Shown here: in pieces, positions 1 to 44,764 of the stretch
Layout of the letters: each line of letters begins with the position of its first letter
How positions within the stretch are numbered: the stretch's first letter is position 1
NCBI GenBank assembly: GCA_903889265.1
Contig: CAISWS010000480.1
Location: 1 to 44,764 of the forward strand
Length of the DNA stretch: 44,764 nt
DNA from: an uncultured Bacteroidota bacterium
GTDB lineage: Bacteria; Bacteroidota; Bacteroidia; Chitinophagales; LD1
Direction of reading: 5' to 3'
Position numbers and translations under genes: made by a program
The notes under the pieces: model-generated
Told to the model about the DNA's origin: nothing
The model's database searches: none
What the model saw: only the letters and a program-made list of their open reading frames with translations

Positions 1-1375
1 TAACGCCCTCGCCATAACCGGTAAAGCAAAATTTTACTACCCAGTAATCGCCTGTGCTATTGGTGCTATCCCAGTTAGGCACTGTTTTATATCCTCCAAT
101 GCCCGCCCAAGTTCCGTCTTCAACGGCATAACAACTGTCCTGAGTTTGGATTGCATAACCTACATCGTTATCGGCAGTGGTAAAAATAGTTTTATCCCAC
201 TGCTTTTGCCATAGAGAATCGGTTTTAAGCATCCATACCTGCTGGTTTCCTAAATTGTTTTCAGATTTATCTCCGCCAGCAGTTGATTGGGATTCGCCAG
301 ACATTAAATAACCACCATCAAATGTTTGTGTCAAATAAGTCAATGCATCCCCTTCCGGACCGCCAAAATCCTTATCCCAAATTTTATGGCCATTAGAATT
401 AATTTTAACTATCCAGTAATCTGCATTGCCGTACGTCTTCTGAGTTTTATCTCCTCCGCTATCGGAGTTTGAACCACAGGCAAGGATATAACTACTATCT
501 GCACATTGTATTGCGGGATATCCACCACTATAGGTGCTTGCTGTGCCTCCCAACCTTAAATCCCATATGATGTTCCCTAAAGAATCTGTTTTTATAAACC
601 ATGCATCTTCTAACCCTCTTGGTGCGGTAGTAACATTATCGCCTGAATCTGATTCGGTATTACCCCCTAATAAATATCCGCCATCGTTGGTTTGGATTAG
701 GCTTGCAAAATAATCAGCCTGATCGCCACCATAAGTGCGATCCCATAGTTTATTGCCCGTAGAATCGATTTTTACCAGCCAATAATCAGGTGTTTGATAG
801 GTGGGGTCCCAATTATCCTGTGTTTTATCACCGTCTATCCCTGACCATGAAAACCCACCTAAAATATAACCACCATCCGGGGTTTGTTGAACATCATATA
901 GATCGTCTTCATCATATCCTCCGTAATCCTTATCCCATTGCTTATTACCTGCCGAATCTATCTTTACAATCCAATAATCATAGCTGCCCCACCCGTTCTG
1001 AGTTTTATCTCCGCTGAATTGGGATGTGGAAAAGCCTCCCAAAATATATCCACCATCGCGAGTTGATTGTATTTTACTTAAAAAATCAATTGACGTACCG
1101 CCATAACATTTCTCCCACAATTTATTTCCACCGGCATCTATTTTTATAAGCCAATAATCATAATTACCGATGCATGCTTCCGTTTTATTACCACTTACAC
1201 CAGAATTAGAAGATCCCCCCAACAAGCACCCCCCATCTATTGTTTTTTGTATAGCAATCATACCATCATCATTTACCCCGCCATACCTTTTATTCCACTG
1301 TTTGCTAAATATGAGTTGGGAATGAGTAAATAGGTACAAAAAACTAAAAAAAGACGCCAGACCAATCGCTTTCAT
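1..1375 (-). CDS. Secreted repeat protein, probable T9SS cargo (partial, 3' end outside window)
   Basis: The frame is open from an ATG at 1375 through the window edge, giving 458 complete codons. The first ~19 residues (MKAIGLASFFSFLYLFTHS) look like a signal peptide. Seven tandem units of about 55-65 residues follow. Each has a start like KLWDKxYGG, a middle QTxDGGYxLGG, then SGDKTQ and DYWIVKID. Units 1-4 and 6 are close to consensus; 5 and 7 are more diverged. Repeat proteins of this kind are common in Bacteroidota, are exported, and usually end in a T9SS sorting domain. That domain would lie to the left of the window, so secretion by T9SS is inferred. The repeats may form a beta-propeller-like fold. 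Function is unknown. No gene precedes it within 490 bp. Confidence 0.85.
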   Translation of the reverse strand, partial: MKAIGLASFFSFLYLFTHSQLIFSKQWNKRYGGVNDDGMIAIQKTIDGGCLLGGSSNSGVSGNKTEACIGNYDYWLIKIDAGGNKLWEKCYGGTSIDFLSKIQSTRDGGYILGGFSTSQFSGDKTQNGWGSYDYWIVKIDSAGNKQWDKDYGGYDEDDLYDVQQTPDGGYILGGFSWSGIDGDKTQDNWDPTYQTPDYWLVKIDSTGNKLWDRTYGGDQADYFASLIQTNDGGYLLGGNTESDSGDNVTTAPRGLEDAWFIKTDSLGNIIWDLRLGGTASTYSGGYPAIQCADSSYILACGSNSDSGGDKTQKTYGNADYWIVKINSNGHKIWDKDFGGPEGDALTYLTQTFDGGYLMSGESQSTAGGDKSENNLGNQQVWMLKTDSLWQKQWDKTIFTTADNDVGYAIQTQDSCYAVEDGTWAGIGGYKTVPNWDSTNSTGDYWVVKFCFTGYGEGV

Positions 1376-1515
1376 AATTACAATTTAACCAATTTATCGG
1401 TATTTGCTTGACCTGATGTTGATGTTGATTTATAAAAATTTAAATAAGCAGAATTAGCACTTTTTTTGGAGTAATTTATTGATAATCAATACTTTAAATT
1501 TAATCAAGGTAAAAT

Positions 1516-1621
1516 GGGTTTACACTTTTTTGTTAAAAACGGGCTGTGTAAACAGATAAATGATTGATATTGAGGTAGTTGATTTTAAAAAACGGCCAAA
1601 AAGTGTAAACAGTGTAAACCC
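1516..1621 (-). repeat. Four-site GTTTACAC array, copy 1
   Basis: Four 8-bp sites are visible: GTTTACAC at 1518-1525 on the plus strand, and its complement GTGTAAAC at 1546-1553, 1603-1610 and 1612-1619. Read on the minus strand from 1621, the sites begin at offsets 2, 11, 68 and 96. The last is inverted relative to the other three. The two outermost sites at each end are joined to T-tracts (TTTACACTTTTT). The same layout occurs at 10726-10831 in the opposite orientation. The sites are conserved and the spacers are mostly not, as expected for a protein-binding array. Confidence 0.75.
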
Positions 1622-1685
1622 ATGCCGGGTTATAGACCTGTCGGGTTAGGGAAGTTTTAACCGGCTCATCGGAGAGTTACGTAAA

Positions 1686-1853
1686 GGACGGAAAATGTAT
1701 CCTCTATTGGTCATTTTTGAGCGATTTTTCAATTCCGTCCTCAGGATTGAAGCGGAAAGCCCGGACTGAGGCTTTGCGATGGAGGAGTTCCCGATGAAGC
1801 ATCGGGATAAATTCCGCGGATAGCACGACCCGAGGCTTTGCAAGGAGCACGCC
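1686..1853. other. Hairpin-rich intergenic element, possible structured RNA or dispersed repeat
   Basis: GGACGGAA (1686-1693) pairs with TTCCGTCC (1733-1740). CCCGATG (1790-1796) and CATCGGG (1800-1806) form a perfect stem with a 3-nt loop. GCGGAA near 1752 can pair with TTCCGC near 1812 and would enclose that stem. GAGGCTTTGC occurs twice, near 1768 and 1832. The segment is richer in GC than its AT-rich surroundings. Strings such as GCGGAAAGCCCGG and ATAGCACGACCC resemble elements I recall between genes in other Bacteroidota, but I cannot name the family. It lies just 3' of the ABC1 kinase gene. Confidence 0.5.
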
Positions 1854-1865
1854 ATTAATATATTA

Positions 1866-3554
1866 TTATTTATAAACCTGCCTCCTTACAATAGCATATA
1901 CCCAAATAGCGAAAAAGAACCCGGCTATGCAATACCCGGTAAAGCTCCAGGCATTAATGCCGTAGTAATATTTCATATCCTCGTTATACTTGGGCAGCAG
2001 GGCTATGCTGGAGCCAATCATCAACGCACAAATAATATAGGTAAGCGACATGCGGGTGCTTATGCTATCCCATTTTTTAAGGGCGTAGCCATAGCCCTGT
2101 AATTCAACTTCTGTATGCAGTTTGCCTTTGGCCACCTGCTGCAAAATACCCCTTACCTCAACCGGAAAACTATTTAAAAAACCTGTTAAGTTACTGAACC
2201 TCTGTGCTGCTTCTGATGCCAGGTTTTCAGGTTTTAATTGTTCAGTAAGCAATCTTTGGCCGTAAGGGCGTATAAATTCATAGGTTTTAAAATTAGGGTG
2301 CATCTTTTTGCCTATACCTTCTAAAATGGCAAAAGCGCGGAAAATAAGGAACACACCACCTGGTACCGTAATGTGGTACTCAAACATAATTTTCTGCAAC
2401 CGTTCTATTACATCCTGTATGGAACTTTCGCTTACATCCAGGTATGAGTAGTCCTCTATCATATCATTCAGGTCGTAAACAAACTGGCGCATGTCGGTAA
2501 TATTATCTTCTACCGCCAGCTTGCGCATCTGGTTGGCCATTTCGCGGGCGTCGTGCCGGCTCATGGCAATAAATATACCTGCAAAGGCATACTTGTCCTT
2601 TTTCATCAACTGGCCCACCATACCAAAATCAAGCAAAATAATAGTGCCCGATTCATCTACCAGGATATTACCCGGATGCGGGTCGCCGTGAAAATATCCG
2701 AATTCAAATATTTGCGAAAGGTAAATATCCATTCCCTTCTCTACAATCCGGGCCGGGCTTATGCCCCACTCTTTAAGCTGCTTTACATCAGTAATTTTGC
2801 AGCCCTTCATAAACTCCATAATGAGTACCTTGTTGGTAGAGTATTCGCGGTAAGCCTTGGGAACATAAAAATCTGTACGGTGCTTGTAAGTAACACGGAA
2901 ACGGTCGATGTTTCGGGCTTCATTCAGGTAGTCAAGCTCTTTGGTAATGGCACGGTCAAAAACACGCACTACTTCCTCAGCATTTAAAACGCCCTGCTTT
3001 TTTAAATAGCGGTCGGCACGTTTTACGGCTTCTTTTATAATGCCCAGGTCAAGCGCTATGGTTTCCGCAACATCGGGTCTTTGCACTTTTACAACTACCT
3101 CCTCACCTGTCCGCAGCTTGGCCTTATAAACCTGGCCAATGGAAGCCGATGCCATGGGCGTTTCGCTAAACTCTTCAAAAATATCCGTCAGCTTTTTACC
3201 TGTTTCGCGTTCCACAATAATTTTGGCTTCGGCAAAAGCAAAAGGCGGCACCCGGTCTTGCAGTTTTTCAAATTCCTTAACCAGCGCCTCAGGTATAATA
3301 TCGGGACGGTTACTTAAAACCTGTGCCAGCTTAATAAAAGTAGGGCCTAGTTCTTCAGCAGCCATCCGCACCCGCTCCCAGCGGGTATACTCCATTACGG
3401 GCTTATCATCCCGCAGCCACTTAATACGCATGCTTTCTGTTACCAGATTGCGCAAAGTAGAATTGGCAATTACATCTTCAAAACCATATTTAATGAAGAT
3501 GCCCAGGATTTCCCGGGTACGGTTAATGTTACGAAAGGTCTGGTTGAAAATCAT
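1866..3554 (-). CDS. ABC1/AarF/UbiB family atypical kinase
   Basis: 562 residues, the usual size for the family. Visible motifs, in order: KLAQ at 75-78 followed by SNRPD, an alanine-rich nucleotide loop with ASASIGQVYKA (135-145), VVKVQRP with the presumed ATP-site lysine K156, HGDPHPGN (289-296) and LLDFGMVG (307-314, metal-binding D309). Two hydrophobic helices at the C-terminus (about 505-525 and 540-558) anchor it in the inner membrane. Family members support isoprenoid quinone synthesis or lipid homeostasis. Bacteroidota use menaquinone, so the exact role here is open. The N-terminal KxGQ motif reads KLAQ, with Ala in place of Gly. The gene is on its own, facing away from the phasin-like gene's promoter. 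Confidence 0.9.
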   Translation of the reverse strand: MIFNQTFRNINRTREILGIFIKYGFEDVIANSTLRNLVTESMRIKWLRDDKPVMEYTRWERVRMAAEELGPTFIKLAQVLSNRPDIIPEALVKEFEKLQDRVPPFAFAEAKIIVERETGKKLTDIFEEFSETPMASASIGQVYKAKLRTGEEVVVKVQRPDVAETIALDLGIIKEAVKRADRYLKKQGVLNAEEVVRVFDRAITKELDYLNEARNIDRFRVTYKHRTDFYVPKAYREYSTNKVLIMEFMKGCKITDVKQLKEWGISPARIVEKGMDIYLSQIFEFGYFHGDPHPGNILVDESGTIILLDFGMVGQLMKKDKYAFAGIFIAMSRHDAREMANQMRKLAVEDNITDMRQFVYDLNDMIEDYSYLDVSESSIQDVIERLQKIMFEYHITVPGGVFLIFRAFAILEGIGKKMHPNFKTYEFIRPYGQRLLTEQLKPENLASEAAQRFSNLTGFLNSFPVEVRGILQQVAKGKLHTEVELQGYGYALKKWDSISTRMSLTYIICALMIGSSIALLPKYNEDMKYYYGINAWSFTGYCIAGFFFAIWVYAIVRRQVYK

Positions 3555-3719
3555 TACAGGACTTAAAAGTAAAAAGTATGGCGTAAAATAATAGACTTAT
3601 TCAATAAATCAATGCTTCTCACCGGAATTGGAGGTTCTCTCTCTTTTCTTTTTAAATAGTTGGCGCTTTGGGATGAGGTAGGGTGGCCGTTGCGGATTTC
3701 CTTAAAACATCTACAATAA

Positions 3720-3747
3720 AAAATGCCACCTCAGTGGGTGGCATTTT
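3720..3747 (-). terminator. Rho-independent terminator of the phasin-like gene
   Basis: An 11-bp perfect stem pairs AAAATGCCACC (3720-3730) with GGTGGCATTTT (3737-3747) around a 6-nt loop. On the minus strand the stem runs into TTTTTTATTG. It starts 22 bp past the stop codon of the phasin-like gene. Confidence 0.85.
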
Positions 3748-3769
3748 CCTGAAATCTCAAAAAAGGTGA

Positions 3770-4231
3770 TTAAGCCTCTGTGGAGTTTTCGGTATGTGCT
3801 GGAGCAGCAACAACTGGTTTAGCAGTAGCTACTTTTTTGTTACTAGGCTTTTTTTTTGCAGCTTTTTTAGCTGGGGCCTTTGGGGCAGCTTTTGCAGCAG
3901 CTTTAGGAGCAGCACCTGCTTTTTTAACGGTTAGCTGGCCTTCAAGCTTTTCAATTCTTTTTTGAAGTTTGGTTACTTCTGAAGAGGTAACTTTCACAAA
4001 CTTGTGAACCGCTTCGTTGTACTTGGCTTCAATTTCAGGCCTGCGGGCTTCAACTTTTTTAATTGCTTCGCCTACAATCTTCTTGCCGTCAGCTTCGCTA
4101 ACTTTGCCTTTCTTTACTAATTCGTTTACTGATTTCTGAACTACTTCTGCAGTGTGTGCAGCAAGTCCTACGCCTGAGTAGAAATACTTCTTCAGGTTTT
4201 CCTGGATGTTGTTGGTTGCCATGTTTAACAT
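3770..4231 (-). CDS. Phasin-like protein with Lys/Ala-rich tail
   Basis: 153 residues from ATG at 4231; a second ATG at 4222 (residue 4) is equally possible. Residues ~5-105 are strongly helical, with the pattern of polyhydroxyalkanoate granule-associated (phasin, PhaF/PhaI-type) proteins: an amphipathic N-terminal helix, VNELVKKGKVSEADGKKIVGE, and a coiled coil ending VTKLQKRIEKLEGQL. The tail (~108-140) is built of AAPKAPAKKAAKKK-like runs resembling histone H1/PhaF tails and could bind nucleic acid. No PHA synthase is in the window, so granule binding is only family inference; members are widespread in Bacteroidota. It has its own -7 box (4304-4311) and terminator (3720-3747). Confidence 0.75.
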   Translation of the reverse strand: MLNMATNNIQENLKKYFYSGVGLAAHTAEVVQKSVNELVKKGKVSEADGKKIVGEAIKKVEARRPEIEAKYNEAVHKFVKVTSSEVTKLQKRIEKLEGQLTVKKAGAAPKAAAKAAPKAPAKKAAKKKPSNKKVATAKPVVAAPAHTENSTEA

Positions 4232-4573
4232 GTTTTTAATTGGTTAATAAATGATTGATGCAGGGAGGTTATCATATACAATGCCAAATCAATTTCTGCA
4301 ATGCAAAGTTATATTGTTTGGTTAATTAAAATCATAATTTTCATTAAATCAATGCAAAGAAAACGCAAGCTGGATGCGGGTTTCATGACTTTAGCTAACC
4401 TATGTTATGATATTGCACAGCAAATTTACCTGTCATATCAGGGGCAATAATGTCAGAACGAAATGTCCGATGGCTCATTTTTAGCGGTTGATTTGTCACA
4501 TTTATTCTGGCGCGTTCAACATATTTTTCATTAATTCACCGCGTAAAATTTATTTTCCATTCAAATACAAATC
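4232..4573. promoter_or_regulatory. Divergent promoter region between phasin-like gene and yhhN-like gene
   Basis: 342 bp, AT-rich, without a credible open frame. It must hold the promoters of both divergent genes. Apart from the TAACTTTG box on the minus strand I see no strong repeat or hairpin. Confidence 0.5.
4304..4311 (-). promoter_or_regulatory. -7 box (TAACTTTG) of the phasin-like gene
   Basis: On the minus strand the sequence TAACTTTGC matches the Bacteroidota consensus TAnnTTTG. It lies 73 bp upstream of the start at 4231. No clear TTG/TTTG -33 element is seen at the usual 19-bp spacing. Confidence 0.5.
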
Positions 4574-5305
4574 ATGGTAAAGCCACTGGAGTATCTGTAT
4601 TTCATCACCTGTATTGCGGAAATATTTGCCGAGGCTACCCATAATGATACAGTCAGGTTTTTTTCAAAACCCCTGCTAATGATTTTGTTGCTGGCCTTTT
4701 ATATCCAGTCAGTAGCAGGTAACTGGAAGAGGTTCCAAAAATTTCTGGCCGCATCACTGGTTTTTTCGTGGATGGGCGATATAGCGCTGATGTTTGTGCC
4801 CAATTCGGCCTACGATACTTCTATAATGGGCTTCACCAAAAACCCCAATTTTTTTTTGGTGGGTTTGGCAGCCTTCCTTTTTGCGCATATGCTTTATGCA
4901 ATTGCATTTGCCAATGTTTCAGATAAAACCACCCCCGCCATTTTACGCCGCAAACCATGGGTGGCTGTTCCTTTGCTTATTTATATGGTTGCGCTGCTTT
5001 ATTTACTGGTGCCTGCCATCGGCGGCAACGAATTAACCAAACCGTTCCTGGGGCCTGTTATCATTTACTCTGCCGCCATCGCAACTATGGTGGCTTTTGC
5101 CCTTAACCGTTATGGGCGTGTAAATGACGGAAGTTTTGCCCTGGTTTTTGGCGGGGCATTGTTGTTTATGTTTTCCGATTCCTGTATTGCCATTAACAAA
5201 TTCATGTACCCATTTGCAACCTCAGGCATATTTATAATGACTTTATACGTAGCCGGACAGTATTTTATAGCTAAAGGGGCAATTGCACAGTTTAAGAAAG
5301 GATGA
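4574..5305 (+). CDS. YhhN/TMEM86 family integral membrane protein (lysoplasmalogenase-like)
   Basis: 243 residues, with about eight hydrophobic segments spread from residue 3 to 237. Family hallmarks are visible: the N-terminal FFSKPLLMILL segment, FSWMGDIALMF with the conserved GD pair, a His in FAHMLYAIAF, and the later segment FGGALLFMFSDSCIAINKF. Characterised relatives (TMEM86, YhhN) hydrolyse the vinyl-ether bond of lysoplasmalogens in the membrane. Whether this bacterium makes plasmalogens is unknown, so the substrate is inferred from the family. It is monocistronic; a weak 6-bp hairpin follows the stop, and rpoD has its own promoter 180 bp further on. Confidence 0.85.
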   Translation: MVKPLEYLYFITCIAEIFAEATHNDTVRFFSKPLLMILLLAFYIQSVAGNWKRFQKFLAASLVFSWMGDIALMFVPNSAYDTSIMGFTKNPNFFLVGLAAFLFAHMLYAIAFANVSDKTTPAILRRKPWVAVPLLIYMVALLYLLVPAIGGNELTKPFLGPVIIYSAAIATMVAFALNRYGRVNDGSFALVFGGALLFMFSDSCIAINKFMYPFATSGIFIMTLYVAGQYFIAKGAIAQFKKG

Positions 5306-5487
5306 TAAAAGCCGGTTTAGGGCTTTAAGGAATAAACTTTAACATGGGGCAATAAAGCCAAAACAACACAATATTTAACCTGATTTTGCGTCTGTAAAAC
5401 GGTAAAACACAATTTATTGCGGGTTTTTGTAAATAACATTAAAATATAGGGAACAAACCCTTGCTTTTTGGTGTTAAACGAATTAGA

Positions 5488-5517
5488 TTGATAAAAACAG
5501 CGGGAATTTTATATTTT
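5488..5517 (+). promoter_or_regulatory. Predicted promoter of rpoD
   Basis: TTG (5488-5490), then 19 bp, then TATATTTT (5510-5517). This fits the Bacteroidota pattern TTTG-N19-TAnnTTTG with the last base of the -7 box off consensus. It predicts a leader of roughly 55 nt. Confidence 0.55.
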
Positions 5518-5563
5518 CGCGTTTCGCTTAAAGAAAATCATATTATAAATTATCATATAAAAC

Positions 5564-5570
5564 AGGGAGG
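5564..5570 (+). promoter_or_regulatory. Strong Shine-Dalgarno site of rpoD
   Basis: AGGGAGG ends 6 nt before the ATG at 5577 and is complementary to the 3' end of 16S rRNA. Most starts in this window have no such site, so it stands out and supports the chosen start. Confidence 0.6.
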
Positions 5571-5576
5571 CAGATA

Positions 5577-6446
5577 ATGAGACAATTAAAAATCTCCAAG
5601 TCAATTACCAACCGCGAGAGCCAGTCTATTGAAAAATACCTGCAGGAGATAGGAAAGGAAGACCTTTTAACCCCTGAAGAGGAAGTGGAGTTGGCCAGGA
5701 GGATACGCGCCGGAGACCAGACTGCATTAGAAAAACTAACCAGGGCTAACCTGCGTTTTGTGGTTTCAGTGGCAAAACAATACCAAAACAACTCACTTTC
5801 GCTGAATGACCTTATCAATGAAGGTAATTTGGGGCTTGTAAAGGCAGCACAGAAGTTTGATGAAACCCGCGGTTTCAAGTTTATTTCATACGCTGTTTGG
5901 TGGATCCGTCAATCTATCATCCAGGCTTTGGCCGAACATAGCCGTATGGTGCGTTTACCTTTAAATAAGGTAGGCTCGCTTACCAAAATAAACAAGGTTT
6001 TCTCTGAACTGGAACAAAAATACCAGCGCGAACCCACCCCTGAGGAGGTTGCAATGGTATTGGATATAACTGTTGAGGAAGTAGAAGCCACCTTAGGTAT
6101 ATCTGCCCGCCACGTATCTATGGATGCCCCTTTCACCGATGGTGAATCGAATGCCCTGATTGACGTGTTGGAAAACTTTAACGCTGAACAAACCGATAAG
6201 CACCTCGATTATAAAGACTCTTTAAGGATTGAAACCGAAAGAACTTTGGCCTCATTAACCGAAAGAGAACGTGAAGTAATTAAGTTGTTCTTCGGTATCG
6301 GTGTTGAACACCCTATGACTTTGGAAGATATTGGCGAGCAACTGGGTATTACCCGCGAGCGTATCCGCCAAATCAAAGACAAAGCTATTACCAAGCTTCG
6401 CTCACAATCTCGCAGCAAAGCCTTAAAAGCGTATTTAGGACAATAA
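5577..6446 (+). CDS. rpoD: Primary RNA polymerase sigma factor RpoD/SigA
   Basis: 289 residues, the usual length of the Bacteroidota primary sigma factor, which lacks region 1.1. Region 1.2 is at ~16-46 ([20 protein letters not shown]). Region 2 is at ~50-120, with the core-binding and -10 recognition stretch [19 protein letters not shown] and [11 protein letters not shown]. Region 3 is at ~125-205. Region 4 is at ~222-282, with the -35 recognition helix [19 protein letters not shown]. It directs core polymerase to the TTTG/TAnnTTTG promoters seen elsewhere in the window. It is transcribed alone, with its own promoter and a perfect terminator. Confidence 0.97.
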
Positions 6447-6456
6447 CCCCATATTT

Positions 6457-6505
6457 AAAATGCAAAAAGCCCATCCGATACAATCAGATGGGCTTTTTGC
6501 ATTTT
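6457..6505. terminator. Rho-independent terminator after rpoD (bidirectional form)
   Basis: A perfect 19-bp stem pairs 6457-6475 with 6487-6505 around an 11-nt loop. It is flanked by AAAA on the left and TTTT on the right, so it can act on either strand. It starts 11 bp after the rpoD stop. Confidence 0.9.
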
Positions 6506-6550
6506 GGGCGCTCATAAATGCCACAATTAAATTCTCATAGGTATAGTTAA

Positions 6551-6597
6551 ACGAACAACCCGCATGGTTGCCGTAAGCAACTATGCGGGTTGTTCGT
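6551..6597 (-). terminator. Long hairpin downstream of the hybrid kinase, probable terminator
   Basis: A 15-bp perfect outer stem (6551-6565 with 6583-6597) continues through a G-T pair into an inner 5-bp stem (6567-6571 with 6577-6581), leaving a 5-nt loop. On the minus strand it is followed by TTTAACTAT, a weak U tract. It lies between convergent genes and most likely ends the kinase transcript. Confidence 0.65.
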
Positions 6598-6630
6598 TAA
6601 AAAGCTAGCATTAAGCCTGGTGTCTGAATT

Positions 6631-9600
6631 TTACGATAACGAAAACTGCTTCTTCAAATTTTCAATACAAGTAAACGATAAGCGCATTACCTCCGATATC
6701 CTGTCAGGCAGAATTTCAAGTGATGTTTCAGTTTTGGCTGCGGTTTCAACTTCGCAGATGCTTTCATACAAATTCGGTATCTCCAACGCATCAAACGGCG
6801 ACTTCAATTTATGCGCGGCTACTGAAACGGCCTTCCAGTTTTTATCATTCAATCCTGCTTTAAGCTCTGTTAGTATAGGCGGTATTGTATTTACAAACAG
6901 CTTTGCCATATTAATTACAAAGTTCTCATCGCCATGGGCCATCTGGTGCAGCTTGGCCAACTCGTAACCCGCCCAGGGCAGCGCCTTCGGGTTTTTTGCA
7001 GCAGCCTCAGCACTTTGTTTTACTGTTCCAATAACCTGTTCCATAATCTCAAGCAATTGGGCAGCAGCAAATGGCTTGGGTATATAGCCGTTCATGCCTG
7101 CGGCTATAAATTGCTCGTTATCTCCACGCAATGCATTTGCGGTAAGGGCAATAATAGGTATAGCCGCTTTAGCCGGATTGGTCAACTGTCTTATACGCCG
7201 TGTAGCCTCAACCCCGTTCAATACAGGCATTTGTATATCCATTAATACCAGGTCATAATCGTTATTAAACACTTCATCAAAAGCCTCCAGGCCGTCAGGC
7301 ACTATGGTAAAATCACAACCCCAACTCTGCAAAATATGCCGGATAAGAAACTGATTTATTTCAACATCCTCGGCTACCAGTATCCGATATGATTTAATAT
7401 TGCTAGGGTCTAACTTCTTAGGCTGTTCGGTTTTAACTGTTATGGCAGATTTAGCAAACGGTATGGAGAATGAGAATTTAGAACCATGGCCTTCCTGGCT
7501 GCGAACATTCATTTCGCCGCCATGCATCTGTATCAGGTTTTTGCAAATTGCCAGGCCAAGTCCGGTGCCACCATACTTTCTTGATATATCAGAACCGGCC
7601 TGTACATAAGGCTCAAAAATTTCCTGCAGTTTATCGTTGGGAATGCCAGTACCGGTATCGGTAACCACAAACTCCACCGTTATATGTGTATCGGTTTCAT
7701 CTTTTAACCGGGTCCTTACATGTACATTGCCTTTGTTGGTAAACTTGATTGCATTATTTATAAGATTATTCAATATCTGGCTTAGCCTGTACGGGTCACC
7801 CTTCACTGTAAGGCCTGCAGGTAACCCGTTTTTATAGGTAAGCGATATCTGCTTTTCCTCCGCTTTAAATCTAAACGACTCAGCCGATAAATACACCCGC
7901 TCCCACGGTTCAAAAGGAATATCCTCCAGCTCCAGTTTACCGGCAATAATTTTTTCAATATCCAGCACATCATTTACAATAACCAACAGGTTTTTAGCCG
8001 ACTCTTGTATCAGATGCAGGTACTCATGTTGCTGCGGCGTAGTAATGGATTTTTTAAGTAATTCCGATATTCCTATAATGCCATTCATAGGGGTTCGTAT
8101 CTCATGGCTCATATTGGCCAAAAACTGCTGCTTCGCTTCGGCATTATGTTCTGCATTCAGCTTCGCCAGTTCCAGTTCGCGCTCGGCCTTTATCCGGGCT
8201 GTAATATCTACCGAAAAATTAATTACGTAAGGTTCCTGGCCCGGCTCCTGCATCAGGAAGTTGTTATACAGGTTATAAATTATCTGTCCTGATTTATTAA
8301 CCACCCTGAAAACCCCGCTGGCCTCTTTATTTTCTATAATACTACGCAAATAAACATCCTCAAATTGCGGCCGGTCTGTAACCGGTATAAAAGCCTTTAA
8401 TGATTTACCCAGCATTTCTTCTTCCGTATATCCAAAGGTTTTGCAAACCTGCGGGTTAACCATGGTAAGGTTACCCTTCAGGTCATGGGTAGATATAATA
8501 GCCAGGCTGTTTTGAATCAGGTTCCGGTATTTGCGTTCATTGCGTTGGCTTTCCTGCTCTATCAGTTTGCGCTCAGTTATATTTATGCCATATCCAATAA
8601 GCATATCTATTTCGCCTTTTTCATCCAACACCGGATATAAATTTCTGAATACATAATCCTTTTTCCCGTCTGTTCTTGTAATGTCTGCTTCCCAGCTAAC
8701 CAGCTTTTTGGTTTCAACTGCCCTTTCAAAAATTTCTTTGTGCCGTTCAGCAATTGCAACAGGCCTGTTCTTTAATCTTACATATTCTTCGTCTTTCTTA
8801 CCTATAATCCATTGCCTCTCTCCCGAATTAGGAACCGCAATAGGATTTGCAAAAAGATAACGGTGTTCTTTATCCAGCACTATTACGTCCGATGGTATAT
8901 TGTTCAAAATGGTTTCGTAAAACTTCCGCTGTTTAACAAGCGCGGCTTCAACCTCTTTTAGTTGCGTGATGTTTTCTTCAATAGCAAAATAACCCATAAT
9001 CTCCTGCTCATCGTAAAATAAAGGTTGGGCGTTAATCCGTACCCAATAAGTTTTCCCTGCGCTGTTATAGTTTATTACTTCCACTACAAAAGGTTCCTTC
9101 TTTGCAATCTGCTCACGCATATATTTAACCGACTCCAACTGTGTTTCCTTTCCCTGTAAAACCGCTCCTGGGTTTTGGCCCCTTACCTCTTCAAACCGAT
9201 AACCGGTCATAGTTTCGAATCCCCGGTTCACCCACTCTATATTGCCTTCCATGTCTGTAATAATTACAGCGTTAACGGTTTCGCGGGCAATCATCGAAAG
9301 CAACCGCAATTCGTTTCTCTGGCGGCTTACTGTTTCAAGCAGGGCTTTACTTTCTTTTCCGGCCATCTGCTGTGCGTTCAGCTTACTGAGTAATTCCACT
9401 ATGGGGTCATGTATGCCAAAATCGTTCTTGGTTAACTGGTGCATATTTAGTTCGTCAACCGAATTAAGACAGGGTGTACCAACAAAGAAAAGCCCATCAT
9501 GCTCATGAGCGATTATCTCGCCCCGCAGGGCCGTATATGGATATTCTTTAGATTGAAAAATAACTGTTGAACCAATCTCACACTTCAGCGCTTCAAAACC

Positions 9601-9777
9601 GTATCCTTTTATTTCGGGCTTCTTTAAATGAAAGAGCTCTGTAATTTTTTCAAACTTTCTAATGGGCGATATTTTAGCCAGAGAATCACCATACGAAACA
9701 ATATTCATCCCGCTGTCTATTTGAATATAGAAAGGAAATAAATGATTGACTTGTTCCCTGTTGAGTGATAAATTCAT
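6631..9777 (-). CDS. Hybrid sensor histidine kinase: HNOBA-like, three PAS, HisKA, HATPase, receiver, HPt
   Basis: 1048 residues, soluble. The N-terminus (~10-140: FPFYIQIDSGM, KPEIKGYGFEALK, LFFVGTPCLNSVDEL, GIHDPIVELL) resembles the heme-NO-binding-associated (HNOBA) domain. A coiled segment leads to three PAS/PAC units (~158-275, 283-403, 412-530). The kinase core has QFLANMSHEIRTP with phosphoacceptor H558, N box NLINNAIKF, DTGTGIP and GGTGLGLAI. The receiver has E803/D804, phosphoacceptor D847 (LVLMDIQMP) and K901. The HPt domain has H989 in VAAHKLKS. All relay residues are intact, so a His-Asp-His phosphorelay is expected. The final response regulator is not adjacent. The HNOBA call is motif-based; no H-NOX gene is seen nearby. 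Confidence 0.92.
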   Translation of the reverse strand: MNLSLNREQVNHLFPFYIQIDSGMNIVSYGDSLAKISPIRKFEKITELFHLKKPEIKGYGFEALKCEIGSTVIFQSKEYPYTALRGEIIAHEHDGLFFVGTPCLNSVDELNMHQLTKNDFGIHDPIVELLSKLNAQQMAGKESKALLETVSRQRNELRLLSMIARETVNAVIITDMEGNIEWVNRGFETMTGYRFEEVRGQNPGAVLQGKETQLESVKYMREQIAKKEPFVVEVINYNSAGKTYWVRINAQPLFYDEQEIMGYFAIEENITQLKEVEAALVKQRKFYETILNNIPSDVIVLDKEHRYLFANPIAVPNSGERQWIIGKKDEEYVRLKNRPVAIAERHKEIFERAVETKKLVSWEADITRTDGKKDYVFRNLYPVLDEKGEIDMLIGYGINITERKLIEQESQRNERKYRNLIQNSLAIISTHDLKGNLTMVNPQVCKTFGYTEEEMLGKSLKAFIPVTDRPQFEDVYLRSIIENKEASGVFRVVNKSGQIIYNLYNNFLMQEPGQEPYVINFSVDITARIKAERELELAKLNAEHNAEAKQQFLANMSHEIRTPMNGIIGISELLKKSITTPQQHEYLHLIQESAKNLLVIVNDVLDIEKIIAGKLELEDIPFEPWERVYLSAESFRFKAEEKQISLTYKNGLPAGLTVKGDPYRLSQILNNLINNAIKFTNKGNVHVRTRLKDETDTHITVEFVVTDTGTGIPNDKLQEIFEPYVQAGSDISRKYGGTGLGLAICKNLIQMHGGEMNVRSQEGHGSKFSFSIPFAKSAITVKTEQPKKLDPSNIKSYRILVAEDVEINQFLIRHILQSWGCDFTIVPDGLEAFDEVFNNDYDLVLMDIQMPVLNGVEATRRIRQLTNPAKAAIPIIALTANALRGDNEQFIAAGMNGYIPKPFAAAQLLEIMEQVIGTVKQSAEAAAKNPKALPWAGYELAKLHQMAHGDENFVINMAKLFVNTIPPILTELKAGLNDKNWKAVSVAAHKLKSPFDALEIPNLYESICEVETAAKTETSLEILPDRISEVMRLSFTCIENLKKQFSLS

Positions 9778-10084
9778 GGCTCTGTTACATTACTTAAACA
9801 AATAGTGGGGGAACTAATGGATAATGTAATTGTATATACGCGTTTTGTCAATGATAAGACGGCCGGTTTAGCAATAGCCGGGCCTGTTTAAAATATCTGT
9901 ACTGTTTTATCCGATGGAATAAAAGCTTTGCCTTGTATTTAAGTAGCAGCCACATGTAGATAACATCAGTTGAAAGTGCCTGCTGTAGACATGTGAAAAC
10001 CGATTTTTTTTAAAGCAAAGCACATAGTACAATGTCTGCGCAAATACATTGCGCACTGCCAGCCTAAATTGCCGAAAAAACAAA
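9778..10084. other. 307-bp divergent intergenic region
   Basis: This spacer separates the hybrid kinase (minus) from the HTH gene (plus) and must hold both promoters. No convincing -33/-7 pair, long repeat or strong hairpin was recognised. An antisense open frame across 9907-10107 looks spurious. Confidence 0.45.
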
Positions 10085-10717
10085 ATGAAAAAGAAAACCC
10101 CTCGCACAAACCCTCAATTCAGGTCGCTCTTGATGCTGGAAAAAATTGAACCCGCCGACCTTCAAACCCTAAGCCCCGAACAACAGGTACTTTTTAGAAA
10201 ACTGTTGAGTGAAAAACTGGCGGCCACCGCAGACGAAGAACGCGATGCCTTTATCGAAAAAATAATCGCAGTCATTGAGCCTGATAAAATATGGTATAAT
10301 AACCACGAACGTATAACCAAAGCCATTCAGGACTATATCCGCCTGTATTCAGCTATGCCGGGCAAAGTTGCTTTGGCCCGGGCCACAGGCCTTAGCAGGC
10401 AAACCATTCATAAACACCTGCGCAACCTTGGCGCAGCACCCGAAGTAACTCATTACACCAATATGTTTGATTTAATGACACCTCACGTTGTTACCAAAGT
10501 GCTGGAAAAAGCTCTTGGCGGCGATATGGCCGCGGCCAAACTATACCTCAAAGCCGCCGGAAGAGAAACCCGTAATACTACAACCGATGTGGTTATAAAC
10601 CATCAAAACAACTACATACAAATAAACGGCACCGTACTAAGCCAGCAAGCGTTGCAACAATTAAAACCCGAACTCCTGCAGAAACTGGAAGAGATTATAA
10701 AGAAGGGGCTTTCATAA
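10085..10717 (+). CDS. Lone HTH protein resembling a phage terminase small subunit
   Basis: 210 residues from the ATG at 10085 (MKKKTPRTNPQFR); an in-frame TTG at 10049 would add 12 residues but is less likely. Residues ~94-116 form a helix-turn-helix (KVALARATGLSRQTIHKHL). Residues ~148-160 (AAAKLYLKAAGRE) and the C-terminal QNNYIQINGTVLS plus LQKLEEI resemble Bacteroidota phage terminase small subunits, which recognise DNA by an HTH and assemble as rings. No large terminase, portal or other phage gene is nearby, so it looks domesticated or stranded. A four-site GTTTACAC array begins 8 bp after its stop and is a natural candidate binding site. That link is inference. Confidence 0.6.
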   Translation: MKKKTPRTNPQFRSLLMLEKIEPADLQTLSPEQQVLFRKLLSEKLAATADEERDAFIEKIIAVIEPDKIWYNNHERITKAIQDYIRLYSAMPGKVALARATGLSRQTIHKHLRNLGAAPEVTHYTNMFDLMTPHVVTKVLEKALGGDMAAAKLYLKAAGRETRNTTTDVVINHQNNYIQINGTVLSQQALQQLKPELLQKLEEIIKKGLS

Positions 10718-10725
10718 GCCAGTTA

Positions 10726-10831
10726 GGGTTTACACCTGTTTACACTTTTTTGAGTGCCGCAAGCATCTAAATAATTAACAATCAATATATTAACCTGTTT
10801 ACACTGCTCAAAATGAACAAAAAGTGTAAAT
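10726..10831 (+). repeat. Four-site GTTTACAC array, copy 2
   Basis: Sites are at 10728-10735, 10738-10745 and 10797-10804 (GTTTACAC) and, inverted, at 10824-10831 (GTGTAAAT). Offsets from 10726 are 2, 12, 71 and 98, against 2, 11, 68 and 96 in the copy at 1516-1621. T-tracts follow the second site and precede the last in both copies. It starts 8 bp after the stop of the terminase-like gene and ends about 60 bp before the TetR operators. Confidence 0.75.
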
Positions 10832-10893
10832 CTGTATTAATACTGCGCAGTTGCCTCTATCTGCTCAAATCAGGTAAAACATTTTTTAAAATT

Positions 10894-10917
10894 TATTTGG
10901 AATGTTCGTTCCAAATA
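10894..10917. promoter_or_regulatory. Palindromic operator 1 of the SDR/TetR unit
   Basis: TATTTGGAA (10894-10902) and TTCCAAATA (10909-10917) are perfect inverted arms around 6 nt. The core, read on the minus strand, is GGAACGAACATTCC, and it matches the second site. Two such sites ahead of an SDR-TetR gene pair are typical of autoregulation by the TetR protein. Confidence 0.75.
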
Positions 10918-10933
10918 CCATTCTTTGTATTAC

Positions 10934-10947
10934 GGAACGACTGTTCC
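10934..10947. promoter_or_regulatory. Palindromic operator 2 of the SDR/TetR unit
   Basis: GGAACGACTGTTCC has 5-bp arms around 4 nt and shares GGAACGA and TTCC with operator 1. The centres of the two sites are 35 bp apart. A TTTG at 10924-10927 could be the -33 element, in which case this site lies between -33 and -7 and bound repressor would block polymerase. Confidence 0.75.
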
Positions 10948-10979
10948 AATATCATTAATAACAACATAAAACTTAAAAA

Positions 10980-11735
10980 ATGAGCAAGTTTAAAGACAAA
11001 CAAGTACTGATTACCGGCGGAAGTACAGGCATTGGCTTAGCAACCGCAAAAGCATTTATTGCCGAAGGCGCACATGTTACAATTACCGGTCAAAGCGCCG
11101 AAAACCTGAAGAAGGCAGCAACTGAGATTGGCAACACCAATCTTAAAACCTCCGTTTCAGATATAGGAAACCTGGTAAGCATTGATGCGCTGGTTGAGTC
11201 AGTAGCAAAATCAGGTAAAAAACTGGATGTGGTATTTCTTAACGCGGGCATAGCCGTCTTTGCACCGTTGGAGGGCACTACCGTTGAAGCTTTTGATGCT
11301 ATGTTCAATGTAAACGTAAAAGGCCTTTATTTTACCCTGCAAAAGCTGCTACCCCATTTAGCAGCGGGCGCGTCAGTTATCCTTACCTCATCCGTGGTTT
11401 CAACAGGTGCTTTGGCAAATGCCAGCGCTTATGCAGCAACAAAAGCCGCAGTTAGCTCAATAGGCCGCATTATTGCCACAGAACTTGCACCTAAAGGCAT
11501 CAGGGTTAACGTTGTCAGCCCTGGTCCAATTGACACTCCTATTTTCGGCAAATCAGGTTTGCCTAAAGAGGCCGCCGACGGATTCAAGAGTTCTATGGCA
11601 GCCAGCTTACCATTAAACAGATTAGGGGAAGCCCATGAGGTAGCCGATGCGGTGCTGTATCTGGCTTCCGAAGGTGCCAAATTTGTTACGGGTGTTGAGT
11701 TATATGTAGACGGCGGTGCCTCTTTACGCAGATAA
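10980..11735 (+). CDS. SDR family NAD(P)-dependent oxidoreductase
   Basis: 251 residues, a classical short-chain dehydrogenase/reductase. The cofactor loop is TGGSTGIG (12-19), the structural motif is LNAG (87-90), and N111 is followed by the catalytic Ser in LTSSVVS (~137-138) and YAATK with Y151 and K155. The C-terminus GVELYVDGGASLRR is typical. There is no acidic residue at the end of beta-2 (TITGQS), which suggests NADP rather than NAD. The substrate cannot be read from sequence. The gene lies behind two operators and 38 bp ahead of a TetR gene. Such pairs in Bacteroidota are often induced by reactive aldehydes, quinones or similar compounds (inference). Confidence 0.92.
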   Translation: MSKFKDKQVLITGGSTGIGLATAKAFIAEGAHVTITGQSAENLKKAATEIGNTNLKTSVSDIGNLVSIDALVESVAKSGKKLDVVFLNAGIAVFAPLEGTTVEAFDAMFNVNVKGLYFTLQKLLPHLAAGASVILTSSVVSTGALANASAYAATKAAVSSIGRIIATELAPKGIRVNVVSPGPIDTPIFGKSGLPKEAADGFKSSMAASLPLNRLGEAHEVADAVLYLASEGAKFVTGVELYVDGGASLRR

Positions 11736-11747
11736 GCCTGTTATCCG

Positions 11748-11755
11748 TATCTTTG
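11748..11755 (+). promoter_or_regulatory. -7 box (TATCTTTG) ahead of the TetR gene
   Basis: TATCTTTGCGCC matches TAnnTTTG exactly and lies 18 bp before the ATG at 11774, so the TetR gene can be transcribed separately from the SDR gene. No TTG is found at the ideal -33 distance. Confidence 0.5.
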
Positions 11756-11773
11756 CGCCGTAAATAAAATACG

Positions 11774-12355
11774 ATGCCACGCCAGAAAGAATTTAAACGC
11801 GAAGAAGTTTTGGTAAAAGCGCTTGAAGTGTTTTGGTGCAAAGGATATAACGCAACCAGTTTTCAAACATTAACCGAGGGTATGTCTATCAACCGGCAAA
11901 GTATTTATGATACTTACGGCGATAAGCATACCCTCTTTATTGAAGCACTCAATTATTATTATAAAAAGAATACCGCTTCTGTAGCTGCCCATTTTGAACA
12001 GGATAAACCTGTAAAAGAACTGTTGAAGTCTTTTTTCGATAAAACGATAGTAGATGCCAGCGCCGAGAAAAAAAACAAAGGGTGCTTTTTGCAAAATGTC
12101 ACCATGGAAATGGTTCCGCATGATAAAGAGGTGGTTGCCATAGTAAATCAACACATGGAAGACCTCACCAAAGTTTTTCAGTCACTTATAACCCGGGGCG
12201 TTAAATCCGGCGAAATTGTTTCCAGTCAAACATCTTCCGCTTTGGCAATGTACCTCGTAAACACAACCCAGGGGCTTATTACTATGGGCAAAACAATTAC
12301 CGGTAAAAAGAAACTGCAGGCAGTAGTAAGCGTGGCGATTGATGCTTTGGGGTGA
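11774..12355 (+). CDS. TetR/AcrR family transcriptional regulator
   Basis: 193 residues. The N-terminal HTH domain is at ~8-55 (FKREEVLVKALEVFWCKGY, then TSFQTLTEGMSINRQSIYDTYGDKHTLF). The ligand domain carries GCFLQNVTMEM (~97-107) and a C-terminal ATQGLITMGKT-like helix, as in the AcuR/NemR-like TetR branch with a TetR_C-type domain. A single cysteine in GCFLQN is conserved in many relatives and could sense electrophiles. It most likely represses the upstream SDR gene and itself through the two GGAACGA palindromes at 10894-10947. Confidence 0.92.
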   Translation: MPRQKEFKREEVLVKALEVFWCKGYNATSFQTLTEGMSINRQSIYDTYGDKHTLFIEALNYYYKKNTASVAAHFEQDKPVKELLKSFFDKTIVDASAEKKNKGCFLQNVTMEMVPHDKEVVAIVNQHMEDLTKVFQSLITRGVKSGEIVSSQTSSALAMYLVNTTQGLITMGKTITGKKKLQAVVSVAIDALG

Positions 12356-12478
12356 TTCGTTTTATTTAATGACTATCCGCATCTATACTTAATGACAAAG
12401 CTATATGGGTAAACCGCCTTATCTAAAACGAATTTTGCCGTTATCAGCAACCCAACTTGAAAGTATGGCTATTATTAA

Positions 12479-12498
12479 CCCCACTCTTTAGAGTGGGG
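12479..12498. terminator. Perfect hairpin after the TetR gene
   Basis: CCCCACTC (12479-12486) pairs with GAGTGGGG (12491-12498) across TTTA. No U tract follows on either strand, so factor-independent termination is doubtful. It lies between the convergent TetR and YjjG genes. Confidence 0.35.
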
Positions 12499-12572
12499 AT
12501 TGAATCAAAAGAGAATTTGGCTTTAGCCATGATTTAGGGAAATATCCGGGTGGTCATTTTTTATATAGGCTA

Positions 12573-13265
12573 CTACAAAATCCCCTTCAACTCCTTCAAC
12601 TCCCTAATCTCATAAGTAACCGGCTGACTCTTCCTGTTTTTTAAAGGATTAAAAAACACCTGGTCCATACCAGCATTTTGCGCACCAACAATATCTGTAT
12701 TGTAGTTATCGCCTATCATAATACACTCATCAGCATGTGTAGCTGCCCGGTTCATGGCAATCTCAAAAATCGCCTTATCAGGCTTCTGCGTCCCCACTTC
12801 TTCCGATATAATAATGTGTTCAAAAAACGGCTTCAGTCCGCTGTTCTCAATTTTAATCCATTGTACTTCGGCAAAGCCATTGGTTATAAGATGCAGCTTA
12901 TATTTACCCTGCAGGTAACGCAACACCTCCACGGCATCCGGAAAAAGCCCGGTCATTTTGGGGCTGATGGTTACATAACTCTCCGCCATTACTTCGGCCA
13001 GTGCAGCATCATGAATATTAAACTCCTTTAAAGTATCGTAAAACCTTCCATGCCTCAGTTTCTCTTTTGTAACTCCGCCATTATGATATCTGGCCCAAAG
13101 CCTGTCATTAATAGGCACATACTTCTGGTGAAACTTCTCAAAAGATTCGACACCTCGCCCAGCCAAACCCTGCTCCTCAAAAATCATTCTCAACGCCAAC
13201 TCCGAATTAGTGGCAAAGTCCCATAAAGTATGGTCCAGGTCAAAAAAAATATGTTTATACTTCAT
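12573..13265 (-). CDS. YjjG-type HAD hydrolase (noncanonical pyrimidine nucleotidase)
   Basis: 230 residues. HAD motif I is FFDLDHTLWDF with nucleophile D9 and acid/base D11. Motif II is HLITNGF, motif III is the Lys in TQKPDKAIF, and motif IV is GDNYNTDIVGAQNAG. The helical cap after motif I and the HTLWDF...WARYHNG pattern match YjjG, which dephosphorylates nucleoside monophosphates, including damaged pyrimidine nucleotides. The gene follows the methylmalonyl-CoA epimerase gene on the same strand by 69 bp, a gap filled by a 16-bp tandem repeat. Co-transcription is possible but no functional link is obvious. Confidence 0.88.
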   Translation of the reverse strand: MKYKHIFFDLDHTLWDFATNSELALRMIFEEQGLAGRGVESFEKFHQKYVPINDRLWARYHNGGVTKEKLRHGRFYDTLKEFNIHDAALAEVMAESYVTISPKMTGLFPDAVEVLRYLQGKYKLHLITNGFAEVQWIKIENSGLKPFFEHIIISEEVGTQKPDKAIFEIAMNRAATHADECIMIGDNYNTDIVGAQNAGMDQVFFNPLKNRKSQPVTYEIRELKELKGIL

Positions 13266-13302
13266 GATGATTAACAGGCAGGTTTAGGTTAAAGCTACAT
13301 TA

Positions 13303-13334
13303 TCACATTGGCGAATTGTCACATTGGCTAATTC
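13303..13334. repeat. Two tandem 16-bp units (TCACATTGGCnAATT)
   Basis: TCACATTGGCGAATTG (13303-13318) is followed directly by TCACATTGGCTAATTC (13319-13334). A partial unit precedes them. The repeat abuts the stop codon of the epimerase gene and fills the gap to the HAD gene. Confidence 0.7.
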
Positions 13335-13733
13335 TCATTTTATTTCCTGGCATAACTCTATCAAAACCCCATTTGCACTTTTCGGATGAAAGAAGAATAC
13401 CAGCTTATTATCAGCCCCCTTTTTCGGTTTGTCTGAAATAGGTTGAAACCCTTCTGCCTTCAACCTCTCCACTTCCTTTTCAATATCCTCTACCCCAAAA
13501 GCAATGTGATGTATGCCCTCCCCCTTCTTCTCAATAAATTTAGCAATGGCGCTATCCGCGCCGGTAGCATGCAAAAGCTCAATTTTAGAGTCTCCTAACC
13601 TAAAAAAAGAAGTACTAACCTGCTCTGATTCAACTACTTCTGTTTTATAATGCGGCTTGCCAAATAGTTTTCCAAAAAGTTGGTTTGATACTTCCAGGTC
13701 TTTAACAGCAATTCCTATATGTTCAATCAGCAT
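13335..13733 (-). CDS. mce: Methylmalonyl-CoA epimerase
   Basis: 132 residues, a single-chain vicinal-oxygen-chelate (glyoxalase) fold of two beta-alpha-beta-beta-beta units. Expected metal ligands are H5 (IEHIGIAV), H76 or its neighbour H75 (GIHHIAFGV) and E126 (GVLIELCQ), with E52 in KIELLHA also conserved. It interconverts (2R)- and (2S)-methylmalonyl-CoA in the propionate/succinate pathway. Methylmalonyl-CoA mutase and propionyl-CoA carboxylase genes are not in the window. The length and motifs fit the Bacteroidota form closely. Confidence 0.93.
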   Translation of the reverse strand: MLIEHIGIAVKDLEVSNQLFGKLFGKPHYKTEVVESEQVSTSFFRLGDSKIELLHATGADSAIAKFIEKKGEGIHHIAFGVEDIEKEVERLKAEGFQPISDKPKKGADNKLVFFFHPKSANGVLIELCQEIK

Positions 13734-13799
13734 GGTGTAAAGGATTGTAATTTATAATAAATACAAGGCGTTTCCGGAACAAATAAAGCAAGAAGGCGT

Positions 13800-13807
13800 T
13801 ACATTTG
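13800..13807 (+). promoter_or_regulatory. -7 box (TACATTTG) of the A-type carrier gene
   Basis: TACATTTGCAT matches TAnnTTTG exactly and lies 23 bp before the ATG at 13831. No good -33 element is visible at 19 bp. Confidence 0.55.
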
Positions 13808-13830
13808 CATACTCAAACAAATAAGGCCTT

Positions 13831-14157
13831 ATGTTATTCGTGTCAGATAAAGCAAAAGAAAAGATACAACAAATTAAGCAGGAGCAACAACTGGATGCAA
13901 ACGCATTTGTGCGGGTATCTGTTTTAGGTGGCGGCTGCTCGGGCTTATCTTATAAAATGGATTTTGATACTAAACTGAACCCTGACGATCAGGAGTTTGA
14001 AGATAAAGGCGTAAAACTGGTTACCGACCTCCGTTCGTTCCTCTATGTTTGCAATACCACACTTGAATTTACCGATGGCTTGAATGGAAAAGGATTTCAC
14101 TTTCAAAACCCTAATGCTACCCGCACCTGTGCCTGCGGAGAAAGTTTTGCGGTATAA
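13831..14157 (+). CDS. HesB/IscA-type iron-sulfur cluster carrier
   Basis: 108 residues with the three invariant cysteines of A-type carriers: C36 in GGGCSGLSY, and C100 and C102 in RTCACGESF. The Cys-X63-Cys-X-Cys spacing is the family standard. Such proteins bind Fe-S clusters or iron and pass them to apo-targets. It is not next to other isc/suf genes, so it is probably a stand-alone carrier; which of IscA, SufA or ErpA it corresponds to cannot be decided. Its stop is 13 bp from the convergent TPR gene. Confidence 0.93.
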   Translation: MLFVSDKAKEKIQQIKQEQQLDANAFVRVSVLGGGCSGLSYKMDFDTKLNPDDQEFEDKGVKLVTDLRSFLYVCNTTLEFTDGLNGKGFHFQNPNATRTCACGESFAV

Positions 14158-14170
14158 AATACAACGGTAA

Positions 14171-14746
14171 CTACCCTTTTATAGCATAGTAAGACTTTGC
14201 TACTATACCCACTAAGATTACGAACATAAACATAATGGCAATCATATAATACCAGTTTCTGCTTAGTATTACGGAAATGTTATGGTACCGGATGCGCTTT
14301 TTCAATTCATTATATCCGGCGTAGTTTGTATTCATCAGTTTTATTTCGTTGGAAGCGGCTTCCCAGTTATCCTGCGCTTGTAACGCAAGCACTTTCATAA
14401 ATCTGGCATCGTCAAATACACTGTCTCTTTGTAAACATGTATTAAAATCGTTCTGTGCCTCCTTAAACCTGTTCAGGTGGTAAAGCGATAATCCACGGTT
14501 ATAATAACCCTCCTTCTTTTCAGGGTGCGCAATAAGTAGTTGGGTAAATGAAGCCACCGCTGAGTCGAAGTGGCCTTGTTGGTATTGTAAATAACCGCTT
14601 CGGTAAGTAGTATCAACCTGCGAAAAAACAGCCTGAGGAAGTATAAATATGAGAAGTAAAATACCACTAAAATATCCCGGCACCCATACAACACTAAACT
14701 TAGTGTTTCTTAGTGTTCCTAATGCCTTAGTGGTAAATTTCTGCAT
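14171..14746 (-). CDS. TPR-repeat protein with signal/anchor segment and C-terminal membrane helix
   Basis: 191 residues if started at the ATG at 14746, 1 bp after the glyA stop, which suggests translational coupling. A hydrophobic segment GILLLIFILPQAVFSQ (~28-43) looks like a signal peptide. Two or three TPR units follow (~47-140: YRSGYLQYQQGHFDSAVASF, YNRGLSLYHLNRFKEAQNDF). A transmembrane helix is at ~165-185 with a short tail. Residues 3-16 (KFTTKALGTLRNTK) are encoded by one copy of the dispersed 42-bp repeat, so the native start may be further in, for example a GTG codon (V22) just before PGYFSG. Its role is unknown; a scaffold at the cytoplasmic membrane is likely. Confidence 0.75.
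   Translation of the reverse strand: MQKFTTKALGTLRNTKFSVVWVPGYFSGILLLIFILPQAVFSQVDTTYRSGYLQYQQGHFDSAVASFTQLLIAHPEKKEGYYNRGLSLYHLNRFKEAQNDFNTCLQRDSVFDDARFMKVLALQAQDNWEAASNEIKLMNTNYAGYNELKKRIRYHNISVILSRNWYYMIAIMFMFVILVGIVAKSYYAIKG
14699..14740 (+). repeat. Dispersed 42-bp repeat, copy 1 (inside the TPR gene's 5' end)
   Basis: The 42-bp sequence starts CTTAGTG, contains further CTTAGTG/CTAATG-like units, and ends GTGGTAAATTT. It matches the copy at 37949-37990 at 33 of 42 positions with no gap. Read on the minus strand it codes for residues 3-16 of the predicted TPR protein. Confidence 0.75.
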
Positions 14747-14747
14747 A

Positions 14748-16019
14748 TTACTCGTATAACGGAAACTGTTTCATGTATTCGTTCACTTCGGCTTTTACTT
14801 TACCAATCAGCGTTTCATTCTCAACATCCATAATAATCCTGTCAACCCATTCTGCAACCTGCAGCACATCTTTTTCCTTCATGCCGCGGCTGGTTACTGC
14901 CGGTGTTCCCAGGCGTATACCCGAAGTAACAAACGGCGATTTATCATCAAACGGAACCATGTTTTTATTGCAGGTAATATCAGCCCTTACCAAAGCAGCT
15001 TCGGCTTGCTTGCCTGATACATTTTTATTTCTCAGGTCAATTAACATCAGGTGGTTATCAGTTCCTCCCGAAATTATTTCATAGTTCTTAGCGGTAAGCG
15101 CGTTAGCCAGAACCTGTGCATTTTTCTGCACCTGTTGCTGGTAGGTTTTAAAGTCCGCCCCAATCGCTTCTCCAAACGCAATGGCTTTGGCAGCTATTAC
15201 ATGCTCCAATGGCCCACCTTGCGTACCCGGAAAAACAGCTCCATCCAGCACAGCACTCATCATTTTTAACTCCCCTTTAAGTGTTTTTTCCCCCATCGGG
15301 TTTTCAAAATCCTGGCCTAACATAATTACACCGCCCCTTGGCCCACGCAAAGTTTTATGCGTAGTTGAAGTAACAATGTGGCAATGTTTTAAAGGATTGT
15401 TCAGCAAACCTGCGGCAATTAAACCCGCTGGGTGCGCCACATCAGCCAACAACAAAGCTCCTACCTCATCTGCTATCTGCCTGAAAACTGCATACTCCCA
15501 CTCGCGCGAGTAAGCCGAAGCACCGCAAATAATCAATTTCGGCTTTTCGCGTTGCGCAATTTCGCGCACCTTATTCATATCAACTCTTCCTGTTTCCTTC
15601 TCCACCCCGTAAAAAGACGGCACATAAAATTTACCCGAAAAATTTACTGGCGAGCCATGTGTAAGGTGCCCACCGTGAGACAGGTTAAAGCCCAATATCT
15701 TATCTCCGGGTTTAATTACACCCAGCATAACCGCAGCATTGGCCTGTGCCCCCGAATGTGGCTGAACGTTGGCCCATACAGCGCCAAATAACTGTTTTAA
15801 TCTTTCAATAGCCAGGGTTTCCACTTCATCCACAAACTGGCAGCCCCCGTAATAACGCTTGCCGGGCAACCCCTCGGCATATTTATTGGTAAGGCAGGTG
15901 CCCATGGCTTCCATTACCTGCGCAGATGTAAAATTCTCTGATGCAATTAATTCAATCCCCTCGCGCTGGCGGTGTAATTCTTTATTAATTATATCAAAAA
16001 CCTGTGTATCTCTTGCCAT
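14748..16019 (-). CDS. glyA: Serine hydroxymethyltransferase
   Basis: 423 residues. PLP is bound by K222 in [13 protein letters not shown]. Other hallmarks are IASENF (25-30), [15 protein letters not shown] (45-59), ADVAHPAGL (192-200) and [14 protein letters not shown] near the C-terminus. It converts serine and tetrahydrofolate to glycine and 5,10-methylene-THF in the cytosol and is the main source of one-carbon units. serA lies 2.4 kb away on the plus strand and serC 26 kb away, so the serine/glycine pathway is only loosely clustered. The TPR gene starts directly after its stop. Confidence 0.97.
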
Positions 16020-16186
16020 ATAGCCCTTTATTTTATGGCGCTAAAATAAAGCTTGCCGGCTACTAAGCGTTAAGTATGATGGGCATTTTACTAACACACG
16101 GGCAGTTTTAAGTTTTCAGCTTATGGTTGAGTTCGTGAAACATAACAGGTCTTGGCTAACGTCAAAATCTTGAAGCATTTGCATTT

Positions 16187-16239
16187 AAACTGAAAACTGT
16201 GGACTGCAAACCGTAAACCGATGCCAAACTGAAAACTGT
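16187..16239. repeat. Phrase-like repeat with AAACTGAAAACTGT twice
   Basis: AAACTGAAAACTGT occurs at 16187-16200 and 16226-16239. Related words (GGACTGCAAACCG, TAAACCG) lie between them. It is in the divergent gap between glyA and the nucleotidyltransferase gene and contains no open frame. Confidence 0.6.
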
Positions 16240-16241
16240 CT

Positions 16242-16249
16242 TATATTCG
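16242..16249 (+). promoter_or_regulatory. Possible -7 box (TATATTCG) of the nucleotidyltransferase gene
   Basis: TATATTCGC is one base off TAnnTTTG and lies 17 bp before the ATG at 16267. It directly follows the AAACTGAAAACTGT repeat. Confidence 0.35.
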
Positions 16250-16266
16250 CAACTCAACTTTACAAA

Positions 16267-17277
16267 ATGCAGGTTATTATTCCAGTTGCCGGTGCAGGAA
16301 CAAGGTTAAGGCCCCTTACCTACACACAGCCCAAGGTGCTTATTTCAGTTGCAGGTAAACCTATTCTGTCATTTATCATTGACGAATTGCTCGAAAACGG
16401 TATCAGCGATTTCGTTTTTGTTATTGGCTACCTGGGCGAAAAAATCAAAGAGTTTGTTGAAAATAACTACCCGCATATCAACGCTAAATTTGTAACCCAG
16501 GAAAACCGCGAGGGCCTGGGCCACGCTGTATGGCGGGCCAAAGAAATGATAGATATCAACAAAGAGCTTATTATTCAGCTGGGGGATACTATCGTCGATA
16601 TTGACATCAAAAAGATATTAGCCGAATCATATTCTACCCTGGGTGTAAAAAAGGTAGAAGACCCCCGCGCATTTGGTGTAGCCGAAATAGATGCCGATGG
16701 CTTTATTAAAGCAGTAGTTGAAAAGCCCAGCATCCCAAAATCCAACATGGCGCTGGTAGGTTTTTACTTTATCCGCGAAACTGAGCAGTTGATGAATGCG
16801 CTGGAATACATTGTCAATAATGAGTTACGCAATAACAGCGAGTTCTATCTGACGGATGCGCTGATGAAAATGATTAAAGACGGCGTTAAATTTAAAAGTC
16901 AGAAAGTAGATAGCTGGTTTGATGTAGGCAAAAAAGACATCCTTCTCGAAACCAACGCCATCCTGTTAAAAAAACTGGCCGAAAAAACCATCAACCAGGG
17001 CAAATGCGATAATTGCATTATCGTGCCACCGGTTAGCATAGCTAAGGGGGTCAAAATAAAAAATTCTATCATCGGGCCCTATGTTTCAGTAGGCGAAAAC
17101 ACCGAAATCAATTACTCCATTATTAAAAACTCCATCATAGGCTCATACACACGCCTCGAAAACGTTGTGTTACACGGCTCATTGATAGGTAGCGATTCCT
17201 CCATTGCAGGCGTTAGCCAAAGCCTCAATATCGGCGACAATACCGAGCTCGATTTACGCGGAGAAAAGAATGATTAA
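16267..17277 (+). CDS. Sugar-1-phosphate nucleotidyltransferase with left-handed beta-helix domain
   Basis: 336 residues. The N-terminal nucleotidyltransferase domain (~1-235) has the signature PVAGAGTRLRPLTYTQPK (6-23), EGLGHAV and QLGDTIVD (metal/substrate Asp). The C-terminal part (~240-335) has hexapeptide-type repeats (IKNSIIGPYVSVGENTEI, YSIIKNSIIGSYTRLENV) forming a beta-helix. This two-domain form is seen in long glucose-1-phosphate thymidylyltransferases and mannose-1-phosphate guanylyl-type enzymes. The sugar and nucleotide cannot be fixed from sequence. A role in activating sugars for envelope polysaccharide is likely, though no other polysaccharide gene is adjacent. Confidence 0.85.
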   Translation: MQVIIPVAGAGTRLRPLTYTQPKVLISVAGKPILSFIIDELLENGISDFVFVIGYLGEKIKEFVENNYPHINAKFVTQENREGLGHAVWRAKEMIDINKELIIQLGDTIVDIDIKKILAESYSTLGVKKVEDPRAFGVAEIDADGFIKAVVEKPSIPKSNMALVGFYFIRETEQLMNALEYIVNNELRNNSEFYLTDALMKMIKDGVKFKSQKVDSWFDVGKKDILLETNAILLKKLAEKTINQGKCDNCIIVPPVSIAKGVKIKNSIIGPYVSVGENTEINYSIIKNSIIGSYTRLENVVLHGSLIGSDSSIAGVSQSLNIGDNTELDLRGEKND

Positions 17278-17286
17278 TAGCCCTGA

Positions 17287-17349
17287 GCTTTGAGCCCTGA
17301 GTAAAAACAAAATCTAATAGCTCGTACCTCAAAGCCTATAGCTCAAAGC
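17287..17349. repeat. Phrase-like repeat with GCTTTGAG / CTCAAAGC words
   Basis: GCTTTGAG at 17287-17294 is inverted relative to CTCAAAGC at 17328-17335 and 17342-17349. AGCCCTGAG and AGCTC words fill the rest of the gap between two plus-strand genes. Confidence 0.55.
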
Positions 17350-17358
17350 GCACAACCC

Positions 17359-18300
17359 ATGAAAAACAGAATTACAGAACTTTTTGGGATACAGTACCCC
17401 ATTATACAGGCAGGTATGATCTGGTGCAGCGGCTGGGAATTAGCATCAGCAGTAAGTAACGCAGGCGGGCTTGGCATCATAGGCAGCGGCTCCATGTATC
17501 CCGAAATTTTGCGCGAACACATTAAAAAATGTAAGGCTTCAACCGAAAACCCTTTTGCGGTTAACGTCCCCTTGCTTTATCCCGATATTGATAAGCACAT
17601 TGCCATTTGTATTGAAGAAGGCGTAAAAATAGTTTTTACCTCAGCCGGTAATCCCAAAACCTGGACCAAACATTTACAACAACATGGCATTAAAGTAGTG
17701 CATGTTACTGCTTCCTCAAAATTTGCAAAAAAATCAGAAGAAGCTGGTTGCGATGCCATAGTTGCGGAAGGCTTTGAAGCCGGTGGACATAACGGGCGCG
17801 AAGAAACCACCACATTTGTTTTAATACCTCAGGTAAGGGCGGCCACAACCTTACCGGTTATCGCTGCTGGTGGCATTGCAACGGGCAGGGGCATGTTAGC
17901 CGCCATGGTACTTGGGGCCGATGCAGTGCAAATGGGCACCCGCTTTGTTTGTAGTGAAGAATCATCCGGCCATCCCAATTTCAAAAATGCCATTACGCAT
18001 TCTAACGAAGGCGACACCATGCTTTCCATGAAAAAAGTAGTCCCCGTCCGCCTCATAAAAAACGATTTCCAAAAACGCATCCAGGAGGCCGAAGACCGAG
18101 GCGCAACACCCGAAGAACTGGCCACCATTCTGGGCCGCGCCCGTGCCAAAAAGGGCATGTTTGAAGGCGACATGGCAGAAGGCGAATTAGAGATTGGTCA
18201 AATAGCTTCTTTTGTAAAAGAAATTAAACCAGCCGGAGAAATTGTAAGAGAGGTTTGGGAGGAGTTTTTAACGGCTAAAAAAGAAGCGGCGAATTTATAA
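17359..18300 (+). CDS. Nitronate monooxygenase-like flavoprotein (2-nitropropane dioxygenase family)
   Basis: 313 residues, a TIM-barrel FMN enzyme. Motifs: FGIQYPIIQAGM at the N-terminus, SNAGGLGIIG, VAEGFEAGGHNG with the candidate catalytic H144, and the FMN phosphate site AAGGIATGRGM followed by LGADAVQMGTRF. Relatives oxidise nitronates or act as FabK-like enoyl-ACP reductases, and these cannot be separated reliably by eye. His in AGGH and the lack of fatty-acid genes nearby favour the first reading. It follows the nucleotidyltransferase gene after an 81-bp gap made of phrase-like repeats. Confidence 0.85.
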   Translation: MKNRITELFGIQYPIIQAGMIWCSGWELASAVSNAGGLGIIGSGSMYPEILREHIKKCKASTENPFAVNVPLLYPDIDKHIAICIEEGVKIVFTSAGNPKTWTKHLQQHGIKVVHVTASSKFAKKSEEAGCDAIVAEGFEAGGHNGREETTTFVLIPQVRAATTLPVIAAGGIATGRGMLAAMVLGADAVQMGTRFVCSEESSGHPNFKNAITHSNEGDTMLSMKKVVPVRLIKNDFQKRIQEAEDRGATPEELATILGRARAKKGMFEGDMAEGELEIGQIASFVKEIKPAGEIVREVWEEFLTAKKEAANL

Positions 18301-18354
18301 CCCCGGTCAGTTCCTTTCTCACAGGTAAGCGTCATCCTTTATTAATCAATCCCC

Positions 18355-18362
18355 TATATTTG
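18355..18362 (+). promoter_or_regulatory. -7 box (TATATTTG) of serA
   Basis: TATATTTGCGCC is a perfect TAnnTTTG match 31 bp before the serA ATG at 18394. A -33 TTG at 19 bp is not evident. Confidence 0.55.
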
Positions 18363-18393
18363 CGCCCTAATTACCCAACCGATATCATCTATA

Positions 18394-19629
18394 ATGAAGA
18401 ATAAAGGCACCAGTTACCCAAAAGATAAAATCAAAATATTACTACTCGAAAACATCAGCGATGTTTCAGTAGAAGAGTTTAAAGAGGCCGGCTATGCAAG
18501 CGTAAAAAAACTGAGCGGCGCATTAAGCGAGCAGGAGCTGATAAAAGAAATAAAGGACGTGCATTTGCTGGGTATTCGCAGCAAAACCATGGTAACTGAA
18601 AAAGTGCTGGCTAAAGCCAATAAACTGCTATCCATAGGGTGTTATTGCATTGGCGTTAACCAGGTAAACATGAAAGCCGCCACCCAAAAGGGTGTAGCCG
18701 TTTTTAACGCCCCATACGCCAACACCCGCAGCGTGGCCGAACTGGTAATAGGCCTCTCCATCATGCTTATAAGAAAAATTGCCGATAAAAGCAGGGCAGC
18801 GCATAGTGGTATCTGGCAAAAAGAAGCCAAAGGCAGTTACGAATTGCGAGGTAAAACCCTGGGCATTGTCGGCTACGGCAACATAGGCAGCCAGGTTAGT
18901 GTAATGGCAGAAGCACTGGGCATGGATGTAATATATTACGACGTTGAATCGAAACTACCCCATGGTAATGCCCGCCAGGTAAGGTCTTTAAAAGAATTAT
19001 TGCGAAGGTCAAATATTATTACGCTGCATGTACCAAGCGAAGCCTCTACACGTAACATGATAAATGCAGATATGCTGGCCCATTTTAAAAAAGGCAGCAT
19101 GCTAATTAACTATAGCCGTGGAGACGTTGTTGATTTAGTTGCGCTTAAAGATGCTATTACCAGCGGCCAGCTTTCGGGTGCCGCAATTGACGTTTTCCCC
19201 GAGGAACCTGAAAAAAACGGGGCGGCTTTCACCAGTGTGCTTCAAAACCTGCCTAACGTTATTTTAACTCCGCATATTGGCGGTTCTACCGAGGAGGCCC
19301 AGCTAAATATCGGGCTTGATGTAACTTCCAAAATGCTCAATTTTCTCGAAAAGGGCGTTACTACTGGTTCACATTCGGTTCCACCGCTTAGTTTACCTAT
19401 GCAGGCTAAAACACACCGTATCCTGCATATCCATAAAAACGTGCCGGGAGTTTTGGGCGAAATCAACTCTAAACTATCCTCGCACAACATCAATATCCTG
19501 GGCCAGTATTTAAAAACCAACGATGAAATCGGCTACGTGGTTTTAGATGTGGATACCGCCCTTTCGGAGGAAGCCTTTAGCCTCCTTAAAGAGGTAAAAA
19601 GTACAATTCGGGTCCGAATGCTCTATTAA
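18394..19629 (+). CDS. serA: D-3-phosphoglycerate dehydrogenase with ACT domain
   Basis: 411 residues, the length of the E. coli-type enzyme. The NAD-binding motif is GIVGYGNIGSQ (157-167). Catalytic residues are R242 (NYSRGDVVD), E271 (FPEEPE) and H294 (TPHIGGST). The ACT domain at ~341-411 (HRILHIHKNVPGVLGEINSKL) suggests feedback inhibition by serine. It commits 3-phosphoglycerate to serine synthesis. serC at 41763-42863 supplies the next step; serB is not in the window. It is monocistronic, with a consensus -7 box. Confidence 0.95.
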   Translation: MKNKGTSYPKDKIKILLLENISDVSVEEFKEAGYASVKKLSGALSEQELIKEIKDVHLLGIRSKTMVTEKVLAKANKLLSIGCYCIGVNQVNMKAATQKGVAVFNAPYANTRSVAELVIGLSIMLIRKIADKSRAAHSGIWQKEAKGSYELRGKTLGIVGYGNIGSQVSVMAEALGMDVIYYDVESKLPHGNARQVRSLKELLRRSNIITLHVPSEASTRNMINADMLAHFKKGSMLINYSRGDVVDLVALKDAITSGQLSGAAIDVFPEEPEKNGAAFTSVLQNLPNVILTPHIGGSTEEAQLNIGLDVTSKMLNFLEKGVTTGSHSVPPLSLPMQAKTHRILHIHKNVPGVLGEINSKLSSHNINILGQYLKTNDEIGYVVLDVDTALSEEAFSLLKEVKSTIRVRMLY

Positions 19630-19631
19630 AC

Positions 19632-19664
19632 GCTGGTTTCAGGGCTAAAAAACGTCAAACCAGC
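19632..19664 (+). terminator. Weak hairpin after serA
   Basis: GCTGGTTT (19632-19639) pairs with AAACCAGC (19657-19664) around a 17-nt loop, 3 bp after the stop. The following sequence is A-rich, then T-rich, so termination efficiency is uncertain. Confidence 0.35.
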
Positions 19665-19737
19665 TATAAAAAGCTTTATTTCCTTATAAACCAGAACTTT
19701 ACAATTGTTAATCCCGTAAAACAAACAATAGTGTAGA

Positions 19738-19768
19738 TTTGATTAATAGTATGGAATAATATTTTTTG
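19738..19768 (+). promoter_or_regulatory. Predicted promoter of the small T9SS cargo gene
   Basis: TTTG (19738-19741), then 18 bp, then TATTTTTTG (19760-19768). It resembles the Bacteroidota promoter with a slightly extended -7 box and supports the downstream start at 19814. Confidence 0.5.
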
Positions 19769-19813
19769 TTTTTTAACCACAATTCGTTTTCTTTACCACA
19801 AATTCTACAATTT

Positions 19814-20335
19814 ATGAAGAAGCTATACTTTGCTTTCGCCATCACATTGGTATCACTGGGATTGAACGCTCAAATGTTAACCCCACAGGTAATCGCCAGT
19901 ACCGGAGGATATTCTTCTAATGCTACAAACAGCCTTTCTTATACCGTTGGTGAAATGACTATGGTGCAGACCTTCAGCGCCGGTGGTAACATATTAACCC
20001 AGGGGTTTCAACAACCTAATGATGAGGTTTTGGGCATATTGGATGTTACTCAGGATGATTACGGTTCCTTTGTGGTTTACCCCAACCCTGCAGTTGATAA
20101 CGCCTGGCTTGGTTTTACGCTACCTGAAGCAGGAAAGGTAACCATTATGATGTATGACGTTCTTGGCCAGAAGGTATCAGATATTTATACCGCTAACTAT
20201 GAGTCAGGCAAAATTGTTACCCAGGCAAATACCACATTGTACGCTGCCGGCGTTTATTTCATGACCATGACCTTTGTTTCATCCGTTGATAATAAAACAC
20301 ATATTACAACTAAAAAAATCCAGATCATCCGATAA
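19814..20335 (+). CDS. Small secreted protein with T9SS type A sorting domain
   Basis: 173 residues from the ATG at 19814; the frame extends upstream to 19766 but only this start gives a signal peptide (MKKLYFAFAITLVSLGLNAQ). Residues ~21-75 contain SLSYTVGEM and TQGFQQPNDE, a stretch found at the front of many Bacteroidota T9SS cargos. The type A sorting domain is at ~88-173 (VVYPNPAVDNAWLGF, MMYDVLGQKV, LYAAGVYFMTM, KIQIIR). The protein is little more than export signal plus sorting domain, so its function on the cell surface or in the medium is unknown. A strong terminator follows. Confidence 0.88.
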   Translation: MKKLYFAFAITLVSLGLNAQMLTPQVIASTGGYSSNATNSLSYTVGEMTMVQTFSAGGNILTQGFQQPNDEVLGILDVTQDDYGSFVVYPNPAVDNAWLGFTLPEAGKVTIMMYDVLGQKVSDIYTANYESGKIVTQANTTLYAAGVYFMTMTFVSSVDNKTHITTKKIQIIR

Positions 20336-20351
20336 AAAATTATCATAATTT

Positions 20352-20393
20352 AAAATAAAAAAAGGGATGAGCAATCATCCCTTTTTTTATTTT
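20352..20393 (+). terminator. Rho-independent terminator of the small T9SS cargo gene
   Basis: A perfect 19-bp stem pairs 20352-20370 with 20375-20393 around GCAA. The GGGATGA core is followed by CCCTTTTTTTATTTT on the plus strand. Confidence 0.92.
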
Positions 20394-20542
20394 CCGGGAT
20401 GCCCATGCCTTCCGGTTAGCCAGGCTTTTAAAGTAATAGTTAGCACAGGATCATTTTAATAATGCCGGGCAAATGTTTTCACAACAAATGCTCATTATTT
20501 TCAAATATTGCCATATATTTATACAAATAACACTTTTACCGC

Positions 20543-23500
20543 ATGAGGCAATTTGTCATTCTGTTTTTCCTTTTCATATTGTCTCCAGGCATCCGGGCGC
20601 AGGGCCTTTCTGTAAGCTCTGTTGATACTACAGCATCTGTATGTTATAACGATGGTTCAATAACCATACATCCAACCGGTGGTACGCCATTGTATACCTA
20701 TACTATTATCAGCGGCCCCGCCGTGGCCAACGTAAACTATCCCATTTTAGGTGGCAACGACAATACCTTTGCCGATCTTCATTCCGGTACTTATGTTGTT
20801 CAGGTTACTGATGCCGCCGGACACACTTTAAATGTTACTGTTACGGTACCAGGTAATTATCAGTTCCCTGTCGAATCGCTCAGCATAAACGGCGACACTA
20901 TTTTTTCCACCGGCTCACTCGGTAAACCTCCATACCGGTATGCTATCTCTGATAGTAGTCTAAACGGTCCTTTCGGGCCCTCACAGGCAAGCAACGCTTT
21001 TCCCAACCTCTGTAACGGAACGTACTATGTACGTATTTACGACTCTTGCCAGAATTTTTTTACTGAATCCATTATTGTAAGCTCACCGGCCCTTTCAATT
21101 TCAGGCTTCTGCCAAAGCAACGGAACTACAAACGCAGTTTATGGTTTTGTAAATGCCTCAGGTAACCCGCCTTACTCATTCAGAGTTGTAAACGGAAGCT
21201 ATACTGGCACCAATAGCACCGGAATATTTAACGTACCGATTTCTTATTCCTGTCCTGATACTATTTACGTGTCCGACTTTTGTCACGCCAGTTCAAAAAC
21301 TATTGTTGATTGCTATCCGCTTCAGGCTACCCTGTGCAGTAATTTTTCCGATAGTACTGCCAGCGTTAACGTAACTGGTGGAACGCAGCCTTATAAATAT
21401 ACTTTTTACCAAAATATTTCTGGCGCCTGGGTTCCATCTATCACCCAGGATTCGGGAAATTTTTATCACCTTCCGTATTCTACTATTTACGAAACTGTTG
21501 GTTTTGGTGTTACCGATGCATGTGGCAGAACCATCGACCCTTCAGCCCTGACTGATTTCTATTTAAAAATTGCATCATCCTCAGCTTGCCCGTTCAATGA
21601 TACAATTTCAGTTTCCGTTTCTGGTGCTATTGGCTCTGGTACTATTACCTGCCTTGATTGTTCGCCTGCACAAACCGATAGCCTGCCCAAGGGAATTTTT
21701 GTAGTTCCCGATACCGGTACTTATACCATCCGGGTTGTGGACGGCTGCGGTGAAACCAGGGACACCACCGTGCATGCACCCAACCAGGGAATTACCGGTA
21801 AGGTGGCTTACATTTCATGTAACGGGGTACAAATCAGCGCAACCACCTCAACCGGTGCTCCGATAACTGCAGGAGTTGAATATATTTTATACGTGCTCAA
21901 CAGCGGGGTTTACGATAGCGTTACCGAAAATATGACCGGTTTGTTTGTCCATCTTCCCAACGGCTCTTACCTGGTAAAAATTATTCCACCTTCATGTACT
22001 CCGGCTACCGTTACCTTCTTCGTTCCTTATTTCGATGGCTATTGCACCACACCTTTTTTCGATCAGAATTGCAACATCCGCCTTATAGTTCAGTACGGCT
22101 CTCCTTCCACCGATCTTCCTGAAAACTACTCCCTTCAGTCATCTACCGGAACAATCTATAATGAAGACCCTCACGGTGGTGGCAATGGTATATTTTTTAA
22201 TATCCCCTTAGGCAACTACACTTTAATGTCCGATAGCGGATGTTCAGTTTCGCAACACTTCGCTTTTGATTTTACGCTTGCCGAAACCCATACTCATAGT
22301 TGCCTGAATGCCAGCAGCGTATCGCTCTTTCCGAAAAATCCTTATTACTATTACTGCTTTAACAGCCGCTTTATCTATGTACTTAGTAACGCCGATACAA
22401 CACTCCGTGATACTTCGCTCTTCTCATCTTCGGTAACATTTGCAGCTGTTCCGCCGGGCACCTACTTAGCCAGTGCATACTTTCTCAACGATTCAGTATT
22501 TATGGCCGATACTCTGGTTGCAAACGGAAATTCGCATTGCGTTTTAGATACACTGACCGTGCGCGTTCCCCAGTACGCCGAGCCTATCATCAGCGCTAAA
22601 AACGTAAATGTTTGCGGTGCTAACAGCCTGGGCGATATTCCGTTTACTATCATCGGCGGGTTTCCACCTTACATCGTATCTATATTCGGCCAGGCAACTA
22701 CCACTACAAGTTCCAATACCGGTGTGCTCAATAATATTAAACCCGATAGTACCTATACCATCCGGGTTAGCGATTCATGCGGAATAAGCAGTACTTACTC
22801 AGTAAGTGTAATTGATACCTGTAACCTCAATAACTGCTCATTTGTTTCAGCCAATTTTACTGTTTCCGATAGTTCGGCCTGCTCGGGCCAAACCCTCAGT
22901 TTCCAAAACGATTTTACTGCCGGCTCTACTTACCAATGGACAGCAAACGGAAATGTTTTCAGCACAGGTGCCAATCCGGCCTATCAGGCCAATACTACAG
23001 GCAATATTGTTTTTAAATGCATCATAACCTTTGGCACTCACTGTAAGGACTCATCTTCTCTTGCAATACAAGTTGATAAAACACCCGTATTTAACCTGGG
23101 CAGCGATACCGCCTATTGCGGCAATTTTACACGTGTCCTTTCTACCGGAGTTTATAATACCCACTGGTCAACCGGCGTTACCGATTCAGTTATTACCGTT
23201 TCTGCTGCTGGTACTTACCGGGCAACCGTTAATAATGCTTGTGGTCACTTCGCCGACTCTGTAACCATTACCGCTAACCCTGTTCCTTTGGTACACCTGG
23301 TGGCGGACACCATCGTCTGTACCGGCGACAGTGCCATGCTGAACGCATTTTTCCCTTCATCGGTTTATCAATGGAGCAATGCTGCAACCACCAGTTCAAT
23401 TACAGTTAGCCAGTCAGGCTTGTATGTTGTAACCGTTACACTGCAAACCTGTAGTGTTATTGACAGTTCGAATTTTAGCGCGGTTACCATTGTTGCAAGC

Positions 23501-24403
23501 CAGTTATTACCGGCTGATACAACCTTATGCAGCGGCTCCCCGCTTATTCTAAAACCAACAACCGGTATTAATGCAGTATGGCAGGATGGCACGCATGATT
23601 CTGTTTATAATGTTACCCATTCGGGCACTTACTCTGTCACCGTACTTACGGTTTGCGGAACGTTTACAGATTCCACCGTTGTGGTTGAACATGCAACACC
23701 GGTAGTAAACCTCGGGCACGATTCCCTGCTTTGTAATGGTGATAGTATTGCGCTAAATGCTTTTTTCCCAAACTCAACTTATAAATGGAGCACCGGTTCA
23801 AATGCCTCCGGCATTACTGTAAATGCCCAGGATAAGTACACAGTTACAGTAAACTCCTTTGGTTGTATTGCTGTTGATAGCGTCAGCTTTGACACGGCAA
23901 GCGTTAGCCACCAGCTTTTACCTGGCGACACCACCATCTGCGAAGGCACCGAACTTATTCTTACTCCAAAAGCCGGTGCTAATCCTGTTTGGCAGGACGG
24001 CTCACATGGCCCCACTTACACCGTTACTGCTTCCGGGCTTTATACCATTTCAGTTGCTACCATTTGTGGAGAATACAGTGATTCAATAAATGTTGTGGTA
24101 GATGTTTGCCCCAGCAACCTGCATGTAGCTGATGCTTTTACGCCTAACGGAGATGGTGTGAATGATCACTTTACCGTTTACGGCGAAAGCATTGAGGACT
24201 ATGAAATAAAAATATTCGACCGCTGGGGCGAAAAAGTTTACGACTCACGCGATGTAACTGAATTGAATAGCCTCAGCCGTGGCTGGGACGGCACTTACAA
24301 AGGCAAACTACAGGACCCTGCTGCCTTTGCCTACATCATTACCGCCAAAGGTTATGATGGCAAGGACTATTTTAAAAAGGGGTATGTTATTCTGATACGG
24401 TAA
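20543..24403 (+). CDS. Large secreted adhesin-like protein with gliding-motility-associated (T9SS type B) C-terminal domain
   Basis: 1286 residues. A signal peptide ends near residue 19 (LSPGIRAQG). The body is Thr/Ser/Gly-rich with many Ig-like/PKD-like beta modules (for example GGTPLYTYTI, GGTQPYKYTF, GGFPPYIVSI), as in SprB-related surface proteins. Near the end, two module types alternate: A (VNLGHDSLLCNGDSIALNAF) and B (QLLPGDTTICEGTELILTP). The A-B pair at ~912-1050 is repeated at ~1051-1189 with high similarity. The last ~95 residues (FTPNGDGVNDHF, EIKIFDRWGEKVYDS, GWDGTYKG, GYVILIR) are the CHU_C/type B sorting domain. Likely role: surface adhesin or matrix protein. Confidence 0.93.
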   Translation: MRQFVILFFLFILSPGIRAQGLSVSSVDTTASVCYNDGSITIHPTGGTPLYTYTIISGPAVANVNYPILGGNDNTFADLHSGTYVVQVTDAAGHTLNVTVTVPGNYQFPVESLSINGDTIFSTGSLGKPPYRYAISDSSLNGPFGPSQASNAFPNLCNGTYYVRIYDSCQNFFTESIIVSSPALSISGFCQSNGTTNAVYGFVNASGNPPYSFRVVNGSYTGTNSTGIFNVPISYSCPDTIYVSDFCHASSKTIVDCYPLQATLCSNFSDSTASVNVTGGTQPYKYTFYQNISGAWVPSITQDSGNFYHLPYSTIYETVGFGVTDACGRTIDPSALTDFYLKIASSSACPFNDTISVSVSGAIGSGTITCLDCSPAQTDSLPKGIFVVPDTGTYTIRVVDGCGETRDTTVHAPNQGITGKVAYISCNGVQISATTSTGAPITAGVEYILYVLNSGVYDSVTENMTGLFVHLPNGSYLVKIIPPSCTPATVTFFVPYFDGYCTTPFFDQNCNIRLIVQYGSPSTDLPENYSLQSSTGTIYNEDPHGGGNGIFFNIPLGNYTLMSDSGCSVSQHFAFDFTLAETHTHSCLNASSVSLFPKNPYYYYCFNSRFIYVLSNADTTLRDTSLFSSSVTFAAVPPGTYLASAYFLNDSVFMADTLVANGNSHCVLDTLTVRVPQYAEPIISAKNVNVCGANSLGDIPFTIIGGFPPYIVSIFGQATTTTSSNTGVLNNIKPDSTYTIRVSDSCGISSTYSVSVIDTCNLNNCSFVSANFTVSDSSACSGQTLSFQNDFTAGSTYQWTANGNVFSTGANPAYQANTTGNIVFKCIITFGTHCKDSSSLAIQVDKTPVFNLGSDTAYCGNFTRVLSTGVYNTHWSTGVTDSVITVSAAGTYRATVNNACGHFADSVTITANPVPLVHLVADTIVCTGDSAMLNAFFPSSVYQWSNAATTSSITVSQSGLYVVTVTLQTCSVIDSSNFSAVTIVASQLLPADTTLCSGSPLILKPTTGINAVWQDGTHDSVYNVTHSGTYSVTVLTVCGTFTDSTVVVEHATPVVNLGHDSLLCNGDSIALNAFFPNSTYKWSTGSNASGITVNAQDKYTVTVNSFGCIAVDSVSFDTASVSHQLLPGDTTICEGTELILTPKAGANPVWQDGSHGPTYTVTASGLYTISVATICGEYSDSINVVVDVCPSNLHVADAFTPNGDGVNDHFTVYGESIEDYEIKIFDRWGEKVYDSRDVTELNSLSRGWDGTYKGKLQDPAAFAYIITAKGYDGKDYFKKGYVILIR

Positions 24404-24511
24404 AGCCTCGCTGTTTTTCCATCCAAAACCTTTTTCACCTATTTCTGTTAATCGTTAGTCATGCCGGATGCATACATAATTTTATATAAACAACCGCGTT
24501 AAAATTTAAGT

Positions 24512-26509
24512 ATGCCAACTGATATCAAAGTCACCCCTCCAACGGAGTTATCAGAAGAGGCCGCCAATAGCATTATAAGGCTCAGCGGTTTTTTTAAGAA
24601 ACTACGCTTTGTGCTCAATTCAAAGCTTAAAGGCCAGGAAGAAACTGATGCACTTTCAAGCGTAGTGTCCGCAGCGGATATACCTCAACTTAAAAATGCG
24701 CTGTTAAACATTTTTAAAGAAGCCGATTTTTCACAATGCATTAGCAGCAGCGGTATACCGATGGGTTCGTCTTTTGCTGATGAAACAATCAGGATAATCA
24801 AGGGGAAAATATTACCCTACCTGCATAATCCGAAAGATGCCGGCACCATTATCCACGAAATCTTTAATGATTCCGGCGACCATGATAAAATTGTGCATTT
24901 GCTTCAGTACTTTAACAACCTGGAGGCACTTTTTACTGAAGAAGAAAAGAAAGAAATTCTTGCCACATTTTTAACCCAGATAACCAATGCGGTCCACGTC
25001 ATCTCCTACCGCATTGCCGCTTTAGGTATGGATGAAGATGTTTACACCCGGGCAGGAAAAGATGATGCACTGATAACCCCCTTTATGGAGCAGAACCACG
25101 AGGTTACCGAACTGTTGAATAATATTGAAAAAGGAAATACTGAAAAAATTGCAGAGGACCTGGCGCAAACCAAAATAATGATAGCGCACTGCCTGCAAAA
25201 CATTGCGCTGATTGATAAAAGCGCCGAGGTGAATGGCACCTCACTGCGCCAAACATATATACTGCGCAAACTTGAACTACTGATATCCAGGCTAACCAGC
25301 CTGTTACCCATTATCAGTTATGACGATGCCAATTTGGCATTTGAGGAATTATCTGCCTTGCTGCGTCATATTGTAATTGCCGAAACCAAACCCGAGAAAT
25401 TACGCCATTTCATTTCGCGTAATATGAACCTGATTGCTTTTCGCATTACCGAAAACAAAAGAAAAACCGGTGAACATTACATAGCCTCCACCAATGCTGA
25501 ATACTGGGACCTGTTTATTGCAGCCTGTGGCGGTGGGTTTATTGTCTCCTTTCTGGTAATTATAAAACTATATGTGCACCAGATGCATTTGCCCATGCTA
25601 TGGGAAGGTCTGCTTTATTCGCTCAACTACGCTACCGGTTTTGTGCTGGTACAAATGCTGGGTTTCTCCATAGCAACCAAGCAACCGGCCATGACTGCCG
25701 CATTCCTAGCTGCATCTCTTGATGACATTAAAGACGATGCATCACGTTATCACCACCTGGCCGCCACAGTTGCAAAAGTATCGCGCAGTCAGTTGGTTTC
25801 TTTTGCAGGCAACTTATTGGTAGTATTTCCCTGTAGCTTGCTTTGGATAATTGCACTTACTCATATGAGCACTAAACCTGTTATTGAGTCAGCCGTGGCC
25901 AGCGAACTTTTAGAGGGCGTTCATCCGCTTTCCTCTCCCTTATTTTGGTATGCTTCAATAGCCGGGGCATTTCTGTTTTTAGCTGGTATTATATCAGGTT
26001 TTGGTGATAACAAAGTGGTAGTAAGCAAAATAGGTTTAAGGTTAGAGGCTCACCCTTTTTTAAAGAAAAGAATGTCGGCTGAACGCAGGCGTAAACTTTC
26101 CTCCTACATCGAAAAAAACCTGGGCCCTTTATTAGGTAATATTGCGGTAGGTTTTATGCTGGGCATGGCTGGATTTTTTGGTAAAATAACCGGCCTGCCA
26201 TTCGATATACGTCACGTCACTTTTTCAACCGGCAACATAGCGCTGGGATTTTACGGACTTAATTTTCATGTAACCGTAGGCCTGGTTGTCGCTACCTTAA
26301 CTGGCATTTTCATCATTGGCGTTTTTAATTTTGTGGTAAGCTTTTTCCTGGCCCTGCAGGTGGCAGCGCGTTCGCGGGGTTTAAGATTGAGCGATTACCC
26401 CAAAGTAGCTGCAGCTATTGGGGTTTACTTTAAAAATCATCCGGCACATTTCTTTTGGCCGGAGAGGAAATCCAGTATTGAAGTTATAGAACAGCGCGAA
26501 GTAAATTAG
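24512..26509 (+). CDS. PF10136-family membrane protein (named site-specific recombinase, Gcr-like)
   Basis: 665 residues. The N-terminal ~330 residues are helical and soluble. The C-terminal half has about seven hydrophobic segments (roughly 335-355, 362-385, 430-455, 468-490, 540-562, 572-590, 600-630). Conserved strings such as FGDNKVVVSKIGLRLEAHPFL and GPLLGNIAVGFMLGMAGFFGKITGLPFDIRHVTFSTGN match the family annotated as site-specific recombinase after gonococcal Gcr. No recombinase catalytic motif (Ser-type, or Arg-His-Arg-Tyr) is visible, and the membrane topology argues against that chemistry. The real function is unknown. It converges on uvrB with a 10-bp gap. Confidence 0.75.
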   Translation: MPTDIKVTPPTELSEEAANSIIRLSGFFKKLRFVLNSKLKGQEETDALSSVVSAADIPQLKNALLNIFKEADFSQCISSSGIPMGSSFADETIRIIKGKILPYLHNPKDAGTIIHEIFNDSGDHDKIVHLLQYFNNLEALFTEEEKKEILATFLTQITNAVHVISYRIAALGMDEDVYTRAGKDDALITPFMEQNHEVTELLNNIEKGNTEKIAEDLAQTKIMIAHCLQNIALIDKSAEVNGTSLRQTYILRKLELLISRLTSLLPIISYDDANLAFEELSALLRHIVIAETKPEKLRHFISRNMNLIAFRITENKRKTGEHYIASTNAEYWDLFIAACGGGFIVSFLVIIKLYVHQMHLPMLWEGLLYSLNYATGFVLVQMLGFSIATKQPAMTAAFLAASLDDIKDDASRYHHLAATVAKVSRSQLVSFAGNLLVVFPCSLLWIIALTHMSTKPVIESAVASELLEGVHPLSSPLFWYASIAGAFLFLAGIISGFGDNKVVVSKIGLRLEAHPFLKKRMSAERRRKLSSYIEKNLGPLLGNIAVGFMLGMAGFFGKITGLPFDIRHVTFSTGNIALGFYGLNFHVTVGLVVATLTGIFIIGVFNFVVSFFLALQVAARSRGLRLSDYPKVAAAIGVYFKNHPAHFFWPERKSSIEVIEQREVN

Positions 26510-26519
26510 CGATAAGGGA

Positions 26520-28559
26520 TTACCTCCCATCACCCCCAAACTTCTCCTTCAGCAACCGCTGCATAGCCAGCATCTCATCCCTCAACTTAGCCGCCGTTAA
26601 AAAGTCCGTATCCTTAGAGGCTTCCAGCATCTTTTTACGGGTATCTTCTATACTACGCACCAGTTGCTCAGCAGTCATATATTGCACTACCGGTTCTGCC
26701 ACCAGCGATAACTGCTCTTCCTGCTCAATGTAAACATCAGGAGATAAACGGCGGATATCCAGCACCGATGTTTGCTGCATAATCTCCTCTTTTGATTTTA
26801 AAATAGTTTTCGGGGTAAGGCCATTTTCAGTGTTGTACGCTATCTGCTTTTCACGGCGCCGGGTGGTTTCATCAATGGTTAGCTGCATGCTGTCCGTTAT
26901 TTTATCGGCATACATAATAACCTTACCGTTGCTGTTACGCGCAGCACGGCCTGCTACCTGTATCAGGCTCCGGCGGTTACGCAAAAACCCTTCTTTGTCT
27001 GCATCCAGTATACATACCAGCGATACTTCGGGTAGGTCAAGCCCTTCTCTCAACAGGTTCACACCTATCAGCACATCAAATTTGCCCAGGCGCAGGTCGC
27101 GTATAATTTCTACGCGGTCAAGGGTATGTACTTCGCTATGTATATACTTACACTTTATATTCACCCGGCTCAGGTACTTATTTAGTTCTTCAGCCATTCG
27201 TTTGGTCAGCGTGGTTATTAAAACACGCTCATCTTTTTTCACGCGCTCATCAATCTCCTCCAAAATATCATCTATCTGGTTAATGCTTGGCCGCACCTCA
27301 ATAGGCGGGTCCAGCAAGCCGGTAGGACGCACTACCTGTTCAATAATTACTCCGCCCGATTTCTCCAGTTCATAATCGCCGGGCGTTGCACTTACATACA
27401 CGGCCTGGCTAACCAGCGTTTCAAACTCATGAAAATTCAGCGGCCTGTTATCCAGCGCCGATGGCAACCGGAAACCGTACTCCACCAAATTCATTTTCCG
27501 CGACCGGTCGCCGCCGTACATACCGCCAATCTGCGGTATAGTTACGTGGCTCTCATCCACTACCAGTAAAAAATCATCCGGAAAATAATCCAGCAAACAA
27601 TAAGGGCGGCTGCCCTTCCTTCTTCTATCCAAAAAGCGCGAGTAGTTCTCTATTCCCGAACAGTAGCCCAGCTCACGCATCATTTCCATATCAAAATCAA
27701 CGCGCTCTTTTATACGGGCAGCTTCAATATGCTTGCCCACCTCTCTGAAATATTCCACCTGTGTATTCAGTTCCAGCTGAATTTCATCCAGAATCTGCAA
27801 CAGTTTATCCTTTGCTGTTACATACAAATTGGCAGGGAAAATACCCACTGCCGTCATCTTACCCAATGTCCGTCCATTTGATGGCTCAAAGCTTTCCATC
27901 TCCTCAATTTCATCACCGAAAAAAGTAATACGGAATGCATAATCAACATAGGGCAGGGCTATTTCCACCACATCACCTTTTACCCGGAAGGTTCCCCGGC
28001 TCAAGTCCTCACCGCGCGAGTATAAACTCTGCACCAATGCATGCAAAAATCCGTTCCTCGTAATCTTCTGCCCAACTGTAATTCTGATGATGCCATTTTC
28101 ATACTCCACCGGATTACCCAAACCATAAATACACGATACCGAGGCCACCACTATAATATCGCGCCTGCCCGATAGCAATGCCGCCGTGGTAGCTAAGCGC
28201 AGCTTTTCAATTTCCTGGTTAATGGAAAGGTCCTTTTCAATATAAGTGCCCGATGAAACAATATAGGCCTCTGGCTGGTAGTAATCGTAATACGACACAA
28301 AATACTCCACAGAGTTATCCGGGAAGAACTGTTTAAACTCGCCATACAACTGCGATACCAGCGTTTTGTTATGGGTAAGTATAAGTGTGGGCTTGCCCAC
28401 ATTCTGTATCAGGTTGGCAACGGTAAAAGTTTTACCCGAGCCGGTAACGCCCAGCAACACCTGGTCGCGCTCACCTTTTAAAATGCCATCGGTAAGCTGC
28501 GCTATGGCAGAAGGCTGGTCGCCCGCAGGCTGGTATTTGGTAGTTAAGTTGAATTCCAT
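26520..28559 (-). CDS. uvrB: Excinuclease ABC subunit B
   Basis: 679 residues, the usual length. Walker A is GVTGSGKT (37-44). The beta-hairpin that inserts between DNA strands carries YYDYYQPEAYI (90-100). Helicase motifs include DESHVT, SATPGDYE, GVNLLREGLDLPEVSLVCILD and QVAGRAARN. The UVR domain at ~638-675 (DTDFLTAAKLRDEM) binds UvrA/UvrC. It is the damage-verifying helicase-like subunit of nucleotide excision repair. It is monocistronic here; uvrA and uvrC are elsewhere. Confidence 0.98.
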   Translation of the reverse strand: MEFNLTTKYQPAGDQPSAIAQLTDGILKGERDQVLLGVTGSGKTFTVANLIQNVGKPTLILTHNKTLVSQLYGEFKQFFPDNSVEYFVSYYDYYQPEAYIVSSGTYIEKDLSINQEIEKLRLATTAALLSGRRDIIVVASVSCIYGLGNPVEYENGIIRITVGQKITRNGFLHALVQSLYSRGEDLSRGTFRVKGDVVEIALPYVDYAFRITFFGDEIEEMESFEPSNGRTLGKMTAVGIFPANLYVTAKDKLLQILDEIQLELNTQVEYFREVGKHIEAARIKERVDFDMEMMRELGYCSGIENYSRFLDRRRKGSRPYCLLDYFPDDFLLVVDESHVTIPQIGGMYGGDRSRKMNLVEYGFRLPSALDNRPLNFHEFETLVSQAVYVSATPGDYELEKSGGVIIEQVVRPTGLLDPPIEVRPSINQIDDILEEIDERVKKDERVLITTLTKRMAEELNKYLSRVNIKCKYIHSEVHTLDRVEIIRDLRLGKFDVLIGVNLLREGLDLPEVSLVCILDADKEGFLRNRRSLIQVAGRAARNSNGKVIMYADKITDSMQLTIDETTRRREKQIAYNTENGLTPKTILKSKEEIMQQTSVLDIRRLSPDVYIEQEEQLSLVAEPVVQYMTAEQLVRSIEDTRKKMLEASKDTDFLTAAKLRDEMLAMQRLLKEKFGGDGR

Positions 28560-28590
28560 TTTTACAGAAACGCGAAGTTAAGTATTAGAT

Positions 28591-28617
28591 GCAAGAATCA
28601 GGAGGTAAGAATCAGGA
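28591..28617. repeat. Two near-identical 13-bp units (GCAAGAATCAGGA)
   Basis: GCAAGAATCAGGA (28591-28603) and GTAAGAATCAGGA (28605-28617) differ at one base and are separated by one base. They lie in the divergent gap between uvrB and the DinB-like gene. Confidence 0.6.
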
Positions 28618-28679
28618 CAAACCAATTTTAGATAACAAAATTGGCCGTATCTTGGTTCATCTTCAAACAAACCAATCTT

Positions 28680-29180
28680 ATGCATTTAAATTCGTTTCAC
28701 AACTTTCTCGAGTACTATGATAAAGTGCGCAACAGAACAAAAACCATCATCGCCAAAATCCCACCCGATAAAATTGACTGGACTTACCGCACAGGTAAAT
28801 TCACTTTTGCCGATTTGATAAGGCATTTGGGGGCGATTGAAAGATGGATGTATGCCGAAAACGCTCAGCAAAAACCCTCGCGTTATACCGGCTGCGGTAA
28901 GCAACTGGCTGATGGCCATTATGCTGTTTTGAAATATCTGGACGATACACATGCCGAAAGCCTGAAAATATTTTATTCACTTACGGAAGAAGACATTAAT
29001 AAAAAATGCCTTACGCCGGATAATACCCCCATTACTGTATGGAAATGGCTGCGCCTGATGGCAGAACATGAAATACATCACCGCGGACAGCTCTATTTAT
29101 ATCTCAGCCTGCTTGAAATTGAGGTTCCGGCATTGTATGGCCTTACCTCAGAAGAGGTTGCCGCTAAAGGGCTAAAATAA
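28680..29180 (+). CDS. DinB-family metal-dependent protein
   Basis: 166 residues from the ATG at 28680; an upstream in-frame TTG at 28641 is unlikely. It has the four-helix-bundle DinB/YfiT pattern: FADLIRHLGAIERWMY with the first His ligand, and EHEIHHRGQLYLYLSLL with the two other His near residue 135-140. The family includes thiol transferases (bacillithiol, mycothiol) and many proteins of unknown activity. Bacteroidota members are abundant. The substrate is unknown, and no neighbouring gene hints at one. It is divergent from uvrB, which may be coincidental. Confidence 0.82.
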   Translation: MHLNSFHNFLEYYDKVRNRTKTIIAKIPPDKIDWTYRTGKFTFADLIRHLGAIERWMYAENAQQKPSRYTGCGKQLADGHYAVLKYLDDTHAESLKIFYSLTEEDINKKCLTPDNTPITVWKWLRLMAEHEIHHRGQLYLYLSLLEIEVPALYGLTSEEVAAKGLK

Positions 29181-29255
29181 TAATTGAAAATCAATGATTT
29201 ATACAAATTGCAGGTATCAAAACAATGTCATTAACTGAACGATTGATTAGAAGAG

Positions 29256-29297
29256 AAATTAACCACTTAGACACTAAGAACACTAAGTTACACTAAG
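29256..29297 (-). repeat. Dispersed 42-bp repeat, copy 2
   Basis: Read on the minus strand: CTTAGTG, three bases, CTTAGTGTTCTTAGTG, then TCTAAGTGGTTAATTT. It has the same length and word order as copies at 14699, 29390 and 37949. Confidence 0.75.
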
Positions 29298-29389
29298 ATA
29301 TTTTTTAAACCACTTCAACATGATACCCAAAGGAAACATTAGCAGGTAGCATGGTCGGATAAAATCGGTTTTTGAATATTTCTTCTATT

Positions 29390-29431
29390 CCAAGTGGTTC
29401 TAAGTGTCCTTAGTGCCTAAGTGGTTAATTT
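29390..29431 (+). repeat. Dispersed 42-bp repeat, copy 3
   Basis: CCAAGTGGTTCTAAGTG, then TCCTTAGTGCC, then TAAGTGGTTAATTT. The length is 42 bp without gaps against the other copies; the 3' part is closest to consensus. Confidence 0.75.
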
Positions 29432-29556
29432 CCCTAAGTTAATGACATTGGCTGTCAAAACTCAAATTTGCCTTGCCATCCGTTAAAACGTCTGCCGGCA
29501 ACTAAAACTTCCCACTTATTTCTATCTTTAACCCCTATTAAAATTTTAAAAAACAT

Positions 29557-30135
29557 ATGGATATAGCAGAAATTGTAGCAGTTACAGGTGTTCCTGGATT
29601 ATTTAAGGTAGCAGCCCGCAGAAATGACGGCCTTATAGTTACCTCATTAGTGGATGATAAAACACAGTTCCTTTCGGGCAGAACCCACCTTTTTTCAACT
29701 TTAGATAACATCACGATTTTTACAACTGATGAACCAGCGATATTGAAAGATGTATTGGCTTCAATCAAAAAAATTGAAGGTAAACATCCTGTGCCCGATG
29801 TAAAAGACGATGCCAAGTTAAAAGCATGGTTAGAGGCTGCCCTGCCTAATTACGATAAGGAGAAGGTGCACGTAAGCGACATGAAAAAACTGGCCAAGTG
29901 GTATAATATACTCAACGGCAAAAACCTGATTGAAGAATTAACCGCCGGGAAAAAAGCTGAAGAAGCAGCTGAAGGCAAAGAAGAGGCTGGCGAAAAGGAA
30001 AAGAAGGAAGTTAAGAAAGACACTTCGGCTAAAAAAGAGCCTAAAGCCAAAGCAGTAAAAAGCGATAAGTCGAGCAAGGGTAGTAGCAAACCGGCACCGG
30101 TTAAAAAAATAACCACCCCGCGTAAAGCATCATAA
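29557..30135 (+). CDS. DUF5606 domain protein with charged low-complexity tail
   Basis: 192 residues. Residues ~1-130 match a domain conserved across Bacteroidota: IVAVTGVPGLFKVAARRNDGLIV, TLDNITIFTTDEP, LKDVLASIKK, and a second helical part KLKAWLEAALPNYDKEKVHVSDMKKLAKWYNIL. The tail (~135-192) is almost only Lys, Glu, Ala and Ser and is probably disordered. No activity is known for the family; its universal presence in the phylum suggests a housekeeping role. It is followed 4 bp later by the M3 peptidase gene, so the two are probably co-transcribed. Confidence 0.8.
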   Translation: MDIAEIVAVTGVPGLFKVAARRNDGLIVTSLVDDKTQFLSGRTHLFSTLDNITIFTTDEPAILKDVLASIKKIEGKHPVPDVKDDAKLKAWLEAALPNYDKEKVHVSDMKKLAKWYNILNGKNLIEELTAGKKAEEAAEGKEEAGEKEKKEVKKDTSAKKEPKAKAVKSDKSSKGSSKPAPVKKITTPRKAS

Positions 30136-30139
30136 TAAA

Positions 30140-31876
30140 ATGCCTGCTGCTATGAATGATACCGTTTTGATTCCACAACGGAAGAAGAGAAAATATTTGT
30201 CTGAAGATTTTGCCCCCTCCACCTGGCAGGCATTAGAACCTTACTACAAAGAACTGCTGGGGCGCGAAATCCTTTCAGCAGAGGAATTAAAAAACTGGCT
30301 CTCTGACTGGAGCGAAATGGAATCCGTTTTCGGCGAGTACTCACGCTGGATTTATGTGCGCACCACTATCGACACCGGCGACGACAAAGCAAAAGCCGAC
30401 CTTAATGACCTTTTTGTAAATATTGTTCCACATCTGTCTGCACAGGATAATTTGTTGAAGAAGAAGTTTATTGATTGCCCTTTCACTGAACAACTGGACC
30501 CTCAGATTTTTTCTACCACCATTCGCCGAATGAGGAAAGAGATTGAGCTTTTCCGCGAAGTAAATATTCCGCTGCAAAGCGAGTTGAGTTTAAAGCAAAG
30601 TAAGTTTAACGAAATTGCCGGTGCCCAGAGTATTCAGTATAAAGGCGCCGAAATCACCATTGAACAGGCATCCGTTTACCTGGCCAATACGGACCGGACG
30701 GTGCGCGATGAAGTTTACCATAAAATAGGCGAACGGCGCTTGCAGGACCGCGAAATACTGGACGACCTCCTTTCTGAACTAATCAGGCTCAGAAACCAGA
30801 TAGCGCTTAACGCCGGTTACAAAAACTACATGGAGTACCGCTTTGCCGAGTTAGGGCGGTTTGATTACGCGCCGGAAGATTGCCTTAAATTTCATGAGGT
30901 AATTCAGCAAACAGTTACACCACTTATTGAGGCGCTTTTTACTGAAAGGAAACAAAAGCTGGGGCTTAATGAGTTAAAACCCTGGGATATTGAAGTTGAT
31001 ACAAGCGGCAAGCAACCACTTAAACCATTTAACTCAACTACCGAGCTGGTTGATAAAACCATTACCTGCTTTAATGAGCTCGACCCATATTTTGGCGAGC
31101 GCATCAGCATTATGAATAGCATGAAATATCTTGACCTCGACTCGCGCATGCGCAAAAGCCCGGGGGGATATAACATGACGATGCCTGAAATTGGTGTGCC
31201 GTTTATTTTTATGAACTCCGCCAATAACGAACACGACCTGATTACCATAGTACATGAAGGTGGCCATGCCATACAAACCTTTTTAACGCACGACCTGGAG
31301 TTATTGGCCTTTAAGGAAGCGCCCGCAGAAATTGCCGAAGTTGCCAGTATGGGCATGGAATTGATGAGCATGGAGCATTGGGAGATTTTTTACAGCGAAA
31401 GTGATGATTTAAAAAGGGCGCGTAAAAATCACCTGCAATACATTTTACATGTACTTACCCGTACATGCCTGGGCGATAGTTTCCAGTTCTGGCTGTATAG
31501 CAACCCAATGCATACCGTTGAAGAACGGAGAAAAAAATGGCGCGAACTTCAACGCAAATTCGGCTCAGAGGTTGTGGACTGGAGTGATGATGAAAACCTG
31601 CATGAAATTAATTATCAGCGCATCATGCACTTTTACGAAGTGCCTTTTTACTATATAGAATACGCTTTTGCACAACTTGGCGCGCTGGCAATATGGAGAA
31701 ATTTTAAGCAGGACCCCGCCAAAGCAACAAAGGATTATACCAAAGCGCTTAGCCTGGGTTATACAAAACCAATCCCTGTTTTTTACGAAACTGCAGGTGC
31801 CAAATTCGATTTCTCTAAATCTTACATTTCAGGTTTAGTAACTTTTCTGGAAGAAGAACTGGCGAAATTGCAATAG
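30140..31876 (+). CDS. M3 family oligoendopeptidase
   Basis: 578 residues. The zinc site is HEGGH (372-376), in ITIVHEGGHAIQTF, with the third ligand probably E400 in EIAEVASMGMEL. The long helical N-terminal part and the C-terminal GALAIWRNFKQDP...YTKALSLGYTKPIP segment match the PepF/oligoendopeptidase branch. It cleaves short peptides in the cytosol. There is no signal peptide. It starts 4 bp after the DUF5606 stop. A nearby ATG (residue 5) is an alternative start. Confidence 0.92.
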   Translation: MPAAMNDTVLIPQRKKRKYLSEDFAPSTWQALEPYYKELLGREILSAEELKNWLSDWSEMESVFGEYSRWIYVRTTIDTGDDKAKADLNDLFVNIVPHLSAQDNLLKKKFIDCPFTEQLDPQIFSTTIRRMRKEIELFREVNIPLQSELSLKQSKFNEIAGAQSIQYKGAEITIEQASVYLANTDRTVRDEVYHKIGERRLQDREILDDLLSELIRLRNQIALNAGYKNYMEYRFAELGRFDYAPEDCLKFHEVIQQTVTPLIEALFTERKQKLGLNELKPWDIEVDTSGKQPLKPFNSTTELVDKTITCFNELDPYFGERISIMNSMKYLDLDSRMRKSPGGYNMTMPEIGVPFIFMNSANNEHDLITIVHEGGHAIQTFLTHDLELLAFKEAPAEIAEVASMGMELMSMEHWEIFYSESDDLKRARKNHLQYILHVLTRTCLGDSFQFWLYSNPMHTVEERRKKWRELQRKFGSEVVDWSDDENLHEINYQRIMHFYEVPFYYIEYAFAQLGALAIWRNFKQDPAKATKDYTKALSLGYTKPIPVFYETAGAKFDFSKSYISGLVTFLEEELAKLQ

Positions 31877-31969
31877 GCTATTGACGTCTGGAACAACGCT
31901 AAGCGTAAGTGTTTGACACCAGGATCCAGGGACCTTTACAGTCTCAGATCTTGGCACTAAAATCTGTTA

Positions 31970-33223
31970 CTACTCAATTACAATTTTCTTTGTAACGGGA
32001 TTTATTCCCGCTTCTTTCAGTTGCATTTGTAGTGTATAAACACCAGCGGATATAGTTGGCAGAGAAACATCAATCTGCGCGCCGCTAACCATTTGTTTCA
32101 AAATCTGCCGGCCAGTTAAATCAGTTACAGTTATTGATAAAAGCTCATTTCCGCCAGCTACAGAAATATGTAATTGACCGTTTGATGGATTAGGGTAAAC
32201 TTTTACATCTGCATTTGCATTTGTAACTTCTGGCACACTGGTTGGTAAGGGACAGGTAAGCGTATAGAAGAATATAGCCAGGGCGGAGTCCACTTCATTC
32301 ATGATCCCCTGGTTACTATCCCATGGCACATGGCCTGCACCCGGAAAGGGCTGCAAACCTGTAGGGATGTGCAGCGATGCCATCTGCGGCTCCAACTCAG
32401 CCGAGCCGCATAACCTGAATAAGCCGGGTATCAATCCGCCGGTATATCCGTCAAATACAGAACCACATTCATAAGGTATAATTTTGTCAGCGGTACCCTG
32501 CGCATAAAAGGTAGGTGGGTTACCCGGGCCAATCCAATCGATATTACTTATCCCCCCCGCCAGGCTTGCTGCGGCCACTACCCTTGACGAATAACCGGGG
32601 TTCCCACTATTCCCTTCGTAGCCCCCATTGCTATCCATAATTGCCTGATAATATGGCGGCGTTTCACCTACACTGTCGATGGTAGTGGCAAAGTCTACCA
32701 TAATAGCACCGGCCGAGCCACCGCCACTGTAAATCTGGTTTGCGTCAATGCGGTAAGTGTTACTGTCAGCAGCATTTTTTCTAAAATAACGGATAGATGC
32801 CTTCATATCATTCACGGCGGCATCAATAGTTTTAAACGCAGTCGTAGAGTCGTATAATAATACTACACTGGACACCAGACGATAATTTATAGATGCACAA
32901 ACATAGCCCCTGTGGGCAAAGTTGGTGCACAAAAACTGCATGTCGTTATCGTTCTTGGAGCCTTCAAAAAAAGCGCCTCCATGCGCCCAAACAATCAGCT
33001 TGCGATTGGCAGCTGTATCGCCGTGCGGCGTATAAACATCCAGCAAAAGAGTTTGCGTTCCACCCCCGGCAGTAGTAGTATAAACTACGTTAAACGTAGT
33101 ATCAACCTGGCCAAAAATCGAATCAATGTAACGGGTGCTGCATTGCGCCGAAGAGCATAGTGGCAATGCAAAAAACAAGGTCATAAAAATTACTGCAACA
33201 AGAGGTAAAGCTTTAATTTTCAT
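31970..33223 (-). CDS. Secreted alpha/beta-hydrolase (carboxylesterase-like) with T9SS type A sorting domain
   Basis: 417 residues from ATG at 33223, chosen because it gives a clean signal peptide (MKIKALPLVAVIFMTLFFAL...CSSAQ); the frame is open to 33334. The hydrolase domain has VWAHGGAFFEG (oxyanion HGG), the nucleophile Ser in SGGGSAGAIM, and a His in FPGAGHVPWD. These point to a carboxylesterase of the HSL/type B style acting outside the cell. The C-terminal ~80 residues (VYPNPSNGQLHISV, DLTGRQILKQM, SAGVYTLQM, KKIVIE) are a type A sorting domain. The substrate is unknown. It lies alone between convergent M3 peptidase and the DUF4337 gene. Confidence 0.9.
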   Translation of the reverse strand: MKIKALPLVAVIFMTLFFALPLCSSAQCSTRYIDSIFGQVDTTFNVVYTTTAGGGTQTLLLDVYTPHGDTAANRKLIVWAHGGAFFEGSKNDNDMQFLCTNFAHRGYVCASINYRLVSSVVLLYDSTTAFKTIDAAVNDMKASIRYFRKNAADSNTYRIDANQIYSGGGSAGAIMVDFATTIDSVGETPPYYQAIMDSNGGYEGNSGNPGYSSRVVAAASLAGGISNIDWIGPGNPPTFYAQGTADKIIPYECGSVFDGYTGGLIPGLFRLCGSAELEPQMASLHIPTGLQPFPGAGHVPWDSNQGIMNEVDSALAIFFYTLTCPLPTSVPEVTNANADVKVYPNPSNGQLHISVAGGNELLSITVTDLTGRQILKQMVSGAQIDVSLPTISAGVYTLQMQLKEAGINPVTKKIVIE

Positions 33224-33340
33224 ACTTGTCGGGGTTGAGTTATACAAGAAACTGAAAAGGAAAATAGTTTTTATTTTCGAAACTATACCCGGGTTAAATG
33301 TTAAAACGCAGGGTTCAGATAAAAGCCGCGGCACACCGCT

Positions 33341-33874
33341 TTAAAAGTTTCCCATAAAAAATAAAACCGCACCGGCAACCGATAGAACAAGGCTAAAATA
33401 CCACAGAAAAGCCCTTTTTGTAAGCATAGCAATGGCCGATATTGCTATAGCTATTTGAAATAATGTAACCGACAGTGCAATGGTAACGTGCCTTTTAAGA
33501 TGCGCCGCTGATTCATTTTCCGCCTCTTTTGCATCTTTCATCAGTTCCTCCTGATCAGTCTTATATTGTTCTTTTTTGGCCTTTATCGCAGCCGGTGCTT
33601 CAATATTAGCCGTGGCATGCTGTAGAATTATTGATTCTGCTATTTCGTACTTAATCCCCTTGGCCTGGTAGTGTGCCCAGCAATCCGAACTCTTAATTTG
33701 TGCAATAAGTGCCTCGTTACTATGGTGCCCTGCTGTTAAACTGCCTAGGGCCGCAAACACAGCCATTATTGCAGTTGAAACTGCGGCATACATACTCCAT
33801 CCTCCCCGGTTCTCCTCTGCCTGCTCCTTAATATGTTCGTGCAGGTGCTCAGTTGGCACTTCCATTTCTTCCAT
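33341..33874 (-). CDS. DUF4337-family membrane protein
   Basis: 177 residues. The sequence shows a charged N-terminus (EHLHEHIKEQAEE), a first hydrophobic helix (~27-47, YAAVSTAIMAVFAALGSLTAG), a long helical middle with DCWAHYQAKGIKYEI, and two C-terminal hydrophobic helices (~130-149 and ~155-175). This matches DUF4337, of unknown function. A second in-frame ATG three codons in is an alternative start. The secreted esterase gene follows 117 bp later on the same strand. Confidence 0.82.
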   Translation of the reverse strand: MEEMEVPTEHLHEHIKEQAEENRGGWSMYAAVSTAIMAVFAALGSLTAGHHSNEALIAQIKSSDCWAHYQAKGIKYEIAESIILQHATANIEAPAAIKAKKEQYKTDQEELMKDAKEAENESAAHLKRHVTIALSVTLFQIAIAISAIAMLTKRAFLWYFSLVLSVAGAVLFFMGNF

Positions 33875-33999
33875 GTTTTCTGGTTTTTATTTTTCCAAAT
33901 CTACTTCAAATTTGCGTTACGACTAAACCTTTACAGATAAAATGAGACAACTATATACCTGTTTGGATGAGAGACCGCCGCTAATTGCAAAAGGTTTCA

Positions 34000-35364
34000 T
34001 TAAATCTTAAACGTAAGTTCCATCCGGTTGCATTTCGGCGAAGGAATCAGGTACCGTATCTCCGCCTTATGGTATTGAATTATCCGTTTTACAATACTAA
34101 GCCCCAGGCCAAAACCCCGGTTTGGTATGGCATTGCTGCCACGCACAAACGAGCCAAAAAGCTTCTCTGTGTCGTTACCTTCAGGCACTTCACCCTCATT
34201 GGTGATAAATAGTTTAATGTCCAGTTTCTCCTGTACTATCTTTATATCTACCTCTTTGTTATCTGAATACAGGTAAGCATTTTTTAGCAGGTTGCTGATC
34301 GCGATTTTCAGCAATGCTTCATCGCCTTTAATTTCAAGCTTATCCTCATAGCCCGTATCGTTGATAATCTCAAAATGTATTTTACAATCACTGTGATACT
34401 TACGCAAAAACTCAGCGCTGCTGAAAATAATTTCATCTATGCGCACATTCGAAAAGTTTCTTACCTCCGTTTCATTCTCCAGCTTTGATAGTATCAGCAG
34501 CGAAGTTACAATGTCCGAAAGCTGTTGGGTATCCTCTTTCATACTGGAAAGGGTCTTCTCAAACTTCTGCGGCAGGTCAGGGTTCTGCATCAGGTTTTCA
34601 AGTTGGGCTGATATTTTTGAAAGCGGTGTGCGCAACTCATGCGATGCATTGCCTACAAAGCTTTTCTGATACTGAAACGATTTATCAATCCGCTCAATCA
34701 TGGTATTAAAAGCGGCCGTCAGTTCCGAAATCTCATCCCGCTTACCAGTGTTTTCCAACCGGGTGCTTAGGTTGTTTTCTGATATATTTTGCACCTTATT
34801 TTTAAAAACATCCAGAGGGTACAAAGCCTGCTTACTGAAATAGAAGGATAATAGCCACACCAGTATTACCCCGGCCAAAAAAGCAACTATAACAAGTTCT
34901 TTTAAAAACGTCAGGTTGCGGTTGCCAAATTTATCCTCAGCTGAAATAAGCACGATGTAGTTCTTATCCAGGTGCTTAATACTTTTACCAACAATATCGT
35001 ATTCGTTTTCGGTTTTATACAGGTACCCTTCAGCCTGTATCTTCTTTAGCATGGCGGTATCCCAATTAATTACCGCATCATCAATACTGCTGTAAATTAG
35101 CCCCAGGCTGTCATTAAATATCAGCGTTTTTTCGTTGTAAAGGTTGTTAATGGTTTCTTTATCAATCAACTTTAACAGCGTATAATCAACAGCTTTAACT
35201 TCCACCAAAAGCTTAACGGTGGTCTGCGCCTTTTCCACCAACCGGTTCTGAATCTCTATTTTCCGGTAATTTGAAAACATCGTAAAAAGCACAAACAGCA
35301 ACGTTGCCAGTATAAGAGAGAATAGCAGGCTGAACGTAAGTGAAAACCGCTGCTTTAAATTCAT
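34000..35364 (-). CDS. HAMP-containing sensor histidine kinase
   Basis: 454 residues. TM1 is ~9-31, a periplasmic sensor region ~32-153, TM2 ~154-176, HAMP ~178-232. The HisKA box is FVGNASHELRTPLSK with phosphoacceptor H242. The ATPase has N-box SNLLKNA (357-363) and GFGLGLSIVKRII (417-429). The G1 region reads FITNEGEVP, lacking the usual Asp-x-Gly, as in a number of membrane kinases of this type. It starts 4 bp after the response regulator gene and is surely its partner. The signal is unknown. Confidence 0.94.
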   Translation of the reverse strand: MNLKQRFSLTFSLLFSLILATLLFVLFTMFSNYRKIEIQNRLVEKAQTTVKLLVEVKAVDYTLLKLIDKETINNLYNEKTLIFNDSLGLIYSSIDDAVINWDTAMLKKIQAEGYLYKTENEYDIVGKSIKHLDKNYIVLISAEDKFGNRNLTFLKELVIVAFLAGVILVWLLSFYFSKQALYPLDVFKNKVQNISENNLSTRLENTGKRDEISELTAAFNTMIERIDKSFQYQKSFVGNASHELRTPLSKISAQLENLMQNPDLPQKFEKTLSSMKEDTQQLSDIVTSLLILSKLENETEVRNFSNVRIDEIIFSSAEFLRKYHSDCKIHFEIINDTGYEDKLEIKGDEALLKIAISNLLKNAYLYSDNKEVDIKIVQEKLDIKLFITNEGEVPEGNDTEKLFGSFVRGSNAIPNRGFGLGLSIVKRIIQYHKAEIRYLIPSPKCNRMELTFKI

Positions 35365-35368
35365 GTAG

Positions 35369-36055
35369 CTAGTTTGCCTTCAAAAAATAACCAAACCCGG
35401 GCCGGGTGTGTATCAGTTTTTCATCGTGGCCCTTATCAATTTTGTTGCGCAGAAAATTGATATAAACCTCTATAGTATTAGTACCGGTATCAAAATTAAT
35501 ATCCCAAACCTGCTCTGATATAGTTTGTTTCGAAACCGGCCGGCCTTTAGCCCTGGCCAGCAGTTCAAGCAGCTTAAACTCCTTGGGGGTCAGTTCTATT
35601 TTTCTTCCGGCCCGTTCAACGGTCATTTGCTGCGGGTTTATCTGCAGGTCATCAATAACAATGGTTTCCTCCTTCTCGCTTTGCGGCCTTCCCGAACGTC
35701 TTAAAAGAGCATTTATCCGCGCCAATAATTCGTCAAAGTGAAAAGGCTTTACCATATAATCATCCGCACCAAGATAAAGCGCTTCTACTTTATCTGTTAC
35801 GTCGCCAAAAGCGGTAAGCATAAGTATGGGCGTGCTTTTGTCTTCATCGCGTATGTACCTGCATACCTGCAATCCGTTTAGTGCAGGCACATTAATATCC
35901 AGGATATAAATATCGTAGCTGCCCAGTTTACGCTGCCTTAGTAATAACTGGCCGTCGTAAGCAATATCACATTCAAATCCTTTTGAGGTAAAGTATTGGT
36001 TTATCTCATTGGCCAGCTTGGGGTCATCTTCCAATAAAAGTATTTTATAGTTCAT
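35369..36055 (-). CDS. OmpR/PhoB-family response regulator
   Basis: 228 residues from ATG at 36055 (MNYKILLLEDDP); a frame extension to 36097 is not credible as the family starts here. Receiver residues are E9/D10/D11, phosphoacceptor D53 (YILDINVP), T81 and K103 (MVKPF). The C-terminal winged helix (~130-228) contains ELTPKEFKLLELLA, and ends NTIEVYINFLRNKID, RPGFGYFLK. It probably activates or represses transcription on phosphorylation by the kinase encoded 4 bp downstream. Confidence 0.95.
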   Translation of the reverse strand: MNYKILLLEDDPKLANEINQYFTSKGFECDIAYDGQLLLRQRKLGSYDIYILDINVPALNGLQVCRYIRDEDKSTPILMLTAFGDVTDKVEALYLGADDYMVKPFHFDELLARINALLRRSGRPQSEKEETIVIDDLQINPQQMTVERAGRKIELTPKEFKLLELLARAKGRPVSKQTISEQVWDINFDTGTNTIEVYINFLRNKIDKGHDEKLIHTRPGFGYFLKAN

Positions 36056-36151
36056 TACCCTGAATTTAATCCTGCCCGATGAGAGTAAAGTTAACAAGTA
36101 TAAACCAGCAATTGTATCTGGTCATAGTCTCTCCGCTACAAAGGAATGTCA

Positions 36152-36592
36152 CTACCTCAGCCTGTCCAGGCTCTTAATGGTATTTTCGTCTTTACGGATA
36201 TTAACCAGGGCAAGTATTTCAAAAAGGCCGGCAGCTGCGGCAAGCAAATTCCAATAGGTAAATACCACATCGCCCGGAAAAACCCAGGTTTGGTATTTAT
36301 AATAAACATACGCTGCCGACGCCCCTGTAAATACAATCGCAAACCAGCAAACCAGCATTTGCAACTCCCTGTTTCTGTAAAGAAAAATATTAATAAGCGT
36401 TAAAGCCATCGCAGTTCCTACCAGTATCGGATTAATAAAATATATCCATCCGTTAAAATGCTGCGTAATCTCCCAACCCCGGAAACCCTCATTAAAAGGA
36501 TGCATTTCCGTTCTTATCAGGGGAAGCCATAAAAACAAACCAAGTGCCACTACCGCCAAAAAAAGAAAAACCGTTTGAATTCTCTGAATCAT
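36152..36592 (-). CDS. DUF4293 membrane protein
   Basis: 146 residues from ATG at 36592 (MIQRIQTVFLFLA), the conserved family start; the frame is open to 36625. Four hydrophobic helices are visible at ~5-25, ~48-67, ~73-95 and ~105-127. The family is restricted to Bacteroidota and has no known function. The gene is divergent from the thiolase gene (54-bp gap) and lies upstream of the response-regulator operon on the same strand. Confidence 0.85.
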   Translation of the reverse strand: MIQRIQTVFLFLAVVALGLFLWLPLIRTEMHPFNEGFRGWEITQHFNGWIYFINPILVGTAMALTLINIFLYRNRELQMLVCWFAIVFTGASAAYVYYKYQTWVFPGDVVFTYWNLLAAAAGLFEILALVNIRKDENTIKSLDRLR

Positions 36593-36612
36593 AGCGAACA
36601 GATTTGAAAGTT

Positions 36613-36620
36613 TAAATTTG
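36613..36620 (+). promoter_or_regulatory. -7 box (TAAATTTG) of the thiolase gene
   Basis: TAAATTTGCAC is a perfect TAnnTTTG match 26 bp before the ATG at 36647. It lies in the 54-bp divergent gap with the DUF4293 gene. Confidence 0.5.
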
Positions 36621-36646
36621 CACACAAACCTAAATTATTTCAGCAA

Positions 36647-37843
36647 ATGAACGCGTATATAGTTGATGCCCTTCGTACCCCTATAGGAAAATTTAACGGC
36701 ACCCTCAGTTCCATCCGGCCTGACGACCTGGCCGCACTAATTATAAAAAAGATAATTGAGCGCAATAATACCTGGTTAGATACCAAACTAATAGAGGAGG
36801 TAATACTGGGCGCTGCCAACCAAAGCGGCGAGGATAACCGCAACGTAGCCCGTATGGCCGCCTTACTGGCAGGCCTGCCGGTGGAAGTTGCTGGTGTAAC
36901 CGTCAACCGCTTATGCGCTTCAGGCCTGCAGGCAATTGCAGATGCATCCAGGGCCCTGAATAACGGAGATGGAGAGGCTTATATAGCGGGTGGGGTTGAA
37001 AGTATGACCCGGGCGCCATATGTTCTGTCGAAAGCCACAACTACTTTCGAGCGAACCCAGCAAATGTTTGATACCAGCATAGGGTGGCGCTTTACCAATA
37101 AGCTTTTCCCTAAAGACACCACCTATTCAATGGGCGAAACTGCCGAAAATGTGGCTAAAAAATGGAACATCGGCCGCCTGGCTCAGGATGAATTTGCCCA
37201 CCTGTCTCAACTTAAATATCAGAAAGCACACGAGGCCTCTAAGTTCAACGATGAAATGATAGCTATTGAGCTGGATAAGGGAAAGGGCGAACGTGTATTT
37301 TTTGAAAAAGACGAGCAACCCCGTCTGTCATCTGTTGAAACACTTGCTCAGTTAAAACCCGCTTTTGTAAAAGACGGAACGGTAACCGCCGGCAACTCTT
37401 CGGGTATTAACGATGGCGCAGCCGCCACCCTAATAGTAAGCGAAGCGGTGATAAAAAAATTCAACCTGAAACCACTTGCCCGTGTGGTTTCCATTGCCGC
37501 CTCTGGTGTTGAACCCGCTTATATGGGCATTGGCCCTGTATCTGCCACACAAAAAGCCCTGAAACGTGCCGACCTCAATATTTCAGATATCGGTTTGGCA
37601 GAATTGAACGAGGCCTTCGCTTCACAATCTCTGGCCTGTATACAGGAACTGGGAATAAACCCTGAAATAGTAAATGTAAATGGCGGGGCCATTGCTATCG
37701 GTCACCCGCTCGGCTGTTCAGGCGCCAGAATTACCGGTACCCTGGTTCACGAAATGAAACGCCGCAATAACATAAAATACGGCCTCGCCACCATGTGCAT
37801 TGGCGTAGGGCAAGGCATGGCAATTATTTATGAAAGATGTTAA
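36647..37843 (+). CDS. Thiolase (acetyl-CoA acyltransferase), 3-oxoadipyl-CoA thiolase-like
   Basis: 398 residues. Catalytic residues: C90 in VNRLCASGLQA, H353 in AIGHPLGCSGAR, and C384 in MCIGVGQG. The stretches LRTPIGKFNGTLSSIRPDDLAAL, NQSGEDNRNVARMA and MFDTSIGWRF are close to PcaF/PaaJ 3-oxoadipyl-CoA thiolases, which release acetyl-CoA and succinyl-CoA in aromatic degradation. No pca or paa genes are adjacent, so general acetyl-CoA C-acetyltransferase or beta-oxidation activity is equally possible. Start supported by the -7 box at 36613. Confidence 0.9.
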   Translation: MNAYIVDALRTPIGKFNGTLSSIRPDDLAALIIKKIIERNNTWLDTKLIEEVILGAANQSGEDNRNVARMAALLAGLPVEVAGVTVNRLCASGLQAIADASRALNNGDGEAYIAGGVESMTRAPYVLSKATTTFERTQQMFDTSIGWRFTNKLFPKDTTYSMGETAENVAKKWNIGRLAQDEFAHLSQLKYQKAHEASKFNDEMIAIELDKGKGERVFFEKDEQPRLSSVETLAQLKPAFVKDGTVTAGNSSGINDGAAATLIVSEAVIKKFNLKPLARVVSIAASGVEPAYMGIGPVSATQKALKRADLNISDIGLAELNEAFASQSLACIQELGINPEIVNVNGGAIAIGHPLGCSGARITGTLVHEMKRRNNIKYGLATMCIGVGQGMAIIYERC

Positions 37844-37894
37844 TGGTTTAAACCCAATGTTGCACATGCTTTTATTTGCATCCCCTTGCATTTT

Positions 37895-37929
37895 CTTTGC
37901 GCCCTTAGCGATCTTTGCGGTAAATAAAT
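37895..37929 (+). repeat. CTTTGCG-type phrase repeat, copy 1
   Basis: CTTTGCGCCCTTAGCG, then ATCTTTGCGGTAAATAAAT. It aligns with the copy at 41720-41753 and shares the word plan of the 42-bp CTTAGTG repeat that follows 19 bp later. Confidence 0.6.
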
Positions 37930-37948
37930 CTTTGTATTAAAAATATTT

Positions 37949-37990
37949 CTTAGTGAAACTTGGTGTCCTTAGTGCCTTAATGGTTAATTT
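37949..37990 (+). repeat. Dispersed 42-bp repeat, copy 4 (upstream of truA)
   Basis: CTTAGTGAAACTTGGTG, then TCCTTAGTGCC, then TTAATGGTTAATTT. It is gap-free at 42 bp against the other copies and ends 21 bp before the TTG start of truA, so it occupies the place of the leader or promoter. Confidence 0.75.
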
Positions 37991-38011
37991 CTCTTCCTTA
38001 ATCTAATTAAT

Positions 38012-38836
38012 TTGAGATACTTCCTTCATCTTTCTTATAAAGGCACCAACTACTGCGGCTGGCAAATGCAAAAAAACTCGCCATCGGTGCAGCAGGTTAT
38101 CAATGAAGCCCTTGAAAAACTCCTTGGTCACCACATCGCCTCCATGGGCTGCGGCAGAACCGACACCGGTGTGCATGCCAAAGATTTTTACATGCATTTC
38201 GACACGGAAAAAGAAGTGGCCGACAAAACCAATTTTCTTTTTCGCCTCAATTGCGTTTTACCCGATGACATTACCATTTTTGAGATGATTGAAATGCCCG
38301 AAAAAGCGCACACCCGTTTTGATGCTACTGAAAGAACCTATGAGTACTACGTCTATTTTGACAAATCTTCTTTTATAAAACCCTACAGCTTTTACCAGGG
38401 CTTTTACCACATTGATTGGGAAAAAGTTATTGAAGCCGCCGCCTTTGTAAAAACCATCGAAGATTTTACCTCGCTTTGTTTGCCCAGCATAGATTTTAAA
38501 ACAAACCTGTGCTACATCAAAGAATCGAAATGGGAAATTCTTCCCTCTCAGCATTTAATTCTAAAACCTTTTGACGAGCCGGGCCCTTCAAAACCGCTCA
38601 TTATGCCCTATCAACCGCAAAAAGGTGAGGTCTTACGTTTTACCATAACCAGCAACCGGTTTTTGCGGGGCATGGTACGCAAAATAGTAGGCACTATTTT
38701 AATGATTGGCAAAGGCAAAATTGAGCTGGAAGAGTTTAAACAGATAGTAACCGAAAAGAAAGATTTCCGCATCCATTACCTGGCGCCTCCTAATGGCCTG
38801 TTTTTGTCTAAAGTCAGATATCCTTATTTCACTTAA
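38012..38836 (+). CDS. truA: tRNA pseudouridine synthase A
   Basis: 274 residues. The catalytic Asp is D51 in GCGRTDTGVHA, and FRLNCVLPDDI, RTYEYYVYF and FLRGMVRKIVGTIL are family motifs. It makes pseudouridine at positions 38-40 of the tRNA anticodon arm. The start is unusual: the frame has a stop at 37985-37987 and no ATG before the conserved N-terminus (MRYFLHLSYKGTNYCGWQ), so initiation must be at the TTG at 38012. The dispersed 42-bp repeat ends 21 bp upstream. Confidence 0.95.
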   Translation: MRYFLHLSYKGTNYCGWQMQKNSPSVQQVINEALEKLLGHHIASMGCGRTDTGVHAKDFYMHFDTEKEVADKTNFLFRLNCVLPDDITIFEMIEMPEKAHTRFDATERTYEYYVYFDKSSFIKPYSFYQGFYHIDWEKVIEAAAFVKTIEDFTSLCLPSIDFKTNLCYIKESKWEILPSQHLILKPFDEPGPSKPLIMPYQPQKGEVLRFTITSNRFLRGMVRKIVGTILMIGKGKIELEEFKQIVTEKKDFRIHYLAPPNGLFLSKVRYPYFT

Positions 38837-38856
38837 ACTAAAAACGACCCGGCTTG

Positions 38857-38886
38857 TTGTAGGATAATCACTAATCCATAACTTTT
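38857..38886 (+). promoter_or_regulatory. Predicted promoter of the ABC exporter gene
   Basis: TTG (38857-38859), 19 bp, then TAACTTTT (38879-38886). It matches the Bacteroidota pattern at the standard spacing, 16 bp before the ATG at 38903. Confidence 0.5.
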
Positions 38887-38902
38887 CTACTTTAGCACCT
38901 TC

Positions 38903-40702
38903 ATGTCTGACAGCGCCAAAAAACCATTTCTCGACTTTTCATTGCTAAAAAGAATCATTGGCCTGGCTAATCCCTACCGGCTTACATTCTTTTTATCTAT
39001 TTTTCTATCCATCGTTTTGGCGGTAATAGGCATTTTCAGGCCTTTTATTATCATTTACGGCACCAACCACTACATTACCAGCCAAAAATTTGATTTTGAA
39101 GGTCTGAAATGGATAACTCTTTTAATGGTTATATCACTTGTCATCGAAGCACCACTGCGGTACCTGTTTAATTATGTAACTGCATGGCTGGGTCAAAGTA
39201 TAGTAAAGGACATGCGGCTAAAAGTATATGACCGTATTATCCATTCGCGATTAAAATATTTTGATAACACCCCCATAGGTATTTCCATTTCCCGTACCAT
39301 CACCGATATTGAAGCCATCAACGATACTTTCAGCGAAGGATTGATAAGCATTTTTGCCGATATTTTAAGTATCGTAACAGTGTTAGCCGTTATGCTTTCT
39401 TTAAGCTGGAAAGTTACTCTTGCAAGTATTGCCGTGTTGCCACTTTTACTTTGGTTTACCCGCTGGTTCCAGGAGGGTGTAAAAAAATCCTTTCAGGAAG
39501 AAAGAACGCAGATAGGCGCGCTCAACGCATTTTTACAAGAGCACATCACCGGCATGCGCATTATTCAGATTTTCAATGTAGAACAAAAAGAGCAAAAGAA
39601 ATTCCGTGCCATTAATCTGGCGCTGCGCGATGCCACTATCAGGGGTATCTGGTATTATTCCTTGTTCTTCCCGGCGGTTGAGGTTTGTTCTGCTATTGCC
39701 ATAGGCTGCATGGTTTGGATGGCATCAAACCAGATATTGCGCGATGCCATTGTACCCGGTTATGGCGGTGCTGCGGCCGGTGTAGGTATTATTTCCGGGT
39801 TCCTGTTATATATCTCTATGCTTTTCCGTCCGCTAAGGTTTATTGCCGATAAAGTAAATGTTATTCAACGCGGTATTGTAGCGGCAGAACGTGTATTTAA
39901 ACTGGTTGACAAGGACGACACCATTCCTAACACCGGCACATTCGCCCCTCAGCACATGGCCGGTAAAATTTCTTTCGAAAATGTATGGTTTGCTTATAAC
40001 GAAGAAGACCAGGTATTAAAGGATATTTCATTCGAAGTTCAGGCAGGCGAAACGCTGGCAATAGTAGGCGCAACAGGTTCGGGCAAATCATCTACCATCA
40101 GCATATTGGGACGGTTTTATGATATTCAGAAAGGCTCAATTAAAGTAGATGATATAGACATCCGCGAATATGAACTTTCGGCCCTGCGATCAAAGATGAG
40201 CGTGGTATTGCAGGACGTTTTCCTTTTTGCAGGAAGTGTGCTTGAAAACATAACCCTGCGCGATGAAAATATCTCGCGCGAACAGGTAATACACGCCGCC
40301 AAACTGGTCGGTGCTCATAATTTTATATCGAGGCTACCCGGCGGATACGATTATCTGGTAATGGAACGCGGCGCAACACTTTCTATGGGTCAGCGCCAGC
40401 TTATTTCTTTTGTAAGGGCCCTGGTATTTAACCCCAGCATTCTTATCCTTGATGAAGCTACCTCGTCCATTGATACCGAAAGCGAACAGCTGATACAACA
40501 GGCCATTGAAAACCTGGTAAAAGGACGCACCTCTATAGTTGTTGCACATAGGTTGTCAACCATACGTCACGCCCATAAAATTTTGGTATTGGATAAAGGC
40601 GAACTGAAGGAATTCGGCACTCACGAGCAACTCCTGCTTAAAAACGGACATTACAAACGCCTTTACGACATGCAGTTTATGAAGCAAAAAGAGGTTGCTT
40701 AA
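38903..40702 (+). CDS. ABC exporter half-transporter (MsbA-like)
   Basis: 599 residues. The N-terminal membrane domain has about six helices (~27-53, 70-92, 148-168, 170-188, 250-276, 290-310). The nucleotide-binding domain has Walker A GATGSGKSS (389-397), Q437, signature LSMGQ (493-497), Walker B ILILDEATSS (513-522) and switch H549. It functions as a dimer in the inner membrane, and is typically annotated as a lipid A or multidrug exporter. The substrate cannot be read from sequence. The BT_3928-like gene starts 45 bp later with its own -7 box. Confidence 0.94.
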   Translation: MSDSAKKPFLDFSLLKRIIGLANPYRLTFFLSIFLSIVLAVIGIFRPFIIIYGTNHYITSQKFDFEGLKWITLLMVISLVIEAPLRYLFNYVTAWLGQSIVKDMRLKVYDRIIHSRLKYFDNTPIGISISRTITDIEAINDTFSEGLISIFADILSIVTVLAVMLSLSWKVTLASIAVLPLLLWFTRWFQEGVKKSFQEERTQIGALNAFLQEHITGMRIIQIFNVEQKEQKKFRAINLALRDATIRGIWYYSLFFPAVEVCSAIAIGCMVWMASNQILRDAIVPGYGGAAAGVGIISGFLLYISMLFRPLRFIADKVNVIQRGIVAAERVFKLVDKDDTIPNTGTFAPQHMAGKISFENVWFAYNEEDQVLKDISFEVQAGETLAIVGATGSGKSSTISILGRFYDIQKGSIKVDDIDIREYELSALRSKMSVVLQDVFLFAGSVLENITLRDENISREQVIHAAKLVGAHNFISRLPGGYDYLVMERGATLSMGQRQLISFVRALVFNPSILILDEATSSIDTESEQLIQQAIENLVKGRTSIVVAHRLSTIRHAHKILVLDKGELKEFGTHEQLLLKNGHYKRLYDMQFMKQKEVA

Positions 40703-40735
40703 CAAGGATTTCATTTCCCTAGTTAATTCTATTTT

Positions 40736-40743
40736 TATTTTTG
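40736..40743 (+). promoter_or_regulatory. -7 box (TATTTTTG) 4 bp before a start codon
   Basis: TATTTTTG matches TAnnTTTG exactly and ends only 4 bp before the ATG at 40748. Initiation at the usual distance would give a leaderless or nearly leaderless mRNA for the DoxX/thioredoxin-like gene. Confidence 0.5.
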
Positions 40744-40747
40744 GCGT

Positions 40748-41680
40748 ATGAAAATCTTTTTAAAAGTATTAGCGGTAATACTCTCCATCGCCTGCGGGGC
40801 CGTTTTTCTGCTCTCAGCCTATACCAAGCTCTTTCCTATCGAGCCTTTTGAATATACCTTTGTAGAACTTGGCATTACTGGTTGGAAGGGCTCAGTATTT
40901 ATTGCCCGCCTTTTTATCGGTTTTGAATTTGCCTGTGGTGGCTTACTGATTCTTAATTTCTGGTTAAAGCGCTTCACTATTCCGCTGGTTTCATTTACCC
41001 TGCTGGCTTTTATTGCCTACCTGTTAGTGCAGCTGGCACATTACGGCAACACCGGTAACTGCGGATGTTTCGGAACATTTTTTGTTTTCACACCTCTTCA
41101 GGGCATTCTTAAAAACATTGCTTTACTGGTCGCTGCATTATTTATTTACTTCTTTCATCCCAACTTTTCTTTTAGGTTTATGAAACTGATAACCATCGTG
41201 CTGGTTATTGTTGCATTCGCGCTTCCGTTTATCTTAAACCCCGTTGATTTTGACAGCGCCGCAAAAAATTACACCGAGAAGTTGAATTATAAACTCGACC
41301 TCGATGCCGTTTATAATAAACCCGATGTGCCAACTCCCAAAGCAGAGCTAAGAAAAGGGAAATGGATAATAGCCTTTATGAGCCTCACCTGCCCGCACTG
41401 CCGTATTGCTGCCAAAAAACTTCACGTAATGAAGTTGAAAAACCCTAACCTCCCTATCTATTTATTTTTGAACGGCCCCGACAAATACATCAAACCTTTT
41501 TTTGATGATACCCGTGCAACAGACCTTAACTGGAGTCTGCTGAATGGTAAGGGCTTATTCTTTAAAATTTCAGGCCCCGCAGTTCCCCAAATAGATTGGG
41601 TCAATAACGATACCGTTGAAAACAAAAGCAACTACTTCGTTCTCCAGCAAAAAGATGTAGAAGACTGGTTAAAAAAATAA
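40748..41680 (+). CDS. BT_3928-like protein: DoxX/MauE membrane domain fused to thioredoxin-like domain
   Basis: 310 residues. Four hydrophobic helices at ~5-25, ~50-70, ~77-97 and ~120-138 carry the DoxX/MauE pattern with a Cys pair in GNCGCFG (C105, C107). A fifth helix at ~146-163 is followed by a C-terminal domain (~175-310) with TCPHC (C215, C218), the thioredoxin active-site form. Similar fusions in Bacteroidota are thought to handle disulfide or electron transfer across the membrane (analogous to MauE or DsbB-DsbA), with the Cys pairs exchanging electrons. That role is inferred. Confidence 0.85.
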   Translation: MKIFLKVLAVILSIACGAVFLLSAYTKLFPIEPFEYTFVELGITGWKGSVFIARLFIGFEFACGGLLILNFWLKRFTIPLVSFTLLAFIAYLLVQLAHYGNTGNCGCFGTFFVFTPLQGILKNIALLVAALFIYFFHPNFSFRFMKLITIVLVIVAFALPFILNPVDFDSAAKNYTEKLNYKLDLDAVYNKPDVPTPKAELRKGKWIIAFMSLTCPHCRIAAKKLHVMKLKNPNLPIYLFLNGPDKYIKPFFDDTRATDLNWSLLNGKGLFFKISGPAVPQIDWVNNDTVENKSNYFVLQQKDVEDWLKK

Positions 41681-41719
41681 CACCTGTTAGTTGTGGCAAA
41701 GCATTTCTCCTGTATTCAA

Positions 41720-41753
41720 CTTTGCGCTCTTTGCATCTTTGCGGTAAAAATTT
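41720..41753 (+). repeat. CTTTGCG-type phrase repeat, copy 2
   Basis: CTTTGCGCTCTTTGCAT followed by CTTTGCGGTAAAAATTT. It resembles 37895-37929 and sits in the 82-bp gap between the convergent BT_3928-like and serC genes, so it cannot be a promoter for either. Confidence 0.6.
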
Positions 41754-41762
41754 CCTAAACTT

Positions 41763-42863
41763 TTAAGCGTGGCTTCTTTCAAACTCCCTCATTGCCTCTA
41801 TCAAAGTATCTACACCATTTTCAGGCATAGCATTGTAAATCGATGCACGGAAACCACCTACAGTTCTATATCCCTTAATACCCACAATGCCATGTTCAGC
41901 AGCAAAAGCAATAAACTTCTCTTCCAGTAAGTTAGTGCTGGCCCCACCCTCAGCCGGTAAGGTAGTTGATGGAATATTAAAGCAAACATTCATTTGCGAC
42001 CGGTCCTCAGTCGCCACCGTGCCTTTAAACAAAGAGCTGGCATCAATAGCAGCATACAACTTATTGGCCTTCCTGGCATTCCTTTCTTCAATGGCCTGTA
42101 GGCCCTGTTTTTTTATCCATTGCAAGGTCAGATACGACACATATACCGCAAAACACGATGGCGTATTGCTCATGCTTTGTGCATTGATATGCGTTCTGTA
42201 ATCCAGCATTTTTGGCAACTTCCGGTTTACTGAACCCAGAATATTTTTGTTTACCACTACCATTGTGGTGCCGGCCGCGCCCATATTTTTTTGTGCACCT
42301 GCATAAATCAGGTCAAACCGGTTATAGTCAACTTTCCTTGAAAAAATATCGGATGACATATCAACCACGGTAGCGCACTTAGGCTGTGGCCACCAGTGAA
42401 ACTGCGTTCCATACACCGTATTGTTTGAAGTGATATGCAGGTATTTTGAAAAATCGGATACCTTGTATTGCGTGGGTATATGCCGGTAGTTATCGTCTTT
42501 AGAGCTACAGGCAACATGCACGTTTCCAAAATTTTTCGCTTCTTCCATAGCCCCATGTGCCCACTGGCCGGTATCAAAATATTCAGCTGTTTCGTTCTCG
42601 TTCAATAAATTCATAGGCACCATATAGAACTGTGATGAGCCACCACCCTGTAAGAACAATACCTCACGGTCATCCTTCAGCTGCATTAACTCTCGTACCA
42701 GCCCGCGGGCATCTTCCATCACCTTTACAAACTCCTTGCTTCTGTGCGATATTTCAAGAATACTTAATCCTGTTCCCGCAAAATCGGTAATGCCTTCCTT
42801 TGCTTGTTCCAACACCTCCTGTGGCAAAATAGCAGGGCCACTATAAAAATTTATCTTTTTCAT
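41763..42863 (-). CDS. serC: Phosphoserine aminotransferase
   Basis: 366 residues. PLP is bound by K192 in YAGAQKNMGAAG. Other hallmarks are NFYSGPAILP at the N-terminus, ISHRSKEF, GGGSSQFYMVPMNL, and KGYRTVGGFRASIYNA. It converts 3-phosphohydroxypyruvate plus glutamate to phosphoserine, following SerA (18394-19629). The gene is divergent from the DUF72 gene; its -7 box lies 6 bp upstream of the ATG. Confidence 0.97.
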   Translation of the reverse strand: MKKINFYSGPAILPQEVLEQAKEGITDFAGTGLSILEISHRSKEFVKVMEDARGLVRELMQLKDDREVLFLQGGGSSQFYMVPMNLLNENETAEYFDTGQWAHGAMEEAKNFGNVHVACSSKDDNYRHIPTQYKVSDFSKYLHITSNNTVYGTQFHWWPQPKCATVVDMSSDIFSRKVDYNRFDLIYAGAQKNMGAAGTTMVVVNKNILGSVNRKLPKMLDYRTHINAQSMSNTPSCFAVYVSYLTLQWIKKQGLQAIEERNARKANKLYAAIDASSLFKGTVATEDRSQMNVCFNIPSTTLPAEGGASTNLLEEKFIAFAAEHGIVGIKGYRTVGGFRASIYNAMPENGVDTLIEAMREFERSHA

Positions 42864-42868
42864 GGCTG

Positions 42869-42876
42869 CAAACTTA
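42869..42876 (-). promoter_or_regulatory. -7 box (TAAGTTTG) of serC, 5 bp from the start codon
   Basis: On the minus strand TAAGTTTGCAGCC is a perfect TAnnTTTG match that ends 5 bp before the serC ATG at 42863. This implies a leaderless transcript. The box also lies upstream of the DUF72 gene on the other strand. Confidence 0.5.
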
Positions 42877-42933
42877 AATCTTTATCGGCATAAGCCTTTA
42901 TTACAAATCATTAAATTGCACAAAAATCAGGTT

Positions 42934-43842
42934 ATGGAATTTGGCAGGGTCGAAAATATTGATGCAGTTGATTTCACGCTTCCGAAAGACGACAAATACA
43001 CAACCGCTCTTTTTAAAAGCCTTAAAAAGAAAAAGGGGGCACCCCAAATATACATTGGCTGCGCCAAATGGGGCCGGCCAGATTGGGTTGGTAAAATATA
43101 CCCCAAAGGCACCAAAGCCGCCGACTTTTTGAAGCATTACGTGCAACATTATAATTGCATTGAGCTAAATGCTTTTTTCTATCAACTGTTTCCGGTTTCC
43201 ACCGTCGAAAAATGGGCCTCACTGGCCGCCAAAGATTTCAGGTTTTGCCCCAAATTTACAAACAGCATTACCCATATCCGCCGGTTAAAAAACGCACAAA
43301 AAGAAACAGATGCTTTTTTAGAAACCGTCCATGGTTTCGGCGATAAACTCGGTACCTCATTTATCCAATTAGGAGATAATTTCGGGCCAAAACATTTTGA
43401 GTCCATTCATGATTACCTGAAAACACTGCCTAAAGATTTTGACGTAGCACTCGAATTCCGCAACCACGAATGGTTCACGGATAACACGGTTGCCGATGAA
43501 ACCTGGAGCCTGATGAAGGAACTGGGTGTAACTTCCATTATAACCGATACCTCCGGAAGGCGCGATGTATTAAGCATGCGGCTTACCACACCTAAAGCCT
43601 TTATCCGCTATGTAGGTAATGGCCTGCACCCCACTGATTACAGGCGCATTGACGATTGGATTGAACGCATTGCCACCTGGCTGGATGAAGGCCTGCAAAC
43701 CCTTTACTTTTTTATCCATCAGCACGACGAACTTTATTCTCCCGAATTGAGTAAGTATATGATTGACGGGCTAAACAAAAGATGCAACCTTAAATTAAAA
43801 CCACCCACGCTGCTCAACGGCTATCAGGCACCCTTATTCTAA
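42934..43842 (+). CDS. DUF72 (YecE-like) protein
   Basis: 302 residues from ATG at 42934 (MEFGRVENIDAV). An upstream in-frame ATG at 42862 would overlap the serC start and is unlikely. It has the TIM-barrel family pattern: IGCAKWGRPDWVG, HYNCIELNAFFYQL, FCPKFTNSITHI, VALEFRNHEWF, SIITDTSGRRDV, and TLYFFIHQHDE. The biochemical function of DUF72 is unknown; links to nucleic-acid repair have been proposed. It is divergent from serC. Confidence 0.85.
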   Translation: MEFGRVENIDAVDFTLPKDDKYTTALFKSLKKKKGAPQIYIGCAKWGRPDWVGKIYPKGTKAADFLKHYVQHYNCIELNAFFYQLFPVSTVEKWASLAAKDFRFCPKFTNSITHIRRLKNAQKETDAFLETVHGFGDKLGTSFIQLGDNFGPKHFESIHDYLKTLPKDFDVALEFRNHEWFTDNTVADETWSLMKELGVTSIITDTSGRRDVLSMRLTTPKAFIRYVGNGLHPTDYRRIDDWIERIATWLDEGLQTLYFFIHQHDELYSPELSKYMIDGLNKRCNLKLKPPTLLNGYQAPLF

Positions 43843-43921
43843 ACAGAAGCCCTCGCATTTGCATTTCTCGGATGTTCCCTCTGTATTTTACTCCGTGCGA
43901 TAAATGCATTGCTGTATTGTC

Positions 43922-44665
43922 TCACTTCACAAAAAGGAAATGGTACCAGCTGCTATTAAAATACCTCCCACTGGCTTTACGCCTGAAAGCAAATAATCCA
44001 TCTTTTGGACGAACCTCAATCCGGCGGATGCGCAACAAATCTTCCGGCCAGTTATGCGGGCCAAAAATGGTGGTAATGCCATACTTAAATCCTGACCGGA
44101 GCAGAGCGTTTAAAGTATCTTCATTATAAGCGCCATACGGATACGCAAAGCTAAGGGGCCTCCTACCCGTCAAGGTTGCAACATCGTTGAAACAACCGGT
44201 AATCTCTTCGTGCTGCTTATCCGGTGCCGATCTTTTTAAATCAATGTGATGCCGGGTATGCCCTCCAAATTCAATTCCATGGTTCTGCATTTCAAGTATC
44301 TGCTCTCGATTCATTAACTCAAGTACCGGTTCACCCCCATGCAGATTCCATTCGTTCCGCTTGCAATCAGTTACCAGGTATATCACAGCCTTAAATCCGA
44401 ATTCTTTGAGTATGGGAAATGCAATGGTATAATTATCCGTATACCCGTCATCAAACGTGATAATAATCTTTTTACTAAGGTCAGCACCGGCTGGCAAAGC
44501 ATCTAAGTCTGAGAAAGTAATGGTTTGATAACCGTTATGCTTCAACCACCGCATCTGTTTACGAAAGGCCGGTTCCCACACATAAGTTTTATGCTTACCA
44601 ATTTTACAGCTGCGGTTTACAACCCGGTGGTATAATAAGATGGGAAGTTGGTACGGCACAGGCAT
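43922..44665 (-). CDS. Polysaccharide deacetylase family protein (NodB homology domain)
   Basis: 247 residues with no signal peptide. Motif 1 is ITFDDGYTDN with D72 and metal ligand D73; motif 2 is EFGGHTRHHIDL with metal ligands H136 and H140; motif 3 is SFAYPYGAYN (172-181). It would remove N-acetyl groups from a sugar polymer or glycan precursor in a metal-dependent way. It begins 15 bp after the stop of a preceding membrane-protein gene on the same strand, suggesting a polysaccharide operon extending beyond the window. Confidence 0.9.
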   Translation of the reverse strand: MPVPYQLPILLYHRVVNRSCKIGKHKTYVWEPAFRKQMRWLKHNGYQTITFSDLDALPAGADLSKKIIITFDDGYTDNYTIAFPILKEFGFKAVIYLVTDCKRNEWNLHGGEPVLELMNREQILEMQNHGIEFGGHTRHHIDLKRSAPDKQHEEITGCFNDVATLTGRRPLSFAYPYGAYNEDTLNALLRSGFKYGITTIFGPHNWPEDLLRIRRIEVRPKDGLFAFRRKASGRYFNSSWYHFLFVK

Positions 44666-44680
44666 CTGTTTTTTCTGGAA

Positions 44681-44764
44681 TTACAACAACGATATAATTG
44701 CGTCCAACGCCATACCCAATACAAAGAATACGAGGTAGATGCCAGCTACAATGCAAAATTTAAA
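44681..44764 (-). CDS. C-terminal fragment of a membrane protein (5' part outside window)
   Basis: On the minus strand the frame is open from the window edge to a TAA at 44681-44683 and encodes 27 residues, FKFCIVAGIYLVFFVLGMAL followed by DAIISLL. The composition is that of a transmembrane helix at the very C-terminus. It ends 15 bp before the deacetylase ATG on the same strand, as in an operon. The family cannot be named from this fragment. Confidence 0.45.
   Translation of the reverse strand, partial: FKFCIVAGIYLVFFVLGMALDAIISLL

Follow-up and report, generated by a model that had tools for sequence, protein, structure and literature searches.

The helix-turn-helix (HTH) protein P0001 and the GTTTACAC-type arrays associated with its gene probably constitute a gene-and-dispersed-repeat system, in which the protein would bind arrays and form looped complexes with them at many places. 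This reading is held with somewhat better than even confidence and draws on comparison of the sequence of the window (the whole stretch of 44,764 nucleotides of DNA that was analysed) with those of related genomes. P0001-type proteins very probably bind the arrays as a multimer on bent DNA, because genes and arrays co-occur, the array site tracks a residue of the recognition helix, the far site of the array is constrained, arm distances change in steps of one turn and paralogues possess arrays of their own. This looks like a chromosome-wide protein-and-repeat system so far undescribed, and among the matches listed from the open-licence literature searched, in the portions of text available, neither the P0001-type family nor its arrays is named.

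The arrays and their conserved geometry

Two arrays are present in the window (Table 1). The preliminary description had placed three direct sites and a last, inverted one at offsets 2, 12, 71 and 98 from the start of array 1, and this is borne out by the site positions, with GTTTACAC beginning at 10728, 10738 and 10797 on the forward strand and an inverted GTGTAAA beginning at 10824. This fourth site is GTGTAAAT, in which only the last base departs from the full octamer. The second array that had been reported, at offsets 2, 11, 68 and 96, was recovered on the reverse strand when counting from 1621. In total GTTTACAC occurs eight times in the window compared with 1.42 expected, and a count of eight was reached in none of 100 shuffles. 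The middle of each array contains an IHF-like site, judged against WATCAANNNNTTR, which we take to be the IHF consensus. One array lies upstream of a gene pair encoding an SDR enzyme and a TetR regulator, and the other upstream of a gene whose match to a beta-propeller lipoprotein model falls below threshold. The two arrays point their GGG ends at each other, yet each is complete and the genome has at least 11 more scattered copies, and the reading of the two as the ends of one 9-kb element was therefore rejected.

Table 1. Positions in the window of the array-associated gene, the two arrays and related features.
Feature	Position	Strand	Remarks
P0001 gene, array-associated HTH protein, 210 aa	10085..10717	+	open frame; homologues adjoin arrays in other species
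Recognition helix S104-L112 (SRQTIHKHL)	10394..10420	+	model helix 105-115; residue 109 is His here
Palindrome TGCGCAAATACATTGCGCA	10037..10055	+	upstream of P0001 gene; by inspection
Array 1	10726..10831	+	direct sites 10728-10735, 10738-10745, 10797-10804; inverted site 10824-10831, one base off
IHF-like site AATCAATATATTA	10780..10792	+	mid-array 1; matches WATCAANNNNTTR perfectly
Array 2	1516..1621	-	GTTTACAC at 1612-1619, 1603-1610, 1546-1553, inverted 1518-1525; one of five own-genome copies with longer similarity, here reaching 1435
IHF-like site TATCAATCATTTA	1557..1569	-	middle of array 2

The motif is also above chance in the whole genome to which the window belongs (5.1 Mb in 527 contigs), where the pattern GGGTTTACACN{0,2}TGTTTACAC gave 13 exact matches and the reversed-pattern control none; a 14th array place, on contig C104, was added by BLAST with a full copy. 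Diverged copies in this genome align with the query copy over the same stretch of about 110 bp; in five copies the shared stretch is longer, at about 190-220 bp. A subfamily of five copies, on different contigs, is 86-95% like the query copy. The array unit of about 110 bp consists of two tandem sites, an IHF-like bend site and an inverted far site. In the 12 untruncated copies of this genome one end is invariably GGGTTTACA-(0-2)-TGTTTACACTTTTT and the opposite end AAAAAGTGTAA, and the third direct site is exact in six of the 12, one base off in two and more degraded or absent in four. The copies examined are intergenic and the genes that flank them differ from copy to copy, with the exception of look-alike downstream genes at two loci (L001 and L011). 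The relatives search covered 99 genomes, among which the exact array pattern was found only in this genome and once in another of the same genus (G010); in G010 no paralogue was seen that has this motif next to it.

A larger population of copies is available in Mucilaginibacter lappiensis (G114). Across 41 of these, in which the search pattern fixes the tandem pair, conservation is strong at the flanking GTG and at both the third and the far inverted site, much lower in the spacers and absent from the flanks. Sought from 75 bp onwards, the far site lies 84-86 bp from the first site in 21 copies and 95-96 bp from it in 20, with none between. Its distance is 96-98 bp in the 10 copies of the window's own genome in which it was located, and a direct site is found 73-75 bp away in six copies of other species. 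As read from the sequences, arm distances step by about one helical turn. A perfect match to the presumed IHF consensus is found mid-array in 32 of the 41 G114 copies (reached in 2.3% of base shuffles) and in 8 of 12 copies from the window's own genome (1.2%), and occupies a fixed place between the putative protein sites.

Orthologous positions were compared by probing 16 G114 loci, of which 15 were located in each of two relatives, with the array pattern no further than 900 bp from the flank at 8 of the 15 in G116 and 9 of the 15 in G117. In 17 orthologous pairs the right inverted site, which lies outside the search pattern, was identical at 132 of 136 bases (97%), compared with 141 of 170 (83%) for site 3, 210 of 272 (77%) for the IHF-like core, 468 of 726 (63-65%) for the spacers and 2535 of 2862 (89%) for the flank probes. 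The difference between a far site at 97% and spacers at about 64% upholds the earlier proposal that sites and spacing are under selection while spacers diverge. Arm distance differs by exactly 11 bp in 3 of the 16 measurable orthologue pairs.

In G114 none of 41 copies lies inside an ORF and one overlaps an ORF end. The arrays occupy 11 convergent, 8 divergent and 22 same-strand gaps and the other gaps of the same stretches number 9, 8 and 26, so that the orientation classes of the arrays match those of other intergenic gaps and a promoter or terminator role was rejected. Nor do we claim chromosome polarity or even spacing. In G205 14 arrays are on the forward and 17 on the reverse strand with a gap CV of 0.71 (P 0.03); the corresponding values are 0.78 in G211 (P 0.11, 33 of 72 copies used) and 0.89 in G191 (P 0.35, 33 of 101 used), and regular spacing is weak at most in these three genomes.

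The array-associated protein and its co-occurrence with arrays

P0001 has no Pfam family at cut-off and no nuclease domain was detected in it with Pfam. Together with 29 relatives it gives mostly weak matches to HTH models, and Y1_Tnp is absent from the 25 Pfam families shown for this set. An AlphaFold2 monomer model (mean pLDDT 79, pTM 0.55), which is silent on multimers, is helical with an HTH at about residues 94-115 and a small C-terminal beta part. In a Foldseek comparison of this model with the PDB the alignments were confined to the HTH region (residues 64-117). The best Z, about 8, was for sigma factors, with TetR-type proteins and SlmA lower down, as befits a common arrangement; no PDB sequence or Foldseek match fell below 0.001. 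Weak matches to small terminase proteins were obtained (PHROG E 0.03-0.055; BFVD fold match E 8.5e-4). When the family was compared with defence-system models only weak matches resulted, to Csa3 (best E 5e-4, in L035) and mads_1. The gene has a sensor kinase, an SDR enzyme and a TetR regulator as neighbours in the window.

A profile search of bacterial genomes identified 41 homologue loci, many of them in Mucilaginibacter, with several in Bacteroidota assemblies, three in Pontibacter and single Epilithonimonas and Chitinophaga-type records. A tblastn search of a phage collection found no relative and viral contigs contained one. By inspection, palindromes of the TGCGCAAATACATTGCGCA type precede about ten of fourteen paralogues from the genus, and this palindrome is likely to be a shared operator or promoter part. 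Three paralogues in G013 have a common upstream motif differing from the TGCGCAAATACATTGCGCA type and many Mucilaginibacter genes of the family have a TTACTAATATTTTTAGCA-type palindrome, in both cases by inspection.

In Mucilaginibacter an array of the GTTTACAC or GTTAACAC type is found upstream of the homologue gene: 27 of the 30 loci have sites at most about 330 bp before the approximate start of the gene, and three have no array. Distribution was followed across 120 genomes of the genus of G114 (locus L060), of which 30 have a full-length gene, two have fragments only and 88 have none. Dispersed copies were counted with the patterns GGTTWACAN{1,3}GTTWACA or GGTTAACAYAACTTAACA and a threshold of at least five copies of either. 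This number is reached in 23 of the 30 genomes with a full-length gene compared with 3 of the 88 without (Fisher p 2e-15, uncorrected for kinship), and reversed-pattern controls gave 0-1 matches per gene-bearing genome for the first pattern and 0 for the second. Co-occurrence of this kind, adjacency of gene and array in other species and the covariation of residue and site described below all support the link between array and adjacent gene that had been proposed from the window. Copy numbers are 115 in G114, 107 in G116, 101 in G191, 90 in G117, 89 in G102, 73 in G103 and 72 in G211, with fewer in the others; three gene-free genomes carry 7-11. Of the gene-bearing genomes below five copies, G222, G099 and G109 have no array beside the gene, G106, G118 and G199 have a gene-side array with a gap wider than either pattern permits and G180 has three copies. 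The dispersed variant is often identical to the gene-side one, as in G112 where 19 of 19 copies are of the C form found beside its own gene.

Genome G217 has 26 copies of the GGTTAACAYAACTTAACA type and only C-terminal gene fragments, and these copies are apparently leftovers after gene decay. At L292 (G196:C1:1517000-1520000) six tandem 9-bp units of TGTAAACCA begin at position 1417 at one array end, as if sites had been expanded by slippage. The homologues at L035, L038 and L054 have no arrays upstream and are placed after BT4734-like, PriCT or D5-type primase/helicase genes, which suggests a mobile-element branch of the family. Of 38 loci scanned with flanks of 1.5-4 kb, eight have gene and array next to the tmRNA gene (ssrA), downstream of it at L021, L040, L046, L048, L051, L197 and L200 and on its other side at L203. 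A second copy of the tmRNA 3' end is found 3.8 kb further on at L046 and 146 bp further on at L197, and these duplicates hint at an integrated element. In G116 and G205, ORFs overlapping Y1_Tnp (RAYT-type) matches (L284:2528-3070 and L285:2791-3342) lie 1-2 kb from the array gene.

Recognition-helix residues, sites and paralogous arrays

Across species, residue 109 of the recognition helix varies with the site's central base. Among 33 genes with GTTxACA arrays, Ala109 accompanies GTTAACA in 12 of 12 and other residues accompany GTTTACA or GTTGACA in 18 of 18, so that all 30 coded genes agree, the three genes with mixed sites being left out. L050 has both kinds of site twice and was assigned according to its tandem pair, and L193 has one A-type site in four. 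In the best tree, from which the helix columns were excluded, residue and site each change five times, giving five independent pairs; only one of the five lies on firmly supported branches, where it agrees, and a phylogeny-corrected sign test is not significant. The gene of G205, which was outside the initial residue set, has Ala109 and a GTTAACA array, matching the expectation from its dispersed copies.

The same tendency is seen in the dispersed copies. In genomes with Ala109 the share of GTTAACA pairs is 16/16 in G110, 13/13 in G113, 28/28 in G183, 27/28 in G223, 8/9 in G221, 24/31 in G205, 4/6 in G105, 2/3 in G180 and 3/3 in both G103 and G211. The exceptions are G119 (0/9) and G102 (0/4), though the latter has 89 copies of the other TTAACA-type pattern. 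Where another residue is present the share is 0/115 in G114, 0/101 in G191, 0/30 in both G101 and G196, 0/14 in G000, 1/107 in G116, 1/90 in G117, 1/9 in G100, 1/8 in G111 and 1/6 in G115; here the exceptions are G107 (Ile109, 8/13) and G104 (Asn109, 10/25), which has a second partial gene. The gene-side sites of G107 are GTTTACA and most of its dispersed pairs GTTAACA, as if specificity had switched recently. The earlier claim that a multimeric DNA-binding protein underlies the arrays appears likely in the light of the gene link and of this covariation.

Paralogues with different recognition helices have different arrays. Within the window's own genus they are followed, by inspection, by arrays of the same plan and other sequence. 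When eight paralogue arrays were queried in four genomes, six had further copies at E < 1e-5 (L025; L028 and L018, which are of one common type; L023; L022; and L016, with a single copy), while those of L017 and L026 had none at this threshold. These further copies of distinct arrays imply that several gene-array families can share one genome. L020 and L023, from different genomes, both have the helix SRKTVS(K/R)HL and, by inspection, arms of the GGGGGTAGCA type. A simple inverted-repeat test behind the eight paralogues gave values exceeding all 40 shuffles for L022 (14), L023 (17), L025 (10) and L026 (10), of which only L022 and L023 exceeded all of 17 control stretches (5-10). The L025 match is a different hairpin, and L016, L017, L018 and L028 (5-8) were unremarkable. 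Array calls beyond L022 and L023 rely on inspection and further copies, those of L017 and L026 on inspection. On contig C133 of G013 a GGTTTACAAAGGTTTACA pair lies about 130 bp behind the L022 gene, after its own GGTGGTGGTCA array, although the L022 helix belongs to another type.

Explanations and known systems

The mechanism that we favour is as follows. P0001 would act as a sequence-specific HTH protein recognising GTTTACAC-type arrays, and several of its subunits would occupy the phased sites at both ends of the array. With the AT-rich middle bent by IHF or HU, protein and DNA would form compact loops in many intergenic regions across the chromosome. The gene-side copy may let the protein control its own expression, and such an autoregulatory site, which had also been suggested previously, is plausible because of the upstream array in 27 of 30 loci. 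In our judgement the complex most likely serves chromosome architecture or regulation rather than packaging, slow mobility being a further candidate role.

An explanation that we regard as unlikely, though deserving serious attention, is that the arrays are non-autonomous MITE- or REPIN-like units copied in trans, the HTH protein providing targeting and a nuclease coming from elsewhere, for example from a RAYT-type Y1 transposase. A mobile-element end had been among the options of the preliminary description. This explanation would account for the high copy number and patchy distribution of the arrays, their presence or absence at orthologous loci and the 86-95% alike subfamily, and homologues are found beside primase-type and tmRNA genes, with the second tmRNA 3' end at L046. 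Y1_Tnp genes are present in 14 of 14 genomes tested, separate from the array gene, and lie within 2 kb of it in G116 and G205; at the other five of seven gene loci examined there is none nearby and Y1_Tnp numbers do not track array numbers (G117 has 90 arrays and one Y1_Tnp). A RAYT was accordingly rejected as the partner, though it may act as a mobiliser. No precise empty site or target duplication was found in 11 aligned loci, where absences span more than the array and represent losses or replacements of larger intergenic stretches; one G117 locus (L148) retains just a fused GGGTTTACATGTAAACC. The spacers of 41 copies in one genome have diverged far (median identity 0.64, best pair 0.83), the far site is kept at orthologous places while spacers drift and the protein lacks a detected nuclease domain, all of which speaks against this explanation. 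It is also rather improbable that P0001 is an ordinary transcription regulator whose regulon is exceptionally large and that each array is the operator of a neighbouring gene. An HTH protein with arrays upstream of its own gene would fit this, as would the genes downstream of the two arrays in the window; against it, the orientation classes in G114 are like those of other gaps, the only common neighbours in the window's own genome are the look-alike genes at L001 and L011, and about half of the array positions are not kept in close relatives.

The preliminary description had raised the idea of a domesticated packaging system, and a packaging or gene-transfer-agent function, in which a small-terminase-like protein marks pac-type sites on the chromosome, now seems very improbable. 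In phage lambda the repeated R sites of cosB are bound by gpNu1 with an IHF site between them, and the arrays resemble this in having an HTH protein, several repeated sites and an IHF-like site within; the parallel that had been drawn with cosB is apt in this respect, and a packaging role is unsupported. In its fold P0001 weakly resembles a phage packaging small subunit in BFVD, and there are also the weak PHROG matches. A phage terminase system has one pac or cos site per genome and a TerL partner, whereas here there are tens of chromosomal sites and no packaging genes were seen: the ten ORFs scanned in the window include no large terminase or phage gene and are cellular or without family. 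With cellular gene neighbours, no relative in the phage collection, one in viral contigs and no solved structure below 0.001, packaging was rejected as the main reading. It is hardly credible that the arrays are chance or neutral leftover repeats without function. Copies do persist in G217 with gene fragments alone and in the three gene-free genomes, but counts far above controls, site constraint and covariation of residue with site all speak against this.

The favoured protein-and-repeat system would be of interest in several respects. One helix residue set against one base pair, together with paralogues having wholly different sites, offers a natural specificity series, and the one-turn steps around an IHF-like bend offer a testable geometry. 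Cultured Mucilaginibacter species would allow direct tests of binding, structure and function.

Systems in which one protein acts at many chromosomal sites include MatP/matS, SlmA and ParB/parS, whose sites consist of one short palindrome each and follow a positional pattern. The present system is alike in having one protein and many sites, and the HTH region of P0001 aligns with SlmA among many others; it differs in that the arrays are multi-site and without strong positional pattern. In the BIME-1/RIB-type REP clusters of E. coli inverted repeat units surround an IHF site, as in the arrays; the unit is different and the partner is of the RAYT type.

The Correia/NEMIS elements of Neisseria are intergenic repeats of 105-155 bp, the 155-bp form of which binds IHF in vitro, and they are described as MITE-like, with no cognate DNA-binding protein gene mentioned in the available part of the source (PMC2229807). 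The arrays are similarly intergenic, of similar length and furnished with an IHF-like site, and here there is a candidate cognate protein gene.

The nearest likeness in distribution is to REPIN-RAYT systems, for which the accessible portions of the sources describe a stable gene accompanied by repeats, numbering tens to hundreds, which are intergenic, inverted and diverged in their spacers and are more numerous in genomes with the gene (PMC8049555). REPINs and RAYT genes co-evolve and RAYTs are HuH proteins that process single-stranded REP (PMC8266576), REP units being short (20-40 bp), palindromic and tagged with GTAG or CGTC (PMC3733652). The arrays share the dispersed, inverted, intergenic repeats that are commoner in gene-bearing genomes. 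The partner there is a HuH/Y1 transposase and here an HTH protein without a detected nuclease, and the arrays are longer, at about 110 bp, their sites being phased and their centre IHF-like. How repeat populations persist in compact bacterial genomes and what role the partner protein plays in the host is open even for REPIN-RAYT, according to the excerpted text (PMC8049555). Tentatively, and with less than even confidence, we suggest a nuclease-free counterpart of REPIN-RAYT, in which HTH proteins would keep bent arrays as structural nodes, a switch in the helix would be followed by turnover of the entire set of arrays and one genome could house several of these pairs. With a partner lacking a detected catalytic domain and dozens of constrained arrays, the system appears to part repeats from catalysis.
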